A program made the translations under genes and the position numbers. A model generated the notes under the pieces. That model did no database searches. It was given only the letters and a program-made list of their open reading frames with translations, and was not told the DNA's origin. Below, piece after piece: positions 1 through 64,000 of a DNA stretch of 64,000 nucleotides. The DNA comes from Nostoc sp. CENA543 (GTDB taxonomy: Bacteria; Cyanobacteriota; Cyanobacteriia; Cyanobacteriales; Nostocaceae): the NCBI RefSeq assembly GCF_002896875.1, contig NZ_CP023278.1:6578501-6642500 (forward strand), written 5' to 3'. The stretch's first letter is position 1. The number at the start of each line of letters is the position of its first letter.

Positions 1-477
1 TCCGCGCACATCTTTAAATGTCAGGTGGGGGAACTTGTGGCGTAACTGCGCCAAGCGTCGCAAAGATGATGTACCCACTACCGCACCGGCGGGGAGAGTA
101 TCGATTTGCTTATCTTTAAATTTTTCATGCACTACTAGTGCATCGGCGGGGTTTTCCCGTTCCGTGATGGCGGCTAATGCTAAACCTGCGGGAAGGTTGG
201 TAGGTAAGTCTTTGAGGGAATGCACGGCAAAATCAATCTCTTGATTGATCATTCCCAATTCTAGTTCCTTGGTGAATAGTCCCTTGTCGCCAATTTTGGC
301 TAATGCTACATCCAGGATGTTGTCGCCTTGGGTAGACATGGTATGGACTTCAAAGGTAATATCTGGATAACTTTTTTGCAGTTGGTCTCTTACCCAGTAA
401 GTCTGAACCAGGGCTAGTTGACTTTTACGTGAACCAATCCGAATTGTGCGTTGGGCTGTCGAAATAACTGAAGTCAT
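1..477 (-). CDS. hemC: Porphobilinogen deaminase (hydroxymethylbilane synthase), 5' part
   Basis: Joins four porphobilinogen molecules into hydroxymethylbilane in tetrapyrrole (heme/chlorophyll) synthesis, in the cytoplasm. Reading leftward from ATG at 477 gives 159 codons that run off the window edge. Family landmarks are [14 protein letters not shown] near the N-terminus, [31 protein letters not shown] and VVGTSSLRR. The dipyrromethane-attachment cysteine would lie outside the window. The full protein is usually about 320 residues, so roughly half is here. The 226 bp upstream contain HIP1-like octamers and no other gene. Confidence 0.95.
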
Positions 478-703
478 AAAACAATATGTCAAACCAGGCG
501 ATATTTTCACTTCTCATCTAGACTACCGCAGTGGGTGACTTACCGGATGGCGATCGCCTGATTTTAGTTAAGTTTATTTTGGTTTTTGTTTACAGTTTGT
601 AACACTAGGGGATCAGGTGTGAGTTAGGGCGATCGTACTATATAGCGGCAATTGTTTGGATGTTAAGATTAATAGAGGTGGATAATATTAACTTGCAATA
701 ACT

Positions 704-1042
704 ATGCAAATTGAAGAATATTTTACCTTTCTAGCCCCCGATGATATTAGGTTGAAAGGTACACGCGTAGGAATTGAAACTATCTTGTTTGACTACCTAT
801 TTCATGCTAGAACACCAGAAGAAATTGCTAAAACTTACACTTCCTTAACTTTAGAACAAGTTTATGCAACTATTCTTTACTATTTACAAAATCAGCAAGC
901 AATAGATGCTTATATGACTGATTGGATGGAGTGGGGCGATCGCATGAGAGCAGAACAAAGCCGTAACCCTAACCCAGTTCTGGAAAAGTTACGTAAGTTA
1001 AAAACAGTATTCATAAAATCGCCTCATGAAATTTATCGTTGA
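704..1042 (+). CDS. DUF433-family small protein (antitoxin-like)
   Basis: A 112-residue protein resembling DUF433 proteins, winged-helix-like small proteins often found as antitoxins beside PIN-like partners. The core is LKGTRVGIETILFDYLFHA followed by RTPEEIAKTYTSLTLEQVYA, the usual order of the DUF433 fold. The C-terminal 40 residues are charged (WMEWGDRMRAEQSR). It lies 35 bp before an antitoxin/PIN pair on the same strand, so it may belong to that defence-related cluster. No DUF5615-type partner follows directly. Its function as an antitoxin is inferred from family habit only. Confidence 0.7.
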   Translation: MQIEEYFTFLAPDDIRLKGTRVGIETILFDYLFHARTPEEIAKTYTSLTLEQVYATILYYLQNQQAIDAYMTDWMEWGDRMRAEQSRNPNPVLEKLRKLKTVFIKSPHEIYR

Positions 1043-1077
1043 GGTTACAATCAGGAAATAAATATTGAGTTAAATTG

Positions 1078-1326
1078 ATGAATTTACCACTGCAAAAAAT
1101 GTTCAGCGAGATTGACAAACTCACACCAGAAGAGCAATTAACGGTGATGGAATATTTAGTAGAACGTATGAAAAAACGCCTGATTCCGGCACAGACAAAA
1201 CGCAAATGGAGCGATTTAAAAGGTATGGCTTCTCATCCACTCTTTGGTGAAGATGCTCAACAGTGGGTTTCTCAAACTAGGCGTGAAGGGGATGAACATC
1301 GGGAAGATTTGTTAAAAACAGAATAA
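1078..1326 (+). CDS. Antitoxin of a PIN-type toxin-antitoxin pair
   Basis: An 82-residue, charged protein with an N-terminal helix (MFSEIDKLTPEEQLTVMEYLVERMKK) of the kind seen in cyanobacterial antitoxins that precede PIN toxins. The ATG at 1078 is preferred over the TTG three bases earlier. Its stop codon overlaps the start of the next gene (TAATG, one shared base), showing translational coupling with the toxin. Expected role: neutralise the downstream PIN nuclease and repress the operon. Assignment rests mainly on gene order and size, since the sequence itself is weakly diagnostic. Confidence 0.65.
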   Translation: MNLPLQKMFSEIDKLTPEEQLTVMEYLVERMKKRLIPAQTKRKWSDLKGMASHPLFGEDAQQWVSQTRREGDEHREDLLKTE

Positions 1327-1769
1327 TGAGAATTAGTGAAGCATTAGCAGGGGTTTCTCACATATTTATTGATACAGCACCAGTTATTTATTTTGTAGAG
1401 CGTAATCCACAATTTTTTTATTTAGTAGAACCAATTTTTGACCGATTGGCAACTGATATTCAAGCCGTGGTATCTCCGATAACATTATCTGAATGTTTAG
1501 TGGGTGCTATACGTTCAGGCTTACCGGATTTAGAGCAAGCCTTTGTTGATGTATTACTCAGTAATGAAGTTGTTTTTGTAGATATCAATGCTGCGATCGC
1601 ACAAAATGCTGCAAACATTCGGATGCGTTACAATCTTCAGTTACCCGATGCTTTGCAGATTGCAACTGCTATCTCAAGCGGTTGTGATGCTTTTTTGACT
1701 AATGATGCAGCTTTGCAACGAGTCACAGAGTTGAGAATTTTGGTAGTTAGTGAGTTAGAGTTAGGGTAA
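1326..1769 (+). CDS. PIN-domain ribonuclease toxin
   Basis: A 147-residue PIN-domain protein, expected to cleave RNA when free of its antitoxin. The acidic metal-binding residues can be placed: FIDTAPVIYFVERN (first Asp), LSECLV (Glu), LPDALQIATAI (Asp) and AFLTNDAALQRV (final Asp). This full set suggests an active nuclease. It shares one base with the upstream antitoxin gene, so the two are translated together. The hydrophobic C-terminus (LRILVVSELEL) is the usual last PIN strand. Known family role: VapC-like tRNA or mRNA cleavage. The target here is unknown. Confidence 0.8.
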   Translation: MRISEALAGVSHIFIDTAPVIYFVERNPQFFYLVEPIFDRLATDIQAVVSPITLSECLVGAIRSGLPDLEQAFVDVLLSNEVVFVDINAAIAQNAANIRMRYNLQLPDALQIATAISSGCDAFLTNDAALQRVTELRILVVSELELG

Positions 1770-1822
1770 ATTAATCTCTCAATATCCGTATCGCATCCTA
1801 ACCAGTATTTACAGTTTGGTAG

Positions 1823-1879
1823 GGTGCGTCAGTATGAATAATTTCTCGGTATAGTTAGCTTCTCTCGCACTGACGCACC
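1823..1879. repeat. Inverted repeat in the intergenic region
   Basis: Arms GGTGCGTCAGT (1823-1833) and ACTGACGCACC (1869-1879) are perfectly complementary around an A/T-rich centre. Related GGTAGGGTGCGT stretches occur at about 5728 and 32955, so this is a dispersed element rather than a site tied to one gene. It could fold as a hairpin downstream of the PIN gene. The rest of 1770-2066 shows no gene. Confidence 0.55.
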
Positions 1880-2066
1880 TTAGATTTTGAAAGGCGATCG
1901 CACTATCGCACTACATAATACTTACCACTTGATTAAATTTAAAGTTTCCTTTAGTACAGTTGAAAATACTCATCCAAAAATTGTAAAAAAATTTCATCGC
2001 GCGAGGTGTGAGAGGGCAAGAAGATAAAAAGAAGCGCAAAGTGCTAAAGGGCAAAATTGTAAAGAG

Positions 2067-4169
2067 CTAAGTCCTCGCGGCGGAACACACAACCCGAAAA
2101 CCGATGTAGTCGGCCCTGTATTCCGGCTCACTCCAGCTACGAGATGCACAGCGACAGAGCCAAGGATTACTGGGCCAAGAACCACCGCGCAACGGCCTAT
2201 ATTTATTATTAGCACCGAACCAAGCACTTCCGTCGGTAGGTGCATTGTCATAATTTTTGTGCCACTTATCCTGACACCATTCCCATATATTACCACACAT
2301 ATCAGATAAACCAAAGAGGGTTGCAGGAAATGCTCCCACATCAGTTGTTTGTTGGTAAATATTGTCGTAATTCGCTAAATCCTTGGTAATTGTTTCACCA
2401 AAGTAATAGGGCGTAGTCGTCCCCACGCGACAAGCATATTCCCATTCTGCTTCACTCGGTAAACGATAAATTCTCCCAGTTGTTTGAGATAATCTCGCGC
2501 AAAATTCTACCGCCTCATACCAAGAAACCTTTTCTACAGGACGATTAGCACCTTTAAAATGAGATGGGTTGGGATTTAAATCAATATTCACCTTAGCAAA
2601 ACCAGTAACAGCTTGCCATTGTGCTTGAGTCACAGGAAATTTACCCATGAAAAAGGGTTTTACATTAACTGGATGCTGTGGACTTTCAGTATCATTTCGT
2701 CCTGGTTCATTTTTTGGTGAACCCATGATAAATTTACCGCCAGGAATTGCCACCATATCTAAAGACACGCCATTACCCAGGTTTTCTCTAAAATACTCAG
2801 CACTTCCCCGAATGCGGTTGATTTCATGTTTCTTTCCTAAACCTATAAACCCTGAATTTATAACTGTAATGGTAGCGGTTTCAAATTCAAAGGTTTGAGT
2901 TTGAATAATGGCGTTAGATTTAGCCTTAGACGCTTCCTGTTGTTGTTTTCGCTGTTGTTGTTGATGTAATCTTTCGGCTTCCTGCTGCTGTCGTTGTAAT
3001 TCTGACTGTAGTGGCGCAAATACTCTTGCTTCTATGGCTGCAATATCTTCATTCCGTAATCCCAAATATTGCTGATAGTCTTGTAATTCCTTTTGTGTTC
3101 GCTGACTAAGGGGATATTCTTGTTTGACTACATCAATTAACGCCTGTTCATATTCTTTTAACTTGCGTTGATATTCCCGATAGGGTTGCAAAACTTGTGC
3201 TTGAATTTCTCTTGCTTCCTCCTCCAACAACCCCAACTCGACGCGCCTTGATTCTAATATTCTCAAAGCAATGACAGAAAGATCACCTTCACCCTGCTGG
3301 GCGCGACTCGTAACTTCTTGCAGATATAATTCCTTGTTAACCTCAGATACAACTGTCGGTGGTAATGGTGCTGTGACTGAGATTAAAGCTTGTAATGTTT
3401 CTGTGGCGTTAGGGTAGCGCATACTGAAATGATGACGCACCATTTTAGTTAACACTTCAGCCAAATGATCGCTCACCTGTACTTGATTTTGCCAGATAAT
3501 TTCCCCTGTTTGGCTGTCTTCTGGCAATTCTGCGGGTAAAACACCTGTTAAAGCTTGAATAGCCATTACCCCTAACGCATAAATATCGCTACCAAAACAA
3601 GGTTTACCGCGATATTGTTCATAAGACATATAACCAGGTGTGCCAATCACTACGCTAGAATTGACCTCACCTTGGCTATTAATCATTAATGTTCCTAATT
3701 CTTTGACTGCGCCGAAGTCTATCAAAATAATCTTGCCATCTTGGCGACGCATTAAGTTTTGGGGTTTGATGTCGCGGTGAATAACTCCCTGTTGATGGAC
3801 AAAGGAGAGGATTTCTAACGCATCTTGTAAAAGTTTGGTGACATAACTTTCACTCAGCCGCTTACCAGGTACAATTTCTCGACTTAAATCTTGCCCTTCG
3901 ATAAACTCTTGCACTATATATAGATTCTGGTCTTGGTTAAAGTGTGCCAGTAGTTGAGGAATGTAGGGATGTTTTCCCAGTCTTTCGAGGATAGCGGCTT
4001 CTTTCTCAAAAAATTCGATAACGCGGCTTTGGGTTTGGTTGGGACGTAGTTGTTTTACAACACATAAGGGTTTACTAGGTTGAAAATTATCCCTAGCCAG
4101 ATATGTGACGGCAAAACCACCGCCACCTAGTAACTTGATGATTTCGTAGCGTCCCACCAGCGTGTTCAA
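2067..4169 (-). CDS. Ser/Thr protein kinase fused to a formylglycine-generating-enzyme-like domain
   Basis: A 700-residue protein. The N-terminal kinase (about 8-265) has the glycine loop LLGGGGFAVTYLARD, the ATP-binding Lys in VVKQLRP, the catalytic HRDIKPQN and the metal-binding DFG in LIDFGAVKE. A Gln/Glu-rich coiled region (about 290-420) follows. Residues 455-695 form an FGE-sulfatase/C-type-lectin fold (FIMGSPKNEPGRNDTESP, PVEKVSWYEAVEFCARLS, YRLPSEAEWEYACRVG, LSDMCGNIWEWCQD, LRGGSW, IGFRVV). Cyanobacterial kinase-FGE fusions are usually signalling or ligand-binding proteins and not sulfatase activators. The last 35 residues look like a hypervariable C-type-lectin tail (see findings). 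The gene stands alone and faces away from the lipid kinase gene. Confidence 0.88.
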   Translation of the reverse strand: MNTLVGRYEIIKLLGGGGFAVTYLARDNFQPSKPLCVVKQLRPNQTQSRVIEFFEKEAAILERLGKHPYIPQLLAHFNQDQNLYIVQEFIEGQDLSREIVPGKRLSESYVTKLLQDALEILSFVHQQGVIHRDIKPQNLMRRQDGKIILIDFGAVKELGTLMINSQGEVNSSVVIGTPGYMSYEQYRGKPCFGSDIYALGVMAIQALTGVLPAELPEDSQTGEIIWQNQVQVSDHLAEVLTKMVRHHFSMRYPNATETLQALISVTAPLPPTVVSEVNKELYLQEVTSRAQQGEGDLSVIALRILESRRVELGLLEEEAREIQAQVLQPYREYQRKLKEYEQALIDVVKQEYPLSQRTQKELQDYQQYLGLRNEDIAAIEARVFAPLQSELQRQQQEAERLHQQQQRKQQQEASKAKSNAIIQTQTFEFETATITVINSGFIGLGKKHEINRIRGSAEYFRENLGNGVSLDMVAIPGGKFIMGSPKNEPGRNDTESPQHPVNVKPFFMGKFPVTQAQWQAVTGFAKVNIDLNPNPSHFKGANRPVEKVSWYEAVEFCARLSQTTGRIYRLPSEAEWEYACRVGTTTPYYFGETITKDLANYDNIYQQTTDVGAFPATLFGLSDMCGNIWEWCQDKWHKNYDNAPTDGSAWFGANNKYRPLRGGSWPSNPWLCRCASRSWSEPEYRADYIGFRVVCSAART

Positions 4170-4256
4170 GATAAGTATAAACCCTGAGAAGCTTAATTAA
4201 TCTCAGTGTAATTGTTGAGGGTTAAATTTGGCAAGACTGGGGATTGGGGACTAACT

Positions 4257-4280
4257 AAATTCAAAATTCAAAATTCAAAA
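4257..4280. repeat. STRR heptamer tract (AAAATTC units)
   Basis: About three tandem copies of the 7-mer AAAATTC between two divergent genes, flanked by GGGGATTGGGGA-type heptamers at about 4238-4250 and 4285-4298. Such short tandemly repeated repetitive sequences are typical of heterocystous cyanobacteria. No regulatory role can be assigned. Confidence 0.75.
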
Positions 4281-4443
4281 ATGACTGGGGATTGGGTATG
4301 ATTTATTCTCTCCCTTGTCTGTCTTGTCTCCCCTACACCCCCACACCCTTACACCCCTCCTTCTAGAAATACGCGAAGATTTGGCAAAAATGATACTGTA
4401 AAAGAAAATGGTTTAGCGATCGCATTTAACCTTTGGCAATTTT

Positions 4444-5421
4444 ATGAATCGTTCCGCTTGCCTGATTTTTAATCCCGTGGCTGGACAAGGTAATCCAGAT
4501 TTGGATTTGGCTCAAATTCGGTCAATTTTAGAACCAGAACTTAATTTAGATGTGCAATTAACTACAGAAGAAACTGGTGCTGATGAACTGGCAACAGCAG
4601 CAGTTCAACGGGGTGTCGATTTAATTATCGCCTCTGGTGGTGACGGAACTTTATCGGCGGCGGCTGTGGCTGTGGCTGGGACTAATATTCCCTTTGGGAT
4701 TATCTCACGAGGGACAGCTAACGCTTTTGCAGCTGCTTTAAGAGTTCCTGATACTATTGACGCAGCTTGTCGGACGATTTTACAGGGAATCACCCGTGAT
4801 GTAGATATAGCTTATTGCAATGATCTGCCAATGATTCTATTAGCGGGAATTGGGTTTGAGGCGGAAACTGTAGAACTAGCAGACAGAGAAGCCAAAAAAC
4901 GCTTTGGGATTATGGCGTATATCCTAGCGGGAATTCAGCAGTTAAGAGAGTTAGAAAGCTTTGATGTCGAAATTGAAACAGAAGATAAAATCATCAAAAC
5001 TACTGCGGCGGCGGTAACTGTAGCCAATGCTGCACCCCCAACTTCAGTTTTAGCCCAAGGCCCGGCGGGAATTGTCTATGATGATGGATTATTAGATTTA
5101 ACAATTGTAGCTCCTAGTAGTAAAGCCGGAGCGATCGCCGCTACCTATCATCTATTTCAAACCGCTTCTTCAGGAAACGCCGCCGAACGCGATGATATTG
5201 GTTATTTACGTGCGAAACAGTTCAAAATCACCACAGATCCACCACAAAAGATAGTAATTGATGGCGAAGTCGTAGGAACAACACCAGTTGACATTAAATG
5301 TGTTCCTGGCGCGTTAAAAGTATTTGTTCCCTCAGTGCCAGAATTAGAACCAATGGAGAAATTAGAAGGATTACCGAACTTACAGATTGAGTTGAAAGAG
5401 TCAGGGAGTGAGGAGGGATGA
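4444..5421 (+). CDS. Diacylglycerol/lipid kinase family protein (YegS/DagK type)
   Basis: A 325-residue lipid kinase of the DAGK catalytic family, transferring phosphate from ATP to a lipid alcohol at the membrane surface. Visible motifs are the phosphate-binding FNPVAGQGNP at the N-terminus, the nucleotide-binding SGGDGTLSAA near residue 65 and GTANAFAAAL near 95, then GIGFEAE and the C-terminal DGEVVGTTPV strand, as in YegS/DgkB proteins. The start ATG is the first codon after an A/T-rich leader; no strong ribosome-binding site is seen. The substrate (diacylglycerol, sphingoid base or other) cannot be told from sequence. It is transcribed away from the kinase-FGE gene. Confidence 0.85.
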   Translation: MNRSACLIFNPVAGQGNPDLDLAQIRSILEPELNLDVQLTTEETGADELATAAVQRGVDLIIASGGDGTLSAAAVAVAGTNIPFGIISRGTANAFAAALRVPDTIDAACRTILQGITRDVDIAYCNDLPMILLAGIGFEAETVELADREAKKRFGIMAYILAGIQQLRELESFDVEIETEDKIIKTTAAAVTVANAAPPTSVLAQGPAGIVYDDGLLDLTIVAPSSKAGAIAATYHLFQTASSGNAAERDDIGYLRAKQFKITTDPPQKIVIDGEVVGTTPVDIKCVPGALKVFVPSVPELEPMEKLEGLPNLQIELKESGSEEG

Positions 5422-5520
5422 GTGATGAGTGCTGTTAGCGGAAACGAGACGTTTAGTCCGTGCTGAGTAGTGAGTAGAAACTCAATTTTAGTTTTGGAAG
5501 TTCGTGATTGAGGGTAAAAA

Positions 5521-5703
5521 CGTGAAAATTATCATTATGAACATCAATATCTGAGTTATGAACTAAAATATTCTCATTTAGAAGAAAAACGTTTTCGTTT
5601 GGAACAAGAACTTTCTAATTTGCAACAGGAATTTTCTCGTTTGAAACTGCAATGTTCTCACGGGAAACGATAATATTCTCGTCTCAAACTCAAACTTTCA
5701 TCC
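5521..5703 (+). repeat. Degenerate 21-bp (heptad-encoding) tandem repeat tract
   Basis: Read in the frame starting at 5536, the tract gives successive seven-residue units (YEHQYLS, YELKYSH, LEEKRFR, LEQELSN, LQQEFSR, LKLQCSH) before hitting a stop, then two more degenerate units. There is no start codon or ribosome-binding site ahead of it, so it does not look like a gene. Two more tracts of 21-bp period lie at 9754-9915 and 31693-31839. Confidence 0.65.
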
Positions 5704-5784
5704 TGAAAATATATGTAGTATATGTAGGGTGCGTTAGACGTAAGCCGCAACGCATCTAACACCGAGGGCTTTGGTACCTTACGC

Positions 5785-5893
5785 TGTCGCTAACTCATTA
5801 CTCACCACTCACCACTCAGCACGGGCTAAACGCCCCGCTTCCGCTAACAGCACGGGCTAACGCCCCGCTTCCGCTAACACTACTCAGCACTCA
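5785..5893. repeat. Dispersed repeat with GGGCTAAACGCCCCGC core, two tandem copies
   Basis: Two near-identical copies of an AGCACGGGCTAA(A)CGCCCCGCTTCCGCTAACA block, flanked by CACTCACCACTCA heptamer-like tracts. The same block in the other orientation, or decayed, occurs at 5421-5475, 24926-25035 and 55932-55990. It fills the gap before the metallophosphatase gene and contains no ORF. Confidence 0.7.
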
Positions 5894-5904
5894 AAAAGGA
5901 GTAA

Positions 5905-7473
5905 ATGATCGTGAAACTGGTTCATGATCCTGCAATAGCCAAGAAAATCCGTAAAATGCAGCAACGAGTACGTTGGCAAGATGCGTCAATTTTAGAACGA
6001 AACATCGACCAAACGCGCTTAGTTCTAGAAGACGGACAAGCAGACTCAAAAGAATTCTCTTTTTTAGTTGTGGGTGATAGTGGTTCGGGAAAACATAAGG
6101 GACATAACCCCCAGCGACAAGTTGCAGAGTTGATGTTACCCCACTATCAAGACTGTCGCTTTTTACTACATACAGGTGATGTGGTTTATTTAGTGGGTTC
6201 GAGTGAATATTATCACCAAAATTTTATTCAACCTTATCGGGAATTACTTGTGGGAGGGGAACATCCCAAAGATATCGCTTACGATCGCATAGTGTTTAAG
6301 TTACCAGTTCTCCCTGTCCCCGGCAATCATGATTACTATGAATTACCGTTAGTTTTAAGTTTACTGTCTCTGACCACTTTACCGATTCGGTATGTATTGC
6401 GATCGCAGTTAGATATTGATGTCGGTTTACATGGTTCTGGTGTTGGCGATGCTTATGCTAAGGCGTTTATTGATTATCTCCATAGGTTGAAGTTACCAGG
6501 AGAATTACCCCGTCATTTAGATCAACACTACACCGCTACCACCGACACAGGACGCACTCTCGTCTATAAACCGGGGTATTTCACACGCATACCCAATCGT
6601 TATTACACCTTTCGCTATGGTGGGATTGATTTTTTCGCCCTTGATTCTAATACATTCAATGCACCCCAGCCTTTACCCCACACTCAAAAAGGCGATCGCG
6701 ATCGGCAAATTTTAGCCAGTCGTCAGCAAGACTTAGAAAGGGAGAAAATGCAAATTATTGAATCTTCCGCTAAATTAAATCCTGAAAATCCCAACGAAGC
6801 TGAACAATTAGACGATTTTCACCACAAGTTATCTCAAATTGAAGAAATTATTTTAGATATCAGCAAACAATTAACCACTGAACAGCCGCAAAAAATCGAC
6901 ACCGTACAACTAGACTGGCTAAAGCAGAGATTAATTGCATCTTGGCATAATCCCGAAGTGCGGGGAAGAGTCATCTATTTTCATCATCCGCCATATGTGA
7001 CAGAGGCGACGAAATGGGAACAGGCGCAAACCCTGGCTATTCGCAGCCATTTGCGGGAAGTTTTTCAGGCTGTAGCCGCAGCGATCGGTAAACTTAACCA
7101 AGGACGACCTTTGGTAGACTTAGTTTTAAATGGTCACGCTCATTGCTTAGAATATCTGCAAACCCTAGACACAGGACACGCCGACAGCAATATCAATTGG
7201 TTAGTTTGTGGTGGTAGTGGCTATAGTTTACGTCGCCAACGGACAGAAGGCGCAGACTTAACAGAAACTTGGGGAAATACAGAAAGATTAATTGCGCGAT
7301 CGCATTTTTTCCTCGGACGTAATGGACAAGGTTTTGAGAAACGTCGTCCTTATTCCTGTGTGCGAATTGATGTCACAGGCGAAGATAAACCCCAATTTAA
7401 AATCCGTCCCCTAGTCGCTGAATGGTATCAGCGTCAGTGGCATAATTATGAGTTACCAGCCATCATGATTTGA
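5905..7473 (+). CDS. Metallophosphoesterase (calcineurin-like)
   Basis: A 522-residue calcineurin-like phosphoesterase that would use two metal ions to hydrolyse phosphoesters. All metal-ligand motifs are present: VVGDSGSGKHKGHN (DxG-like, near 52), LLHTGDVVYLVG (GDxxY), PVPGNHDYYE (GNHD), IYFHHPPYVTEA (H) and LVLNGHAHCLEYLQ (GHxH). An insert of about 60 charged residues (REKMQIIESSAKLNP region) sits between GNHD and the later His motifs and may form a coiled coil. An AAGGAG ribosome-binding site lies just ahead of the ATG at 5905. No signal peptide is seen, so a cytoplasmic location is likely. The substrate is unknown. Confidence 0.87.
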   Translation: MIVKLVHDPAIAKKIRKMQQRVRWQDASILERNIDQTRLVLEDGQADSKEFSFLVVGDSGSGKHKGHNPQRQVAELMLPHYQDCRFLLHTGDVVYLVGSSEYYHQNFIQPYRELLVGGEHPKDIAYDRIVFKLPVLPVPGNHDYYELPLVLSLLSLTTLPIRYVLRSQLDIDVGLHGSGVGDAYAKAFIDYLHRLKLPGELPRHLDQHYTATTDTGRTLVYKPGYFTRIPNRYYTFRYGGIDFFALDSNTFNAPQPLPHTQKGDRDRQILASRQQDLEREKMQIIESSAKLNPENPNEAEQLDDFHHKLSQIEEIILDISKQLTTEQPQKIDTVQLDWLKQRLIASWHNPEVRGRVIYFHHPPYVTEATKWEQAQTLAIRSHLREVFQAVAAAIGKLNQGRPLVDLVLNGHAHCLEYLQTLDTGHADSNINWLVCGGSGYSLRRQRTEGADLTETWGNTERLIARSHFFLGRNGQGFEKRRPYSCVRIDVTGEDKPQFKIRPLVAEWYQRQWHNYELPAIMI

Positions 7474-7514
7474 GAGACAATTTATCAAGTAAAACGTAAA
7501 TTCTTTATAGCCAA

Positions 7515-7606
7515 GTAGGTTGGGCTGACGTAAGGAAACCCAACACCAATATTCATTAAAATTAACGATATTTATGTTGGGTTGTGCTACGCTTTATCCA
7601 ACCTAC
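7515..7606. repeat. Inverted-repeat-bounded dispersed element (GTAGGTTGG ends)
   Basis: Terminal arms GTAGGTTGG (7515-7523) and CCAACCTAC (7598-7606) enclose GGGCTGACGTAAGGAAACCC. Similar blocks occur at 13143-13240 and 39210-39245, so this is a miniature dispersed element. The surrounding 7474-7783 has no gene. 7674-7783 may belong to the transposase remnant that follows. Confidence 0.6.
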
Positions 7607-7783
7607 GTCTATCAAGCTTTATTATCTTTTACCCAAACACGAAAAGATTTCAACAAAGCAATTTCCCCCATGCTTTTACTTTGCTGAATAAATTTACTTA
7701 AAACACTTACAGATATCATGGGGAAAGCAAGACTAAACCCAAATTCCGCAGGTAAGAGAGGAGATCAATGGTATTTTTGATAA

Positions 7784-8053
7784 ATGACACCATCAGTATC
7801 AGAAATAAGAGTACAAGATATTGACCACTGCGGCATAGTGGCAGGGATAGTTGACCAAATGTGTTTGGTAGAACAAATAAACCAAATACTAGGAACACAC
7901 CAGCAAGAAATAGTTAGCCCAGGTCAAGCAGTTAAAGCAATGATTCTCAACGGATTGGGGCCGTTAAGTGCGCCATTATACCTGTTTGAAAAGTTTTTTG
8001 TTGGCAAAGCCACAGAACATTTACTAGGGGAAGGTATAAAACTAAGAAGTTGA
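7784..8053 (+). pseudogene. Transposase N-terminal remnant (IS1634/DUF4277-like)
   Basis: An 89-residue ORF matching, as far as I recognise it, the N-terminal DUF4277 region of IS1634-like cyanobacterial transposases (IDHCGIVAGIVDQMCLVEQI, GQAVKAMILNGLG, SAPLYLFEKFF, KATEHLLGEGI). A complete transposase would be several times longer and carry a DDE domain. Here the reading frame ends four residues after LLGEGI, only 13 bp before the stop codon of the convergent TPR gene. It is therefore a truncated, non-functional relic. No matching far end of the element was found. Confidence 0.7.
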
Positions 8054-8066
8054 AAAAACTAAATTT

Positions 8067-9533
8067 TTAGTTTTCTGAGTGAGAAGCATCGCGTAAATCT
8101 GCTAAGTTGTGACGCACGCTCACCGTATGGGGATGATTCGTCCCTAATTGCTGTACTAAAATATCTAAAGCTTGAATAAACAGAGGTTCAGCTTCACTGT
8201 ATCTTTGTTGTGAATAGTAAAAGAATGCCAAATTGTTGAGGCTAGTAGCAAAATCTGGGTGTTCTTCTCCCAATAACTGACGGATAATTGTTAAAGCTTG
8301 AATAAACAGAGATTCCGCTTCATTAAATTTATCTTGCAGATAATAGATAACTGCTAGATTATTCAACATATTGGCAACATCAGGATGTTCTTCTCCTAGT
8401 AATTTACGCTTGATTGTTAAAGCTTCTTGTAAAACATATTCTGCCCATTTATAGTAATTTCTAGCTTGAAAACGACTAATTTCTACCCGGTTGTTGAGGT
8501 ATGTGGCAAAATCAATGTGTTCTTTTCCTTGTAATTTTTCAATCATTGAACCGGCTGGAATCAAAAATGATTCAGCAGTTGTATACATACCTTGTGAGTG
8601 ACAAATTACTGCTAGGTTATTCCGTGTAGGGATAATATCAAGATGGTTTTCTCCTAGCAGCTTGTATTTAAGTGCTAATATTTGCAGACACAATAATCGA
8701 GCTTCATTATATCTGCCTTGGTAATTGTATAGGGTTGCTACATTATTTAGAATAGTAGTGACATGACGATGTTCTTGATTTAAAAAGATTAGCCTTAATG
8801 CTTGGGCGTATAATGTTTCAGCTTCACTGTATTTACCTTGGAAACAATAAAGCGTTGCTAGGTTATTGAGAATAGTAACGACATCGGGCTGTTCTTTTCC
8901 TAGTAAATTCCATCTTATTTCTAAAGCTGCAATATATAGCGGTTCGGCTTCACTATATTTACCTTGGTAACGGTATATTTCTGCTAATTTATTGAGGAGA
9001 GTAGCAATATCAGGATGTTCTCTTCCCCACAACTTACTTTTAATTCCCAAAGCTTCAAGATACAAAATTTCGGCTTCATTATATTTATTTTGGGAATAAT
9101 AGAGATGTTCTAACCTTTTAAAGCTAGTAGCAATATCAGGATGTTCTGCATCCAAAAGTTTGCGCCTAATTGTCAAAGCTTCAATATACAAAGGCTCTAT
9201 TTCGTTGTGCCTATTTTGAGAACGATAAAAATACGCTAACCTATCTAAACTAGTAGCAACATCTAGATGTTCATCTCCTCGCACTCTACGCGTAATTTCT
9301 AATGCTTTGACATAACAATATTCAGCAGAACCGTTTCTACCATTGGCATGATAAAAAGTAGCTAAGTGATGGAAACTGGTGATAACGGTTAGGTGTTCTT
9401 TACCCCAACGATTTTGACAAAATTCTAGACATTGTAGATAACAACCTAAAGTTTCACTGTATAAACCTTGCTCTTGATAAGTTTGAGCCTGGTTGAGAAA
9501 GGGCAAAATTAAATCATCATCACTCAAGTTCAT
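8067..9533 (-). CDS. Tetratricopeptide repeat protein (kinesin-light-chain type)
   Basis: A 488-residue protein made almost wholly of about ten 42-residue TPR units of the form ALxIxxxLLGxEHPDxATxLNNLAxxYxxQGKYxEAEPLY. The units are clearly diverged from each other, unlike the near-identical units in the two other TPR genes here. No enzymatic domain, signal peptide or membrane segment is present, so it is probably a cytoplasmic scaffold or sensor arm. It lies 402 bp downstream of the ATPase/TPR pair on the same strand and could be a third member of that cluster, but the gap holds a repeat tract and a separate transcript is equally likely. Confidence 0.85.
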   Translation of the reverse strand: MNLSDDDLILPFLNQAQTYQEQGLYSETLGCYLQCLEFCQNRWGKEHLTVITSFHHLATFYHANGRNGSAEYCYVKALEITRRVRGDEHLDVATSLDRLAYFYRSQNRHNEIEPLYIEALTIRRKLLDAEHPDIATSFKRLEHLYYSQNKYNEAEILYLEALGIKSKLWGREHPDIATLLNKLAEIYRYQGKYSEAEPLYIAALEIRWNLLGKEQPDVVTILNNLATLYCFQGKYSEAETLYAQALRLIFLNQEHRHVTTILNNVATLYNYQGRYNEARLLCLQILALKYKLLGENHLDIIPTRNNLAVICHSQGMYTTAESFLIPAGSMIEKLQGKEHIDFATYLNNRVEISRFQARNYYKWAEYVLQEALTIKRKLLGEEHPDVANMLNNLAVIYYLQDKFNEAESLFIQALTIIRQLLGEEHPDFATSLNNLAFFYYSQQRYSEAEPLFIQALDILVQQLGTNHPHTVSVRHNLADLRDASHSEN

Positions 9534-9753
9534 AGTTTATAGAGTTTAGTCTATTGAGGATTAAGTGATTAAGTTAGTGAGGTTAATCACTCAATCCCTT
9601 TGTGATGATGGATAATTTAACCTACTTACTCGTTATTTACTTGAGAAAGTAACAGAAAAGAGATAATTATTGATGAGCGATCGCTGAAAAATAGATATGA
9701 TTAAATTGAGAGCGATATCTAGCCAATGGCTTGAAAACAAACATTATTTCACC

Positions 9754-9915
9754 TCAGAACAAGAACATTCTCCTTTGGAACATGAAACTTCGAGTTGAAA
9801 GCATAAAACTTTGAGTTCAGAGCATAAAACTTCGAGTTCGGAACACGAAAATTGGTGTTCGGAACACGAAAATTGGTGTTCAGAGCATGAAACTTCGCGT
9901 TCAGAACATGACTGA
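9754..9915 (+). repeat. 21-bp tandem repeat tract (GTTC-GAAC-type units)
   Basis: Seven 21-bp units plus a partial one, in register from 9754, each close to TCGGAACACGAAAATTGGTGT or TCAGAGCATAAAACTTCGAGT. Two adjacent units (9838 and 9859) are almost identical. Translated in register they give SEHENWC or SEHKTSS-like heptads broken by one stop. There is no start codon. The tract lies in the 402-bp gap between two TPR genes; the rest of that gap shows nothing else. Confidence 0.7.
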
Positions 9916-9935
9916 TGAGGTTAGGAACTTGAATT

Positions 9936-11564
9936 TTATTGTTCTGAGGTGAGAGAGTCGCGCAAATATGCTAAATTTTTACGCACAGTTACCGTATTAG
10001 GATGATTTAACCCTAATTGTCGCTCTAAAATATTTAAAGCTTGGATGTACAAGGCTTCGGCTTGGCTGTATTTCCCTTGGGAGTTGTAGAGTGCAGCTAG
10101 GTTGTTGAGGCTAGTGGCGACAGATGGATGTTCTTCACCCAGGAGTTTGCGCCGCAGTGCCAAAGCTTGGATGTACAAGGGTTCGGCTTCCCTGTATTTC
10201 CCTTGGGAACGGTACAGTTCTGCTAGGTTGTTGAGGCTAGTGGCAATAGATGGATGTTCTTCACCCAAGAGTTCGCGCCACAGTGCCAAGGCCTGAATTA
10301 ACAACAGTTCGGCTTCGCTGTACTTCCCTTGGGAACGGTAGAGTAGAGCTAGGTTGTTGAGGCTAGTGGCGACATCTGGATGTTCTTCCCCCAGGAGTTT
10401 GCGCCACAGTGCCAAAGCTTCGATGTACAAGGGTTCGGCTTCGCTGTATCTCCTTTGGGAACGATAGAGTTCTGCTAGGTTGTTGAGGCTAGTGGCAACA
10501 GATGGATGTTCTTCACCCAAGAGTTTGCGCCTCAGTGCTAAAGCTTCGATGTACAAGGGTTCGGCTTCGCTGTATCTTCCTTGGGAACGGTAGAGTGCTG
10601 CTAGGTTGTTGAGGCTAGTGGCGACAGATGGATGTTCTTCACCCAGGAGTTTGCGCGACAGTGCCAAAGCTTGGATGTGCAATGGTTCGGCTTGGCTGTA
10701 TTTCCCTTGGGAACGGTAGAGTTCTGCTAGGTTGTTGAGGCTAAGAGCTACGTCTCTTTCTAAACCTAACTCTTTTTGCAGTTCTACAGCCTTGCTTAAA
10801 TACTTAATTCCTAATTCTTGCTCTTTTTGGTAGTCTTGAAATTCACTTCTTTCAAGTCTTTCGCTATAAATATGACCTAAATTAAAATACAAAGTCGCTA
10901 AAGTTGCATCTTTTTCACCCCGTTTTTCCTGATCCTGAATAAATCTTTGCAAATCTTCTATAGGTAGCAAGTAAGGATTGTCATCATCAAAGTTCGATAT
11001 TTCATGACCAATAAAAGCATAAAAAATTGGCTCTAACTCTCTACTAGAAACAGTGTTTTTCTTTTTTGATATAAAGTGAAAAACACCATTTCGCCAACTC
11101 CAAAAATCAGGAGCTTTTTTAATCAAACTAACTAAAAGCTGATTAGTCACCCACAAGACAATAGCAAAGGGAAATTCCCTTAAAGCTTCTCTAGTCCACT
11201 GCAAATAACCGAAAAATATTTCTTGTTCAGAACGCTCCTTTCCCAGCTTGAGAAAATAAAGCTTTTCTGCACCAGTCACCGTAATTACTGCTGGTTGATG
11301 TTGCTGCAAATATGCTTCATTTTCCACTAAGTGAGCAATAGCAGCCCTCAAACTTGGCTCACCTCTGGGTAATGTCACACGATAAGGACGGATTTCTGGT
11401 TGTAATTCTGTTTCATACTGCTCGATAATTTGCTCTCGAAAATTCAAATCATCGCAAACAGCTATCAGCAAACTCAAACCCTGTTCTTTCGCTTGAATGC
11501 TGACAATTAAATCATCATAAGCATCTAGATTGTCATCATCATCAAATAGTTCATTAATTGTCAT
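9936..11564 (-). CDS. TPR protein with N-terminal NTPase-like domain, partner of an ATPase
   Basis: A 542-residue protein. Residues 1-215 form a globular domain with alternating hydrophobic strands (LSLLIAVCDDLN, PAVITVTGAEKLYFLKLG, FPFAIVLWVTNQLLVSLIKKAPDFWSW). This resembles a RecA-like fold that has lost its P-loop (no GxxxxGKS/T). Residues 250-535 carry about seven 42-residue TPRs that are nearly identical (LYRSQGKYSEAEPLYI, LLGEEHPSVATSLNNLA). The start codon lies inside the end of the upstream ATPase gene (11-bp overlap), so the two are translated together. I infer a sensor/effector partnership with that ATPase. No named family was recognised for the N-terminal domain. Confidence 0.75.
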   Translation of the reverse strand: MTINELFDDDDNLDAYDDLIVSIQAKEQGLSLLIAVCDDLNFREQIIEQYETELQPEIRPYRVTLPRGEPSLRAAIAHLVENEAYLQQHQPAVITVTGAEKLYFLKLGKERSEQEIFFGYLQWTREALREFPFAIVLWVTNQLLVSLIKKAPDFWSWRNGVFHFISKKKNTVSSRELEPIFYAFIGHEISNFDDDNPYLLPIEDLQRFIQDQEKRGEKDATLATLYFNLGHIYSERLERSEFQDYQKEQELGIKYLSKAVELQKELGLERDVALSLNNLAELYRSQGKYSQAEPLHIQALALSRKLLGEEHPSVATSLNNLAALYRSQGRYSEAEPLYIEALALRRKLLGEEHPSVATSLNNLAELYRSQRRYSEAEPLYIEALALWRKLLGEEHPDVATSLNNLALLYRSQGKYSEAELLLIQALALWRELLGEEHPSIATSLNNLAELYRSQGKYREAEPLYIQALALRRKLLGEEHPSVATSLNNLAALYNSQGKYSQAEALYIQALNILERQLGLNHPNTVTVRKNLAYLRDSLTSEQ

Positions 11565-12852
11565 TGATGAAACCCTGCTCTCTCAAGAGTTCTACAACGA
11601 TGGGGTGAACATCATACCAGTTTTTGCGATTGCGATATTCCAAAACATAAAGCCCGTGAAGTAAGTCTAAAAACTCAGGTTCTTTGGGATCATCAGGCAT
11701 AAAGTTCTGATATGTAGTTTGCAAGATGGTATAGTCAATTTTCCCCAAAGGCACAGCAAAATCATTGCGGATATTATTAATTGCTTCGTCTAAAATTTGC
11801 TGATTAATGACCACCGCCTGTCCTGGTTTACGACGAATTAACCGCAGACAAATACGACAACATTCATTAGCAATTCTCACCAACTCTCGCAACACACCAC
11901 CACTATTAACAACAATATCTTCTACTGCTTGTAATTCTATAAGTGCAGCAGGAATTCGCTTTTGTAAGATTTCACATAAAATATTTTTCGCTTGTGGGCG
12001 AGGCTGGGCATTAGGTTGACGATTTTGCCCCTGTTCAAATAATTTTAATACAGGCATGACTACAACTTGGTCATTAGTTTCTGTCTCAATTAGTGGTCTG
12101 AGAAACTTATCTCTTAAAACAGCAATAGGTATAGTATAAATAATTCTAAAGTTTGGTTGACATAGAGCTTTGATATTATCTCTATAAATATCATTGACTC
12201 TTTCCAATTCCAATTTATCTAAATCATCTATAATAACTAAAACATCTTTTTTTGTGGCAACATGAATGATAGCCGCAATTTCATTAATTCGCGCAATTAA
12301 ATCAGAAATTTTTCTCTCGAATTCCTGCTTAATTTCATAGCGGACAGCCGCATCAGCTTTTAATTTATTACTAATTAATTTAAGTAAATCGAAACCCAGA
12401 GAAGTTTCCGCCTCAAGATTAAATTCTTCTGTCTTAGTCCGAGTTGCGAACCATTTATACAAAGCATCTTTTGTAGACTTAGGAATCTCCACTTTCAGAG
12501 CTTCCGCTTCGTACATTAAATTTACAGCAATAGAAAACAAAATATTGATATGATTGACATCAGACATTTCAATTGTGTCTGAAATAGAGAACAAAACCAC
12601 AAAGTAACGGTCTTGCGATCGCCTGCTAAACTCCGCTAACAAAGTAGACTTGCCACAACCACGATGTCCTGTAAAAATAATCTTGCCATCACCATTAGGG
12701 CTATCTTCAACCAACTGCTCTAATTCAGCAATCACATCATCACCATAATCCACCCTAAATCTCTCTAAATCTCTTGTCTGAATCAGTGGCAATAACTCTA
12801 AATTTCTGTATGCTTGTTGAAAAGACTTTAACAAATCGTCAGACATATACAA
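11554..12852 (-). CDS. P-loop ATPase (STAND/ORC-like), probable signalling ATPase
   Basis: A 432-residue P-loop NTPase with Walker A GHRGCGKST at residues 62-70 and Walker B VLVIIDDLDKL at 204-212, then a sensor-like strand (FRIIYTIPIAVLRDKFL). A helical C-terminal region with a possible winged helix (YDVHPIVVELLREQG) follows. The layout resembles AAA/STAND ATPases used in bacterial conflict systems. No nuclease or protease motif is visible. It is the first gene of a two-gene operon with the overlapping TPR partner. An alternative start, MSDD at 12846, is possible. What it senses is unknown. Confidence 0.75.
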   Translation of the reverse strand: MYMSDDLLKSFQQAYRNLELLPLIQTRDLERFRVDYGDDVIAELEQLVEDSPNGDGKIIFTGHRGCGKSTLLAEFSRRSQDRYFVVLFSISDTIEMSDVNHINILFSIAVNLMYEAEALKVEIPKSTKDALYKWFATRTKTEEFNLEAETSLGFDLLKLISNKLKADAAVRYEIKQEFERKISDLIARINEIAAIIHVATKKDVLVIIDDLDKLELERVNDIYRDNIKALCQPNFRIIYTIPIAVLRDKFLRPLIETETNDQVVVMPVLKLFEQGQNRQPNAQPRPQAKNILCEILQKRIPAALIELQAVEDIVVNSGGVLRELVRIANECCRICLRLIRRKPGQAVVINQQILDEAINNIRNDFAVPLGKIDYTILQTTYQNFMPDDPKEPEFLDLLHGLYVLEYRNRKNWYDVHPIVVELLREQGFINDN

Positions 12853-12931
12853 TCACTGTATAACCTCGCTATCCATATCATCACCCATCTTTGCTAAAGT
12901 CAAGCTGAAATCTTTATCCACACTAATTAAC

Positions 12932-13115
12932 ATGAGTTCGACGAACAGAAGAACCCCTCTCCAAAGACGCGAAGCGGCTTCTCGTCAGAGTACCTATCCC
13001 CTGCAAGGAGAGAGGCTTTAAAACCTCATTTTTTGTTGATATTTTAGCTCTTTACTCCCCTCTCCGCGTCGGAGAGGGGCTGGGGGAGAGGTCAAAAAAG
13101 GCTTATCGAACTCAT
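12932..13115. mobile_element. Miniature inverted-repeat element, 184 bp
   Basis: Perfect 10-bp terminal inverted repeats ATGAGTTCGA (12932-12941) and TCGAACTCAT (13106-13115) enclose an internal palindrome (CCCCTCTCCG at 13057-13066, CGGAGAGGGG at 13070-13079). There is no ORF. Similar C/G-rich palindromes occur elsewhere in the window, which supports a non-autonomous repeat family. It lies between the ATPase operon and the ABC exporter. Confidence 0.5.
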
Positions 13116-13241
13116 ACTAAATTAAAGGTTTGTAGACAACTTTAGTAGGTTGGGTTGAGCAAGGCGTTTGCCCTTGGCGTTCCCGTAGGGTAAACCAACA
13201 TAGATATAGGTGTTGGGTTTCCTTACGTCAACCCAGAATTT

Positions 13242-13277
13242 CGCAATTGCGAATTGCGAATTGCGAATTGCGAATTG
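13242..13277. repeat. STRR heptamer tract (GCGAATT units)
   Basis: Five tandem copies of the 7-mer GCGAATT (the first with a variant base) end four bases before the stop codon of the ABC exporter. Just upstream (13143-13236) is a copy of the GGTTGGG/GTTGGGTTTCCTTACGTCA dispersed repeat also seen at 7515-7606. Confidence 0.8.
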
Positions 13278-13280
13278 GTA

Positions 13281-15917
13281 TTACACATTCGCTTGCTGAC
13301 GCTGATACAGTGACCAATACAAACCCTTTTGCTGTAATAATTCTGTATGAGTTCCGCGTTCAGCAATCACACCTTTTTCTAACACGAAAATCTGATCAGC
13401 ACGTTTCAAAGGTGCAAAACGGTGAGCAATCAAAAACACAGTCCGGTTAGTGGAAATTGCTTGTAGATTTTGCAATACTTGTTGCTCAGTTTCACTATCT
13501 AAAGCACTAGTCGCTTCATCTAAGACTAAAATCGGCGCATCGGAAAGAAACAATCTTGCTAAAGCAATGCGTTGTCTTTGTCCTCCCGATAAAGCTGTTC
13601 CCCTTTCTCCGACATTAGTCTCATAGCCATAGGGTAATTGACTAATAAAATCGTGGGCTACTGCCATTCTGGCTGCTTGCACCACTTGTTCGGCGGTAAT
13701 ATCAGGATTACCAAGGGTGATATTTTCCAAGATAGAACCATTAAATAAAAAGTCTTCTTGGAGAACTACACCAATTTGTTGTCGCAATGAGGATAAATCA
13801 GCACTCTTGATATCAAATCCATCAATCAAAATCCGTCCTGATTCTATTTGATATAGTCGCTGCAAAAGTTTTGATAGGGTACTTTTCCCCGAACCACTAC
13901 GCCCGACAATTCCGACGAATTGTCCTGGTTCAACATTAAAAGAAATTCCTCGCACCACAGGTTCAGTATTAGCTTTATACCGGAAAAATACCTGTTCAAA
14001 ACTTATTTGTCCTTTCAATGGTGGTAATACTAAGCCCGTCCCCATTTCGGCTTCTGGGGCGACGTTGAGAATGTCACCGATTCTATCTACTGAGAGTAAG
14101 ACTTGTTGCAGATTTTGCCATAACTGCACTAACCTTAACAGTGGCCCTGTCACCCTGCCAGATAACATCTGAAAAGCTACAAGTTGCCCGACTGTCATAT
14201 GTCTATCAATGACTAATTTCGCACCAAACCAGAGAATTAACAGAGAAGAAAAATTAGTGAGGAAGTCGCCAATATTACTGCTAATGTTAGAAGTGGTGGA
14301 AGCTTTAAAGCCGGTACGCACGAAACGAGCAAATAAGCCTTCCCAGCGATCGCGCGCTACAGATTCGGCAGCATGGGCTTTCACAGAGTGGATACCCGTG
14401 ACTGTTTCTACTAAAAATGACTGACTATCAGCACTGCGGTTAAAGGTTTCGTTTAACCAGTTCCGCAAAATCGGTGTCGCCACTAAGGTTAAAGCTGCAA
14501 ACAACGGTAACACCGCCAACGCCACAAAGGTAAGGGGAATATTGTAGTAAAACATCAATACCAAGTAGACGACGGCAAAGATGCTATCTAAAATCACCGT
14601 TAGGGCTGTACCCGTGAGAAATTGGCGGATTTGTTCCAATTCTTGCACTCTGGCGACAGTATCACCGACGCGCCTCGACTCAAAATAAGCCAAGGGCAAG
14701 CGCATGAGATGACGGAATAACTGTGCTGATAAACTTAAGTCTAAGCGTCTGGCTGTGTGGGTAAAGATAAATAGCCTCAGAATACCGAGTATAGACTCAA
14801 ATAACGCAATAAATAACAGTGCGATCGCCATGACATCGAGAGTGGGTAAACTCTCTTGTACCATGACTTTATCAATCACCACTTGGGTAATTAGTGGTGT
14901 CCCCAAACCCAATAATTGCAAGGTAAAGGAAGCTAGTAAAACTTCCCCTAATAGTCCTTTGTATTTCCAAACGGCTGGCGTAAACCAACTGAGATTAAAT
15001 TTTTCTTGTCGGGAGATGAGTTCAACTTGCCATAACTGCCCATCCCAGGATTCTTCTACTACAGATTGGGGCAGATTCTCACAAATACTATCAGGATGCT
15101 GGGGGTTAGCGACAATCAAGCGATCGCCTTTCATCCCATAAACTACTACCCATGACTGAGATTCCCAATGTAATAAAGCCGGGAATGATAACTGGCGTAA
15201 CTCACTCCAACTCACGTTTAAGCGGCGCAAAACTAAGCCCAGTTTCTCACCAGCTTCCATCACCTGTTTAGGATTTTGTCCCCGCAGTTGGCGTTGTACC
15301 CATTCTAATTTCACAGGATTATTTAACTGTTGGGCTGCCATAGTTAAACAAGCCGCAGCCGTATTCCAACTAGCCACAAAGGGGTAACTTTGGGCTGTTG
15401 GGGTTGTGGTAGGTTCTGGTGTCGCAGGCTGAAATACCTGCGTCTCGGTGACGACTGTGGGGATTTCCGGCTGCACAACACCTAACCAAAAATCTTCCAC
15501 ATCCGAGTTAGATATTTCCGCCCAGAGTTTTGTATCCCAACAAGCCACAACTACTTCTTTTGTCGCTGCTACAGCTTTATAGTCTCCTGGGATTTTTTGC
15601 AAATCACCAAACCAGTCTCCCACTTCCAAAGCCGCTAGAGGCGTACCCGTGTCTTCCTCCCGCAGACGGACTTTACCAGCAATAATTAAAAACTGATATC
15701 CGCCTACTTCACTCGACCAAATTTTTTCTCCCAGTCGATAGCGACGGGTTTCTAAGCGTTGTTCTAATTGGGATTTTTGTTCAGGATTGAGCAAACCCAG
15801 AGGTGGTTGATTCCAAGGTATAGCAGCTAGCACGTATTGTCTTAGAGATTCATTATCCTGAAGTTTTAACTCACCTGTAATTTGACTGTCAGCTTTTGAA
15901 TTTTCTCCGCTAGCCAT
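13281..15917 (-). CDS. Type I secretion ABC transporter with cNMP-binding and inactive C39-like domains
   Basis: An 878-residue inner-membrane exporter. The order is a cyclic-nucleotide-binding-like fold (about 20-140), a C39 peptidase-like domain (175-300), six-helix membrane domain (320-610) and nucleotide-binding domain (640-875). The last has GIVGRSGSGKST, LSGGQRQRIALAR and ILVLDEATSALD. In the C39-like part the catalytic motifs are lost: NTAAACLTM where DCGxACLxM is expected, SQSWVVVY in place of the His motif, and ANPQ in place of DP. This matches HlyB-type C39-like domains that bind, but do not cut, substrate. Its first 52 bp overlap the upstream parvulin gene, so the two form an operon. 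Confidence 0.9.
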   Translation of the reverse strand: MASGENSKADSQITGELKLQDNESLRQYVLAAIPWNQPPLGLLNPEQKSQLEQRLETRRYRLGEKIWSSEVGGYQFLIIAGKVRLREEDTGTPLAALEVGDWFGDLQKIPGDYKAVAATKEVVVACWDTKLWAEISNSDVEDFWLGVVQPEIPTVVTETQVFQPATPEPTTTPTAQSYPFVASWNTAAACLTMAAQQLNNPVKLEWVQRQLRGQNPKQVMEAGEKLGLVLRRLNVSWSELRQLSFPALLHWESQSWVVVYGMKGDRLIVANPQHPDSICENLPQSVVEESWDGQLWQVELISRQEKFNLSWFTPAVWKYKGLLGEVLLASFTLQLLGLGTPLITQVVIDKVMVQESLPTLDVMAIALLFIALFESILGILRLFIFTHTARRLDLSLSAQLFRHLMRLPLAYFESRRVGDTVARVQELEQIRQFLTGTALTVILDSIFAVVYLVLMFYYNIPLTFVALAVLPLFAALTLVATPILRNWLNETFNRSADSQSFLVETVTGIHSVKAHAAESVARDRWEGLFARFVRTGFKASTTSNISSNIGDFLTNFSSLLILWFGAKLVIDRHMTVGQLVAFQMLSGRVTGPLLRLVQLWQNLQQVLLSVDRIGDILNVAPEAEMGTGLVLPPLKGQISFEQVFFRYKANTEPVVRGISFNVEPGQFVGIVGRSGSGKSTLSKLLQRLYQIESGRILIDGFDIKSADLSSLRQQIGVVLQEDFLFNGSILENITLGNPDITAEQVVQAARMAVAHDFISQLPYGYETNVGERGTALSGGQRQRIALARLFLSDAPILVLDEATSALDSETEQQVLQNLQAISTNRTVFLIAHRFAPLKRADQIFVLEKGVIAERGTHTELLQQKGLYWSLYQRQQANV

Positions 15918-16624
15918 TTTTCAAATAGTTCGTTTTGTAGTGCTTGTGTTAATTGCGTATCTTCCAAAGACGCTGGTAAAAATTGTTCGACGCGAAACAA
16001 TCCATAACGTCCATCCAGTTCGATGGGGCCGATGACTTGTCCGAGTTGAGCCATATCTACCGCCGCCCTTAAGACATCCGGCATTGTGCCTCGGCTAATT
16101 GGCCCCATCATGCCGTTGACAATGCGATCGTCTGCTTGGGAATATTCCTTAGCTAATTGCTCAAAACTACCTCCTTCAGCAATTTGCAGTTGTAACTCCT
16201 CCGCCAGTTCTCGACTATCAACAACAATTCGTGAGATTACCACCCGATCTAGAAAAATCTTGCGTTCAATAAAATATTCAGAGATTTTTGCTTCTGTCAC
16301 TACAGCTTTTAATTTTTCTAGTTTGAAGTTCGATGTAATTGCCGTGTGGAATGTGTTGTAGTCTGTGCCATTTCTCTTCAACCACTCCTGAAAAGCCTGC
16401 GGATCAGCTAGTTGATTTTTCAGCCGGAAATCAATAATCGTTTGTTCGGTGAGGGCTGGGTTAATTTCCATATCCCCACGGTTATTGAATTCCTGCTCAA
16501 TTACATACTGACGCAGCACATCACTAATAAATTGACCTAATTTCCCTGAAACTTGCAGATATTTTACTGTTTGTTCTAGAGAAATTGCTTGGTCGTCAAC
16601 GCTTAAAAAAGTTAGATTTTCCAT
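15866..16624 (-). CDS. Parvulin-type peptidyl-prolyl cis-trans isomerase
   Basis: A 252-residue SurA/PrsA-like isomerase. The N-terminal half is a SurA-N-like helical chaperone region (AFQEWLKRNGTDYNTFH). The rotamase domain starts near residue 130 with VVISRIVVDSRELAEELQ, followed by GGSFEQLAKEYSQADDRIVNGMMGPISRG and IGPIELDGRYGLFRVEQF. No signal peptide is present, so it acts in the cytoplasm or at the membrane face. It probably holds the exported protein unfolded for the ABC transporter, whose gene starts inside this one (52-bp overlap in another frame). That pairing of parvulin and exporter is seen in cyanobacterial type I secretion loci; no substrate gene is next to it here. Confidence 0.88.
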   Translation of the reverse strand: MENLTFLSVDDQAISLEQTVKYLQVSGKLGQFISDVLRQYVIEQEFNNRGDMEINPALTEQTIIDFRLKNQLADPQAFQEWLKRNGTDYNTFHTAITSNFKLEKLKAVVTEAKISEYFIERKIFLDRVVISRIVVDSRELAEELQLQIAEGGSFEQLAKEYSQADDRIVNGMMGPISRGTMPDVLRAAVDMAQLGQVIGPIELDGRYGLFRVEQFLPASLEDTQLTQALQNELFEKWLAEKIQKLTVKLQVS

Positions 16625-16640
16625 GAGTTCACCTGGTAAT

Positions 16641-16671
16641 GGGGGTTGGGGATTGGGGACTGGGGACTGGG
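16641..16671. repeat. STRR heptamer tract (GGGGACT/GGGGATT units)
   Basis: Four heptamers of GGGGATT or GGGGACT type just upstream of the parvulin start codon. The rest of the 350-bp gap (16672-16975) is A/T-rich and shows no ORF; a second short run of ATTCCCAATGCC-like sequence ends it. Confidence 0.7.
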
Positions 16672-16975
16672 AAAAGAAAGAAATATAGAAAGGGAATTAA
16701 CTTCCGACTTAATTTATATGGCTTTTTCTGGAAATTTTGTAACTCATTTACCAGTAATGCGATGTTAAAGAAAAAATTAAAAGATAAATAAATTTTCTAT
16801 TCAGAAAAATCAAGTTTTTTAGCATACACAAAACAGTCAAATTTAGCTATGTAGCCAAAAGTGACTTTCACTGAAATTTATTCAGCTTCAAAATAACGAA
16901 TTTTTGGGAATGGGGCATTGGGAATTGAAGGAATAAATTATTTGTTACTTTCTATTCCTATTCCCCAATCCCTAA

Positions 16976-17803
16976 CTAAACTAGACTCGCCCAAATAAAG
17001 GCGAATACCATAGCAGCGATCGCACCAATTAAAGTGTTAAAAATATTAACAACTTCATTTGTTAACCAAGTGTATTTAGCTTGCAAGGTTGCGCCAATTA
17101 CACTTTCTAGGTTTGTGGCAATAAATGCTGCTACGACACACCACAGTATACCCATCGGTGTAACTAAACTCACACCCCAGCCTAAAATAGCGATCGCAAC
17201 GGAAGCTACTACACCCGCTAAAGTCCCCTCTAAACTGACTGCGCCTTCTGTTCCTCTGGCTACTGGTTGTAGTGTCGTAATTAAAAAAGTCCTTTTACCG
17301 TAGGCTTTACCAACTTCACTAGCACAGGTGTCAGATAATTTGGTGCTAAAACTCGCCACATAACCCAACATCAAAAGGGATTGGGGACTGGGGATTAGGG
17401 ATTGGGGACTGGGTACAATTCCGGTATTAATTAGCCCCAAGCCGACAGCACATAAAGCCGCAGTCAAAGCCGAACCCCAAACGTTTTCCGGGCCTCTTAC
17501 ACCTGAACGCTTTTCCGCTATCCCTTCGGCTTCTTTTTGTGCTAAACCAATGCGTGTCACACCAGAACCTACTAAAAAATAAAACGCTACCACTAAATAT
17601 CCCTGCCAGCCGAGAGTCCCCCAAACCAATACACCCAATATCCCAGCGTGGAGTATTCCTGCCGGAGTCAACAGCTTTTTGGGAACAAACCAAACGAAAC
17701 TCAACAAGATGGCGTTCAGTGCTATTCCTACTAACCAAGGATTGGCAGAGCTAATTAATGAGATCATCAGCAATAAACTATGGTAGTGTTGCCCAGATAT
17801 CAA
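16976..17803 (-). CDS. DUF92/TIGR00297 integral membrane protein, VTE6-like phytyl-phosphate kinase
   Basis: A 275-residue, multi-helix membrane protein of the DUF92 family. The plant and cyanobacterial members (VTE6) phosphorylate phytyl phosphate for tocopherol and phylloquinone synthesis. Landmarks are LTPAGILHAGILGVLVW, GSGVTRIG, MLGYVASFSTKLSDTCASEVGKAYGK, GTEGAVSLEGTLAG and NLESVIGATLQAK. Residues about 127-141 (IVPSPQSLIPSPQSL) are encoded by an STRR heptamer tract at 17377-17413 that keeps the frame; this loop is foreign to the family. The first residues before MISLISSANPW may not be translated, since a later Met is also plausible. Confidence 0.85.
   Translation of the reverse strand: MISGQHYHSLLLMISLISSANPWLVGIALNAILLSFVWFVPKKLLTPAGILHAGILGVLVWGTLGWQGYLVVAFYFLVGSGVTRIGLAQKEAEGIAEKRSGVRGPENVWGSALTAALCAVGLGLINTGIVPSPQSLIPSPQSLLMLGYVASFSTKLSDTCASEVGKAYGKRTFLITTLQPVARGTEGAVSLEGTLAGVVASVAIAILGWGVSLVTPMGILWCVVAAFIATNLESVIGATLQAKYTWLTNEVVNIFNTLIGAIAAMVFAFIWASLV
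17377..17413. repeat. STRR heptamer tract inside a coding region
   Basis: Five tandem heptamers (GGGATTG, GGGACTG, GGGATTA, GGGATTG, GGGACTG). Read on the minus strand they encode two IPSPQSL heptads within the DUF92 membrane protein. Identical heptamers are otherwise intergenic in this window (for example 16641-16671). Confidence 0.85.
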
Positions 17804-17858
17804 CCAGAATAGCGAATTTTAACGTGAATTCGATGAGTATTTGTGACCTCACCCCCAA

Positions 17859-17881
17859 CCCCTCTCCTTGTAGGAGAGGGG
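17859..17881. terminator. G/C-rich hairpin CCCCTCTCC/GGAGAGGGG
   Basis: Perfect 9-bp arms with a 5-base loop (TTGTA), between the start of the DUF92 gene and the VOC gene. There is no T-run after it, and similar hairpins recur at 13057, 47038, 54362 and 57277. It is therefore more likely the core of a dispersed repeat than a dedicated terminator. The rest of 17804-18123 shows no gene. Confidence 0.45.
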
Positions 17882-18123
17882 CGTAAAACCCAAACTTTTC
17901 ATTGCTCAACAGCAGAATTTAGCCCACAGTCAGCAATTGACAGGATTCAGGCATTTTCTTCACTTTACCTCCCCATCCCAAAGTGCATAGTTTATATTTT
18001 CTTTACAGGTTAGAGCAGAACCAACAGGCAAAATTGCTAAAAATTATGTGTAGGGCAAAAGTAGAGAATAAAAAATCACCCTAATACTCCCATGCCCAAT
18101 GCCCAATTCCCCATACCCAATTT

Positions 18124-18555
18124 ATGAACCAAACCATATTTCATCTTGCTTTCCCCGTGACTGATATTCCTCAAGCCAAGGCTTATTATGTTGATGGTTT
18201 AGGCTGCACAGCCGGGCGAGAAAACCCCCAAGCCCTCATTCTCAATCTTTATGGACATCAACTCGTAGCCCATCTCACGAAAGAACCATTAACCCGTCAA
18301 CGCACTATTTACCCCAGACACTTTGGCTTAATTTTCGCTGAAGAAACCGACTGGGAAGAACTACTAGAAAGGGCGCAACAAAGACAGCTCTTATTTCGTG
18401 AAGAACCCAAGAATCGCTTTGTGGGAAGTACCTTAGAACATCGCACCTTTTTCTTAGAAGATCCGTTTAATAATTTAATGGAGTTTAAATATTATCGTCA
18501 TGTAGAAGCAATTTTCGGCAGTCAAGAATATGCCCAAATAGGTGATAGAAAGTAA
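18124..18555 (+). CDS. VOC/glyoxalase-family protein
   Basis: A 143-residue vicinal-oxygen-chelate fold protein. The two beta-alpha-beta modules begin with IFHLAFPVTDIPQAKAYY and IYPRHFGLIFAEETDWEEL. The metal ligands are probably the His in each first strand plus the Glu in NNLMEFKYY. Members are lyases or dioxygenases; this length and the RTFFLEDPFNNLMEFKYY ending match small cyanobacterial homologues of unknown reaction. It stands alone between two STRR tracts (one immediately after its stop, 18562-18596). Confidence 0.82.
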   Translation: MNQTIFHLAFPVTDIPQAKAYYVDGLGCTAGRENPQALILNLYGHQLVAHLTKEPLTRQRTIYPRHFGLIFAEETDWEELLERAQQRQLLFREEPKNRFVGSTLEHRTFFLEDPFNNLMEFKYYRHVEAIFGSQEYAQIGDRK

Positions 18556-18561
18556 TACAAT

Positions 18562-18596
18562 TTTGGATTTTAGATTTTAGATTTTGGATTTGGAAT
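18562..18596. repeat. STRR heptamer tract (TTTTGGA/TTTTAGA units)
   Basis: Five heptamers of TTTTGGA or TTTTAGA type immediately after the VOC gene. The same motif follows the gene at 19787-20242 (20248-20279) and flanks 63342-63370 and 63500-63535. Confidence 0.75.
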
Positions 18597-18657
18597 GATT
18601 GCTGTTGAGCTTTTGAAAAGTCTCTTTGTCGTAATCCTTTGCCAAATTGGTATAAGA

Positions 18658-19335
18658 TTATCCAGCCTCTAGTCCCCATTCTCTACTTTCTACTTCCAAC
18701 CCATACAAATTAGTTGAATTCTCTACATTTAGCTTGACTGGTTCTGCTAAGGCTTTGGCTACTTCTGCTATACAACGAGAATCTGTCAGCATCCATGAAT
18801 GTAAGGCTACTGGAATGATTACTTCTTTACCCAGAGGCATTTTAGAGCTATGTGCCGGAATAATCATTAAATCGTAATTTGTCCAAATCGAAGTGAAATT
18901 TAACTGCTGTAACATCATCACATCAGCATTTAAATCACTCAGCAATTCGCTATTAGGACGCATTTGCATACAACCAGGAAGCTGAGACGCATAGGCGACA
19001 ACAGTGCCATTATGAGGCGAAGAAATTGTGATAAACCGTTGTACTCGCTTAATGCCTTCTAAACGCTGTATGTAGTAACGACTGACAATTCCACCCATAC
19101 TAAAGCCCACTATATCCAAGGCTTGTTCTGGTGCAAAAGTTTTGTTAATATAGCCAGCTAGTTGCTGTGCTAAAACATCTAGACCAGCTGCACCATTATT
19201 TGGTACTAAATCCAGTGAATGTACAGGCCAGCCTTGTTTGCCTAGAAAAACAGCCATTTCATCAAAGACGGCTTCTGTATCAGTAATGCCATGCACCAAC
19301 ACAACAGGGTTACGTTGTTGGTTTTGTGTGTTCAT
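18658..19335 (-). CDS. Alpha/beta-hydrolase lipase (triacylglycerol lipase-like)
   Basis: A 225-residue alpha/beta hydrolase similar to small bacterial lipases. PVVLVHGITDTEAVFDEM supplies the oxyanion-hole region, LDIVGFSMGGIVSRYYI holds the nucleophile Ser (GFSMG), and SSPHNGTVVAYASQLPGCMQM follows as in LipA-type lipases. The catalytic Asp and His are likely in VDLMIIPAHSS-like and VALHSWM regions. No secretion signal is evident. The last residues (YGLEVESREWGLEAG) are encoded by an STRR-like tract and are probably a recent C-terminal extension. Substrate is unknown. Confidence 0.83.
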   Translation of the reverse strand: MNTQNQQRNPVVLVHGITDTEAVFDEMAVFLGKQGWPVHSLDLVPNNGAAGLDVLAQQLAGYINKTFAPEQALDIVGFSMGGIVSRYYIQRLEGIKRVQRFITISSPHNGTVVAYASQLPGCMQMRPNSELLSDLNADVMMLQQLNFTSIWTNYDLMIIPAHSSKMPLGKEVIIPVALHSWMLTDSRCIAEVAKALAEPVKLNVENSTNLYGLEVESREWGLEAG

Positions 19336-19433
19336 ATTTGATTCTTTCTGTATCCATGATGTAGAAAATCTAACTCAGTCAGATTCGTCCTGAAAGCCAA
19401 ATTATGACACTCTCCTGACTGGATGAGGAATTG

Positions 19434-19484
19434 GTCAGTAGTCAGTAGTCCATAGTCCATAGTCAACAGTCAATAGTCAACGGT
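19434..19484. repeat. STRR heptamer tract (CATAGTC/AATAGTC units)
   Basis: Seven heptamers ending in AGTC with a changing first half (AGTAGTC, CATAGTC, AACAGTC, AATAGTC) in the 451-bp gap between the lipase gene and the gene at 19787. The rest of the gap is A/T-rich, without an ORF, and must carry the promoter for the rightward gene. Confidence 0.75.
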
Positions 19485-19786
19485 TAACTGATTCATTACT
19501 GATGACTTTGGATTAGCATTAGAGAAAACAATGTTAATTTTTATTAAGCAAGCTTTCAGAATCTTGCTTTAGATTGGGATAAAATTTAATAATTAGTCTT
19601 CAGTATTGACAAGTTGCACAGTGCTGGGCAGCAAGATTTGAGACTATTCTCCGTCTAATAGGCTTGATGAAGACCAAACCGTTGTGGTTTGATAAAAAGT
19701 AGAGAATCATCATAAAACGTAGTATTGTGACGTAATTTTTAACATTACGGTCGGTTTTACAGATAAGGAATTCAGGAGTAATTATC

Positions 19787-20242
19787 ATGTTCGGGTTTAT
19801 CAAAAAACTAATCGCTGGCATCATCAGCTTTATTACCGGATTTTTACCTGGTAAGAAAAGTGGTGGCTACTATCTACAACTAGAAGAAACTGGTACTGGA
19901 TCAGCACCAGTAGCTGCACCTGCACCTGCACCTAAACCTGCTGTTGAAGCATCCAATGGTAATGGTAAGGCAGCAAAAGCAGCAGAAACTCCTAAGTCTG
20001 AGTCTGCTTCTACTCCCGTGAAAGCAGCAAAGAAAGAAGCTTCTCAGAATGGCAAAACTGCTCCATCTGCACCCGCACCCGCACCTGCACCAGTTGCTAC
20101 TAAACCTGCTACACCTACTGAAACCACATTTGCACCCAAGTACCTCATTCCTTCTGCTAGCGGCTCAAATGGCCGTCGTCGTCCTGGTGCTAATATGAGT
20201 AGCTATTTGGATATGGCGCGTCAAGTAAAAACTCCTGGCTAG
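19787..20242 (+). CDS. Hypothetical Ala/Pro-rich protein with amphipathic N-terminal helix
   Basis: A 151-residue protein not assigned to a named family. The N-terminus MFGFIKKLIAGIISFITGFL is an amphipathic or membrane-inserting helix, followed by PGKKSGGYYLQLEE. The middle (about 45-120) is low-complexity, rich in Ala, Pro and Lys, with APAPAPK-type runs, and is probably disordered. The C-terminus is conserved-looking (PKYLIPSASGSNGRRRPGAN, SYLDMARQVK). An AGGAGTAATTATC ribosome-binding stretch precedes the ATG. The layout suggests a membrane-tethered linker or peripheral protein. It appears to be transcribed alone. Confidence 0.75.
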   Translation: MFGFIKKLIAGIISFITGFLPGKKSGGYYLQLEETGTGSAPVAAPAPAPKPAVEASNGNGKAAKAAETPKSESASTPVKAAKKEASQNGKTAPSAPAPAPAPVATKPATPTETTFAPKYLIPSASGSNGRRRPGANMSSYLDMARQVKTPG

Positions 20243-20338
20243 GGAATTTTGGATTTTAGATTTTGGATTTTGGATTTAAAGTTTTGCTCAAATAGAACTA
20301 GTAATCCAAAGTTGGTATTACAGGACACTAGACAAGAA

Positions 20339-21469
20339 TTAATGGTTTTGCGCCATGTCTTTGTTAAATATCAGTCCACTATATAAATGAAATGCTGGGT
20401 CCCAATAGGTCTTGTCTCTGCGAAACAGGTGAATGTGAGACTGAATGTTACCCAGCATTTCCATTTGTTCTAGAACTGTTTCGGCAAAAGGTGTAAAGTC
20501 TGACCAAATGGTGGCTTGTGGTAAATAGTTAGTCAGCCAGGTGACTAAGTTGTTCCAATTGATTCTGATGGTATTTTGACTGACTGAGGGAGTCCAGTTA
20601 CTTCTGGTGAGATTTTGATTAGCTGCGGGAGTGATTTCTAAACTTTGGTGAAAATCATAACTGCGATCGCACATTCGCAAAATACAGTGTCTTTGTGGTA
20701 AGTGTAAATCACAGAATTGGGCATAGTCTTGGGTTTTGGTTTTGCGTTCAAATTGACGATTTGCATTTACGTCAACCACTTCTTCAAAAATTGGTAATAG
20801 TCCTAATACCTGTGCTGAAACTTCCGCCCAATCAAAGGTGAGAGAACCTACTATATTTCTTTGGTCAGAGCAAATTACGGTAGGTTTTGGCTGGGATTCG
20901 GAGAAATACTGGACTTGATAGACTTGAATTTGAGCGATCGCTTTGATTGTAATCCAAAAGCAAGGTATACCTGCTTGCTGTAACTGCATTCCATAAAACT
21001 TAAGTTCACCGATGCGTCCAGCACGGTAATATTTCCAAGAACGGGTAGGAAGCAACAACCTAGCAGTATAAGCATCTAGCTGCATAATTTGGGCAAAATT
21101 AGCGGCTACTAAGTTTTTCTGCTCATTGTCGAGAGGTTCTAAGATTAACACCCCTAATTCAGTATTACTTGGTTCGGACGTAGCTTGAGCGATCGCCCGT
21201 TGTTTTTCTTCTTTCCTAATATCTTCTAGCCTTTGTAAACCCTGGCGTGTTTGCGTAACAATCTTGTTATTAGTTGTGATTAACAATAATCGCCGATAAA
21301 CTTTTTCCGCTTCAGCATATTTTCCCGAAACTTCATGCAGCCTAGCAAGATAAAACACTACCCAAGGATTATCAGGCGAATCTTGTAGTAGTGGTTTGAG
21401 TAATTTCGCTGCTGTTTTATAGTCTTTATTTTCAAAAGCGATCGCAATTTGTTCAATCATTTTAGTCAA
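20339..21469 (-). CDS. TPR-domain protein of unknown function
   Basis: A 376-residue protein with two or three N-terminal TPR motifs (IAIAFENKDYKTAAKLLKPLL, NPWVVFYLARLHEVSGKYAEAEKVY, about residues 5-85). A longer region that I do not recognise follows. It has a mixed alpha/beta core (ELGVLILEPL, YGMQLQQAGIPCFWITIKAI, QYFSESQPKPTVICSDQR, LTFDWAEVSAQVLGLLP) and the segment CDLHLPQRHCILRMCDRSYDF. No membrane segment or enzyme signature is visible. The start codon abuts an STRR tract (21464-21513), so the promoter must lie within or beyond repeated sequence. Confidence 0.75.
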   Translation of the reverse strand: MTKMIEQIAIAFENKDYKTAAKLLKPLLQDSPDNPWVVFYLARLHEVSGKYAEAEKVYRRLLLITTNNKIVTQTRQGLQRLEDIRKEEKQRAIAQATSEPSNTELGVLILEPLDNEQKNLVAANFAQIMQLDAYTARLLLPTRSWKYYRAGRIGELKFYGMQLQQAGIPCFWITIKAIAQIQVYQVQYFSESQPKPTVICSDQRNIVGSLTFDWAEVSAQVLGLLPIFEEVVDVNANRQFERKTKTQDYAQFCDLHLPQRHCILRMCDRSYDFHQSLEITPAANQNLTRSNWTPSVSQNTIRINWNNLVTWLTNYLPQATIWSDFTPFAETVLEQMEMLGNIQSHIHLFRRDKTYWDPAFHLYSGLIFNKDMAQNH

Positions 21470-21513
21470 TAGTCATTAGTCATTAGTCATTAGTCATTAG
21501 TCATTAGTTATTA
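21464..21513. repeat. STRR heptamer tract (ATTAGTC units)
   Basis: Six to seven tandem ATTAGTC heptamers directly at the 5' end of the TPR gene, overlapping its first codons. A near-copy is at 49631-49678. Confidence 0.85.
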
Positions 21514-21562
21514 ATACTTCTTCCCTCTTGTCTACCTTGTCCCCCTTGCCTCCCATTTACAT

Positions 21563-22270
21563 TTATACTTCACAGGCTGCGGAAATTAGGGATAATGCTA
21601 CTATTGGGGCTGTGACGGCTCTGAGGATGCGACGACCTAAAGATACTGGTTGAAATCCTGATGCGATCGCTTCTGCAATTTCTTTGTCTGTCCAGCCGCC
21701 TTCGGGGCCAGTAGCAATCACGACATCACCAGTAATTGGCTTAATTAAGTTTTGGAGATGATGATATTCACCGCGTGCTTCACAAATATAGCGGTGGTTT
21801 GCTGTGCTATTAGTTACAGCTTCTTTAAATGTTACAGGCTCTAGAATTGTCGGGACAAAAGCACGTTCTGATTGTTCGGCGGCTTCTGCGGCGATGCGTC
21901 GCCAACGTTCTAGCTTTTGGGGACTAGGATTTAATAGAGTGCGATCGCTCAATACTGGTGCAATACAGGCTACACCCAACTCAGTACAACTCCGCACTAC
22001 TTCCTCAAAACCACTACCTTTGGGTAAAGCCATCATTAAAGTAATGGCTACAGGTAACTCAGTGGCGACAACTAGGGATTTTAATACTTGTGCTTGTTCG
22101 GCGTTAATCTGCGCTAACCACCACTTACCCAAGCCATCCATAGCAATAAATTGCTCACCTTCACGCAAACGTAACACCCGCTTTAGGTAATGTTCTTGTT
22201 GTGGTGTGAGTAAAATTTGGTTTTCTTGGAGTTGGGAAGGTGCAATGGTAATTCGTTGTAGTTGAGCCAT
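21563..22270 (-). CDS. rsmE: 16S rRNA (uracil-1498-N3)-methyltransferase
   Basis: A 235-residue SPOUT-class methyltransferase that methylates U1498 of 16S rRNA using S-adenosylmethionine. The N-terminal PUA-like part has QRITIAPSQL and HYLKRVLRLREGEQF. The knotted cofactor-binding part shows LMMALPKGSGFEEVVRSCTELG, then VVIATGPEGGWTDKEI and SLGRRILRAVTAPIVAL, all diagnostic of RsmE. Length matches the family. The DUF6887 gene lies upstream on the same strand, about 40 bp away, so co-transcription is possible. Confidence 0.93.
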   Translation of the reverse strand: MAQLQRITIAPSQLQENQILLTPQQEHYLKRVLRLREGEQFIAMDGLGKWWLAQINAEQAQVLKSLVVATELPVAITLMMALPKGSGFEEVVRSCTELGVACIAPVLSDRTLLNPSPQKLERWRRIAAEAAEQSERAFVPTILEPVTFKEAVTNSTANHRYICEARGEYHHLQNLIKPITGDVVIATGPEGGWTDKEIAEAIASGFQPVSLGRRILRAVTAPIVALSLISAACEV

Positions 22271-22311
22271 GAGATGGTGAAAGTTGAAGTTATTTACACT
22301 TCAGCTTATTT

Positions 22312-22512
22312 TTAGCTATTTCCTTGTAAACGTCGCTTATCCTCAATTAATTCCTGTAGCTTTCCGGCTTCTTCAACTGTATAGAATTTCTGATTCGGTT
22401 CAGATGTAATTTTATCCATCAAAGCGTGAAAAGCTTCTGTATCGTTGCGATGTTTTAAAAGATAAGCTTTCAACTCTGACTTATTCATTTTTGCAAAGTC
22501 AGGTTTTGTCAT
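22312..22512 (-). CDS. Small DUF6887-family protein
   Basis: A 66-residue charged helical protein (MTKPDFAKMNKSELKAYLLKHRNDTEAFHALMDK in pieces, then FYTVEEAGKLQELIEDKRR). It matches the pattern of small cyanobacterial DUF6887 proteins, which often occur next to small DUF6888 genes. No DUF6888-like ORF is next to it here. It is followed by rsmE. Function is unknown; a toxin-antitoxin-like role has no support in this sequence. Confidence 0.7.
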   Translation of the reverse strand: MTKPDFAKMNKSELKAYLLKHRNDTEAFHALMDKITSEPNQKFYTVEEAGKLQELIEDKRRLQGNS

Positions 22513-22568
22513 TTAATCTAGGCAGTTCAATATCAGATAAGTAGAACAGTGTAAATAATTAAAGGTTT

Positions 22569-22614
22569 GTAGTAAGGACTTTAGTCCTCTCATAAGGACT
22601 AAAGTCCTTACTAC
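22569..22614. repeat. Perfect 20-bp palindrome (dispersed hairpin)
   Basis: Arms GTAGTAAGGACTTTAGTCCT (22569-22588) and its exact complement (22595-22614) with loop CTCATA. It would form a very stable hairpin between sir and the DUF6887 gene. It sits after the sir stop codon, so it could serve as its terminator, although no T-run follows; it has the look of a mobile palindromic repeat. Confidence 0.7.
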
Positions 22615-22712
22615 GAACTAAATGCAATTTTTTACATTACTTTACATAGTTTGGTTTTTTCAAGTCGTCATAGTTAATTTCGGGGGAACATTAATTATTC
22701 CCCCAAATATCT

Positions 22713-24662
22713 TTATGGAAGAGTCTGGAAGTAAGCTTCTAAGGCTTCTTTGACTAAATCAGTCATTGATCTTCCTTGACTAGTGGCTGTAGTTTTCAGC
22801 TTGGCGTACAAATCATCATGGAGGCTGACGCGGTATCTAGCTTTGCGAGATTTTGACGCAGCTTTAGGTGCTTCTGGTTCTACGGTGACTGCTGCTTCTG
22901 GTTCGTACTGGCTAGCAAATTCACGAATCGCATCAAAGCCGACGCGATCGCAAAAATCACCAAAGCTTTCTTCAGGTGTGCGAGACTGCTTAAAGTAGAC
23001 AAAAATTGGCTCTAAGAAGCTTTCTATATCGTTATGGTGTAGCTTCTCTACATAAGGCTGTGCTAGGCGTGTTTGATTTGGTGAACCACCCAACCACACT
23101 TGATAACTTTCCGGCGCGCTACCTACAAAACCTAATTCTGCCATGTAAGGACGAGCGCAACCATTGGGACAGCCGGTCATCCTTACCACAAAATGTTCAT
23201 TTTGTAAACCGACTTTATCTAAAACTGCGCGAATTCTCTCTAAAATTCCAGGGATGGCTCTTTCTGACTCGGTGATGGCTAAACCGCAAGTTGGTAAAGC
23301 GGGACAAGCCATTGCATAGCGGACGAGAGAGTCAATGGTGTTGGGGTCAGAAACTACGCCGCAACGGTCGAGAATAGCTTGAATTGCAGCTTTATTTTCC
23401 GGTGCGATTTCGTAGAAAATCAGGTTTTGGTTGGCTGTGAGGCGGATGGGTAAGTTAAATTGCTCGACAATTTCCCGTAAGGCTGTCTTTAATTTAAATG
23501 AACCTTCGTCTTTGACGCGACCATTATCAATGGAAATTCCCAAGAATAAATTACCATCACCTTGTTCGTGCCAACCCAAGAAGTCATGATATTTAAATTC
23601 TGGTAATTCTTGGAAAGGTGCGAGGGGTTTACCAAAATATTCTTCCACTTTGGCGCGGAACTTATCAACACCCCAGTCATTGATTAAGTATTTTAACCTA
23701 GCGTGTCTGCGGTCAGTGCGATCGCCGTAATCTCTTTGTGTAGCGACAATGGCTTTCACTGCATCATACACATCAGCTTTATCTACATAGCCGATGGGGT
23801 CTGCAATTCTGGCGAAGGTTTCTTCTTTGTTGTGGGTTCTACCCAAGCCACCACCAGCAAAGATATTAAAGCCTTGCAGTTCGCCTTGGGGATCAGTTAT
23901 CACGACTAAAGTCAGGTCTTGGGAATATAAGTCAATGGAATTATCCCCAGGAACTGTCACACTCACCTTGAACTTACGCGGCATATAATATGTGCCGTAG
24001 ATGGGTTCTTCTGTGTCGTGAATAATTGTGCCATTACCGTTACGAACTCTAGCTGCTTTTACTTCTGGATTTTCTTCCGCGCTGATAGCTTTTTCGCCAT
24101 CTAACCAGATTTCGTAATAAGCACCGGTTTGGGGTGAGAGTAAATCAGCAATATTTTGGGCATACTCCCAAGCATACTGATACTCAGGCTGATTTTTAAA
24201 GGGGGCTGGGGGAGCCATGACGTTGCGGTTGATGTCACCACAAGCACCCAAAGTTGAACCGAGATTTTTAATTATTGTAGCGATCGCGGCTTTGAGATTC
24301 TTCTTTAAAATCCCGTGGAGTTGGAAACCTTGACGAGTCGTTGCTCGTAGAGTATGGTTGCCATATTCATCAGCTAGCTTGTCTAAAGCCAAATATAACT
24401 GCGGCGGTACTAAACCACCAGGGTTTTTTGTCCGCAGCATAAATTGATAATCTTTCTCTTGTCCCTTAACACGGTTATCGCGGTTATCTTGTTGATAAGA
24501 ACCGTGAAACTTGAGAATTTGGATTGCGTCTTCACTAAAGTGAGTAGTATCCTCAAGTATCTGCGTTGCTACGGGTTCGCGTAAAAAATTACTGTTTTCT
24601 TTAATTCCTTCAACTTTAGAAGGTTTGCGGCTGGTGAGAGGGGGAGGAGCGGATTTAACCAT
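22713..24662 (-). CDS. sir: Ferredoxin-sulfite reductase with C-terminal ribbon-helix-helix extension
   Basis: Reduces sulfite to sulfide with ferredoxin, using siroheme and a 4Fe-4S cluster, for cysteine synthesis. The 649-residue protein has two ferredoxin-like/siroheme half-domains ([48 protein letters not shown]). The cluster cysteines lie in [16 protein letters not shown] and [16 protein letters not shown]. Residues about 610-649 ([20 protein letters not shown], then [15 protein letters not shown]) form a ribbon-helix-helix/Arc-like tail after an Ala/Glu linker. That tail is not part of the enzyme core and could bind DNA or oligomerise. It is a single gene with a 427-bp upstream gap. Confidence 0.95.
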
Positions 24663-24925
24663 CAGAGTTCTATAGTATTCTCAATAAGGCATCGGTGATT
24701 GCCGAATTAGCAAGTGAGCAGCATAGCTGCGTTTGGTTATTACCCGTAATCCGGTCGGATAAGTGAAGAATATTTCAATACTAACACGACAAAAAGCTGG
24801 TTCTATAAGTGATTTCACACTTCATCAAACCAGCCTTCGACGTTTCTGAGTTTTTAGTGCTGAGTTAAATATATACTACACCAAGAAGCCCGAAGATCAT
24901 CACTCATTTAGTAAACTCAGTGGGG

Positions 24926-25035
24926 AATGCTGAGTAATGAGTGCTGTTAGCGGTAGCGGGGCGTTTAGCCCGTGCTGAGTAATGAGTAATAAGTAATGAG
25001 TTTTGTGAGCGGTAGCGCGGTGTTTAGCTGATGCT
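24926..25035. repeat. Dispersed GCTGTTAGCGG/GGGGCGTTTAGCC repeat, two decayed copies
   Basis: Two successive copies of TGAGTGCTGTTAGCGGTAGC and GGGGCGTTTAGCCCGTGCTGAGT, the second decayed, joined by TGAGTAATGAGTAATAAG heptamer-like sequence. It belongs to the family at 5421-5475, 5785-5893 and 55932-55990. It occupies most of the gap upstream of sir (24663-25089), where the sir promoter should also lie. Confidence 0.65.
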
Positions 25036-25089
25036 GAGAGTTAGGAAATCAATTCTACCTTGTCCACCTTGTCCCCAATCCCCAGTCCC

Positions 25090-25626
25090 CTACTTAAACC
25101 GATAACCAATACCACCATTGATGCTAACAGCAGAAGCGGGGCTATTTTCGTAGGCACGTAGCCCGACTTTGGCATTGGTGTACACTAGGAAATTGTTAGC
25201 AACCTCTGATTCCACACCAGCACCTACGACTACAGCATCCCTGTTACCCAAGGGACTAGGTGAGCCATTTTTTTCTACGAAGGAATAACCACCTGTGACA
25301 AAGGCGTTGGTGCGATTAGCAATTGGCACATCTACAGAAACTTCGGGAATAATGGCTGTGGTGTCGTCATTCCATAAAACGTTACCCCGTGCAGAGAATG
25401 GGGTGTTACCTAACTTGACGCGTCCAGTGAGATTACCACCAAAGTTAGCAGCGTCGTTATTTTGTCCCCCGTTAGTAACACCGGCGGCGATACCAGCACC
25501 CACATAACTAGCATCAGTACCTTTTTTAGTTTCAGCCGTTGCTTGACCAACATTAACTACAAAAGCAGTCATAATTACTGAGGACAATGCAGAGATTGTC
25601 ACCAAAGACTTGAGGATATTTTTCAT
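25090..25626 (-). CDS. Exported hypothetical protein, probable small outer-membrane barrel
   Basis: A 178-residue protein with a clear signal peptide (MKNILKSLVTISALSSVIMT, then AFVVNVGQATAE with AxA-like cleavage near residue 32). The mature part alternates short Gly-containing strands (YVGAGIAAGVTNGG, LTGRVKLGNTPFSARGNVLW, AIIPEVSVDVPIANRTNAFV, VVVGAGVESEVANNFLVYTNAK, INGGIGYRFK) and ends in Phe-Lys. This pattern is typical of eight-stranded outer-membrane beta-barrels of the OmpA-N/OmpW size class. It is exported to the periplasm or outer membrane by inference. It is a single gene flanked by repeats. Confidence 0.75.
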   Translation of the reverse strand: MKNILKSLVTISALSSVIMTAFVVNVGQATAETKKGTDASYVGAGIAAGVTNGGQNNDAANFGGNLTGRVKLGNTPFSARGNVLWNDDTTAIIPEVSVDVPIANRTNAFVTGGYSFVEKNGSPSPLGNRDAVVVGAGVESEVANNFLVYTNAKVGLRAYENSPASAVSINGGIGYRFK

Positions 25627-25727
25627 AATCGTGTGAAAGTTTTCTAGTTTTTCTCTTTATTTTTATAGTCGTGAAAACTGTTAAAAATGTTCCAGATATT
25701 TTGAGTAATTTATGTATGAAAAAAGGG

Positions 25728-25768
25728 TATAGGGATGTAAGGGTATAAGGGTGTAGGGGTAAGGAAGA
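25728..25768. repeat. STRR heptamer tract (AGGGTAT/AGGGGTG-like units)
   Basis: Five to six heptamers of GGGTATA, GGGTGTA or GGGGTAA type. The 434-bp gap 25627-26060 otherwise contains a second short CCCCTACACCCCCATACCCTTACACCC-like stretch at about 25920-25948 in the opposite sense, and no ORF. Confidence 0.65.
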
Positions 25769-26060
25769 ACCTATTTTTAGGCTAATAAAATGGATACTAT
25801 TTTTTACTAAGAGTATACAGTTTTAAAACTGGCACAATTTCTCTTCAAGAAATTATTGCTCATATAAGTTCTATCTTCAAAGCCTAACAGCCAATCCAAT
25901 TCGGTTAAAAATATCTTTCCCCCCTACACCCCCATACCCTTACACCCCTATTTCATCAATCTGCATATAGAAATAACAATGAAGCTGTAACAGTTACTTC
26001 AATTATGTTTACAGAGAATCTATAAAGTTAATTTTGAGTAGTTTGCATGGAGATTTAAGA

Positions 26061-27002
26061 ATGCTAACCGCTACAAAAACGTTATCTGGCTTGATGGGTT
26101 TGTGTGTCGGTGATGCGTTGGGTGTGCCGGTTGAGTTTATTAGCCGTGAGAAATTAGCTCAATCTCCAGTTACCAAGATGCTGGGTTATGGGACGTGGAA
26201 TCAACCTCCTGGTACTTGGTCTGATGATAGTTCACTGACATTTTGTTTAGCAGAAAGTTTGTGTCGGGGTTATTCTATAGATGCGATCGCTCATGCTTTT
26301 TGGCGTTGGTATAAGTCGGCTTACTGGACTCCCCGTGGTGAAGTGTTTGGGATTGGTGAAAATACTTATGCTGTGATGATGCGACTTAACCAGGGAGTTC
26401 CGCCACTGGAGGCTGGGGGAATTAGTGAAATGAGTAATGGTAATGGTTCGTTGATGAGAATCTTACCGATGGCTTATTGTTATCAAATGTTGGCTTTTGA
26501 GGAATTAATTACTAGGGTGCATCAAGTTTCTTGTATTACCCATGCTCATGTGCGATCGCAGATGGCGTGCGGTATTTATATTAGCATTGCTGTGGAACTA
26601 CTCAAGGGAGCTAAACCCCAAGAGGGATATTTACGAGGGTTAGAAAATATCCAAAAAGTTTATCAAACAGACGAATTTCTTTTAGAAATGCCTCATTTTG
26701 AGCGTATTTTTAGTGGTGAAATTGCCAAGCTTCCAATAGCAGAGATTAATTCCGGCGGCTATGTCATTGATACTTTAGAAGCATCTTTATGGTGTTTATT
26801 AAATAGTTCAAATTATGCTGAAGCAGTTTTAAAAGCTGTGAATTTGGGTGGACATACAGATACAACTGCGGCGGTAACAGGTGGTTTCGCTGGCATTTAT
26901 TATGGCGTGGAAGGGATTCCCCAACAATGGTTTAAGCAGGTTGCACGCAAACAAGACATTATTAATTTAGCACATCGCTTGGCGGCGGCTGTTGGTTATT
27001 AA
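26061..27002 (+). CDS. ADP-ribosylglycohydrolase family protein
   Basis: A 313-residue all-helical ADP-ribosylglycohydrolase, expected to remove ADP-ribose from a modified target using two magnesium ions. Metal-ligand motifs are GLCVGDALGVPVEF, TWSDDSSLTFCLAES and GGHTDTTAAVTGGFAG. These are the DraG/ARH3-like Asp clusters and all are intact. The start ATG at 26061 has a GGAG site about 10 bases upstream and is preferred over the TTG at 26034. The target is unknown: DraG itself acts on dinitrogenase reductase, but many cyanobacterial members have other substrates. No transferase gene is nearby. Confidence 0.88.
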   Translation: MLTATKTLSGLMGLCVGDALGVPVEFISREKLAQSPVTKMLGYGTWNQPPGTWSDDSSLTFCLAESLCRGYSIDAIAHAFWRWYKSAYWTPRGEVFGIGENTYAVMMRLNQGVPPLEAGGISEMSNGNGSLMRILPMAYCYQMLAFEELITRVHQVSCITHAHVRSQMACGIYISIAVELLKGAKPQEGYLRGLENIQKVYQTDEFLLEMPHFERIFSGEIAKLPIAEINSGGYVIDTLEASLWCLLNSSNYAEAVLKAVNLGGHTDTTAAVTGGFAGIYYGVEGIPQQWFKQVARKQDIINLAHRLAAAVGY

Positions 27003-27227
27003 TGATTGGCGATCGCTGGCAACATCGCCAGCAATTACAATAAATTTATCTGAAATAAATATATCAATTGATAGAGATTTGCTAGCAATATTTTCATTTA
27101 TCTCTCATCATTATAAAACTGAAGAAAGTCTTAAATAATTCAGTTATTTGTGCCAATGGTATGTAAATGAAATAGAGGATTTGTGAAATATTGAGAACTA
27201 GCTGTAAATTCCCAAAGAGGTATTGCA

Positions 27228-27416
27228 ATGAATAACATACGTCTTTACTCTAAAGTGGCAAAATATTTAGTTGTAGATAGTGAACAACATCAATTAGATA
27301 CTTTATTAGAATGGTGCAAGATAGTCTATAATTGCCTAGAAGGTGGACAGATAGAAGATGCCAAAGTTTTCTTAGAACAGGCAATTATAGAAGCAGAAAA
27401 GCCGACGAAAGATTAA
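27228..27416 (+). CDS. Small hypothetical protein (62 residues)
   Basis: A short, mostly helical protein with a good context: an AGAGGTATTGCA stretch precedes the ATG. The sequence (YSKVAKYLVVDSEQHQLDTL, EWCKIVYNCLEGGQIEDAKV) has the heptad-like helix-turn-helix pattern of a TPR-like hairpin and a charged C-terminus. No family was recognised. The gap on either side has no other gene except the small convergent membrane protein at 27527. Confidence 0.55.
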   Translation: MNNIRLYSKVAKYLVVDSEQHQLDTLLEWCKIVYNCLEGGQIEDAKVFLEQAIIEAEKPTKD

Positions 27417-27476
27417 GATTCCATCATCATAAATATCTATAGGAATACTCAATAAGTTGTGAACATTCGCGATTTT

Positions 27477-27511
27477 CAGATCCCCGACTTCTTAAAGAAG
27501 TCGGGGATCTG
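27477..27511. terminator. Perfect 17-bp palindrome, probable bidirectional terminator/repeat
   Basis: Arms CAGATCCCCGACTTCTT and AAGAAGTCGGGGATCTG are separated by a single A. The hairpin lies between two convergent small genes (27228-27416 and 27527-27679), where a shared terminator would be expected. The GATCCCCGACTTCTT palindrome is, to my knowledge, common as a dispersed element in Nostocales genomes. Confidence 0.6.
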
Positions 27512-27526
27512 TATTTCGTGCATGAC

Positions 27527-27679
27527 TTATTTCACATCATCTCCCTTTGTTGCTTCTAGTTCCAGCAATTCCCAAATCAGGATGGCTAACTCAATCACAA
27601 TTCCTGAGCCTGGAAACAACCAGTCAACAATTAGGGGAATCACAAAGAACAAAACCGCTATCAGCTTCTTAGTTTTCAT
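27527..27679 (-). CDS. Small membrane protein (50 residues)
   Basis: Reading leftward from ATG at 27679 gives 50 residues: a basic start (MKTKK), a hydrophobic helix (LIAVLFFVIPLIVDWLF), a Pro-Gly-Ser-Gly turn, a second hydrophobic helix (IVIELAILIWELLEL) and an acidic-basic tail ending DDVK. A GGTCAAGCGA stretch precedes the start as a weak ribosome-binding site. The two-helix hairpin layout suggests a small integral membrane protein. No family was recognised. It is convergent with the 62-residue gene, with the palindrome in between. Confidence 0.55.
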   Translation of the reverse strand: MKTKKLIAVLFFVIPLIVDWLFPGSGIVIELAILIWELLELEATKGDDVK

Positions 27680-27849
27680 TCGCTTGACCTTGAACGCTGA
27701 AGCAAAGGTAAATTTGGGGTAGTACGTGAAAGCAAAAGCAGTTGTTTCTTGGTGGTAATGCGTGAATATGCGGGAGTTTGAGTTTGGGGATGCTAGATTA
27801 AGTTTGGGGAATCCCTAAACTTTGTCGCAAATTTGGACAAGAGTAACTG

Positions 27850-29398
27850 ATGGCGCGTGTTAGCTATGGTGATGATGTCAAAGCACGGGTAAGAACTCTG
27901 TTAGAAAGATTCTTGGCTTATGCCAATGATGAGTTAGAAGACGGTGAACTTTATAAAATTGCCCTTAACTGGGAAACACCACAGCAAGTCATAGTCAGAA
28001 CACAGCTAAGAGTCTTGGCGGAACTTAGCGGTTTAAATAAAGAACAAGTCCGAGACGCATTAAATGCACTGAAAGATTTTGTAAACATTCTCGAAGATTT
28101 GCGCGCACAAAAGCGAGGTTCGGAAACCTGGCACTTTCGCCTGAAGCTTTGGCATGATAAAGGCGACAAAGACAGGAATTTACAGAAATTTGATGCAGAA
28201 TGGCAACGCCGACGAGAAGAATTACCAGGTGTGCAGCGTGGGAAAGGTAGAAAGACTCAACCCCAGCTTACCCGTTACGAAAATATTCCTTTTAGTGGAG
28301 TAGTGGAGTTTATCGGACGAGAAACGAAATTGCAAGAACTGGATGAACTGTTGCAAAAAAATCCACAGGTAGCAATTGTGGGGATGGGTGGAGTCGGAAA
28401 AACAGAACTCGCTTTGCAGTACGCCAAATCTCACCGTGTCACCTATCAAGGCGGGATTTGTTGGTTATCCGCAGTGCAGGATGTGGGGGTGCAATTGGTG
28501 CAGTTTGCTGTGAATAAGCTGCAATTAAAACTCCCAGAAGAGTTAGATTTATTTGGCAGAGTGCAGTATTGTCTTTCAAATTGGCGTGAGGGTGAGGTTT
28601 TACTGGTAATTGATAACGTCTCTAACTATCGAGATGAAGTTAGGTATTATTTAGAGTCTGTTCCTTCCAAGTTTAAGCAGTTAATTACCACACGGGAAAA
28701 ATTACAACCGCCAATAGTGCGTTTAGATTTAGTTGTGCTGAAACCACTAGACGCAATGCAGTTATTAAAATCTATAGTTGGTGAGAAACGACTGCAACAT
28801 GAACAGTTAATTACAGAAAAACTTTGTCAGTGGTTGGGATATTTGCCACTGGGTTTAGAATTAGTCGGGCGTTATTTGTTAGGTGATGAGGAATTATCCC
28901 TAGCGGAAATGCTGCAAGACTTGGAAAAAGAGCGTTTAAAGAATCCAGCTTTAGTCGAAGTTCCTCAAGAAATGAAGACTGAATTGGGTGTTGCGGCTGC
29001 TTTTGAGTTGAGTTGGCGACGGTTGCGAGAAAATGCCCAACATTTAGGCTGTATTTTGAGTTTATTTGCCTTAGCTCCCATTCCTTGGGAATCGGTGGAG
29101 GGGATAACAATAAATAATGAGGCGCAAAATTGGAAACAAGCCAGGCGTGAGTTGTTACAGTTACATCTACTTCAGCATAAAGATGAGGGAGTTTATCAAC
29201 TACATCCTCTGTTGCGGGAGTTTTTCCAATCTAAGCTTACAGGTTTAGAGCAGAAAGAGGAATTTAAGCGATCGTTTTGCGGGGTAATGGTGGGGGTTGC
29301 TAAAGGTATTTCTCAAACTCCCACACTTGAGCAAATTAAGAATGTCGCCCCAGCAATACCTCATCTAGCAGAAGTAGCGAACAATCTCATTCAGTATA
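27850..29398 (+). pseudogene. NB-ARC/TPR (NLR-like) gene, 5' portion, interrupted by IS630-type element
   Basis: The N-terminal 120 residues (MARVSYGDDVKARVRTLLER, FLAYANDELEDGEL, GSETWHFRLKLWH) form an effector-associated domain I recognise at the start of many Nostocales NB-ARC/TPR proteins. Next is an NB-ARC/STAND ATPase: Walker A VGMGGVGKTELAL (near 178-187), Walker B EVLLVIDNVSN, the LITTR sensor, and LGYLPLGLELVGRYL. A winged-helix region precedes the break at NLIQYI. The inserted element starts at 29399. Joined to 30558 onward, the frame continues as IQYISDNHLIWAFVGNA. The intact protein would be a STAND sensor with TPR arm, of the type linked to conflict and programmed-cell-death systems. 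Confidence 0.82.
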
Positions 29399-29403
29399 TA
29401 GGA

Positions 29404-29991
29404 CTAGTATTTGATTTCTGAAAAAGCTCCGTACATCTGAAGAGACATAAAATCAAACATAGTATTTCGGAGAAACCACTCAAACATCCACTTTAAATGG
29501 CGAAATGTTGGAATTAAAGCACAAAAGCGTCGAACCCAGGTTTTCGCTTGTAACCAAATATCCTCTATAGGATTTTGCGATGGACAATTAGGAGCAAAAC
29601 GAATGCAATGAATTTTCCATTTTTCTGGCGGTAAACCTTGATTTATCTCGCCTAAAAAGTTTTGAACTAAATGTGAACGATGATAAGAAGCACCATCCCA
29701 AATCAGAAGCAATCTTTGGTCGGGAGAAGATTCTAATAAATAACGTAAATAATCAATTGTATTGTCTGAATTACCAGCATTATATGCTTTCAAGAGTAGC
29801 TTTCCGTCGAGATAATCAACTGCACCATAATATGTCTGTTTATCTCGTTCATTAACGACTTCAATTGCTATTTCTTGGTCAGTTCTTCCCCAAACATAAC
29901 CATTTACGTCTCCCCATAATAAATGACACTCATCTATTAGTAATACTCTCAGCTTTCGTGCTTCTATTTCCTCTCTGTTGCTTGCCAGCAA
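29404..29991 (-). CDS. IS630-type transposase, catalytic (DDE) part
   Basis: The C-terminal 195 residues hold the DDE triad of IS630/Tc1 transposases: LIDECHLLWGD (first Asp), LLLIWDGASYHRS (second Asp) and CPSQNPIEDIWLQAK (Glu). The frame is open upstream through the A9 run at 30004-30012. A -1 shift there would join it to the DNA-binding frame as AAKKKQLETLLASNREE. The start as read is a TTG and is unlikely to be used alone. Triad intact, so a fused protein could be active. Confidence 0.85.
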   Translation of the reverse strand: MLASNREEIEARKLRVLLIDECHLLWGDVNGYVWGRTDQEIAIEVVNERDKQTYYGAVDYLDGKLLLKAYNAGNSDNTIDYLRYLLESSPDQRLLLIWDGASYHRSHLVQNFLGEINQGLPPEKWKIHCIRFAPNCPSQNPIEDIWLQAKTWVRRFCALIPTFRHLKWMFEWFLRNTMFDFMSLQMYGAFSEIKY

Positions 29992-30482
29992 TGTTTCAAG
30001 TTGTTTTTTTTTGCCGCAACCACCTCCTGATCAGCCTTTGGATTCAAGCCTGTAGTCTTTTTCCAACTAATTCCTGCTGCTTCAAATAAATCATAGTAAC
30101 TTCGTTTCGATTCGTAGATGACATCATATTCAAATGCTAATTTATATTCCAGTTCCCCCAACTCCCAAATTTCTTTAGTTTGCAACCAACTTAATACTTG
30201 CAGGAGCTGTTCATCACTCAAATAACTTTTTCTGCCCTTATAGTTTAAGCGCAAACCCAAAATTCCCTTTTCCTGGTAAGCTTTCTTCCAGCTTGTTATT
30301 GAACCAATTGACACATCTAAAATTGTTTGAATTTCTCCATACTTGTAACCTTGATACACTAGTTTTACTGCCAAAGCTTTTCTTACTTCACGAGCATCTG
30401 GACGACTATCTATAAATTCTTGTAGTTCTGCGATTGCTACTTCCGCCGTAGGCATCGCCATTTCTAGATGCTGGTTTATCAT
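29964..30482 (-). CDS. IS630-type transposase, N-terminal DNA-binding part
   Basis: 172 residues beginning MINQHLEMAMPTAEVAIAEL. A helix-turn-helix is visible (YKYGEIQTILDVSIGSITSWKKAYQ), followed by a second one (YLSDEQLLQVLSWLQTKEIW) and an ISWKKTTGLNPKADQE linker typical of this family. The frame runs to a stop after A9 at 30004-30012 in an overlap of 28 bp with the catalytic frame. The two frames together make one transposase if the ribosome slips -1 on the A run, as known for IS630-family elements. Confidence 0.82.
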   Translation of the reverse strand: MINQHLEMAMPTAEVAIAELQEFIDSRPDAREVRKALAVKLVYQGYKYGEIQTILDVSIGSITSWKKAYQEKGILGLRLNYKGRKSYLSDEQLLQVLSWLQTKEIWELGELEYKLAFEYDVIYESKRSYYDLFEAAGISWKKTTGLNPKADQEVVAAKKNNLKHCWQATERK

Positions 30483-30557
30483 TGTTCGTTATTAGACAGG
30501 TATCTCTGACCGTATTATCTCGAAGTCTTTTTCAGAAATCAAATATGATTCCTATAT

Positions 30558-31641
30558 TAGTGATAATCATTTAATTTGGGCATTTGTTGGCAACGCTTTT
30601 TTTTATAATGGTCAAGGACTATATGATAAAGCAGCACCTTGGTATGAGCAGTGTTTAGAAATCACTAAACAACGCTTGGGTGAAGAACATCCAGATGTCG
30701 CCACCAGCTTAAACAACCTAGCGTTCCTCTATCGTTCCCAAGGGAAATATAGCGAAGCCGAACCCTTGTACATCGAAGCTTTGGCACTCTACCGCCAACT
30801 CCTGGGTGAAGAACATCCAAATGTTGCCCAAAGCCTCAACAACCTAGCTGCACTCTACTCCTCCCAAGGGAAATACAGCGAAGCCGAACCCTTGTACATC
30901 GAAGCTTTGGCACTCTACCGCCAACTCCTGGGTGAAGAACATCCAAATGTTGCCCAAAGCCTCAACAACCTAGCTGCACTCTACTCCTCCCAAGGGAAAT
31001 ACAGCGAAGCCGAACCCTTGTACATCGAAGCTTTGGCACTCTACCGCCAACTCCTGGGTGAAGAACATCCAAATGTTGCCCAAAGCCTCAACAACCTAGC
31101 TGCACTCTACTCCTCCCAAGGGAAATACAGCGAAGCCGAACCCTTGTACATCGAAGCTTTGGCTCTGCGGCGCAAACTCCTGGGTGAAGAACATCCAGAT
31201 GTCGCCCAAAGCCTCAACAACCTAGCTCTACTCTACTACTCCCAAGGGAAATACAGCGAAGCCGAACCCCTGTACATCCAAGCTTTGGCTCTGTCGCGCA
31301 AACTCCTGGGTGAAGAACATCCAGATGTCGCCACTAGCCTCAACAACCTAGCAGCACTCTACCGTTACCAAGGGAAATACAGCGAAGCCGAACCCTTGTA
31401 CATTCAAGCTTTGGCACTGCGGCGCAAACTCCTGGGTGAAGAACATCCAGATGTCGCACAAAGCCTCAACAACCTAGCTGTACTCTACTCCTTCCAAGGG
31501 AAATACAGCGAAGCCGAACCCTTGTACATCCAAGCTTTAGATATTTTTGAGCAATGGTTAGGGGTAGATCACCCCCATACGATCATTGTGCGTAACGATT
31601 TAGCATATTTGCGTCAGCTTTTAAACTCACAGCCAGAATAA
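30558..31641 (+). pseudogene. NB-ARC/TPR gene, 3' portion (TPR repeats)
   Basis: Continues the interrupted NB-ARC gene. Up to about 30597 the original frame reads SDNHLIWAFVGNA. A seven-T run at 30598-30604 then breaks the frame: eight Ts would give AFFYNGQGLYDKAAPWYEQC and join the TPR frame seamlessly. The TPR frame carries about seven 42-residue units (LLGEEHPNVAQSLNNLAALY, SSQGKYSEAEPLYIEALALY). Three consecutive units at 30785-31160 are identical at the DNA level. So the gene has an insertion plus a one-base deletion. A remnant TPR protein could be made from an internal TTG (30676), but this seems unlikely to be functional. Confidence 0.78.
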
Positions 31642-31692
31642 TCAAGTTCATTCTTCAATACATGATGCTGGCGGCGATGCTTTTCTACATTC

Positions 31693-31839
31693 AAACACAA
31701 ACTTTGATGTTCTCATCTCCAATTTTCCTGTTCTGAACTCGAAGTTTCCTATTGCAAGTGAGAATGTTCGTGTTCTGAACTTGAAGTTTCTTGTTTCAAA
31801 CGAGAACGTTCTTGTTTTGAGGTGGAATGATGGTGTTCT
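31693..31839 (-). repeat. 21-bp-period repeat tract downstream of the TPR gene
   Basis: Seven 21-bp units, read on the minus strand as heptads RTPSFHL, KTRTFSF, ETRNFKF, RTRTFSL, AIGNFEF, RTGKLEM, RTSKFVF. Units carry TGTTCTGAACTCGAAGTTTCC-like sequence, related to the tract at 9754-9915. An ORF spans it but lacks gene-like context. The rest of 31642-31979 contains a GCGTAGACGCAAAGCGGCTTG dispersed fragment and no gene. Confidence 0.65.
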
Positions 31840-31979
31840 GAAGGCAATTTTTCCTGCTAAATTAGGGAATAAAGCGCGTAGACGCAAAGCGGCTTGTCGT
31901 TAGACATCACCTGTGAAGGTGAGAGATGAATATAAGAGCGAGATAGCTTCTTTTACGAGACAGTACGGCAAAAATTTAT

Positions 31980-32420
31980 ATGACTAGGGTTTATCTAGAT
32001 ACCAGTGTTTATAATCGTCCATTTGATGACCAAACACAACCAAAAATATTTTTGGAAACACAAGCTGTTATCTTAATTTTACAAATGGTAGAGGCAAGAT
32101 TGATAGAACTAGTGAGTTCTTCAGTTCTAGAATATGAAAATAGCCGTAACCCTTTTGTTGTCAATCAGCAATCAATGGCTCGATACTTACAAATAGCTGC
32201 TTTGAGAGTATTGGTAGATGAAAATATTAGAATCAGGGCAGAACTGCTAGAACAGCAAGGGGTTAAATCTATTGATGCACTTCATGTAGCGTGTGCAGAA
32301 GCTTCTCAAAGTGATTATTTCATCACTTGCGACAAGAGACTAATCAACCGATGCCAAAATTTATCAATCACAGTCATCAATCCAAATAATTTTATTTTTG
32401 AGGTGGAAAATGACAATTAA
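31980..32420 (+). CDS. PIN-domain protein (toxin-like)
   Basis: A 146-residue PIN-fold protein. MTRVYLDTSVYNRPFDD has the first Asp of the active site, LVSSSVLEYENSRNP the Glu, SIDALHVACAEASQSDYFIT the Asp, and CDKRLINRC the final Asp. All four acidic residues are present, so the nuclease should be active. Its last 11 bp overlap the next gene's start (ATGACAATTAA), giving translational coupling. Unusually the small partner follows the toxin. Expected role: a VapC-type ribonuclease within a toxin-antitoxin pair. Confidence 0.78.
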   Translation: MTRVYLDTSVYNRPFDDQTQPKIFLETQAVILILQMVEARLIELVSSSVLEYENSRNPFVVNQQSMARYLQIAALRVLVDENIRIRAELLEQQGVKSIDALHVACAEASQSDYFITCDKRLINRCQNLSITVINPNNFIFEVENDN

Positions 32421-32625
32421 AGTTATTAATGACCAAGAGAATTTACAGGAAGTAATGCAAGTTTTACTGACTCACTTAGAACCATCAAAAGTAATGAAAT
32501 TTTGGGCAACCTGTCAACTAAGTGAAGGCGACTATTTACAACTTAAAGAAAAATTGTTTTCTCAAGAAACAGTTGCTAGTTTATATGCCAAAATCCAAGA
32601 TTTTCAGGATACTGAGAGTAAGTAA
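32410..32625 (+). CDS. Small partner of the PIN-domain protein (antitoxin candidate)
   Basis: A 71-residue acidic/helical protein (MTIKVINDQENLQEVMQVLL, THLEPSKVMKFWATCQLSEGDYLQL). The ATG at 32410 lies inside the last codons of the PIN gene and is preferred over the earlier TTG at 32398. The order toxin-then-partner is the reverse of the usual VapBC arrangement. No DNA-binding motif is obvious. Its 3' end overlaps the convergent DUF433 gene by about 50 bp. Function as antitoxin is inferred from coupling and size only. Confidence 0.6.
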   Translation: MTIKVINDQENLQEVMQVLLTHLEPSKVMKFWATCQLSEGDYLQLKEKLFSQETVASLYAKIQDFQDTESK

Positions 32626-32890
32626 TCCTGAGAATTAAAACCATAGTTATCAAACAAAGATCATCTAATTTCAGTATCTTTTTGCTATTGCTTTTCATCA
32701 TCTTTGCGTAAAGTAAAGATTGACGTATATCTTCTGGTTCTAAATCTGGATATTCTTCTAAAATTTCCTCTACAGGTTTGCTATTAGCTACCAAATTCAC
32801 CACTAAAGAAACTGGGATTCGCATCCCACGAATACAAGCTTGTCCACCCATAATGTTGGGGTCGAATGTAATTCTGTCTAAACCTAACAT
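32576..32890 (-). CDS. DUF433-family protein, probable decayed C-terminus
   Basis: Starting at ATG 32890, the first 65 residues are a clear DUF433 core: MLGLDRITFDPNIMGGQACIRG, MRIPVSLVVNLVANSKPVEEI, LEEYPDLEPEDIRQSLLYAK. DUF433 proteins usually end soon after this. Here the frame carries on for about 40 residues (LKLDDLCLITMVLILRITYSQ) into the antisense of the neighbouring antitoxin gene. That suggests the original stop was lost by a frameshift or deletion, along with the DUF5615 PIN-like partner that often follows. The start is chosen because the family begins at the MLGLDRIT position. Confidence 0.65.
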   Translation of the reverse strand: MLGLDRITFDPNIMGGQACIRGMRIPVSLVVNLVANSKPVEEILEEYPDLEPEDIRQSLLYAKMMKSNSKKILKLDDLCLITMVLILRITYSQYPENLGFWHIN

Positions 32891-33049
32891 AAAAATATTT
32901 CTGATATTAATTACTTGACTAAATATAACGCTTATTGGCAAATCACAACAGTTGGTAGGGTGCGCCAGTTTGAGAAAATCTATTGCGGCTTGTCCTCAGA
33001 AATCGCTGTATCAGTTTTTCGTTAGATACCGCCTATGCTCTAATCAAGA

Positions 33050-33439
33050 TCATTCCAATAAATCAAATCCCCTCTCTCCTTTCAACTTTCTGTCAAAACT
33101 TGCTGTAGAACGACAACCCAAATGTTGAGCAACTGACCCAATTAAATAATCAGGAAAATCTGCTTTTCCTTTTTTTAATCGCTGGAATGCTTGATAAATT
33201 ATAGAGCGATTTTCTAACTCGAAAGTAGCACATTGCAAAATCAAATCAATAGTATTGCTAATTTCTTCTCTACTAAATTGATAAGGCTTTCCTCGTAAAA
33301 CCCAAACCAATTCACAAAGAACTATATTTGCAATAAAACATTGCTCCCCGCTTTCGATAATTTCAGTAGCCTGTTGCCATTGGTTTTCATCATCTTTGGT
33401 CAAATAGCGCACCAAGATATTAGTATCGACTCCAATCAC
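33050..33439 (-). CDS. VapC-type PIN ribonuclease toxin
   Basis: A 129-residue PIN toxin: MIGVDTNILVRYLTKDD (first Asp), CELVWVLRG (Glu), KADFPDYLIGSVAQHLGC (Asp) and TASFDRKLKGERGF (final Asp). This is close to the type-II VapC consensus in which the ribonuclease cleaves tRNA or rRNA. The start codon lies 20 bp inside the 3' end of the AbrB-type antitoxin gene, giving a compact operon in the classical antitoxin-first order. The acidic residues are intact, so it is probably functional. Confidence 0.88.
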   Translation of the reverse strand: MIGVDTNILVRYLTKDDENQWQQATEIIESGEQCFIANIVLCELVWVLRGKPYQFSREEISNTIDLILQCATFELENRSIIYQAFQRLKKGKADFPDYLIGSVAQHLGCRSTASFDRKLKGERGFDLLE

Positions 33440-33671
33440 TTGAACCCGCTTGAATCGCTGTTTCCATGTCTGTTAAAGTTGCACTCTTCATTCCCGGACC
33501 ATGTAAAATACCCGATAAACTTTGAACAGGGACATTAAGCGGAATCAATTTAACTGTCCCATTTTCATCAATGAAAAAATCAACTTTACTACCTGCATCA
33601 AGATTCAGATACTCTCTAATTTCTTGAGGAATAGTTACTTGTCCTGTAGTAGTGATGGTGGTGCTAACCAT
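33420..33671 (-). CDS. AbrB/MazE-type antitoxin (SpoVT-AbrB swapped-hairpin)
   Basis: An 83-residue antitoxin beginning at MVSTTITTTGQVTIPQEIRE, the canonical AbrB swapped-hairpin DNA-binding domain (VTIPQEIREYLNLDAGSKVDF). The C-terminal tail (LSGILHGPGMKSATLTDMETA) probably binds the toxin. The start at 33671 is chosen because the AbrB fold begins there; an ATG five codons earlier adds MRNVC only. It overlaps vapC by 20 bp and precedes it. The pair should autoregulate through the AbrB domain. Confidence 0.85.
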   Translation of the reverse strand: MVSTTITTTGQVTIPQEIREYLNLDAGSKVDFFIDENGTVKLIPLNVPVQSLSGILHGPGMKSATLTDMETAIQAGSSDWSRY

Positions 33672-33802
33672 GCACACATTTCTCATATAGAAGCTTTATT
33701 TTTAGATGATAACAAAAATCAGCGATCGCCTGACTTAAAGTGCTGTTTTAATTATCTCATTTTGGTATAAAAAGGTAGTTCACATTTAGAAAAATCGACA
33801 GC

Positions 33803-33838
33803 AAGACCCCCAATTTTATCCATAAAATTGGGGGTCTT
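33803..33838. terminator. Strong hairpin terminator after the hybrid histidine kinase gene
   Basis: A perfect 17-bp stem (AAGACCCCCAATTTTAT and its complement) with a 2-base loop lies 32 bp past the stop codon of the leftward kinase gene. The C5/G5 core and A/T arms resemble an intrinsic terminator, although the T-run is short in either direction. Confidence 0.65.
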
Positions 33839-33869
33839 TAGCTAATAACTCAAGAGTTTTAATGATTAT

Positions 33870-36254
33870 TTAATTTGCGATCACTGTGGCGATCGCATCA
33901 AGCAGTTGTTGTGGTTCGATGGGCTTGGCGAGATAGGCTTGAAAACCAGCCGCCAGGATTTGGCGTTGATTCGCCTCACCAGCATAGGCAGTCAGCGCGA
34001 TCGCGGGAATATCGCGATTGAATTGAGGTGGCAGTTCGCGAACCTGACGAATGAATTTGTAGCCGTCCATCTCTGGCATTCCAATATCGCTGATCAGTAA
34101 ATCGAATTGAGCTTGAGTCAGCACTGATAAAGCTTGAGCAGCAGCAGATACTCCCAAAATATCCGCGCCTTCCTGCTCTAGCATAAACTTCACCAGTGCT
34201 AGTGAATCTGCTTCATCGTCTACTACGATCACGCGTAACTTCTCTAAATTTAGCCTGGGACTGTTGCGATCATCGGGAGTATGGGGATTTGCCACAGAGG
34301 TTAACGGCAACTGCACTGTAAAAGTTGCCCCCTGCCCTTCTCCGACACTAGCAACAGTAATTATGCCCCCATGTGCTTCCACCAGTTGACGCGCGATCGC
34401 CAGCCCTAGTCCCAAACCGCCAAAGGTACGAGTGGTAGAACTTTCTTGTTGGCGGAATAATTCAAACACATAAGGTAAAAATTCTGGTTGGATGCCTTTG
34501 CCGGTATCACTTACTTGAATTTGTGCGTGGTAAGCAACACGGGTGAGTTGCACCGTGATTTTTCCCCCTCTGGGGGTAAATTTAACTGCATTCGACAATA
34601 TATTCCAGATTATCTGTTGTAATCTGCCTGCATCCCCCTTCACCTGACCCACTGACGAGTCAAGTAACAGATCAAAGCGAATTGCTTTAGCTTCTGCTGC
34701 TAAATGAACGGTTTCTAAAGCCGCCATAATTGGCTCTACTAAATCCAGTGCTACAAAGTTAAGGGAGATTTGACCGCGAATGATGCGAGAAATATCCAGG
34801 AGATCATCAATTAGTTGCAACTGTTGTTGAGCATTACGCTCAATCGTACTTAACCCCTGCTGGAGCCTCTCAAAACTGATATTGGGTGATTGCAGTAGCT
34901 GTGACCAGCCTAAAATCGGTTGGAGTGGGGTTCGTAGTTCATGGGAGACAACCGCCAGAAATTCATCTTTCATCCGGTTGGCATGTTCTGCGGCTTCTCG
35001 CGCCGCTTGCTCTTGTTGGAGTAACCTTTCTCGTTGAGTTTCAATGGCTTTGCGCTCAGTAATATCTTCACAAACGGTATTAATACCAATAACGCGATCG
35101 CCATCTTTCAAAGGTAAAAAGCTTTCTAACCAAACACGTTCTACTCCTGGTTGTGCCGGAGTCTCTCCCCGAATTTCCACGTTTAATAAGCCTTCTCCGG
35201 TTTCAAAGATGGGGCGTAGCAACTCTTCGGCAGTATCTGCGATGTTAGGTAGCAACTCTCGAATTGTGCGTCCAATGTGTTCTTCTACAGAAAAGCCATT
35301 GATTTCTGCCAAACGCTGGTTAATTCTTAAAAAACGCAGGTCGCAATCGATTACATTCAACCCAATGGGGGCAGACTGGTAGATAGTTTCAATTTCAGTT
35401 AACTGGCGTTGTAAGGTGGCGCGGCTTTCATATAATTCCGCTTCCAGTCTTTGGCGTGCTGTGATATCCACTGTCATCCCAATCAGTCTAGTTAACTGTC
35501 GGTGCTGATTAAATAGCGCACGTCCGCTTTCCTCCAGTGTGATGATTTGACCATCTGGGCGTACAACTCGATAGGTAATTTTGTAAGTGCTGTTTTCTGG
35601 TGTCAGTGTCTGTAAGACTGCTGTGAAACGGTCACGATCATCAGTATGGATGCGCTGAAAAAAAACTGCACCTGTTTCCTGTTGGGCTAATGGCAAATTT
35701 AAACCCAAAATGTCAGCACAATGAGGCGATCGCTTAACAGCATCGGTGGCTACCTCCCACTCAAAGCTAAACATCCGGGCAATTTCCATTGCCAACTGGT
35801 TACGTTCTTCGCTCTCTTGCAGTGACGTATTTGCTTGCTCTAACTGGGCAGTGCGTTGTTCTAGTTCATAGTTGGCGCGTTTTAGGGCGGCTTCTGTCTC
35901 TTTTTGCTGAGTTAAGTCACGAGCAACGCAATAGATTACTCCTTTGTCAATTTGCGGTGATGCTGTCCATTCCAACCAGCGATAGTCACCACTAATAGTT
36001 CGGTAACGATTCTCAAATTTGCGGGTGAGTGTGCCTGCTTTTAACCTCTCCATTTCTGCCAAGGTGGCAAAGTAGTCATCTGGATGCACGAAGTCTAAAA
36101 AAGCACTGCTCAAGAACTCTGTTTGTGAGTGACCAAAGATTTGAGTAAATAGAGGGTTTATCCGCTTAAAGTAGCCATCCCAACCAATGACCGACAGCAG
36201 ATCAAGCATTCGTTCAAAGAAAAAAGCTGCTTCGCCTAAAGGCAAGTCGTTCAC
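33870..36254 (-). CDS. Hybrid sensor histidine kinase with three PAS domains and a receiver
   Basis: A 794-residue cytoplasmic sensor kinase. PAS domains lie at about 15-115 (GYFKRINPLFTQIFGHSQTE), 140-265 (FSFEWEVATDAVKRSP) and 285-405 (SAPIGLNVIDCDLRFLRINQ). HisKA follows with VVSHELRTPLQPILGWSQLL (phospho-His), then the ATPase with NILSNAVKFTPRGG (N-box), VSDTGKGIQPEFL and GGLGLGLAIAR. The C-terminal receiver (about 675-794) has VVDDEADSL, LLISDIGMPEMDGY (phospho-Asp), ALTAYAGE and YLAKPIE. All catalytic residues are present. There is no membrane segment. The signal is unknown. It is a single gene. Confidence 0.93.
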   Translation of the reverse strand: MNDLPLGEAAFFFERMLDLLSVIGWDGYFKRINPLFTQIFGHSQTEFLSSAFLDFVHPDDYFATLAEMERLKAGTLTRKFENRYRTISGDYRWLEWTASPQIDKGVIYCVARDLTQQKETEAALKRANYELEQRTAQLEQANTSLQESEERNQLAMEIARMFSFEWEVATDAVKRSPHCADILGLNLPLAQQETGAVFFQRIHTDDRDRFTAVLQTLTPENSTYKITYRVVRPDGQIITLEESGRALFNQHRQLTRLIGMTVDITARQRLEAELYESRATLQRQLTEIETIYQSAPIGLNVIDCDLRFLRINQRLAEINGFSVEEHIGRTIRELLPNIADTAEELLRPIFETGEGLLNVEIRGETPAQPGVERVWLESFLPLKDGDRVIGINTVCEDITERKAIETQRERLLQQEQAAREAAEHANRMKDEFLAVVSHELRTPLQPILGWSQLLQSPNISFERLQQGLSTIERNAQQQLQLIDDLLDISRIIRGQISLNFVALDLVEPIMAALETVHLAAEAKAIRFDLLLDSSVGQVKGDAGRLQQIIWNILSNAVKFTPRGGKITVQLTRVAYHAQIQVSDTGKGIQPEFLPYVFELFRQQESSTTRTFGGLGLGLAIARQLVEAHGGIITVASVGEGQGATFTVQLPLTSVANPHTPDDRNSPRLNLEKLRVIVVDDEADSLALVKFMLEQEGADILGVSAAAQALSVLTQAQFDLLISDIGMPEMDGYKFIRQVRELPPQFNRDIPAIALTAYAGEANQRQILAAGFQAYLAKPIEPQQLLDAIATVIAN

Positions 36255-36434
36255 GGGTGAATAAACCGGATATCGTTAATCTATAACGTATTACGGAATT
36301 AATATAGCAAATTGATCACAAACCAAACCACATAAGTTAAGCTAACTTAGCATTTATCCTGCTGTGATTGTACCAATTCCAAATTCAAAATCAAGAGAAT
36401 ATTCTTTCTCCCCTACCCCCTGCCTCATATTATT

Positions 36435-38417
36435 CTAGTTAGAATTCCCTTTCCTAGTGCGCCACTTTTGAATTGCTTCTTGAGCATCTTCATGAATAGG
36501 TGTCACTTCTGGAACTAGAGTGGCTGTTTCTATGGCGGCGGGAAAATTGCCTTGTTCAGCACGGGCTTTTGCCAGATCTAAAATCTTTTCACTCCATTGA
36601 TTAATAGATTTCTTTGCTAACTCATAACCTGGTTGACCTTGGGGAACTCGTTTAGCGACTTCAATGGCGCGGTTGTAGGTGGATGCTTGTCCTGGTTTAA
36701 TCAGACCACTGGCGGCATCTAATAGAGTGGTGTTAGCGAGATATTGTCTGGCTTCTGTACGCCATTGGGTAATTGCGGCTTGGGCTTGGGGATAAAGGGT
36801 TTCGCCTTTGGGGATCAATTGAGCAGCTGCGATCGCATTATTATATTGTCTTTGTTTGGCTCGACCTTCTGCTAAATCCAGGATCATCTGACTCCAAATT
36901 TTAATATTCTCCTGTGCTTGGTCATAGAGGGGTTCACCTGGTTTGATTTTCTTAGCTGTAGCAATGGCTAAACTCAATTCGCTAGCTTGGGTTTGTCTGA
37001 GGGACTTTTTAGCTAAGTCTAGTAAGGCTTGGTTGCGTTTTTGTGATTCGGAAATCACCGCAATTTGGGCAGTTGATGGATTTTTGGGAGGTTGGGGTCT
37101 GGGTTGAGATATTTTGGGAGTAGATGGGGAATTGGCAGCAGTTTTAATTACAGGCAACTCCTGATTAATAGATGTCGAGGCTGCTTCCCTAGCTTGCAAA
37201 ATTCTCGCTTGATTACGCAGGAGAACTACTGTAATCAAGGTGACGACCAGCATCGTACCGCCGCCCCACATCAAAAATTGTCGCCATAAGGAAGAGTCTG
37301 GTTGATTTTCCGGTAGACGAGAGATATAAGGTTGGGGAGTTTCGGGAATAAATCTGCTACCCATTTCTTGATCGGGAGCAGTTTGGGGAACATATTGACT
37401 ATAACTGTCGAGATTTGGGTCTTGATGCTCATTAAATGTCAAATTCGCTAACGACTGGGATCTATCTTTAATAGCCGTTTGAGCATTTTGAGCATCCACC
37501 CACATATTCATCGGGTAAGGATTGACTGATATGTTGGGGGGTGTTTCGTCCAAGGGTGGCGCAGCTATGGCTACAGCAAAACTTTCTTCGGGAAAAATAA
37601 TTGGTTCTGTGGCGGATGGTTCGATGGTGTTGGGAATGAATGTCGTGGGAATGATGGCGCGAAATTGTAAGGTGTTGGTTGTGGTTTCTACTGGCGGTAA
37701 GATGACTGGCGGTTGCGAGGGGATGACAGCCACTGGGTTTTGAGTCGGTCGCCAGTAGTGTTGAGATAACTCTGGAGTGATAATACTGAGGTGTTTTTCT
37801 AAATCTGCCAAGCTAATGCCATAGCCGGAACGTAAAGCGGCTAAGAGTGCGGCAGTAAATATACCGTGACCCAGTTCTCGACTTTCTTGGGCAAATTGTT
37901 CTGGTTGGCAAGAAATAATTGTGGCGATTTGGAGTTCTGCGGCTAAATCTAAGGTTTCTTTACCGACGGGAGTATCACCAGCCACACCACAAGCGCGGTT
38001 GATATCCAGCAGTAACAGGACATTGAGGTTAGCTAGTTGCAGGCTTTGCATGAGCGATCGCACTTCGATGCCCGTTTCGGGGATGCGCTGAGGATCACCA
38101 TCGACAGGCATGAGGTAATCTCTACCTCCATAGTTGACCCCATAACCGCTAAAAAATAGCCAAATATTGTCTTGGGGTTGCCAGCAGGCTGCCGCTAAAT
38201 CCTCTAGTAGCAGCAAAATATTTTCTTTCGTCGGATGGGTAGATCGATCACCAATAGGTGGTGATGTATCACTCATCAGCAGACAACGTTGATTTAAAAA
38301 ACCCGCTTGCTGCACTAAAAAATCTTTTAACGCCTCAGCATCAGCTTGAGCGCAACTTAAAGGTTGAAATAACTGATATTGATTGATGCCTATGGCGATC
38401 GCCCAGTAGTTTGCCAT
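36435..38417 (-). CDS. Caspase-like (peptidase C14) protein lacking the His-Cys dyad
   Basis: A 660-residue orthocaspase relative. The p20-like domain (1-215) begins MANYWAIAIGINQY and contains WLFFSGYGVNYGGRDYLMPVDG, where active members have the catalytic His (SGHG) and this has Tyr. It also contains LLLLDINRACGVAG, where active members have Cys (DxCR) and this has Asn. The catalytic dyad is therefore missing and it should not be a protease. A transmembrane helix lies near residue 385 (MWGGGTMLVVTLITVVLL). The C-terminal third carries three repeats of about 60 residues (AIATAKKIKPGEPLYDQAQE, AIAAAQLIPKGETLYPQAQA, AIEVAKRVPQGQPGYELAKK). A non-catalytic scaffold or regulator is inferred. Confidence 0.82.
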   Translation of the reverse strand: MANYWAIAIGINQYQLFQPLSCAQADAEALKDFLVQQAGFLNQRCLLMSDTSPPIGDRSTHPTKENILLLLEDLAAACWQPQDNIWLFFSGYGVNYGGRDYLMPVDGDPQRIPETGIEVRSLMQSLQLANLNVLLLLDINRACGVAGDTPVGKETLDLAAELQIATIISCQPEQFAQESRELGHGIFTAALLAALRSGYGISLADLEKHLSIITPELSQHYWRPTQNPVAVIPSQPPVILPPVETTTNTLQFRAIIPTTFIPNTIEPSATEPIIFPEESFAVAIAAPPLDETPPNISVNPYPMNMWVDAQNAQTAIKDRSQSLANLTFNEHQDPNLDSYSQYVPQTAPDQEMGSRFIPETPQPYISRLPENQPDSSLWRQFLMWGGGTMLVVTLITVVLLRNQARILQAREAASTSINQELPVIKTAANSPSTPKISQPRPQPPKNPSTAQIAVISESQKRNQALLDLAKKSLRQTQASELSLAIATAKKIKPGEPLYDQAQENIKIWSQMILDLAEGRAKQRQYNNAIAAAQLIPKGETLYPQAQAAITQWRTEARQYLANTTLLDAASGLIKPGQASTYNRAIEVAKRVPQGQPGYELAKKSINQWSEKILDLAKARAEQGNFPAAIETATLVPEVTPIHEDAQEAIQKWRTRKGNSN

Positions 38418-38612
38418 CCCGCCCTTTGTAGGTTGTTGTGTGCTTGCCTAAAATTGCGGTTGGCTTTGCTGAAAAAACAAAGCTAACCTATTGCTTATAG
38501 TTTTGGTGATTCTTCTGGATTCACCGAATTTATGTAATTAGAATTACATATATGTCAGGAAAAACCCTCAGCTTATTCAAAAGATCGAACTTCACCAGGG
38601 AGCTATAAAGTT

Positions 38613-39203
38613 ATGATCAAAATTGGTCTGCACCAACTATCATCGATCATTCCCTTCTCATTTATTAGCCAATTTGACAAAAAAATCCGGACATTTCCCT
38701 TAGTATTTTTGCTCTTAGCACCTGTGTCTGTGTGGATAGTCACAGAAACCATCTCACCCCAAATTGCCAGAGCTTACACAGCCAGAGTAGATTTAATTAT
38801 TGATCGATTACCGGATGAAGGTTACGAAGCCATACTCAGACGCGCCGAAATGACAGCAAGAGCCGCAGCCCAACGCAGCTTTGATAAAGATATTCTCGTA
38901 ACAGATGTTTCCGTAATCGTCTCCGTACAAAGTTATGGAGCGATCGCCCCGATTTTAACTTTAGGAGTCAGTCGCCAACAATGGCGGACTCGTCCCGATC
39001 CCAGACGATGGGCTACCTATTATAAATACGCGCGATCGCTTCTCCGTTTTGACGAATCGACATCATCCAATCCCGCCGCCGCCGTCACCATTCCCCAAGC
39101 AGGGGTGAATACTCCCGCCGCCACTCCACCAGCACCACAGACAGCACCTGAAACCCCAAGCAATGCTCCCACACTTCCACCACCAGGAGAGAAGAAGCCG
39201 TAA
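38613..39203 (+). CDS. Hypothetical exported/membrane-anchored protein
   Basis: A 196-residue protein with an N-terminal hydrophobic segment (FPLVFLLLAPVSVWIVTETI, about 28-48) acting as signal or anchor. A compact domain follows (ARVDLIIDRLPDEGYEAILR, RAEMTARAAAQRSFDKDILV, TDVSVIVSVQSYGAIAPILT, then WRTRPDPRRWATYYKY). The C-terminal 45 residues are Pro/Ala-rich (PAPQTAPETPSNAPTLPPPG) and probably disordered. No family was recognised. An AGGGAGCTATAAAG site precedes the ATG. It is transcribed away from the caspase-like gene, with 195 bp between. Confidence 0.7.
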   Translation: MIKIGLHQLSSIIPFSFISQFDKKIRTFPLVFLLLAPVSVWIVTETISPQIARAYTARVDLIIDRLPDEGYEAILRRAEMTARAAAQRSFDKDILVTDVSVIVSVQSYGAIAPILTLGVSRQQWRTRPDPRRWATYYKYARSLLRFDESTSSNPAAAVTIPQAGVNTPAATPPAPQTAPETPSNAPTLPPPGEKKP

Positions 39204-39371
39204 ATATACAAGGTTGGGCTGACGTAAGGAAACCCAACACCAATATCCATGTTGATACCAAGTTGCAGTCAAAGATAGTAACCTGGGGTGGGGAGTGTGG
39301 GGAGTGTGGGGTGTAGGAATACTATTTCTGAAAGCAACTTAGTGTGAATATACAAGGTTGGGTTTTGTTCT

Positions 39372-39551
39372 TTAACCCAACCCCAAATGCAATTTCAACG
39401 CAGCATTAACCAATATCATGATCTCTTCGTTTAAGCTACCTACTACTTCACCAATAATTCGTTGCTTGGCAATTGTTCGCACTTGCGGTGCTTGTACTTT
39501 AGAAGGCTTGATTAAACCACTAACCTCTGGATTCAGCAACACTTCAAAGGG
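39372..39551 (-). pseudogene. mazF: mazF toxin gene, 3' half (disconnected by IS insertion)
   Basis: Read leftward from 39551 the sequence encodes PFEVLLNPEVSGLIKPSKVQ, APQVRTIAKQRIIGEVVGSL, NEEIMILVNAALKLHLGLG and a stop. This is the C-terminal half of a MazF/PemK endoribonuclease. The N-terminal half is 1.66 kb away at 41212-41370, beyond the tnpB element. Joined, the two halves read TRVYPFEVLL in frame and give a 112-residue protein, the normal MazF length. It has no start of its own and is not expected to be translated. Confidence 0.88.
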
Positions 39552-39566
39552 TTGACACTCCCCTGG

Positions 39567-39815
39567 CTAAAGCCGAGGGGATTCTACCTTCACCCTAGCT
39601 ACTTGCTCAACCAGGGTTTCCCCAAGTAGAGTAGAGGTTGCTAGTCCAGTAGCGTTACTTTGGGACTGCCCATCCCTAGCGATGCCGCGATTCAGAATAT
39701 TTTTTGCAGCATTCACATCTCTTTGTAGCTCACATCCACAACTACATTTATGGGTACGAGTTGAAAGGGATTTTTTGACTATTGCACCACAATCACTACA
39801 TTTTTGAGATGTCAT
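39567..39815 (-). pseudogene. tnpB: tnpB, C-terminal part (zinc ribbon and last RuvC motif)
   Basis: 82 residues: MTSQKCSDCGAIVKK and HKCSCGCELQRDVNAAKNIL. The four cysteines form the TnpB zinc ribbon and ELQRDVNAAKNI has the last catalytic Asp of the RuvC fold. The tail IARDGQSQSNATGLATSTL is variable in the family. It is cut off from the rest of tnpB by a 124-bp miniature element (39814-39937); removing that element gives VNPRMTSQKCSDCG in frame. Confidence 0.85.
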
Positions 39816-39937
39816 ACCAATTCACAATTCGCAATGGACTTCGTCCCGCTTCGCTAACGCAATTCGCAATTAAAAAACTTAGATGTAGCAAGGATTTTAG
39901 GGTTTACATCTGTATCAGATTTTTCGTGAAATGGTAT
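39814..39937. mobile_element. Miniature inverted-repeat element (MITE) inserted in tnpB
   Basis: Terminal inverted repeats ATACCAATTCAC (39814-39825) and GTGAAATGGTAT (39926-39937) match at 11 of 12 positions. The interior contains AATTCGCAATGGACTTCG and its partial repeat AATTCGCAATT. Deleting it with one copy of the flanking AT(G) restores the conserved VNPRxTSQKCSDCG stretch of TnpB. It has no ORF. Confidence 0.7.
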
Positions 39938-40897
39938 CATTCTAGGATTGACAGCAACAAGTTTTGTCTGAAACTTGATTGCAAAATATTCTAACCAACG
40001 ACGGAACAAGCCCCAGCTAACATCATTAATTGATTTAGCAAGACAGTGATTTTTCACCATGTTCTTCACCCTTAAATCTTCGTAGACGACTAAGGCGTTA
40101 ACCTTGCATACGTTACGCGCTATTCTCTTAGCGTGTTCACTCCGTTGTCTACTTACTTTTAAGTGCTTCCGAGCATATTTCTGCCTAGCTTTTCGTCGTT
40201 TGTTTTTACCTTTCTCCTTTTTGTAAATCTGACGTTGAGCGTGTTTAATTGATTTTTCTGCTTTCCTTAAGAACCTGGGATTGGGTTCATGATATCCATC
40301 GGAATCAGAGTAGAAATATTCCAAACCAACATCTAAACCAATCTCACCATCAGCAATTCTGGATTCACTCAATGGTTCAGTTTTAATTGCAAACTGACAA
40401 TAGTACCCATCTGCTTTTCTGACTAACCGAACCCGCTTAATTGACTTAACTGGGTAAGTGTGAATATCCCACTTACCGAGTAACTTAACTTCACCTATGC
40501 CTTTTTTATCAGTGAAGGTAATACGTCGTTTAGTGGGATGTAGTGACCATCCAGAAGTTTTATATTCAACAGAACGATTGTCTCTCTGAAAACGCGGATA
40601 TCCTTTCTTGCCTTGAACTTTAGATTTGCAATTACCGTAAAATCTATCAATAGCTGACCATGCTCTTTCGGTTGCAGATTGACAAGCCATTGAGTTAAGT
40701 TCTTCTACCAATTTAAACTCTTTGCGTAGTGCTGTTGAGTAGTTATTAAGAGCGACTTTATTCATGAGCGCTTCTTTTGGTGCATCCATCCAGTAACGAA
40801 TAGCTTTATTTCTAATGAACTGCGTAGTTCTAATAGCTTCGTCTATGGATTGATACTGCGACTTTGTACCTTTGATTTTGTACTCTAACACCAGCAC
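39938..40897 (-). pseudogene. tnpB: tnpB, N-terminal and RuvC part
   Basis: Reads from ATG 40897 as a TnpB RNA-guided nuclease of IS200/IS605 elements: helical N-terminus (IDEAIRTTQFIRNKAIRYWM), WED-like region (YPRFQRDNRSVEYKTSGWSL), RuvC-I Asp in EIGLDVGLEYFYSDSDG, the basic bridge (KRARRKYARKHLKVSRQRSE-like) and RuvC-II Glu in ALVVYEDLRVKNM. The intact frame would continue to VNPRMTSQKC; instead it enters the miniature element and stops at 39854. The two catalytic acids here plus the Asp downstream complete the RuvC triad, so only the insertion inactivates it. Confidence 0.85.
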
Positions 40898-40968
40898 TAC
40901 TTAATCACCCCCTTTAATTGCTTCGTCTTTAGTTATGATATCATGAACAGGTAGCCAATGGGGGACAA

Positions 40969-41124
40969 ATGCAGGCGAAAAGATTAAACGTGAGGCTATC
41001 TGACCGCAGGTATCATAAACTAACGTTATTAGCTGCTCAGTTAGATAAAACTATCAGTAGTCTTGTTGATGAGTGGATAGATTCTTTGCCAGAACCTAAA
41101 AAACCAAACGTCACTGAAGGCTAA
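40969..41124 (+). CDS. Small ribbon-helix-helix-like protein divergent from tnpB
   Basis: A 51-residue protein (MQAKRLNVRLSDRRYHKLTL, LAAQLDKTISSLVDEWIDSL, PEPKKPNVTEG). A short N-terminal strand and two helices match ribbon-helix-helix DNA-binding proteins. A GGGGGACAA stretch precedes the ATG. It is carried inside the element and transcribed opposite to tnpB, 71 bp from its start, so it may regulate tnpB. Small RHH genes beside tnpB are, to my knowledge, common in cyanobacterial elements of this type. Confidence 0.65.
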   Translation: MQAKRLNVRLSDRRYHKLTLLAAQLDKTISSLVDEWIDSLPEPKKPNVTEG

Positions 41125-41211
41125 AGCCTTTTAAGTGGTTTTCATCCCCGGTCTGAAGCACGTAATACGCAACTACGTTGCTGTTACTCCGGGGTTTTCA
41201 ACCTACCCTTT

Positions 41212-41370
41212 ATAAACACGGGTTACGTTTGATGTAAGCGGTAAAATTGTGACTGTAGTGGCAACGCGGTTACTGATATCATTACTGACTATTAAGACGG
41301 GACGGAGTTTACCCATTTCCGAACCCAGTGTGAGGCTAAGATCCGCGTAATAAATTTCACCACGTTTCAT
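41212..41370 (-). pseudogene. mazF: mazF toxin gene, 5' half (truncated by IS insertion)
   Basis: 53 codons from ATG 41370: MKRGEIYYADLSLTLGSEMG, KLRPVLIVSNDISNRVATTV, TILPLTSNVTRVY. This is the N-terminal half of MazF/PemK, with the KRGEIYYADL start and RPVLIVSNDISN core. The frame would read into the element as KG then stop. The rest of the gene is at 39372-39551. It starts 14 bp inside the end of the antitoxin gene. Confidence 0.9.
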
Positions 41371-41581
41371 CTATCAATCCATCTGCTACTGCTATGTCCC
41401 AATCGCCACTAACTTCAGCAGACGCGGCTCGATACGCTGCTTCTAGTTCTCGATTTCGCAGTAATTCTAATGCTTCTTCAACGACTTGAGAACGAGATTT
41501 ACATCCTTTATTCAGCTTGTAATTCTCGATAAACTCCACTAGAGATGGTGGCAAAGAGATGGAGATTTTTTCTACATTCAT
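41357..41581 (-). CDS. Ribbon-helix-helix antitoxin of the disrupted mazF
   Basis: A 74-residue antitoxin: MNVEKISISLPPSLVEFIEN is an RHH strand-helix DNA-binding start, SRSQVVEEALELLRNREL the second helix, and DWDIAVADGLIDETW the acidic toxin-binding tail. It overlaps mazF by 14 bp (ATGAAACGTGGTGA). Since mazF is split, the antitoxin may be an orphan that still represses this promoter. The frame is intact, and this class is often called MazE or ParD-like in cyanobacteria. Confidence 0.82.
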   Translation of the reverse strand: MNVEKISISLPPSLVEFIENYKLNKGCKSRSQVVEEALELLRNRELEAAYRAASAEVSGDWDIAVADGLIDETW

Positions 41582-41810
41582 ATTCCTACTATTTAGTAGT
41601 AAAAATAATTCATACCAATATAGTAGCTGAGTTTTACCTCATATGCGATCGCACCTTTCCTTCTGGCAACTGGGATACAAACCCCTAAGTTGATTGATAG
41701 CCCCATTACCAGAATACGGAGAACAGTAAACAGCGTATGGTGTGAAGACTCACCACACCATACACTGTTAGGACTGATAACTGTTTTAATGAGTTGAGAG
41801 TATTAAAGAT

Positions 41811-44339
41811 TCAAACTTCCGCCGGGTGATATTCCTGCTGTCTTTCTACGAAGGTTTGCACCCGTGAACGATAATCTCTCACTGTCTCATCTACCCAATC
41901 ACGTTCGTTACTGTTAGCATACAGATGTACTAAAGGTTCACTGGCATCTGGTAAAACTAATAGCCAACTATCATCAAAGGGCTGCCGAATTTTCACGCCA
42001 TCGATGAGTTCAAGGTTTTGGGCGGGGTGAGTTTCCACTAAGTAGCGCATCAATGCACCTTTAGCCGACCAAGGACAGCGTATGGTGTGGGTTTTGTGGA
42101 TGACGCGGGGTAATTCTGATCTTACCGTGGCTAGCGATCGCTCTTGAATTGTCAGCATTTCGATAATCTTGGCAATGCAGAACATGGAATCAAAGCCTGG
42201 ATGCAGTTGCGGGAAGATAAAACCAGTGTCACCGCTACCACCCAACACCACATTAGAATTTTTCTGGCAAGCTTCCATTAAGGCTGTCGCATTGGCTTTG
42301 GTGCGAATTACCCGGCCATCATGACGACGGGCGACTTGTTCCACTGCACTGGATGAATGCACCGGTACAACTACCGTACCTCTGGGGTTAGAGGTGAGAA
42401 TCATATCAACCATCAGTGCGGTTAACAGTTCGCCGCGAATGGGGAAACCGGACTCATCAACTAAGATGAGTTGTTCGCCGTTGGCTGATACCTGCACACC
42501 AAAGTTAGCTTTTAAGGCTTCCACCACATGACCTAATTGAGTTAATAAAGCCTCTCTATCAGTTGTAGATACAGCATTTTTATTCAAGCTGGCGTTAAGA
42601 ACTACCGCATCAGCCCCAAATTTGTCTAACATTTGCGGTAAAACAGCCCCAGACACCGCATACACGTAATCAATTACCACCTTAGCCCGACTGTTGCGGA
42701 GAGTGGAAACGTGTAGTAGTTTCTCAAAGGCTGTGCAGTAGAGGTCTATAACTTGACTGGGGTAAGCGACATCACCGATTTCATGGCTGAGGGCGCGGCG
42801 CATATCTTCTTTAAAGAAAGCCCCTTCGATTTTCTTTTCTTGGGCTTTGGAGATATTAATCCCCTTCCCATCCATGAATTCTATCAGGATGTAGTCTGGG
42901 CGATCGGGATGTACTCGCACATGAATGCCCCCGGCAATTTTCATCGTGGGGATGACTGTCCGCGCAATGGGAATGGCTGTAGAATCAAGGTTTTGCACAT
43001 CTACACCCACTGACATTAACCCCGCAATTAATGACCTAGTAATCATGCGGGAAACGTTGCGTTGGTCACGGGAGACGGCCACTTTAGATTTTGGCTTCAA
43101 GGTAGAACCGTAAGCAGCACCCAATTTCACGGCAAATTCTGGGGTGATGTCGATGTTAGCTAATCCTTGTACGCCACGTTGTCCAAATAAGTTACGTTGG
43201 GCGGTGCTACCCCAAATCAGGTTAATGTTTAAGATTGCGCCGGATTCAATTTTTTTACTCGGCCAAACTCTGACGCTGGGGCTAATTTGGGCTTCTTCGC
43301 CAATGGTGGATAAAGAACCAACCACAGCCGCTTCTAAGACATGGGCGCGACGGTCTACACGGGTTCCACGGGAGATGACACAAGCACTCAATTGGGCTTC
43401 GTCACCAATGATTGCGCCATTCCAAATAATGGGACGTTTGAGATTAGCATCTGCACCTATGGTGACATTATCCCCAATGATTGTTCCGGCTTCAATTTGC
43501 ACTCTCGCACCGATGCGGCAGTTACTTCCTATCATCGCCGGGGTTTCGATATGGGCTGAGGGGTCAATGTAGGTGTTTTGTCCTACCCACAAGCCGGTGG
43601 TTTCTTCTTTATAGGCGAAATCTAGTTTGACTTTTTCTTCTAAAGCATCGTATTGTGCTTCCCGATAGGCATCTAGGTGTCCGACATCACACCAGTAGCC
43701 TTGGGCGATGTAACCATACATTGGTTCATCTTTAGCTAACAGCAAGGGGAATAAATCTTTAGAAAAGTCGCATTCTGTATGGTCTGGGAGATATTCTAAA
43801 ACTTCGGGTTCGAGAATATAAGTACCGGTGTTAACGGTATCTGAAAAGATTTCGCTAGTTGAGGGTTTTTCTAAAAAGCGTTTAATTTTACCTTCAGCAT
43901 CAGTAATTACTACACCAAATTCAATGGGGTTAGGAACTCTGGTTAAGATTAAAGTTGCTTTTGATTGTTTTTGTTTATGAAAGGCGATCGCAGCTGTCAA
44001 ATCAAAATCTGTGATACTATCACCGCTAATTACTAAAAAAGTTTCATCCAAAAGTTCGGCAATGTTTTTTACGCAACCTGCTGTCCCCAAAGGTTGGTCT
44101 TCTTCTACGGCGTAAGTCATTTGTACGCCAAAATCGCTGCCATCCTGAAAATAATCTCGCAAAACATCAGGTAAGTAATGCAGTGTGGCAATCACTTCTG
44201 TGATTTGATGTCTTTTGAGTAAATTGATAATATGTTCAGCGATCGGTCGATTGAGAATCGGCACCATCGGTTTTGGTAGATCGCAAGTTAACGGGCGAAG
44301 TCGCGTCCCTGAACCGCCTGCCATCAGCACTGCACGCAT
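41811..44339 (-). CDS. Nucleotidyltransferase / left-handed beta-helix / phosphomannomutase-like fusion
   Basis: An 842-residue fusion. Residues 1-235 are a sugar-1-phosphate nucleotidyltransferase ([44 protein letters not shown]). Residues 250-370 form a hexapeptide left-handed beta-helix. Residues 385-830 resemble phosphomannomutase/phosphoglucomutase. In this last part the phosphoserine loop (usually TASHNP) reads [10 protein letters not shown], and the metal loop (usually DGDxDR) reads [10 protein letters not shown], so it looks catalytically dead. The usual name is mannose-1-phosphate guanylyltransferase, but the sugar and nucleotide cannot be fixed from sequence. It is expected to supply nucleotide sugars for envelope glycans. 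Confidence 0.85.
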
Positions 44340-44840
44340 AAATCCTCCTTAACTTTTTGCAACTATTAGCTGCTTGTAAACCCGTGAGAGTATATTGTGT
44401 TTTTATCCAGTTTCCTACAAACACTGATTAAGAAGGAACTTCCGCTAGAGACATCTAGCAGATAATTAAGTATCAGTGTTGTTTGTATAGGGTTGGCGAT
44501 ACTTACGGTAGACTGTGCCTACCCTAGAAAATCAACCTTATGCAACACCCGCTACTACAAGAAATTCCTACTCCTCAGGTTTAATTATGTTAACTACCAG
44601 CAGCTTACCAAGCAACCAGGCAGAAGGAAAAAGTAATATAGAAAATCTTTAACACTGTGGCACAAAAGATACAAAGTAAAAGAGAAAATCCAAAAACACA
44701 ATATTTTGGTCTCTCTATTATGCCCCATACCCCATAACCCAAGCCCAATTCCAACCGTCTTCTCTATTAGAGATAGAATATTTACATAATGTAGTATGTT
44801 TTAGCTTGAGTGTAGTCACTAACTAACGGAGTTAATACCC
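44340..44840. other. Intergenic region, no gene seen
   Basis: 501 bp between divergent genes. It must hold promoters for the leftward nucleotidyltransferase gene (AGGAGGATTT precedes its start on the minus strand) and the rightward small membrane protein. No ORF over 25 codons with a plausible start, no repeat family member and no RNA gene could be made out. Confidence 0.5.
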
Positions 44841-45032
44841 ATGCCTAAGTTAATTATTTTGGGTTTAATTGTAATTTATGTAGGTGGTGTCTGGAAGTTT
44901 TGGAATGGTTTTACCAGAACTAATTTCAATCAATCTTTTGCTAATCGCATCAGTTTATCTTTGCTATGGCCTGTATTATTTATAGCTAATAAATCTTATC
45001 GTAGTAACTTCCGAAAAGCTTTAAAAGGTTAG
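44841..45032 (+). CDS. Small conserved membrane protein (63 residues)
   Basis: MPKLIILGLIVIYVGGVWKF has one N-terminal transmembrane helix; WNGFTRTNFNQSFANRISLS, then LLWPVLFIANKSYRSNFRKA, provides a second shorter hydrophobic stretch and a basic end. An AACGGAGTT stretch lies ahead of the ATG. The gene is followed closely by a clear terminator (45057-45095). Function unknown; similar short proteins are widespread in Nostocales, as far as I recall. Confidence 0.68.
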   Translation: MPKLIILGLIVIYVGGVWKFWNGFTRTNFNQSFANRISLSLLWPVLFIANKSYRSNFRKALKG

Positions 45033-45056
45033 ATTAGCAGGGTGACAACTTTTTAC

Positions 45057-45095
45057 TTTCAGACCCTATCTTCCAAAAGAAAATAGGGTCTGAAA
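45057..45095 (+). terminator. Intrinsic terminator-like hairpin
   Basis: Stem TTTCAGACCCTAT and its complement ATAGGGTCTGAAA around a 13-base loop, starting 24 bp after the stop codon of the small membrane protein gene. It sits between two convergent genes and could serve both. Confidence 0.65.
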
Positions 45096-45159
45096 ATTGA
45101 AATATTCTATTTTAGTTAAGCAAAATCAACAATCAGTTGCAGTGTCGGTTGTAGGGAAA

Positions 45160-45573
45160 TTATCGTCTAGGTCTATTGTTACGCCAGATATGCACTGCTG
45201 TACCTGCGGCTGCACCGTTGACAGCATTATTTAGTGGTTTGTTGCATCGACCTCTGCCACCAACTACTACTCCTGTCAATGTACTAGCACCAGCACCAAC
45301 GGCTATATCTTGGCCAACATTACGACGACGGGGATTATTTCTTAAACCATTAGCACCATTCACCGCCGCACCTGCTGCTGCACCTTTAGCCGCATTTCTG
45401 ACTACATTACATCCTGTCAACAGTCCGGTGACTGCACCAGCACCAGCACCAACTAGGGTATCTTCTACAATTCTTCTGTCAGCAGCAGCAGGTTGTGCTG
45501 GTAGCAAAGTCAGACTAGCTAAACTTGCAGCCATGAAGCTGGGTAAAAATGCACGTTTGAGGTTTTTTTTCAT
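45160..45573 (-). CDS. Exported glycine-zipper-like protein
   Basis: A 137-residue protein with a signal peptide (MKKNLKRAFLPSFMAASLAS, then LTLLPAQPAAA, cleavage near AAAD). The mature part has glycine-zipper segments GAGAGAVTGLLTG, AAKGAAAGAAVNGA, GQDIAVGAGASTLTGVVVGG and NAVNGAAAGTAVHIW, separated by Arg/Asn-rich links (NNPRRRN). Two cysteines may form a disulfide. Such proteins insert in or stick to the outer membrane or periplasmic face. ATG at 45573 is chosen because MRLM upstream lacks a ribosome-binding site. Function is unknown. Confidence 0.75.
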   Translation of the reverse strand: MKKNLKRAFLPSFMAASLASLTLLPAQPAAADRRIVEDTLVGAGAGAVTGLLTGCNVVRNAAKGAAAGAAVNGANGLRNNPRRRNVGQDIAVGAGASTLTGVVVGGRGRCNKPLNNAVNGAAAGTAVHIWRNNRPRR

Positions 45574-45951
45574 AAGTCTCACCTTGTGGGAACACCTACG
45601 CTCAAGGCAAAATCATGCTTTTGCCATTGCAGATGTAATAAATGTTGTTATTCGGAGTATAGACGACTGCGACTATTTTAATGTAGTCACTATATCTCAT
45701 CATGGCAATTACAAAATAGCAATTTCATCTACTAAAAGCCAGAGTTTTTTAATATTTATTAAAAGAATATTCTTTGATTATTTTAAGCGCGTCCTGGATA
45801 ACGTATATTTTGCTAGGGTTTGAGCAATACTAAACTCTTAATTCTGTGTTAATTTGACGGTTTAGAGCAGAATCATATTAACAAGTAGACAATAATAAAA
45901 CTGGCACATAAAAATATGTTTTATGCGCCGACATGATGAGTTGTAGCAGCT
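45574..45951. other. Intergenic region, no gene seen
   Basis: 378 bp, A/T-rich, between the exported protein's start and the YciI gene's stop. An ORF crosses it in the plus direction but lacks a start context and is antisense to the real gene. No repeat or RNA gene was seen. Confidence 0.45.
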
Positions 45952-46221
45952 TTAAAAAGCTTGAATCCACTCTTTCACTGAGTATTCAGTCCAAATACCA
46001 TTTTGCCAGTAGGGATCATTTTCAACTAATTGGCGCACAGTGGCTTCGTCTTCAGCTTCGTAGAGAGCAAAAACTTTGGTGACATCTTTGGTAGGGCCAA
46101 TTGTAATTAGCACACCAGATTCTTTTTGTTTAGCTAAACCCGCTAGATGGGCATCACGGTAAGGTGCGCGTTTTTCGAGAACATCTTCGCAGTAAGAACC
46201 CCACATAACATATTTGGGCAT
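45952..46221 (-). CDS. YciI-family (YCII) protein
   Basis: An 89-residue ferredoxin-like (YCII) protein. MPKYVMWGSYCEDVLEKRAP starts the first strand; YRDAHLAGLAKQKESGVLITIGPT contains the His-Asp pair that is usually conserved; YEAEDEATVRQLVENDPYWQ and EYSVKEWIQAF complete the fold. The family is thought to be enzymatic or ligand-binding, of unknown substrate. It is a single small cytoplasmic protein. Confidence 0.85.
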   Translation of the reverse strand: MPKYVMWGSYCEDVLEKRAPYRDAHLAGLAKQKESGVLITIGPTKDVTKVFALYEAEDEATVRQLVENDPYWQNGIWTEYSVKEWIQAF

Positions 46222-46293
46222 GATGACTTTAGATTGATTAACTACCTGTTGTCATCTTATGGGAAAACGGTATTTGTGCGAATAAGCTATTTT

Positions 46294-46866
46294 TTATGTA
46301 TTGCTTTTCCTTGGTTTTAGCCAGGCAAAAATCTGTGTCACAGTTAAATTCAATTGTAAAAATTCCGGTACAGGTAATACTTCATCGCCAGTCATTTCTA
46401 TAGGTTGTTGTCCTGGCAAAAAGACTAACACCAAACGTTCATCTGGATCTATTAACCAGCCTAATTTAGTACCGTGTTTTAAACAGTGGAGAATATTTGT
46501 GATTACCTTGGTGGTATTTTGTTCTGGGGAAAGAATTTCAATTGTCCAGTCGGGATAAATTCCAAAGGTATTTTCAATTTCCCCATTCACATCAAAGGGA
46601 ATTCGTTCCCAAGTAAATACGCTTACATCTGGAACTATCGAACGTCCACCAAACGTGCAGCGTAATTCTGGGAAAGCTAGGGCAATTTCTTGTTCTTCAG
46701 TTGCTTGGTTAACCGCGTTACAAAGTTTTAGTTGTAGGCGGGAGTGTTTGCCTTGTGGCATTGGTTTTTGGTAGATACGACCATCTATATATTGACTAGC
46801 AGGTTTGGTTTCTGGTAGTTTCAGGAACTCTGCTAATGAGATTGATTTTTGCAGCGTGGTTGACAT
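46294..46866 (-). CDS. Uma2-family PD-(D/E)XK nuclease-fold protein
   Basis: A 190-residue protein of the Uma2/DUF820 family, greatly expanded in cyanobacteria. Nuclease-like residues can be seen: PQGKHSRLQLKLCNA, RSIVPDVSVF (PD), then WTIEILSPEQNTTKVI (ExxS with a later Lys) and KLGWLIDPDERLVLVFLPG. The fold is a restriction-endonuclease type, but the biological role is not known. It stands alone, about 70 bp from the YciI gene. Confidence 0.85.
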   Translation of the reverse strand: MSTTLQKSISLAEFLKLPETKPASQYIDGRIYQKPMPQGKHSRLQLKLCNAVNQATEEQEIALAFPELRCTFGGRSIVPDVSVFTWERIPFDVNGEIENTFGIYPDWTIEILSPEQNTTKVITNILHCLKHGTKLGWLIDPDERLVLVFLPGQQPIEMTGDEVLPVPEFLQLNLTVTQIFAWLKPRKSNT

Positions 46867-47037
46867 AGCTGTGTCAATGCCATATTTAGTTGAAATCCTA
46901 GCATTTTTCAGTTTTGGATTTTGCGGATGTGCCTATTCTTCTGGGTTGTGCTGCAACGGGCTAAAATTTGGGATGATGAGGAAGGAAAGGGTGATAAGTA
47001 ACGCTGTGTGCAACTTTTTCTCGAACCTAACCCCCAA

Positions 47038-47060
47038 CCCCTTCCCTACGAGGGAAGGGG
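47038..47060. terminator. G/C-rich hairpin after pheT
   Basis: Arms CCCCTTCCCT and AGGGAAGGGG with loop ACG, 50 bp past the pheT stop codon on the minus strand, where a terminator would be. The same CCCTTCCCT palindrome is dispersed (54362, 57277), so it may be a repeat used as a terminator. Confidence 0.55.
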
Positions 47061-47109
47061 AGCAAGAGTCAAAGCTGATCTCTTTGCAGGCTACAAAGAG
47101 GGGTTGCTT

Positions 47110-49542
47110 TTAACTTCTGAGGTTAACGCCAAATTTCTCAACTAAGGCTTCGCGGACTTTGTTGTGAACTGGCTCAACTTCGGTATCGGTGAGGGTACGA
47201 TCGCTCGCCCGATATACTAGACGAAAGGCTAAACTGCGTTGTCCTTGGGGGACGTTTTCACCACGGTATTCGTCAAACAGTTCTACAGATTCTAGTAAGC
47301 CTTTACCAGCTTTGTTAATCGCTTTTTCTAGTTCGGCGACGGAAACTTTCACCGGTGCGAAGAAAGCAATATCGCGATCGCTGGCTGGGTAGGTAGAATA
47401 GGCTTTAAATGCGGGGACGAGTATTTCGTCTTGGTCTATCGCATCTAACAGCACGTTTAAGTCTAACTGGAAGAGGTAAACCGATTCTGGTAAACCTTTA
47501 TCTCTGCGAATTTGGGGATGGAGTTGACCGAAGATACCTAAACTATTACCACGAATCCATAATGAGGCGGTGCGGCCTGGGTGCAGGCGTGCATCACGGC
47601 AATCGGGCTGATATTCTACTTGTATGCCTAATTGCTGGAAGACGTTTTCTAAAATTCCCTTGGCTTCAAACCAGGTCATGGGTTGTTCTTTGCCACCTTT
47701 TGACCATTTGCCCAGGGTTCTGTCTCCGCCCATGATACCAGCGATCGCATCTTTTTCTAACAGGCCCTCTTCTTCTTGCCAGAAAATTCGCCCAATTTCA
47801 AAACCGTTGAGAGAACCGTTACCTTGTTCGAGGTTGTATTGGAATGCGTCGATTAAACCGGAGATTAAATCGGTACGCAAGGCGGAATATTCGGTGAATA
47901 GGGGGTTACTTAAAACGATTTGTCGGCTATCTCCTGGTTTAACTAAGGAGTATTGCATTAACTCTGTTAAACCTTCTGCCCGTAAAGTGGCGCGTAACTT
48001 GCGGGTTAATTCTTGGTCTACGGGTAAATAACCGGCTTCGGCTTTGTCTGGTAAGGTATCACAGAAGTTATCGTAACCGTAGAGACGGGCGATTTCTTCT
48101 ATTAAATCAATTTCCCGTTCTAAGTCACGGTAGCGATAGGGGGGAACGGTGACGTTCCAAACTTTTTCGCCTGTGGTTGTGAGTTGACAACCCAAAGCTG
48201 TGAGAATTCTTTCTACGTCTTGTGCTGCTAATTCCCCAGTGTCACCTGAAACTACAGGCCCCAACAGTTCATTTACCCTGTCTAACCGTAGGGAAATGGA
48301 ACGACTCCAGGTAGAGGGGTCAGGACGGGTATCTGCAATTTCTTGGTGGACGATCACACCACCAGTTAATTCTATAATCAGGGACAACGCGCGACGACAA
48401 GCCACTTCTAATTCTGCACGGTTGACACCGCGTTCATATCTTCCAGAGGCTTCACTTCTTAAACCGACGCTGCGGGAAGAACGGCGAATGGCGACGGAAT
48501 CAAATAAAGCTGCTTCTAATACTAGGCTTTGTGTCCCGTCGTGGACTTCTGTTTCTTCGCCACCCATTACCCCTGCTAAAGCTACGGGTTTATTGTTGGC
48601 AGTAATTAATAAATTTTGGGTGGTTAAATTGCGAGTTTGTCCGTCTAGGGTTTTGAGAGTTTCGCCAGAGTTAGCAAAACGCACACCTATACTGAGGTTT
48701 TCACTAGCACCGACGGATTTTAAACGGTCTTTGTCAAAGGCGTGTAGCGGTTGTCCCCATTCTAGTAATACATAGTTAGTAATATCTACGACATTATTAA
48801 TGGGACGCACTCCCGCCGCCCGCAGACGTTGTTGTAACCATTCGGGGGAAGGGGCAATTTTCACATTATCAATGACTGTGCCGATGTAAGCCGGACAAGC
48901 TTGGGTATCAGCGATTTTTAAACTCAACGCCCCAGGGTTTTGAGATATGGAGATTTCCCCTGGTGCGGGAATGCTTAATTTAGCTGTGGTTAAAGCTGCA
49001 ACTTCCCGCGCTATCCCCACCATACTCAACGCGTCTGCACGGTTGGCGGTGGCGGTGACATCTAAAATTACGTCATCTAAACCCAATAGTGGACGGACAT
49101 CACTTCCCAAGGTCATATTTTCTTCAGGGAAAATATGAATTCCATCGACATCGGTGGGTAAACCGAGTTCTTTTAAAGAACAAATCATGCCTTGGGATGG
49201 AACACCGCGCAGTTTGGCGGGTTTGATTTTTAAATCGATATTGGGTAAATAAGTTCCTGTCGTCGCTACGGGAACGTAGATATCAGCCCGGACGTTAGCC
49301 GCACCACAGACAATATTTAAAGTTTCCGCCGCACCGATATCGACTGTGCAGACACTTAGTTTATCAGCGTTGGGGTGGGGTTGACGCTCAAGCACTCTTC
49401 CCACTACAACGCCGTCAGCCCATGTGCTACGGTCTTCAATGTCTTCGACTTCAAACCCTGCCATTGTCAAGGTTTCGGCTAGTTCAGTGTGGCTTAATTT
49501 TATCTCTACCAGTTCCCGCAGCCAATTTAGAGAGATTCTCAT
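47110..49542 (-). CDS. pheT: Phenylalanyl-tRNA synthetase beta subunit
   Basis: An 810-residue beta chain of the heterotetrameric Phe-tRNA synthetase. Domains in order: N-terminal strand ([20 protein letters not shown]), EMAP/OB-fold tRNA-binding domain ([20 protein letters not shown], about 45-150), B3/B4 editing domain ([28 protein letters not shown]), B5 (around 400-480), the catalytic-like core (GFEIGRIFW) and the C-terminal FDX-ACB anticodon-binding domain (AYPAS-like [18 protein letters not shown]). Length matches the family. pheS is not in the window, as is usual in cyanobacteria. Confidence 0.96.
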
Positions 49543-49630
49543 GGAGTGTGCTTGTTTTCAGACTTTTACTCTAATATTAGGTCGCCTCTGGTGTTTTGAG
49601 GTTTTCCCGTTCACCATCGTACTACGTTAG

Positions 49631-49678
49631 TTATTAGTCAATAGTCATTAGTCATTAGTCATTAGTCATTAGTCAGTA
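49631..49678. repeat. STRR heptamer tract (ATTAGTC units)
   Basis: Six heptamers of ATTAGTC or AATAGTC type between pheT and the AbrB pseudogene, nearly the same as 21464-21513. Confidence 0.85.
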
Positions 49679-49741
49679 GGGGCGGGTTCAGTAAGAGATT
49701 CACTTTGTCAAACAGATATGTTGGTTAAACCCGCCCGTACA

Positions 49742-50014
49742 TTAGTCAAGAATGTGTGGTGGTGCGTTTCTGCGGCGTTCAGCAATTAGTTCATCTGTTA
49801 AACTAATACTTTTTTGGATGTGGGCGAAACGGGTTTTTAGTCGCTGTCGGATGTTTTCTGGTTTCTCTAGTATCAGTCGTCCATCTTCTTGTCGCGCCAC
49901 TAATGTTTCTCTAGGTTCAAAGCCCAGAGATTTCCTCAGAGAAGCGGGAATCAATCATCATCCTTGTGCATCTAAACGAATTCTCGCATGGGTTGGGGTT
50001 GGGCTTTCAACCAT
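49742..50014 (-). pseudogene. AbrB/VapB-type antitoxin gene with two in-frame stop codons
   Basis: From ATG 50014 the frame reads MVESPTPTHARIRLDAQG, then TGA TGA, then LIPASLRKSLGFEPRETLVA and on to a normal end (RRRNAPPHILD). The conserved AbrB stretch would be DAQGRLxIPASLRKSLGF, so the stops occupy the positions of Arg-Leu with no length change. The frame is kept on both sides. It is therefore most likely an inactivated antitoxin-like gene. A shorter product from TTG 49954 is possible but would lack the first strand of the DNA-binding hairpin. No toxin gene follows. Confidence 0.75.
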
Positions 50015-50158
50015 ATCAATCCTCAAATTTGCTCATTTTTTTGATATCTACCGCTTTTTTACGTTTCATGGTGGCATATCGGAGTTGTGGACTGTGAGTT
50101 TTTAGATGATGTTTGACATAATTTCTCTTTGCTATTGAATAGTGTTTTTCTTTTGAAT

Positions 50159-51029
50159 GTTTTTGTCCCCTTGCGGGGAAAGGGTGGTGTTTAACAATTG
50201 GTGGAGTTATGGAAAATCAACAACAGGAGGGTTTAATGGGTAGGGCAGGGATGTTGGAATCCCCTTCCTCCCGACAAACCGGACAAGCAAGTTACCCTGC
50301 ATCCGGCTTTAGCAAACCCGAACGCTTACCAAAGACTCAATACCTCGTCTTCAGATTCATCTACTAATCCGACTGAGTGTATCGGAGGATAAAAGCAATT
50401 TTGTGTTTGCACAAGCACATCGCCTTGCAGATTTTACGCTTTCCCCTCTAGCTCTGAGACACCGCAGTTACCCGCAATACCCCTTCGGGTAGGTATTGGT
50501 TTAGACACTAACCAAGAGTATTTCTCAGATACTCACTCTCATGAGCGACTGATAGTCGCACCCGTGCCCGTGAAGGGGAATAAATGGAAAACTTTACTAA
50601 TGTCCCTAACTTTTACACGGGGTTAGGCTTGTTTCCGTCCCCGCAAAGGGGAATAAATGGAAAACCTGTTGATCCCGCAGAAGATCCAACCAGGAATTAA
50701 TTGAAGTTTCCGTCCCCGTGAAGGGGAATAAATGGAAAACTATTACTGGAAGTATTACGGTGTCGCTTTATAAAGGGTTTCCGTCCCCGTGAAGGGGAAT
50801 CAAATAGAAAACCTCTTGGCACCACTAAAGCATTAGAGTTGATTTTGCAAAGTTTCCGTCCCCGTGAAGGGGAATAAATGGAAAACGTTGGTTCTCTTTT
50901 TGCTAACGAAAAAAACTGAAAGGTTTCCGTCCCCGTGAAGGGGAATAAATGGAAAACCGATAAGGCGGCTGACGAATTAACAAAAGATAATTTCGTTTCC
51001 GTCCCCGTGAAGGGGAATAAATGGAAAAC
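50159..51029 (-). CRISPR. CRISPR array 1 (mosaic: eight repeats in reconstruction, one split by an intron)
   Basis: Seven 35-nt repeats reading GTTTCCGTCCCCGTGAAGGG then GAATAAATGGAAAAC on the plus strand. They lie at 50231-50234 plus 50562-50592 (split), 50631, 50706, 50777 (36 nt, one extra base), 50852, 50923 and 50995-51029. Spacers are 36-40 nt. On the minus strand repeats end ACGGAAAC, the usual crRNA tag end, so the array reads leftward and its leader should be right of 51029. At the far (trailer) end lies one 37-nt repeat of array 2 type (50159-50195, two mismatches) and a 35-nt spacer (50196-50230). No cas gene is in the window. Confidence 0.93.
50235..50561 (-). mobile_element. Small group II intron-like insertion inside a CRISPR repeat
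   Basis: On the minus strand it starts GTGCGACTATCAGTCGCTCA (group II 5' consensus GUGYG) and contains a domain V-like 34-nt hairpin at about 50276-50310 (AGCCGGATGC, GGTAAC, GTCCGGTTT). It is followed by a domain VI-like G/C-rich hairpin and ends CTACCCATT. No reverse transcriptase ORF is present. 327 bp is short for a whole intron, so internal domains may be missing. Removing it restores a 35-nt repeat exactly; the 3' end may shift by 1 base. Confidence 0.72.
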
Positions 51030-51429
51030 CCTACCCTTTTAGAATCGTGACTGTGACAGGGTTTGAGATAGTCATTTTAGCGGGGGGTCTAATTTACCTG
51101 TCAATAATCATAAATTATTGACAATAAAGCATCTATATACCCTACTCAAACCTTTGCCTAGTAAGCGATTCGCGGGGGTCAACGAAAGAATCAGAGTTTG
51201 AGCGATCGCCCTACCACCGCTAAAAATTTGCGTATGAGTTGTTAAAACAAACACTCATCGCTGCTATTGGGAAACATTTTTATGAAATTGTCATGGTTCT
51301 GCACTCTTGCCAGAGAGTATAACAGATGACCTAAAGCAGTTAATCACACCAACCATCAACCTGAGATAAATCTTTACTAATTAACCCAAATTAGACCAAA
51401 AATCTTACCCAATCCCCAATCCCCAATCC
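51030..51429. promoter_or_regulatory. Probable leader region of CRISPR array 1
   Basis: 400 bp of A/T-rich sequence next to the leader-proximal repeat, judged from repeat polarity and from the decayed repeat at the opposite end. It includes TGTCAATAATCATAAATTATTGACA (palindromic, about 51101-51125, AATAATCATAAATTATT core). An A/T-rich promoter directing transcription leftward is expected. No gene is present. Confidence 0.45.
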
Positions 51430-53481
51430 CTACTGATTAACTCGCCAAATCCTAATAGTATTATCTTCACTACCACTGACTAAACTTTGACCATCTGGTG
51501 TAAAAGCTACCGATGTCACCGTGTTTTCATGTCCTTCCAGCGTACTAATTTCATCGCCGGTTTCTAAGTTCCAGAGTTTGATAGTTTGGTCACGTCCAGC
51601 ACTAGCGAGAATTTTACCATCAGGACTAAAGGCAACTGCTGTGACTGTTTCTGTACTGCCTTTGAGGGTGCGGAGTCTTGTACCAGCTTGTAAATTCCAC
51701 AATTTAATTGTGCGATCGCGGCTAGCACTAGCAAGAATTTTACCATCAGGACTAAAGGCGATCGCTGTGACTGTTTCACCTTTGCCGCCAAAGGTGCGAA
51801 TCAGCGATTCCTCAGCTAAATTCCAGACTTTAATGGTTTTATCAAAACTACCGCTAGCAATAGTCTCACCATCGGCACTAATCGCTACTGATCTCACCCA
51901 AAATCTATGACCTCTGAGTGTAGTGATTAATCTACCACTGTTTAAATTCCAAACTTTGATCGTTTTGTCGTCACTCCCGCTTACCAAAGTTCTACCATCG
52001 GGACTGATAGCTAAGGCGTGAATAGCATCGCTATGGGCTGCTATGGCTTTGCTCATCTGATGGGTTTTCAGATTCCAAACTCTGATGGTGTTGTCGTCAC
52101 TACCACTGACTAAAGTTTTACCATCAGGACTGATTACAACTGCATTGACTGTAGCTGAATGTCCTTTGAGGGTAGCGATTTCTGCACCTGTTGTCAGATT
52201 CCACAGTTTAATCGTGCGATCGCCTCCACTACTAGCAATGATTTTACCATCGGGACTCACCGCAACTGAAGACACTGAATTTTTATGTGCTGGGAGGGTA
52301 TTAGCTAACACCACTTCTTGCGAAATCGGCTTTTGTGGCTGCACTAAAAACGCTTCCCCCGATGGAGAATTTTGCTGGTGGGGCATGAGTTTTGCAGATA
52401 AACTGCTATAAATGCGGCGATATTGGTAATACCAAGACTCACTAAACCCAAATAGCAAAATAAAAGCGGATACTAAAACCCCAATGCGAACTAACCCAGA
52501 CAAAATTGATAAACGCGGTGTTGGTGTTTTATGTACTTGAGTGCTGGGAATTTTTCCTGAAGATTGTCCGGCAGCAGGCAGGGCAAGGGGTTCTTTGGGT
52601 GTAATATCTTTGAGGACTTCATCGGCTGTTTGGTAACGGTCTTTGAGGTCTTTTTGCAACAGCTTGTCCAACACAAAATCTAAATCTGGACTGAGGGGAC
52701 GGTGCAAATATTGTCGCCAATGTGTTACCCAACCATAGCCGTGTTCCATCCACAATTGGAACGGCGAAACTCCAGTTAATAAATGAAAACAAGTAGCCCC
52801 TAAAGCAAACAAATCACTGGCAGCATAAGCCTTCCCATCGCGAATTTGTTCTAGGGGTGAGTAACCATGTGAACCGATTGATGTGCCGAAATTCTGTACC
52901 TTCGCCGTTAACTGTTTGGAAGAACCAAAATCAATCAAATTTAATCGTCCGTCACTGCGACAACGGATAATATTTTCTGGTTTAATATCACGGTGAATAA
53001 CACCGCGATCGTGAATAAATTTCAGCACAGGTATGATATCAAGTAAAATCGCTTGAATTTCACCTGGTCTATAGCTTTTGCGTTGCTTTAATTCCTTTAA
53101 CAAATTCTGTCCATTGATAAACTGCTGCACTAAATACAAACAGTTATCTTGTTCAAAATAAGCCAACAGCGTCGGAATTTGGGGATGTTCCCCTAATTCT
53201 TGTAAACGTTTGGCTTCTTGGGCAAATAATTCTACCGCCTTTTTTTGTGACCAAGTTCCTTGAAACTTTGGTGCTAATTGTTTGATGACACAATGTTCAT
53301 TCAATTTATCAGTATCTTCTGATAGATAAGTTCTACCAAAACCGCCTTCATCCGACAACATTCGGATCACACGAAAGCGATTTCTTAACAATGGTACTAA
53401 GGGAGTACCACAACTTTGGCATGACTTTTTACCATCAGAGTTCTGAGGGTTTGGACAGTCTGGATTTAAGCAGCAGATCAT
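51430..53481 (-). CDS. Ser/Thr protein kinase with WD40 repeats
   Basis: A 683-residue membrane protein. Cys-rich start (MICCLNPDCPNPQNSDGKKS, CQSCG) resembles a zinc ribbon. The kinase (about 35-300) has DEGGFGRTYLSED, CVIKQLAP, HRDIKPENII and LIDFGSSKQ, all intact. A transmembrane helix lies near 335 (LVRIGVLVSAFILLFGF). The C-terminal half has seven WD40 blades (VSPDGKIIASSGGDRTIKLW, FSPDGKILASASRDRTIKLW and others), forming an extracytoplasmic propeller. Start at ATG 53481 is preferred to the longer upstream ATG because the Cys motif begins there. It lies between the two CRISPR arrays, but nothing suggests a linked function. Confidence 0.9.
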   Translation of the reverse strand: MICCLNPDCPNPQNSDGKKSCQSCGTPLVPLLRNRFRVIRMLSDEGGFGRTYLSEDTDKLNEHCVIKQLAPKFQGTWSQKKAVELFAQEAKRLQELGEHPQIPTLLAYFEQDNCLYLVQQFINGQNLLKELKQRKSYRPGEIQAILLDIIPVLKFIHDRGVIHRDIKPENIIRCRSDGRLNLIDFGSSKQLTAKVQNFGTSIGSHGYSPLEQIRDGKAYAASDLFALGATCFHLLTGVSPFQLWMEHGYGWVTHWRQYLHRPLSPDLDFVLDKLLQKDLKDRYQTADEVLKDITPKEPLALPAAGQSSGKIPSTQVHKTPTPRLSILSGLVRIGVLVSAFILLFGFSESWYYQYRRIYSSLSAKLMPHQQNSPSGEAFLVQPQKPISQEVVLANTLPAHKNSVSSVAVSPDGKIIASSGGDRTIKLWNLTTGAEIATLKGHSATVNAVVISPDGKTLVSGSDDNTIRVWNLKTHQMSKAIAAHSDAIHALAISPDGRTLVSGSDDKTIKVWNLNSGRLITTLRGHRFWVRSVAISADGETIASGSFDKTIKVWNLAEESLIRTFGGKGETVTAIAFSPDGKILASASRDRTIKLWNLQAGTRLRTLKGSTETVTAVAFSPDGKILASAGRDQTIKLWNLETGDEISTLEGHENTVTSVAFTPDGQSLVSGSEDNTIRIWRVNQ

Positions 53482-54105
53482 GTTCTGATAAGTGCGGCTG
53501 CGTGACAAATGGACTTGACTAAAATATCTCCCCGATTTCCTCAAGAATTCAGGGATCTAATTTTCGCGATTGATATGGTAAATCTGGTAAATGCTATGAC
53601 AAACAGGTAAAAGACAGGAGATAAAAGCACTTTCCTGACTAAATTGATTTCTACCTGATTAGTTATTCCCTCGATTATAGAAGATTCCGTAATAAAAGGG
53701 GATTGGGGATTGAGGTCTTTGTGCTGAGTGCAAAATCTGGCTTGATCCCCGCTTAAGCACGCAACTGAAGCTCGTCAGGGATTTTCGGACAAAGCAAGGA
53801 CAAAGGCACCCATTATGGCTGGTACTGGTGTTGGTGACTATAGTAACAATGAGTGGTTGTGTAGGTTACAGAGGTTTAGGAGATTTCGTCGAACGCCATC
53901 ACCAATCATTAAGGGACTTCCAATTAAAACAATATACTATCACTTTGAAGGCAAGGGAGCAGGGGGAAAGATGGTTGTTTTGAAACAGAGAAATTGGATA
54001 ATTTATTTTCTGGAAGTTCCTAATGAATCCTAAGAGTTGTTTTTGATAACGCATGACTGTAAAAGGCTAAAAATAATAATGTGTTATGCGTTTAAGGTTG
54101 TATCG

Positions 54106-54219
54106 CAATACCTCTCGGTTAAGGAATTGGGAGTGACTTTTACTCACGAAGTTATCATGGTTTTAAGCGTGTAACCTGCTCCAATTTTGACAGGATTAGG
54201 GCTTAACCGAAAAGTATTG
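54106..54219. mobile_element. MITE with 18-bp terminal inverted repeats
   Basis: Ends CAATACCTCTCGGTTAAG (54106-54123) and CTTAACCGAAAAGTATTG (54202-54219) match at 16 of 18 positions. An inner pair AATTGGGAG/CTCCAATT adds to the stem. The 8-mer TTGTATCG flanks both sides (54098-54105 and 54222-54229), consistent with a target duplication. The 950-bp gap 53482-54431 otherwise has a doubtful 72-codon ORF (53815-54033) and the hairpin at 54362-54386. Confidence 0.65.
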
Positions 54220-54361
54220 GATTGTATCGTGGTTAGCGATCGCAAATCAAGTAAAAGCAATATTTTGTTGCTTATGATGTTCTAAGCAATATTAGGGGTG
54301 TGGGGAGAAGTTATAGATTTTGTGGAAGCGATAAACGCACCGATAGTAACCTGAAAAAATT

Positions 54362-54386
54362 CCCCCTTCCCTACAAGGGAAGGGGG
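54362..54386. terminator. G/C-rich hairpin after the aldehyde dehydrogenase gene
   Basis: Arms CCCCCTTCCCT and AGGGAAGGGGG with loop ACA, 46 bp past the stop codon of the leftward aldehyde dehydrogenase gene. It is a copy of the dispersed CCCTTCCCT palindrome and could act as terminator. Confidence 0.5.
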
Positions 54387-54431
54387 TTAGGGGGTTAGGT
54401 TAAACCTAAATTTCTCTAACTAACGCACCGA

Positions 54432-55814
54432 CTACTTAATAATTCGCTTGAGTAAAGATAATTTATCTTTGTATGGTGCGTATCGCCAGTTTAAGTCTAA
54501 CCAGAAGGAATTTTTTAAAACACTTTTGTAATGTGAGAAAGTGTCGAAACTGGTTTTACCGTGATAACTACCAATACCACTATCACCAACACCACCAAAG
54601 GGTAATGATGAAACACCGACTTGCATAATGGTGTCATTTAGACAGACACCACCGGATGAGGTTTCCTGCAAAATGCGTGTTTGCAATTGCTTGTTTTGGG
54701 AAAATAGGTATAAAGCCAGGGGTTTTGGTCGAGAATTGATGAGAGCGATCGCTTCTGTAATGTCTGTGTATTCTAAGATGGGTAAAATCGGCCCAAATAT
54801 CTCCTCTTGCATCACAGGAGCATCCAGAGAGACATGATCAATTAATGTGGGTGAGATATATAATTGCTCAGGATTGGTATCACCACCCAGGATGATTTCA
54901 CCGTGATTGAGTAACTGCGTCAATCGTTCAAAATGTCTTTTGTTAATAATTCTGCCATAATCGGGACTGTTTTCTGGGCGATCGCCATAAAATTCTTTGA
55001 TGTTTTTTTGCAAAGCTGCAATTAAATCCTGCTTGATTTGGCGATTTACTAACAGATAATCAGGAGCAATACAAGTCTGTCCACAATTGAGAAATTTACC
55101 CCAAACAATTCTTTTGGCTGTATATTCAAGATTAATTTCAGTATCGACAATGCAGGGACTTTTGCCACCTAATTCTAAAGTCACCGGAGTAAGATGTTTT
55201 GCGGCTGCTGCCATGACAATTTTACCGATGGCTGTACCGCCAGTAAATAAGATGTGATCAAACTTTTCTTGGAGTAATTCCTGACTAGTTTCTACACCAC
55301 CTTCTACTATGGTGATAAACTCTGGGGGAAAATATTTACTAACTAATTGCGCTAATAAATTAGATGTGTGCGGCGCAAGTTCTGAAGGTTTAACAATAGC
55401 ACAATTACCAGCCGCGATCGCACCTACTAAGGGAGAAATAACTAATTGAAAAGGATAGTTCCAAGGGCCGATAATTAACAGATTTCCCAGGGGTTCTGGA
55501 TAGATTTTAGCGGAGTAAGGAAAAAATTCCGAAGGTACATCTGCCTTTTTAGGTTTAGCCCAACTTTTGAGATGTTTGATAGCATAGCTAATTTCTTTAA
55601 CTGCACTAATTTCTGTAGCGTAGACTTCAAACTCTGGTTTGTGTAAATCGGCTTTTAAAGCCTTGATAATTAATGGTTGCTCATTGGTAACTAATTCCTT
55701 GAGCTTTTTTAATTGTTCTAGGCGAAAATCGATATCTTTAGTTTTACCAGTTTGGAAGAAATTTCTCTGTTTTTGTAAAATTTCTGGAATGTTAGATTTT
55801 GCAACTGTAATCAT
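54432..55814 (-). CDS. Aldehyde dehydrogenase (ALDH3-like)
   Basis: A 460-residue NAD(P)-dependent aldehyde dehydrogenase that oxidises aldehydes to acids. The active site is visible: IGPWNYPFQL (NAD-binding side), GGTAIGKIVM, LELGGKSPCIV (catalytic Glu), FLNCGQTCIAPDYLL (catalytic Cys), PVMQEEIFGPILP and LPFGGVGDSGIGSYHGKTSF. A hydrophobic/basic tail (NSFWLDLNWRYAPYKDKLSL) fits ALDH3-type members that associate with membranes; in cyanobacteria such enzymes may act on fatty or apocarotenoid aldehydes. Substrate is inferred loosely. It appears to be a single gene. Confidence 0.92.
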   Translation of the reverse strand: MITVAKSNIPEILQKQRNFFQTGKTKDIDFRLEQLKKLKELVTNEQPLIIKALKADLHKPEFEVYATEISAVKEISYAIKHLKSWAKPKKADVPSEFFPYSAKIYPEPLGNLLIIGPWNYPFQLVISPLVGAIAAGNCAIVKPSELAPHTSNLLAQLVSKYFPPEFITIVEGGVETSQELLQEKFDHILFTGGTAIGKIVMAAAAKHLTPVTLELGGKSPCIVDTEINLEYTAKRIVWGKFLNCGQTCIAPDYLLVNRQIKQDLIAALQKNIKEFYGDRPENSPDYGRIINKRHFERLTQLLNHGEIILGGDTNPEQLYISPTLIDHVSLDAPVMQEEIFGPILPILEYTDITEAIALINSRPKPLALYLFSQNKQLQTRILQETSSGGVCLNDTIMQVGVSSLPFGGVGDSGIGSYHGKTSFDTFSHYKSVLKNSFWLDLNWRYAPYKDKLSLLKRIIK

Positions 55815-55844
55815 TGTTTCCTCACAGATAATTTTATTTAGTGC

Positions 55845-55990
55845 TGAGTGGAAAGTGCTGAGTTGTGAGTTTTGAGTTGTGAGTTTGTGAGTTTTGGGCT
55901 TTGAATTTTAGGTTTTGAGTATAATTTTTCTTACTCAGCACTCATCATCGGCTAAACGCCGCGCTACCGCTAACAGCACTCATCACTTCA
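55845..55990. repeat. Repeat-filled gap (TGAGT/AGTGCTGAG tracts and dispersed element)
   Basis: Begins with degenerate GTGCTGAG/TTGTGAGTTTTGAG heptamer-like repeats (55845-55920) and ends with a copy of the GCTAACAGCACTCATC/GGCTAAACGCCGCGCTACCG element (55932-55990) also found at 5421, 5785 and 24926. No gene is present. Confidence 0.65.
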
Positions 55991-55994
55991 TCAC

Positions 55995-57095
55995 TCATCC
56001 CTTCGCTAAAGAGACAATAAACACACTACCTTTTCCTAATTCAGAATTGACAACTATATTACCGTGATGGGCTTCGACGATGCGCCGGGAAAGATATAAC
56101 CCCAAACCACTACCGGAAATTTTGTGACTACCTTGGCGGAATCTTTCAAAGAGTGTGGCTTGTTCTGTGGGTGAAATTCCCCTTCCGGTGTCTGCTATCT
56201 CTATATTTATATATTTACTGTCATAGGGAGAAGATTTCAGGCGGATAGTCACTGAACCAGACTCAGTAAACTTGATGGCGTTACCGATGAGGTTGGTAAA
56301 TAGACGATGTAATTCCAAGCGATCGCCTGTCACGGTGGTAGAATTTTCTGTATCATCAAACTCTAGATGGATGCTTAAATTTTTGGCTTGGGCTAGAGTT
56401 GTGAGTTCCCCCGCTACTTCTTGGAGTAATTGACTTAATTTCACTGGTTGAAACGCCAAGGTTTTTCGCCCAGCTTCAAAGCGATAAACTTCTAATAAAG
56501 TATTCACCATCGATAGCAAATTACTATTGCTACGCCCCATAATGACAATCGCTTCTTGCATTTGTGGTGATAATGTACCAAGCGCGCCTTGTTCAAATAG
56601 CGTCAACATTCTGTCAGCTGCTACTAGGGGAGTGCGTAAATCATGGGTGAGACGAGAGACAAAATCCTCTCGCTGACGGGCGATTTCATCCCGTTCATCC
56701 ATACTATGCTTTAACCGTAACAGCGATCGCACTCTGGCTAATAATTCATCCACCGTCACAGGTTTGCGGATAAAATCATCAGCACCCAAATCTAATCCTT
56801 GGGCTACATTCGGTGCATCATGGGCGGTAATTAAGAGTATGGGGATATATTGCTGTAATTGCATTTCCCCACGAATGCGCCTAGTGACTTCATAACCATC
56901 TATTCCTGGCATCATTAAATCTAGCAGTACCAAGTCACAAGGAGATGCTTGCAGTTGTGCTAGTGCGGAATAACCGTTTTCTGCTGTAGCGATGGTATAG
57001 CCTTCTTCCTCCAAAATGGTTTTAATGAGAAACACATTATCAGGAGAGTCATCGACTACTAAAATTTTGCCAGAGCGCGAAGTATGTGAACTCAT
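55995..57095 (-). CDS. Response regulator-histidine kinase (receiver first)
   Basis: A 366-residue cytoplasmic signalling protein. The N-terminal receiver (5-125) has VVDDSPDNVFLIK, DLVLLDLMMPGIDGYEV (phospho-Asp), LLITAHDAP and FIRKPVTVDELL. A HisKA domain follows (VSRLTHDLRTPLVAADRMLT with the phospho-His) and a HATPase (NLIGNAIKFTESGSV, IADTGRGISPTEQ, SGSGLGLYLSRRIVEAH). This receiver-before-kinase layout is common for cyanobacterial sensors controlled by another kinase. All catalytic residues are intact. The partner kinase is not identified. Confidence 0.92.
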   Translation of the reverse strand: MSSHTSRSGKILVVDDSPDNVFLIKTILEEEGYTIATAENGYSALAQLQASPCDLVLLDLMMPGIDGYEVTRRIRGEMQLQQYIPILLITAHDAPNVAQGLDLGADDFIRKPVTVDELLARVRSLLRLKHSMDERDEIARQREDFVSRLTHDLRTPLVAADRMLTLFEQGALGTLSPQMQEAIVIMGRSNSNLLSMVNTLLEVYRFEAGRKTLAFQPVKLSQLLQEVAGELTTLAQAKNLSIHLEFDDTENSTTVTGDRLELHRLFTNLIGNAIKFTESGSVTIRLKSSPYDSKYINIEIADTGRGISPTEQATLFERFRQGSHKISGSGLGLYLSRRIVEAHHGNIVVNSELGKGSVFIVSLAKG

Positions 57096-57113
57096 GAGAC
57101 ACCGAGATAAATC

Positions 57114-57146
57114 AATTCAAAATTCAAAATTCAAAATTCAAAATTA
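57114..57146. repeat. STRR heptamer tract (AAAATTC units)
   Basis: Four AAAATTC heptamers just upstream of the response-regulator kinase gene, the same unit as at 4257-4280. Confidence 0.8.
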
Positions 57147-57217
57147 AAGACGGACACCCGAAAGGGTTTCCCGACTTGAAATAACTGGCGTTGGGTATTC
57201 TAAATACCTTCTCTACA

Positions 57218-57351
57218 AGCTGACTTTTCACGGGATCTGGAAAACCCCTCCTACAAGGAGAGAGGCTTTAATTTTCCCCTTTCCCTATTAGGGAAGGGGG
57301 TTAGGGGTTAGGTTTTACGTTAACTTTTCCACATAACATGAAAAGTCAGCT
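57218..57351. mobile_element. MITE with 13-bp perfect terminal inverted repeats
   Basis: AGCTGACTTTTCA (57218-57230) and TGAAAAGTCAGCT (57339-57351) enclose 108 bp that includes the CCCCTTTCCCTATTAGGGAAGGGG palindrome, given here as arms CCCTTTCCCTA and TAGGGAAGGGG. No ORF. It lies in the gap upstream of CRISPR array 2. Confidence 0.6.
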
Positions 57352-57795
57352 CTATAAAAGGCTACGCCAAGGGAAACAAGGGATTTTGAACAAAGTACGG
57401 TTTTGAACCTAACTTTTTCCTATAACAATAGGGTTTGGCTCAAGGTGAATTGTTTGTTTTTGTAACGAAAACTGTTGTTTTTTGGTGTGCTGTCAATTTT
57501 GAAAATAGCTTATTGATAAGCTTTTGGGAGTATGTTACGCAATGTAAAGTTGAATTGAAATTTATCGCTGCAAGTTATTACAAGATTTTAAGAGTAATTT
57601 GCAAAAATTAGCAGCTAATATAGGTTTTTAGTCTTGACTCCTTAGCATTTTTCCGTTAGATTGTCCATGTTGCTAATTTTTGAGAAAAAATTATCTGCAA
57701 TTCAGTAATTATTTTTTTGATACATCGCCGTTTTCCGTACTCCGGCGCAACCGAACCTTGAAAACTAAATATATCAATAGTTTCCACAGGGTAGG
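57352..57795. promoter_or_regulatory. Probable leader region of CRISPR array 2
   Basis: 444 A/T-rich bases directly before the first repeat of array 2 (57796), the side where repeat polarity places the leader. No gene or repeat family is evident apart from A/T tracts such as TTTTTTTGGTG at 57476-57490. It should drive transcription to the right. Confidence 0.5.
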
Positions 57796-59566
57796 GTTAA
57801 ACACCACCCTTTCCCCGCAAGGGGACGGAAACCATCAAAGCACTTGTGGCCATTAGGTACGTTATAAGAATCTTGGGGAAGTTAAACACCACCCTTTCCC
57901 CGCAAGGGGACGGAAACTGAGTATCGTTCTTCCATGCTTGGATGTAGTTACTAGGGTTAAACACCACCCTTTCCCCGCAAGGGGACGGAAACGGCACTAG
58001 CCCGATCATCATCAAACTTCAGAGATTTTAGGGTAGTTAAACACCACCCTTTCCCCGCAAGGGGACGGAAACTTACCGTCTAAGATTACTTTATCGCCTG
58101 CTGTAAACATAGGTCAGTTAAACACCACCCTTTCCCCGCAAGGGGACGGAAACAACCCTTAAAAGAAAAATAGACAATAATCCCCTAGAGTTCTGTTAAA
58201 CACCACCCTTTCCCCGCAAGGGGACGGAAACTTGATAACGGTCTCTTGTTCAAAAATATTCATATATAGGTTAAACACCACCCTTTCCCCGCAAGGGGAC
58301 GGAAACCAGTATCAAGGGAAATTTGAATAAGTAAACCTAGACAAAATCTAAGTTAAACACCACCCTTTCCCCGCAAGGGGACGGAAACCTTAAATACAAA
58401 AATGTACAAATAGAATTAAAAGTAGGTTAAACACCACCCTTTCCCCGCAAGGGGACGGAAACTACAGCACTATCTTTAAGATTAGGAGAGGTAGCTGAAC
58501 AGGCTATTCAGGTTAAACACCACCCTTTCCCCGCAAGGGGACGGAAACAGGCGTTGGCTTTACTATTGGACACCAACGGTTCGGCTAACGTGTTAAACAC
58601 CACCCTTTCCCCGCAAGGGGACGGAAACACATATCATCTCTTGTTTTACAAAAACTTTGGAAAGGTTAAACACCACCCTTTCCCCGCAAGGGGACGGAAA
58701 CCTATGGGGTCTAGTGTGTTGTCTCTACCATAGTTGTTAAACACCACCCTTTCCCCGCAAGGGGACGGAAACTATAGTTTTCAAAAAGTAGATGACTTAA
58801 TTTGGTATGTAAATGAGTTAAACACCACCCTTTCCCCGCAAGGGGACGGAAACCTCATATCTTTTGTAGCAGTCATACAATAGTTTTCCGTTAAACACCA
58901 CCCTTTCCCCGCAAGGGGACGGAAACTCCGAAACCGTGGTCTTCAAGCACACAACAAGTTAACGGTTAAACACCACCCTTTCCCCGCAAGGGGACGGAAA
59001 CTCTGAATGTACTCAGAAGACAACCTGAGGTTATTAGTGTAGTGGATGGGTTAAACACCACCCTTTCCCCGCAAGGGGACGGAAACTACTTGTAAGGAAA
59101 ATCGGTTATCCCTATGATCGCACAGGCGTTAAACACCACCCTTTCCCCGCAAGGGGACGGAAACTTCCTTTATTTGTCTGTCAAGGGTTCCCAGCAGAGA
59201 AAAATGTTAAACACCACCCTTTCCCCGCAAGGGGACGGAAACTTGCTAAGTTATCAACTGGGCGATCGCCCGACGAAGTAGCAGAGGTTAAACACCACCC
59301 TTTCCCCGCAAGGGGACGGAAACATGATAGCTTTCATTATCTTCTCAGCTTCAGGCATATGAGAAATCTGTGCTAGGTTAAACACCACCCTTTCCCCGCA
59401 AGGGGACGGAAACAACAGGGTATGACATTTACCCCGTAATCTTGACGACTTGTTAAACACCACCCTTTCCCCGCAAGGGGACGGAAACGCTGCGTTGTAT
59501 GCGAGTTGAGTTGCAAAGGTTGTCTTACCGTTAAACACCACCCTTTCCCCGCAAGGGGACGGAAAC
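57796..59566 (+). CRISPR. CRISPR array 2 (23 repeats, 22 spacers)
   Basis: Twenty-three identical 37-nt repeats starting GTTAAACACCACCCTTTCCC and ending GCAAGGGGACGGAAAC (starts at 57796, 57881, 57956, 58036, 58117, 58195, 58270, 58352, 58426, 58512, 58592, 58665, 58736, 58817, 58890, 58965, 59050, 59128, 59206, 59287, 59377, 59452 and 59530). Spacers are about 36-53 nt. The ACGGAAAC end is the expected crRNA handle side, so the array reads rightward. After a 26-nt spacer comes a decayed repeat of array 1 type (59593-59626). Hairpin core CCCC...GGGG. Subtype is not decidable without cas genes. Confidence 0.97.
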
Positions 59567-59592
59567 TTTGAAGGGTCGGACAAAGACGGGCG

Positions 59593-59626
59593 GTTTTCCA
59601 TTTATTACCCTCCACGGGGACGGAAC
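59593..59626 (+). CRISPR. Orphan, decayed repeat of array 1 type at the end of array 2
   Basis: 34 nt reading GTTTTCCATTTATTACCCTC then CACGGGGACGGAAC. It differs from the array 1 repeat (in its minus-strand orientation) by two substitutions and a missing A. The spacer before it is 26 nt, shorter than the others. Confidence 0.8.
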
Positions 59627-59761
59627 TCATTCAATAACTTGGTAAGCTGTTAAAGATGGAAATCGCATAGCCAGGGCGGGCAAGATGCCCACCCCACAAG
59701 ACTTAGCAGCAATTTTCAGCAAGCCCTAATTCCCTATCCCATGCCCCATGCCCCATGCCCA

Positions 59762-61645
59762 TCATCTATTCATCGGCCAAGATAATTGACAAATAGTACC
59801 ATGTGGACAAAGGGGCGATCGCTCGAATTTTCCTTGTAGTTGTTTGGCTAGATTTATAAACTGTTGCGTTCCTCTTCCGGCTTTACTAGCGGTACATCCT
59901 AAACCATTATCAATGACGCTCAGGGTGTAGTAACCTTCAGATATTGTGCAAGTAACTTGTAGGCGGGTTGCACCTGTGGCGTGTTTACCAACGTTACATA
60001 AGGCTTCTTCTAAAAATCTGCAAATTCCTCGCTTGTGTTCAATAGTTAAAAATCTTTCGTCTATGGGTTCAAAAGTCCGAATTTTGATTCTAATATTCTT
60101 AAAACCAGGAAAATCCCTTTCTAAAGTATAGGTATACACTTGATAGAGTAGGTCATGCAGGGGTTCTTGTAAGTTTAATACTAGGTCATTGCCTAAATAA
60201 AGACTCGTATCTTGGTCTAGGGATTCTTGCTGTAAATATTCATAGATTCCCCTTAATTCATAATTTAATTTCTCTAGTTCTTCTGCTATGACTGGAATAA
60301 TTTCTTGGTTAGATTCATCTTGACCACGTAGCAGTTGTAGAACTTTCGCTAAACTTTGCAAGGGGCCATTATGAATAGTTTCAAAGGTGCTTTCTATAAT
60401 CGCTTGGCGGATTTTGATACCGGAACGTAAAGCTTGGTCATATTGGTATAAAGCTGTGAGTTCCATACCATTCACAATCAAGACTAAAATGGCAGGAATG
60501 AACGGAATCCACCAACCAAAAATCAAACTGAAATAACAAATTAATCCTAAACTAACACTCGCTAAAACAACGATAATTAAGTTATTTAAGGGTGATTTAG
60601 TTAGTCTAGCAATGGCAATTCCGCACACACCCCAAACGAAAATCCAGAAATATTCCCATTGGTCATTCCATGTATTTAATAAAGGTCTTTCATTGAGGAC
60701 AGCACTAATAATTTGACTGGTAGCATGGGCTTGGACTTCTACACCATAAATTCGCCCTTTACTGATTTGGTTGGATGGAATAGCAGTAGTAGTAAAAAAA
60801 TCTTTGCGGCTAGGTGCAGTGATACCAATGATAATGATGCGATCGCGTAACCATGTTGGGTTTACTTTACCACGTTTGATATCACTGCTAGAAACAGTCC
60901 GAAATCGGGCGTGACCACTGCGAAAATTGAGTAAAACCTGGACTCCGCCTGCATCGGTGTGGATATATCCCCCAGAGTTGGGGAGAAAGCGGGGTAGTTC
61001 AGTTTTGCCAAATCGCATAGCCGCGCGATCGCGTCTGCCATTTTCTAAGACAATATGGTTACGGGCTAAATAAGCGGCTGATAATCTAATTGATAAAGAT
61101 AACTTGTAACCTTGGAGTGTGGGTGTCCCTAATAAAATTCTTCTTAATTTACCATCAATATCTGTAATTTGGTCGGCAAATCCTACTTGTTCAGGCGGAA
61201 TTTTTGGTGGCGGTGGAATTGGTTCAGGTAAAACTTTTTCAATGGCGATAATGTTGGGTGATTTTTGTAAAATTGCGGCTAGTTTATCGTGATTTGTGTT
61301 GACTGGTGGATTTTGATAAATATCTAAACCGATAACTCTAGGTTGATATGTCTGCAATTTTAATAACAAAGTAGCTAAATCATGGTTAGAAATTACAGCA
61401 TCTGATTGATAGTAATTATGATGACGAACATCTTCTTCATCAATACCCACAATCACAATTCTCTCATCAATAGATTCTTCTGGACGCAACCGCAAAAAAT
61501 TATCAAATGCTAGCCACTCGACAGATTGCATTAAACCCATGTAGCGCGCTAATATTACTAGTCCAATGACTGCACATCCTGGTAATATACCCACACGCCA
61601 CATAGCAATTTCTGCTTTAATAACATTCCAAAATCCAGGCGGCAT
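59762..61645 (-). CDS. CHASE2-domain sensor histidine kinase (NarL-type)
   Basis: A 627-residue membrane sensor. A first transmembrane helix (VGILPGCAVIGLVILARYMG) precedes an extracytoplasmic CHASE2 domain (about 40-320; DERIVIVGIDEEDVRHHNYY, RDRIIIIGITAPSRKDFF). Three more helices (YFWIFVWGVCGIAIARL, LIIVVLASVSLGLICYFS, FIPAILVLIVNGMELTAL) follow. The kinase has HisKA_3-type HNGPLQSLAKVLQLLRG (phospho-His) and ATP-binding FLEEALCNVGKHATGA (N-box), VIDNGLGCTASKAGRG. It is the third gene of an operon with a LuxR-type regulator and a kinase-like protein. The signal is unknown. Confidence 0.92.
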   Translation of the reverse strand: MPPGFWNVIKAEIAMWRVGILPGCAVIGLVILARYMGLMQSVEWLAFDNFLRLRPEESIDERIVIVGIDEEDVRHHNYYQSDAVISNHDLATLLLKLQTYQPRVIGLDIYQNPPVNTNHDKLAAILQKSPNIIAIEKVLPEPIPPPPKIPPEQVGFADQITDIDGKLRRILLGTPTLQGYKLSLSIRLSAAYLARNHIVLENGRRDRAAMRFGKTELPRFLPNSGGYIHTDAGGVQVLLNFRSGHARFRTVSSSDIKRGKVNPTWLRDRIIIIGITAPSRKDFFTTTAIPSNQISKGRIYGVEVQAHATSQIISAVLNERPLLNTWNDQWEYFWIFVWGVCGIAIARLTKSPLNNLIIVVLASVSLGLICYFSLIFGWWIPFIPAILVLIVNGMELTALYQYDQALRSGIKIRQAIIESTFETIHNGPLQSLAKVLQLLRGQDESNQEIIPVIAEELEKLNYELRGIYEYLQQESLDQDTSLYLGNDLVLNLQEPLHDLLYQVYTYTLERDFPGFKNIRIKIRTFEPIDERFLTIEHKRGICRFLEEALCNVGKHATGATRLQVTCTISEGYYTLSVIDNGLGCTASKAGRGTQQFINLAKQLQGKFERSPLCPHGTICQLSWPMNR

Positions 61646-61790
61646 AAATTAATTCTCCAACCTTTAATAAAAGAGGGAATTGGGCATTGGGCATGGAAGA
61701 GGAATTGGTGCAGGGTGCAGGGTGCAAGGGGGAGAAAATTTTCCCCATTTCTCCCTGCCCCCCTACCTTCTTTCATCTCCCAGTCCCCAA

Positions 61791-62468
61791 CTAATCAATT
61801 AACCCCTCATCCCTCGCCCTCATTTCTGTCTGAATGCGGATGTTTTTACCCTGATCTGGATACAGTTCTAAAGCGTCTTGTAATTTACTCCAGTAATGTC
61901 TAACCATCCTTTCGGATATACACATTTTTTGAGCGATCGCTTTATCTTGTAAACCTTCATCAAATGCTAAACTAAGTACCTGTAACCACTCTGGCTTAAT
62001 TTCTAATCCTGTATGAATTCCTTTGATGTCTTTTGTATGGGTTAGTCCTTGTAATGCCCAATCAACTCTAGTTAACATTTCCTGAGTAGTTAGACTTTTA
62101 TCCGCAACTGTAAAACCTCCTTTATGACTATCAATTTCAGGTTTAATTCTCACTAATGTTCTGATATGCGCACTTTGTACAACAATATTGAGTTCAGGGT
62201 AATTTTTCATCAAAGTTCTGAGTAGTTGTACACCGTTTTCAGGTTTTGCTGTCGTTCCTATATTTTTAGGAAGTGACAAGTCCATAATCACAACATCTGG
62301 TTGTAAAATACTGATTTGCTCTAGAGCTAAAAAAGCATTGATAACAGTGATAATTTCTGCATCAACATAATGTTTTTTTAATACTGCTACTGTCCCACTT
62401 AAAACTGATTCATGGTCATCAATGACTAAAATTTTGAGGAGTGTTTTCTGAGTTAATAGTTGTTGCAT
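61791..62468 (-). CDS. LuxR/NarL-family response regulator
   Basis: A 225-residue two-component regulator. The receiver has LVIDDHESVLSGTV-like ILVIDDHESVLSGTVAVL, VVIMDLSLPKNIGTT (phospho-Asp) and ADKSLTTQEML. The C-terminal helix-turn-helix is DEGLQDKAIAQKMCISERMV, then RHYWSKLQDALEL. An AGAGAG site 8 bases before ATG 62468 supports that start over a GTG 9 bases upstream. It lies between the kinase-like gene and the CHASE2 kinase, and is the probable phospho-acceptor of the latter. The target promoters are unknown. Confidence 0.9.
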   Translation of the reverse strand: MQQLLTQKTLLKILVIDDHESVLSGTVAVLKKHYVDAEIITVINAFLALEQISILQPDVVIMDLSLPKNIGTTAKPENGVQLLRTLMKNYPELNIVVQSAHIRTLVRIKPEIDSHKGGFTVADKSLTTQEMLTRVDWALQGLTHTKDIKGIHTGLEIKPEWLQVLSLAFDEGLQDKAIAQKMCISERMVRHYWSKLQDALELYPDQGKNIRIQTEMRARDEGLID

Positions 62469-62648
62469 AATTAACACTCTCTTGAAGAATATTGGTATTG
62501 ATTTTGAGGGATAAATTTCCTTGACAGCAAAGCTGGTACTCGGTTTTGTTCGACTAACTTTATCTGCATCTAGTGAAATTATTCTATCGGTAAAACACTT
62601 AATTCAATAACCTAAAGACGTACAAAGTAAAAGTTTCTGAGACAATAA

Positions 62649-63308
62649 TTACCAAGATAAATGCCAAATAATTTGGCAATGACTAGCACGATAAAAACAT
62701 CTACCGGAAGTTAAAAATTGGAATGTATCACAAAGATATTTTAATTCTGTTGAGTTAGTGTGACACATAAAACTAGTAATATCAGGATAGTTAATCTGTA
62801 TTTTTAATTGACCCTGATTTTTTTGCTGTTTCAAGCTAATATAAATTGTAATACTTGTAATAATATTTGACAGATTTATTGCCAATAGTTCATCTAAGAT
62901 TGATAAAACTGTCAAACTATGAAATGCTTGTTCTTGTCGCCAGTAAACAGGCAAGTCTAGATGGAAATATAAATGAGGATTAATAGCTAGCCACGGTTCT
63001 ATTAAGCACTCAATAGCTAGCGGAAAACTATCTGGAAGTGATTCGGGAAATAAACGGTTGCTTAATTGTACTAAAGAATGATGGAAGTTATCAATTTGTC
63101 TCAAATAATCCTGAGTTTGGTGGTTGGATAAATTGAGATTATTTGATGTTAGTACATCTAAATGGCGGCGGATTGTAAAAGTTTCTTGCAATAAATCATC
63201 CCGAATTTTCTCGGCTTCCACAAAAAGTTTTGTTGACTGTCTGGAAGACCACCATTGCAATGCTTGTTGAATTCTCTGATAAGATGGCAGAAATTTCACA
63301 AGGGTCAT
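62649..63308 (-). CDS. Hypothetical, degenerate histidine-kinase-like protein
   Basis: A 219-residue protein at the head of the sensory operon. The N-terminal half is a helical bundle (IRDDLLQETFTIRRHLDVLT, DYLRQIDNFHHSLVQLSNRL) resembling a dimerisation/HisKA_3 layout, with HSL as a possible His site. The second half resembles an ATPase-fold sheet (LKIQINYPDITSFMCH-like strands) but lacks recognisable N, G1 or G2 boxes. So it may be an inactive kinase-like adaptor for the CHASE2 kinase and regulator that follow. The assignment is tentative. The basic, aromatic C-terminus (FYRASHCQIIWHLSW) is unusual. Confidence 0.55.
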   Translation of the reverse strand: MTLVKFLPSYQRIQQALQWWSSRQSTKLFVEAEKIRDDLLQETFTIRRHLDVLTSNNLNLSNHQTQDYLRQIDNFHHSLVQLSNRLFPESLPDSFPLAIECLIEPWLAINPHLYFHLDLPVYWRQEQAFHSLTVLSILDELLAINLSNIITSITIYISLKQQKNQGQLKIQINYPDITSFMCHTNSTELKYLCDTFQFLTSGRCFYRASHCQIIWHLSW

Positions 63309-63341
63309 AGTTTATAGGGAACGGGGAATAGTCAAACAATT

Positions 63342-63535
63342 TTGGATTTTGGATTTTAGATTTTAGATTGACCCCGACCACAGTAGCGAACATAGCACAA
63401 CGATTATTTTAGATTTATTCCGCCACGCTACTTCTCTTAAGTCAGGAAAACAGACCACGAGAGTGGCTTCAAAAGGGGCAGTATAAACCAAAAAAACCTC
63501 AATCCAAAATCCAAAATTTAAAATCTAAAATTCGG
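63342..63535. repeat. STRR tracts (TTTTGGA and TCCAAAA heptamers), inverted pair
   Basis: TTTTGGATTTTGGATTTTAG-type heptamers at 63342-63370 and their complement type (ATCCAAAATCCAAAA) at 63500-63535 face each other across 130 bp, so the stretch could form a large stem. The 247-bp gap to the HlyD gene has no ORF. Confidence 0.65.
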
Positions 63536-63555
63536 GGGTCAATAGTTTCTCCTAA

Positions 63556-64000
63556 TTACAAGTCAGTAATTAACCTAGCTTTTCTGAGGATGAATTGTAA
63601 TGCTGTTTCTTGTTGGGAAATAATATTAGCCTCAGCGTTCATCCCTGATTGAATTTGACATTGCTGTTGTTCGTGACCGAATTTTTGGCTTTCTGGTTGA
63701 ATTGTCGCCTCAAAATAGCTCTCGCTGGGGGTGACAGTGTTATTATCGTTGCGTTGTGGTGTGATGCTATCGGGGGAAATCGCCTGCACTTGACCTTGAA
63801 GAGTGCCATAATCTGGGTAGGGACAAGCATTCACTCGCAGTTGTACTTTTTGTCCTACAGCAACTTTTTTAATGTCTGCGGTGGGAATCATGGCTTTGAC
63901 AATTAACGGTGTATTTTGGGGTACAATCTCTGCGATCGCTTCACTAGCGCGTACTACTTGGCCTGGGTTACGTAAATTGAGTTTGAGAACTATACCATCA
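63556..64000 (-). CDS. HlyD-family membrane-fusion protein, C-terminal part
   Basis: A partial type I secretion adaptor protein running off the right edge. Visible are SEAIAEIVPQNTPLIVKAMI (beta-barrel/linker), DIKKVAVGQKVQLRVNACPY (HlyD signature region), QVQAISPDSITPQ and the C-terminal GMNAEANIISQQETALQFIL, KARLITDL. HlyD proteins link an ABC exporter in the inner membrane to an outer-membrane channel across the periplasm. The N-terminal membrane helix lies beyond the window. The exporter it serves is not next to it here, and the ABC exporter at 13-16 kb is too far to call an operon. Confidence 0.88.
   Translation of the reverse strand, partial: DGIVLKLNLRNPGQVVRASEAIAEIVPQNTPLIVKAMIPTADIKKVAVGQKVQLRVNACPYPDYGTLQGQVQAISPDSITPQRNDNNTVTPSESYFEATIQPESQKFGHEQQQCQIQSGMNAEANIISQQETALQFILRKARLITDL

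Follow-up and report, generated by a model that had tools for sequence, protein, structure and literature searches.

The 327-nt insert that interrupts a CRISPR repeat in the window (the whole 64,000-nt stretch of Nostoc sp. CENA543 DNA analysed here) is in our estimate, with a probability of roughly nine in ten, an internally deleted descendant of mobile group II introns whose lineage homes into CRISPR repeats. Sequence comparison indicates that a clade of these introns is found recurrently at one exact position inside the CRISPR repeats of many genomes, and we read it as a lineage specialised for this target, with splicing from the array transcript and effects on crRNAs as predicted consequences. 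The initial annotation had described a group II intron-like element inside a CRISPR repeat. It was right that group II intron sequence is placed precisely in the repeat but incomplete, as the copy is internally deleted and the insertion is not a one-off event.

The insert occupies positions 50235–50561 of the minus strand, with its 5′ end at 50561 and its 3′ end at 50235. Its length and its GTGCGAC start on that strand were confirmed in the sequence, and it ends with CCCATT. As had been proposed, GTTT at 50231–50234 and the segment 50562–50592 are the two pieces of one split 35-nt repeat, which when joined reads GTTTTCCATTTATTCCCCTTCACGGGCACGGAAAC on the minus strand and carries a single mismatch to the array consensus. 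The repeat is thus cut into 31 + 4 nt (..GGCACGG/intron/AAAC): its first 31 nt (50562–50592, minus strand), including the hairpin and IBS1 (..GGCACGG), form the 5′ exon, and its last 4 nt, AAAC (50231–50234, minus strand), the 3′ exon. The domain V- and domain VI-like hairpins claimed earlier were supported by Rfam model RF00029 (domain V plus VI; gathering score 40), which matched 50235–50311 of the minus strand with 51 bits (E 4.4e-07 over the whole window) in the cmscan search and covered model positions 1–77 of 77. This segment, which ends in ...CUACCCAUU, also pairs consistently in the alignment described below. Folding of the insert strand was better than that of 100/100 shuffled sequences (z −3.92). 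No target duplication surrounds the insert, as the initial annotation had stated and as is expected after retrohoming.

Both elements reported beside the insert are present, namely a 35-nt spacer (50196–50230, minus strand) trailer-side of the split repeat and a terminal repeat of the other type (50159–50195, minus strand). This repeat is array-2-like (CRISPR-DR57/DR18-like), and its CRISPR-DR57 score of 36.9 bits lies below the gathering score of 39. Six more array 1 repeats with spacers (50631–51029, minus strand) lie beyond the intron, towards the presumed leader. The array had been read on the plus strand, but the GAAAC end of the repeat and the intron lie on the minus strand, which is presumably the strand of the array transcript. 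A second array of 23 CRISPR-DR57 repeats is located at 57796–59566, ~7 kb from array 1. Among the ORFs of at least 100 aa in 49500–64000, judged without a family search, no cas gene was recognised, and both arrays of the window may be orphan. A search with the flank 49740–50230 against 13 genomes of the genus, the own genome included, gave matches in 7/13 and revealed no syntenic empty allelic site; among the matches listed, those away from the own locus fell on the CRISPR-repeat part, except one short match in G011.

The genome carries a full-length relative of the insert, a 2452-nt intron at C1:1757379–1759830. RF00029 matched it with 51 bits over its full length, and it encodes an intact 589-aa protein with RVT_N, RVT_1, GIIM and HNH domains (TIGR04416, 339 bits; cut-off 300). 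The window insert is 96% identical to nt 1–142 of this intron and 90% identical to its last ~200 nt, and the two domains V are identical. Both segments of the relative align to insert nt 128–142, which marks the junction zone of the internal deletion at 50420–50434 (minus strand). The window copy is without the RT gene, domains II–III and most of domain I, including the EBS1 loop at nt 266 of the relative. From what is established about group II introns, self-splicing of this copy is therefore very unlikely, since the complete domains I–III with EBS1 of a splicing-competent intron are absent from it. It resembles ORF-less and fragmented group II introns in having both ends and no ORF. Unlike ORF-less working introns, it is further missing domains II–III and the greater part of domain I and is a remnant, apparently a dead deletion derivative of the CRISPR-repeat intron lineage. 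Because no other miniature of this intron was found in the own genome, deletion after insertion is the simplest history; insertion of an already shortened copy is a possible alternative. The relative is flanked by ..CCCCGCAAGGGGACGG and AAAC and lies within an array of GTTTCCATTAACCTTTTCCCCGCAAGGGGACTGAAAC repeats. Its repeat differs from that of the window, and the insertion position is the same (..GGGGACGG / AAAC).

To see how often this arrangement recurs, genomes were searched with the first 550 nt of the relative. Matches were obtained in 39/192 genomes of the family, 28/388 of the order and 10/386 of the phylum, the three sets being drawn samples that overlap. At the fetched loci, 5′ junctions of GTGCGACTAT-type introns, degenerate ones included, could be read at 26 distinct places plus 4 more, i.e., 30 in total; places with the 5′ end beyond the match were examined in part, among those listed, and one junction (L090) was left out as its flank was masked as N. 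The 30 junctions came from 20 genomes, 18 of them in the family of the window and 2 (G393 and G416) in one other family of the order. The carriers probably include Mastigocoleus testarum BC008, a Mastigocoleus MAG, Calothrix parasitica NIES-267 and Nostoc edaphicum CCNP1411, whose family we infer to be Nostocaceae.

All 30 clade junctions look like a hairpin-type end of a CRISPR repeat followed by a tag (hairpins were judged by eye and are imperfect in the window copy and G013). The tag reads GGGGAYKG, GGAGATGG or AGGGATTG, with two degenerate forms, GGGCACGG in the window and GGGGATGA in L031. At 28/30 junctions (25/26 and 3/4 in the two sets), the stretch contains additional copies of this repeat end, counted over 24 nt with no more than 4 mismatches. 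The exceptions, L031 and L149, have no further copies, yet show a repeat-like hairpin plus GATGA/GACTG at the junction. Intron-like sequence outside CRISPR repeats, which the initial annotation had named as counter-evidence, was not encountered among the readable clade junctions, none of which lies clearly outside a CRISPR-type repeat. The introns begin with GTGCGAC at 25/30 junctions; the others, starting with GTACG (2), GTTAG, AACCG and ATGCA, look like degenerate copies. In every junction read, the intron has the orientation of the repeat. When the intron was removed from the 14 copies with both ends, the restored repeat had 0 mismatches to the array consensus in 9 cases, 1 in 3, 2 in 1 and 6 in 1, the last being G013, whose neighbouring repeats are few and divergent. 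The 3′ exon is AAAC in 13/14 copies and AAAA in the remaining one. Many of the clade matches are truncated, and the longest ORF has 566–597 aa in 8/12 copies and 255–513 aa in 4/12. All four copies of Nostoc edaphicum have a shortened longest ORF (255–513 aa) and no full RT frame. Two relatives whose standing is doubtful had no array nearby: L048 (Nostoc sp. MG11), a sequence with a broken RT and 64.6% DNA identity over nt 901–1970 of the relative, and the cyanobacterial 56-nt fragment L067.

Sister introns found by the same query served as a built-in control. None of the 12 sister junctions read in the first set is in a CRISPR repeat, and the count is also 0 at each sister junction listed in the second. 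In a tree of 40 RT rows, from which the broken RT of L048 was left out, the 8 CRISPR rows stand on one side of a branch with support 100/100, and no array was found near the other 32 rows, some of whose stretches are short. A 20-mer spacing test likewise detected no array in the stretches of the RT relatives outside the clade (L040–L067), most of which are non-cyanobacterial with 31–42% identity (L040, L048 and L067 are cyanobacterial), and there was none near the RT of the Chlorohelix and Chondrocystis plasmid relatives (56–57%). A single gain of the CRISPR habit would suffice to account for this distribution. An ordinary homing intron might also have happened on repeats that are abundant in these genomes. 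Indeed, GGGGAYKGAAAC has 197 matches in the genome vs 7 for a reversed control, and the 100 listed of the 197 are mostly at array spacing, so that any intron with this IBS1 would land mostly in arrays. We consider such an accident very improbable in view of the neighbouring repeat copies at 28/30 junctions vs 0/12 for the sisters, the fit of EBS1 to the repeat tag and the single RT clade. What may remain of it is that tag specificity is all the specificity there is.

The full-length lineage has domain V, a GUGYG-type 5′ end, an RT with maturase, an EBS1–IBS1 match and no target duplication. In a 14-row alignment (10 distinct rows), the catalytic AGC of domain V is invariant in 14/14 rows, and the basal helix of domain V is 100% paired with 3 compensated pairs. 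The D1D4 match of the clade reached 26.9 bits, below the gathering score of 34. Group II introns usually end in AY. The clade ends in ..CCCATT (AUU, readable in 14 members) and its terminal UU departs from this rule; a target of the form ..GG/AAAC requires an intron ending in ..AUU. The four aligned sisters end in ..CCCGAC.

The targeting of the clade was then analysed through a loop of domain I that aligns at one place and reads CTGTCC, CTATCC or CAATCC, taken as EBS1. CTGTCC and CTATCC pair at 6/6 positions with GGAYGG (1–2 of the pairs being G–U), and CAATCC pairs 6/6 with GGATTG (G048a) and 5/6 with GGATGG (G184, G185a, G185d and G048b); G393 has 5/6 pairs. Allowing G–U, EBS1 and its own IBS1 pair at 6/6 positions in 7/12 clade rows and at 5/6 in 5/12. 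With the loop position fixed, the 10 sister rows gave 6/6 in 5, 5/6 in 4 and 4/6 in 1, the full matches being AAGAAA/TTTCTT (twice), AAGCAA/TTGCTT, TAGAAT/ATTCTA and CTTCCT/AGGAAG. The fixed loop replaced a free search over a 40-nt region, which had overstated two sister rows (x_L092 and x_L113) whose best match lay outside the loop. The sister loops averaged 5.4 pairs with their own exon vs 3.9 with other exons, and the clade loops averaged 3.5 with sister exons. When exons were redealt among loops, the observed sum was reached in 0/20000 permutations, whether the sisters were taken by themselves or all 22 rows together, these rows being related and not independent. The contrast within the clade is weak (own exon 5.58 vs other clade exons 5.08) because the clade exons are alike; clade loops fit other clade exons almost as well, and the covariation therefore rests mainly on the contrast with the sisters. 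The covariation marks the aligned loop as EBS1, with guide and target changing together between the groups. The loop CAATCC would match GGATTG tags perfectly, but the introns of G184, G185a, G185d and G048b that carry it are found in GGATGG repeats, where one position is mismatched; they look adapted to a different class of repeat.

IBS1 extends from the end of the hairpin 3′ arm through nt 1–4 of the 8-nt crRNA tag. Class C introns recognise hairpins at terminators and attC sites. The same intron family might accordingly choose its target mainly via the DNA hairpin of the repeat, extruded as a cruciform, with EBS1 pairing only secondary. A hairpin-type sequence, as judged by eye and with imperfect ones in G013 and the window copy, lies directly upstream at the 30 sites, identical introns occur in repeats that differ just upstream of IBS1 (CAGCGG for G113a, TTACGG for G113b), and one EBS1 mismatch is tolerated in 5/12 clade rows, all of which would suit hairpin recognition. 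We regard it as the less likely reading, however, since the overlap of IBS1 with the 3′ arm makes an intact hairpin and full EBS1 pairing mutually exclusive, and the sisters use the same EBS1 loop at sites where no comparable hairpin was noticed by eye. In addition, the protein carries an HNH domain, which is absent from class C introns, grouped as En-minus in passages of a 2015 review (PMC4424553).

Evidence of recent movement into CRISPR repeats came from pairs of identical copies. The two copies of G113 are identical over 2458/2458 nt and those of G184 over 2388/2388 nt, and in both genomes the two copies lie in arrays with different repeats. By sequence this amounts to recent movement, which presumably proceeded by reverse splicing and reverse transcription. 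Nostoc edaphicum has four copies, three in arrays of the plasmid pNe_2 (typed as conjugative) and the fourth on a 7.7-Mb contig from this assembly; two of the pNe_2 copies have the same orientation, are ~2.75 kb apart and have the same repeat on both sides. The plasmid also encodes an RT-Cas1 fusion (RVT_1 + Cas_Cas1; L111 7566–9587) near a second cas1, cas2 and the three CRISPR-inserted introns. Its proximity to three copies would be compatible with spacer-like integration of intron cDNA by Cas1, possibly by this RT-Cas1. We find that scarcely credible, for the junctions already disfavour it: insertion is 4 nt into the repeat and not at its border, no repeat duplication flanks the intron, and full-length copies have exact intron ends. 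As to viral carriers, no RT relative was found in viral_contigs and no DNA match to the intron in 50,697 phage records; 18 viral stretches contain a 16-nt junction pattern, none of them continuing into the intron (at most 26/60 nt alike). None of 176 spacers from 24 loci, cut by the tag pattern and partly repeated since two loci overlap, is clearly aimed at the intron (best 13 nt exact or 15/16).

The mechanism that we propose starts from a full-length element of ~2.4 kb, consisting of the ribozyme domains and an RT-maturase-HNH protein. Its EBS1 (CTGTCC, CTATCC or CAATCC) would pair with the 6 nt immediately preceding the insertion site (..GGAYGG or ..GGATTG), a stretch made up of the terminal part of the hairpin 3′ arm and the four leading nt of the crRNA 5′ tag. 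The intron RNA would then reverse-splice between these 6 nt and AAAC in the repeat orientation, and the RT would copy the RNA into DNA. After such a sense insertion, excision of the intron from the pre-crRNA by splicing would make the repeat whole again. Cas6 normally cuts such repeats 8 nt from their 3′ end. Because IBS1 overlaps the hairpin and this expected site, the intron would need to be spliced out before Cas6 cleaves; EBS1 pairing would thus be in competition with Cas6 binding, and after cutting by Cas6 the intron would retain a 5′ exon of 4 nt. The window copy, having lost EBS1, most of domain I, domains II–III and the ORF, would now just split its repeat.

The placement of the introns within arrays bears on whether they serve the array. 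More repeats lie on the leader side in 11/14 copies, equal numbers on both sides in 3 and fewer in 0, with counts limited by stretch length and the leader inferred from repeat direction. Together with the repeat orientation in all junctions read, this position toward the trailer end could mean that the intron is kept for the benefit of the array, e.g., by setting the amount of trailer-side crRNA or by ending the array. Many copies are truncated or have shortened ORFs, however, and an unsystematic look revealed no locus that keeps the intron across genomes. The trailer-end position is explained equally well by array ageing or by selection against disrupting or blocking newer spacers. We consider retention for such a benefit improbable.

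Compared with known systems, the clade is close to the sister mobile introns (e.g., those of Plectonema cf. radiosum, L040, and a Nostoc sp. HK-01 plasmid), which are like it in the ribozyme 5′ end and domain V, have an RT/maturase/HNH protein ~60–65% identical and carry the EBS1 loop at the same aligned place. The sisters differ in that their junctions were read outside CRISPR repeats and the four aligned 3′ ends are ..CCCGAC, whereas the clade combines ..CCCATT with an EBS1 for the CRISPR tag. In the class C layout, IBS1 follows the hairpin. Group IIC introns at terminators and integron attC sites likewise use a dispersed, non-coding, hairpin-bearing target class, and an element with such a target spreads without breaking genes. 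The present lineage does not fit the description of group IIC, as its targets are CRISPR repeats, its protein contains HNH and its IBS1 overlaps the hairpin arm. Nor is it an RT-Cas1 system, in that its RT lies inside a ribozyme intron with domain V within an array and lacks a Cas1 fusion, the protein of the own-genome relative (P0001) containing no Cas1 domain.

Three target specificities of bacterial group II introns, i.e., homing sites, terminator motifs and attC sites, are distinguished in the consulted passages of the 2015 review (PMC4424553). The part of the open-access literature that was covered, including passages of PMC5513706, PMC8919778 and PMC4424553, yielded no account of group II introns located in CRISPR repeats. 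We lean toward the view that CRISPR repeats constitute a dedicated fourth target class, in which the guide of the intron matches the crRNA 5′ tag and arrays, including those of a conjugative RT-Cas1 plasmid, act as many-copy safe havens and carriers. Splicing would in that case be coupled to crRNA maturation, downstream crRNAs being produced only from repeats spliced before Cas6 cuts. If this is true, the precursor RNA of an immune system contains a self-splicing intron, and splicing and Cas6 would contend there for the same few nucleotides; movement of the intron could be a present-day route bringing intron RTs next to cas genes. Being natural and directed to the common GAYKGAAAC tag, such an intron might also find use as a tool.

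Two minor observations concern the array that holds the full-length relative. The host repeat of this intron (L005 ~7832–7840) reads GGGGACGG, its array GGGGACTG, and the change improves pairing with EBS1 CTGTCC; either a variant repeat was chosen or a compensating change arose later. A transposase-like ORF, recognised by eye, lies between repeats of the same array (L005 8192–9070), which thus seems to have been hit by two kinds of mobile element.
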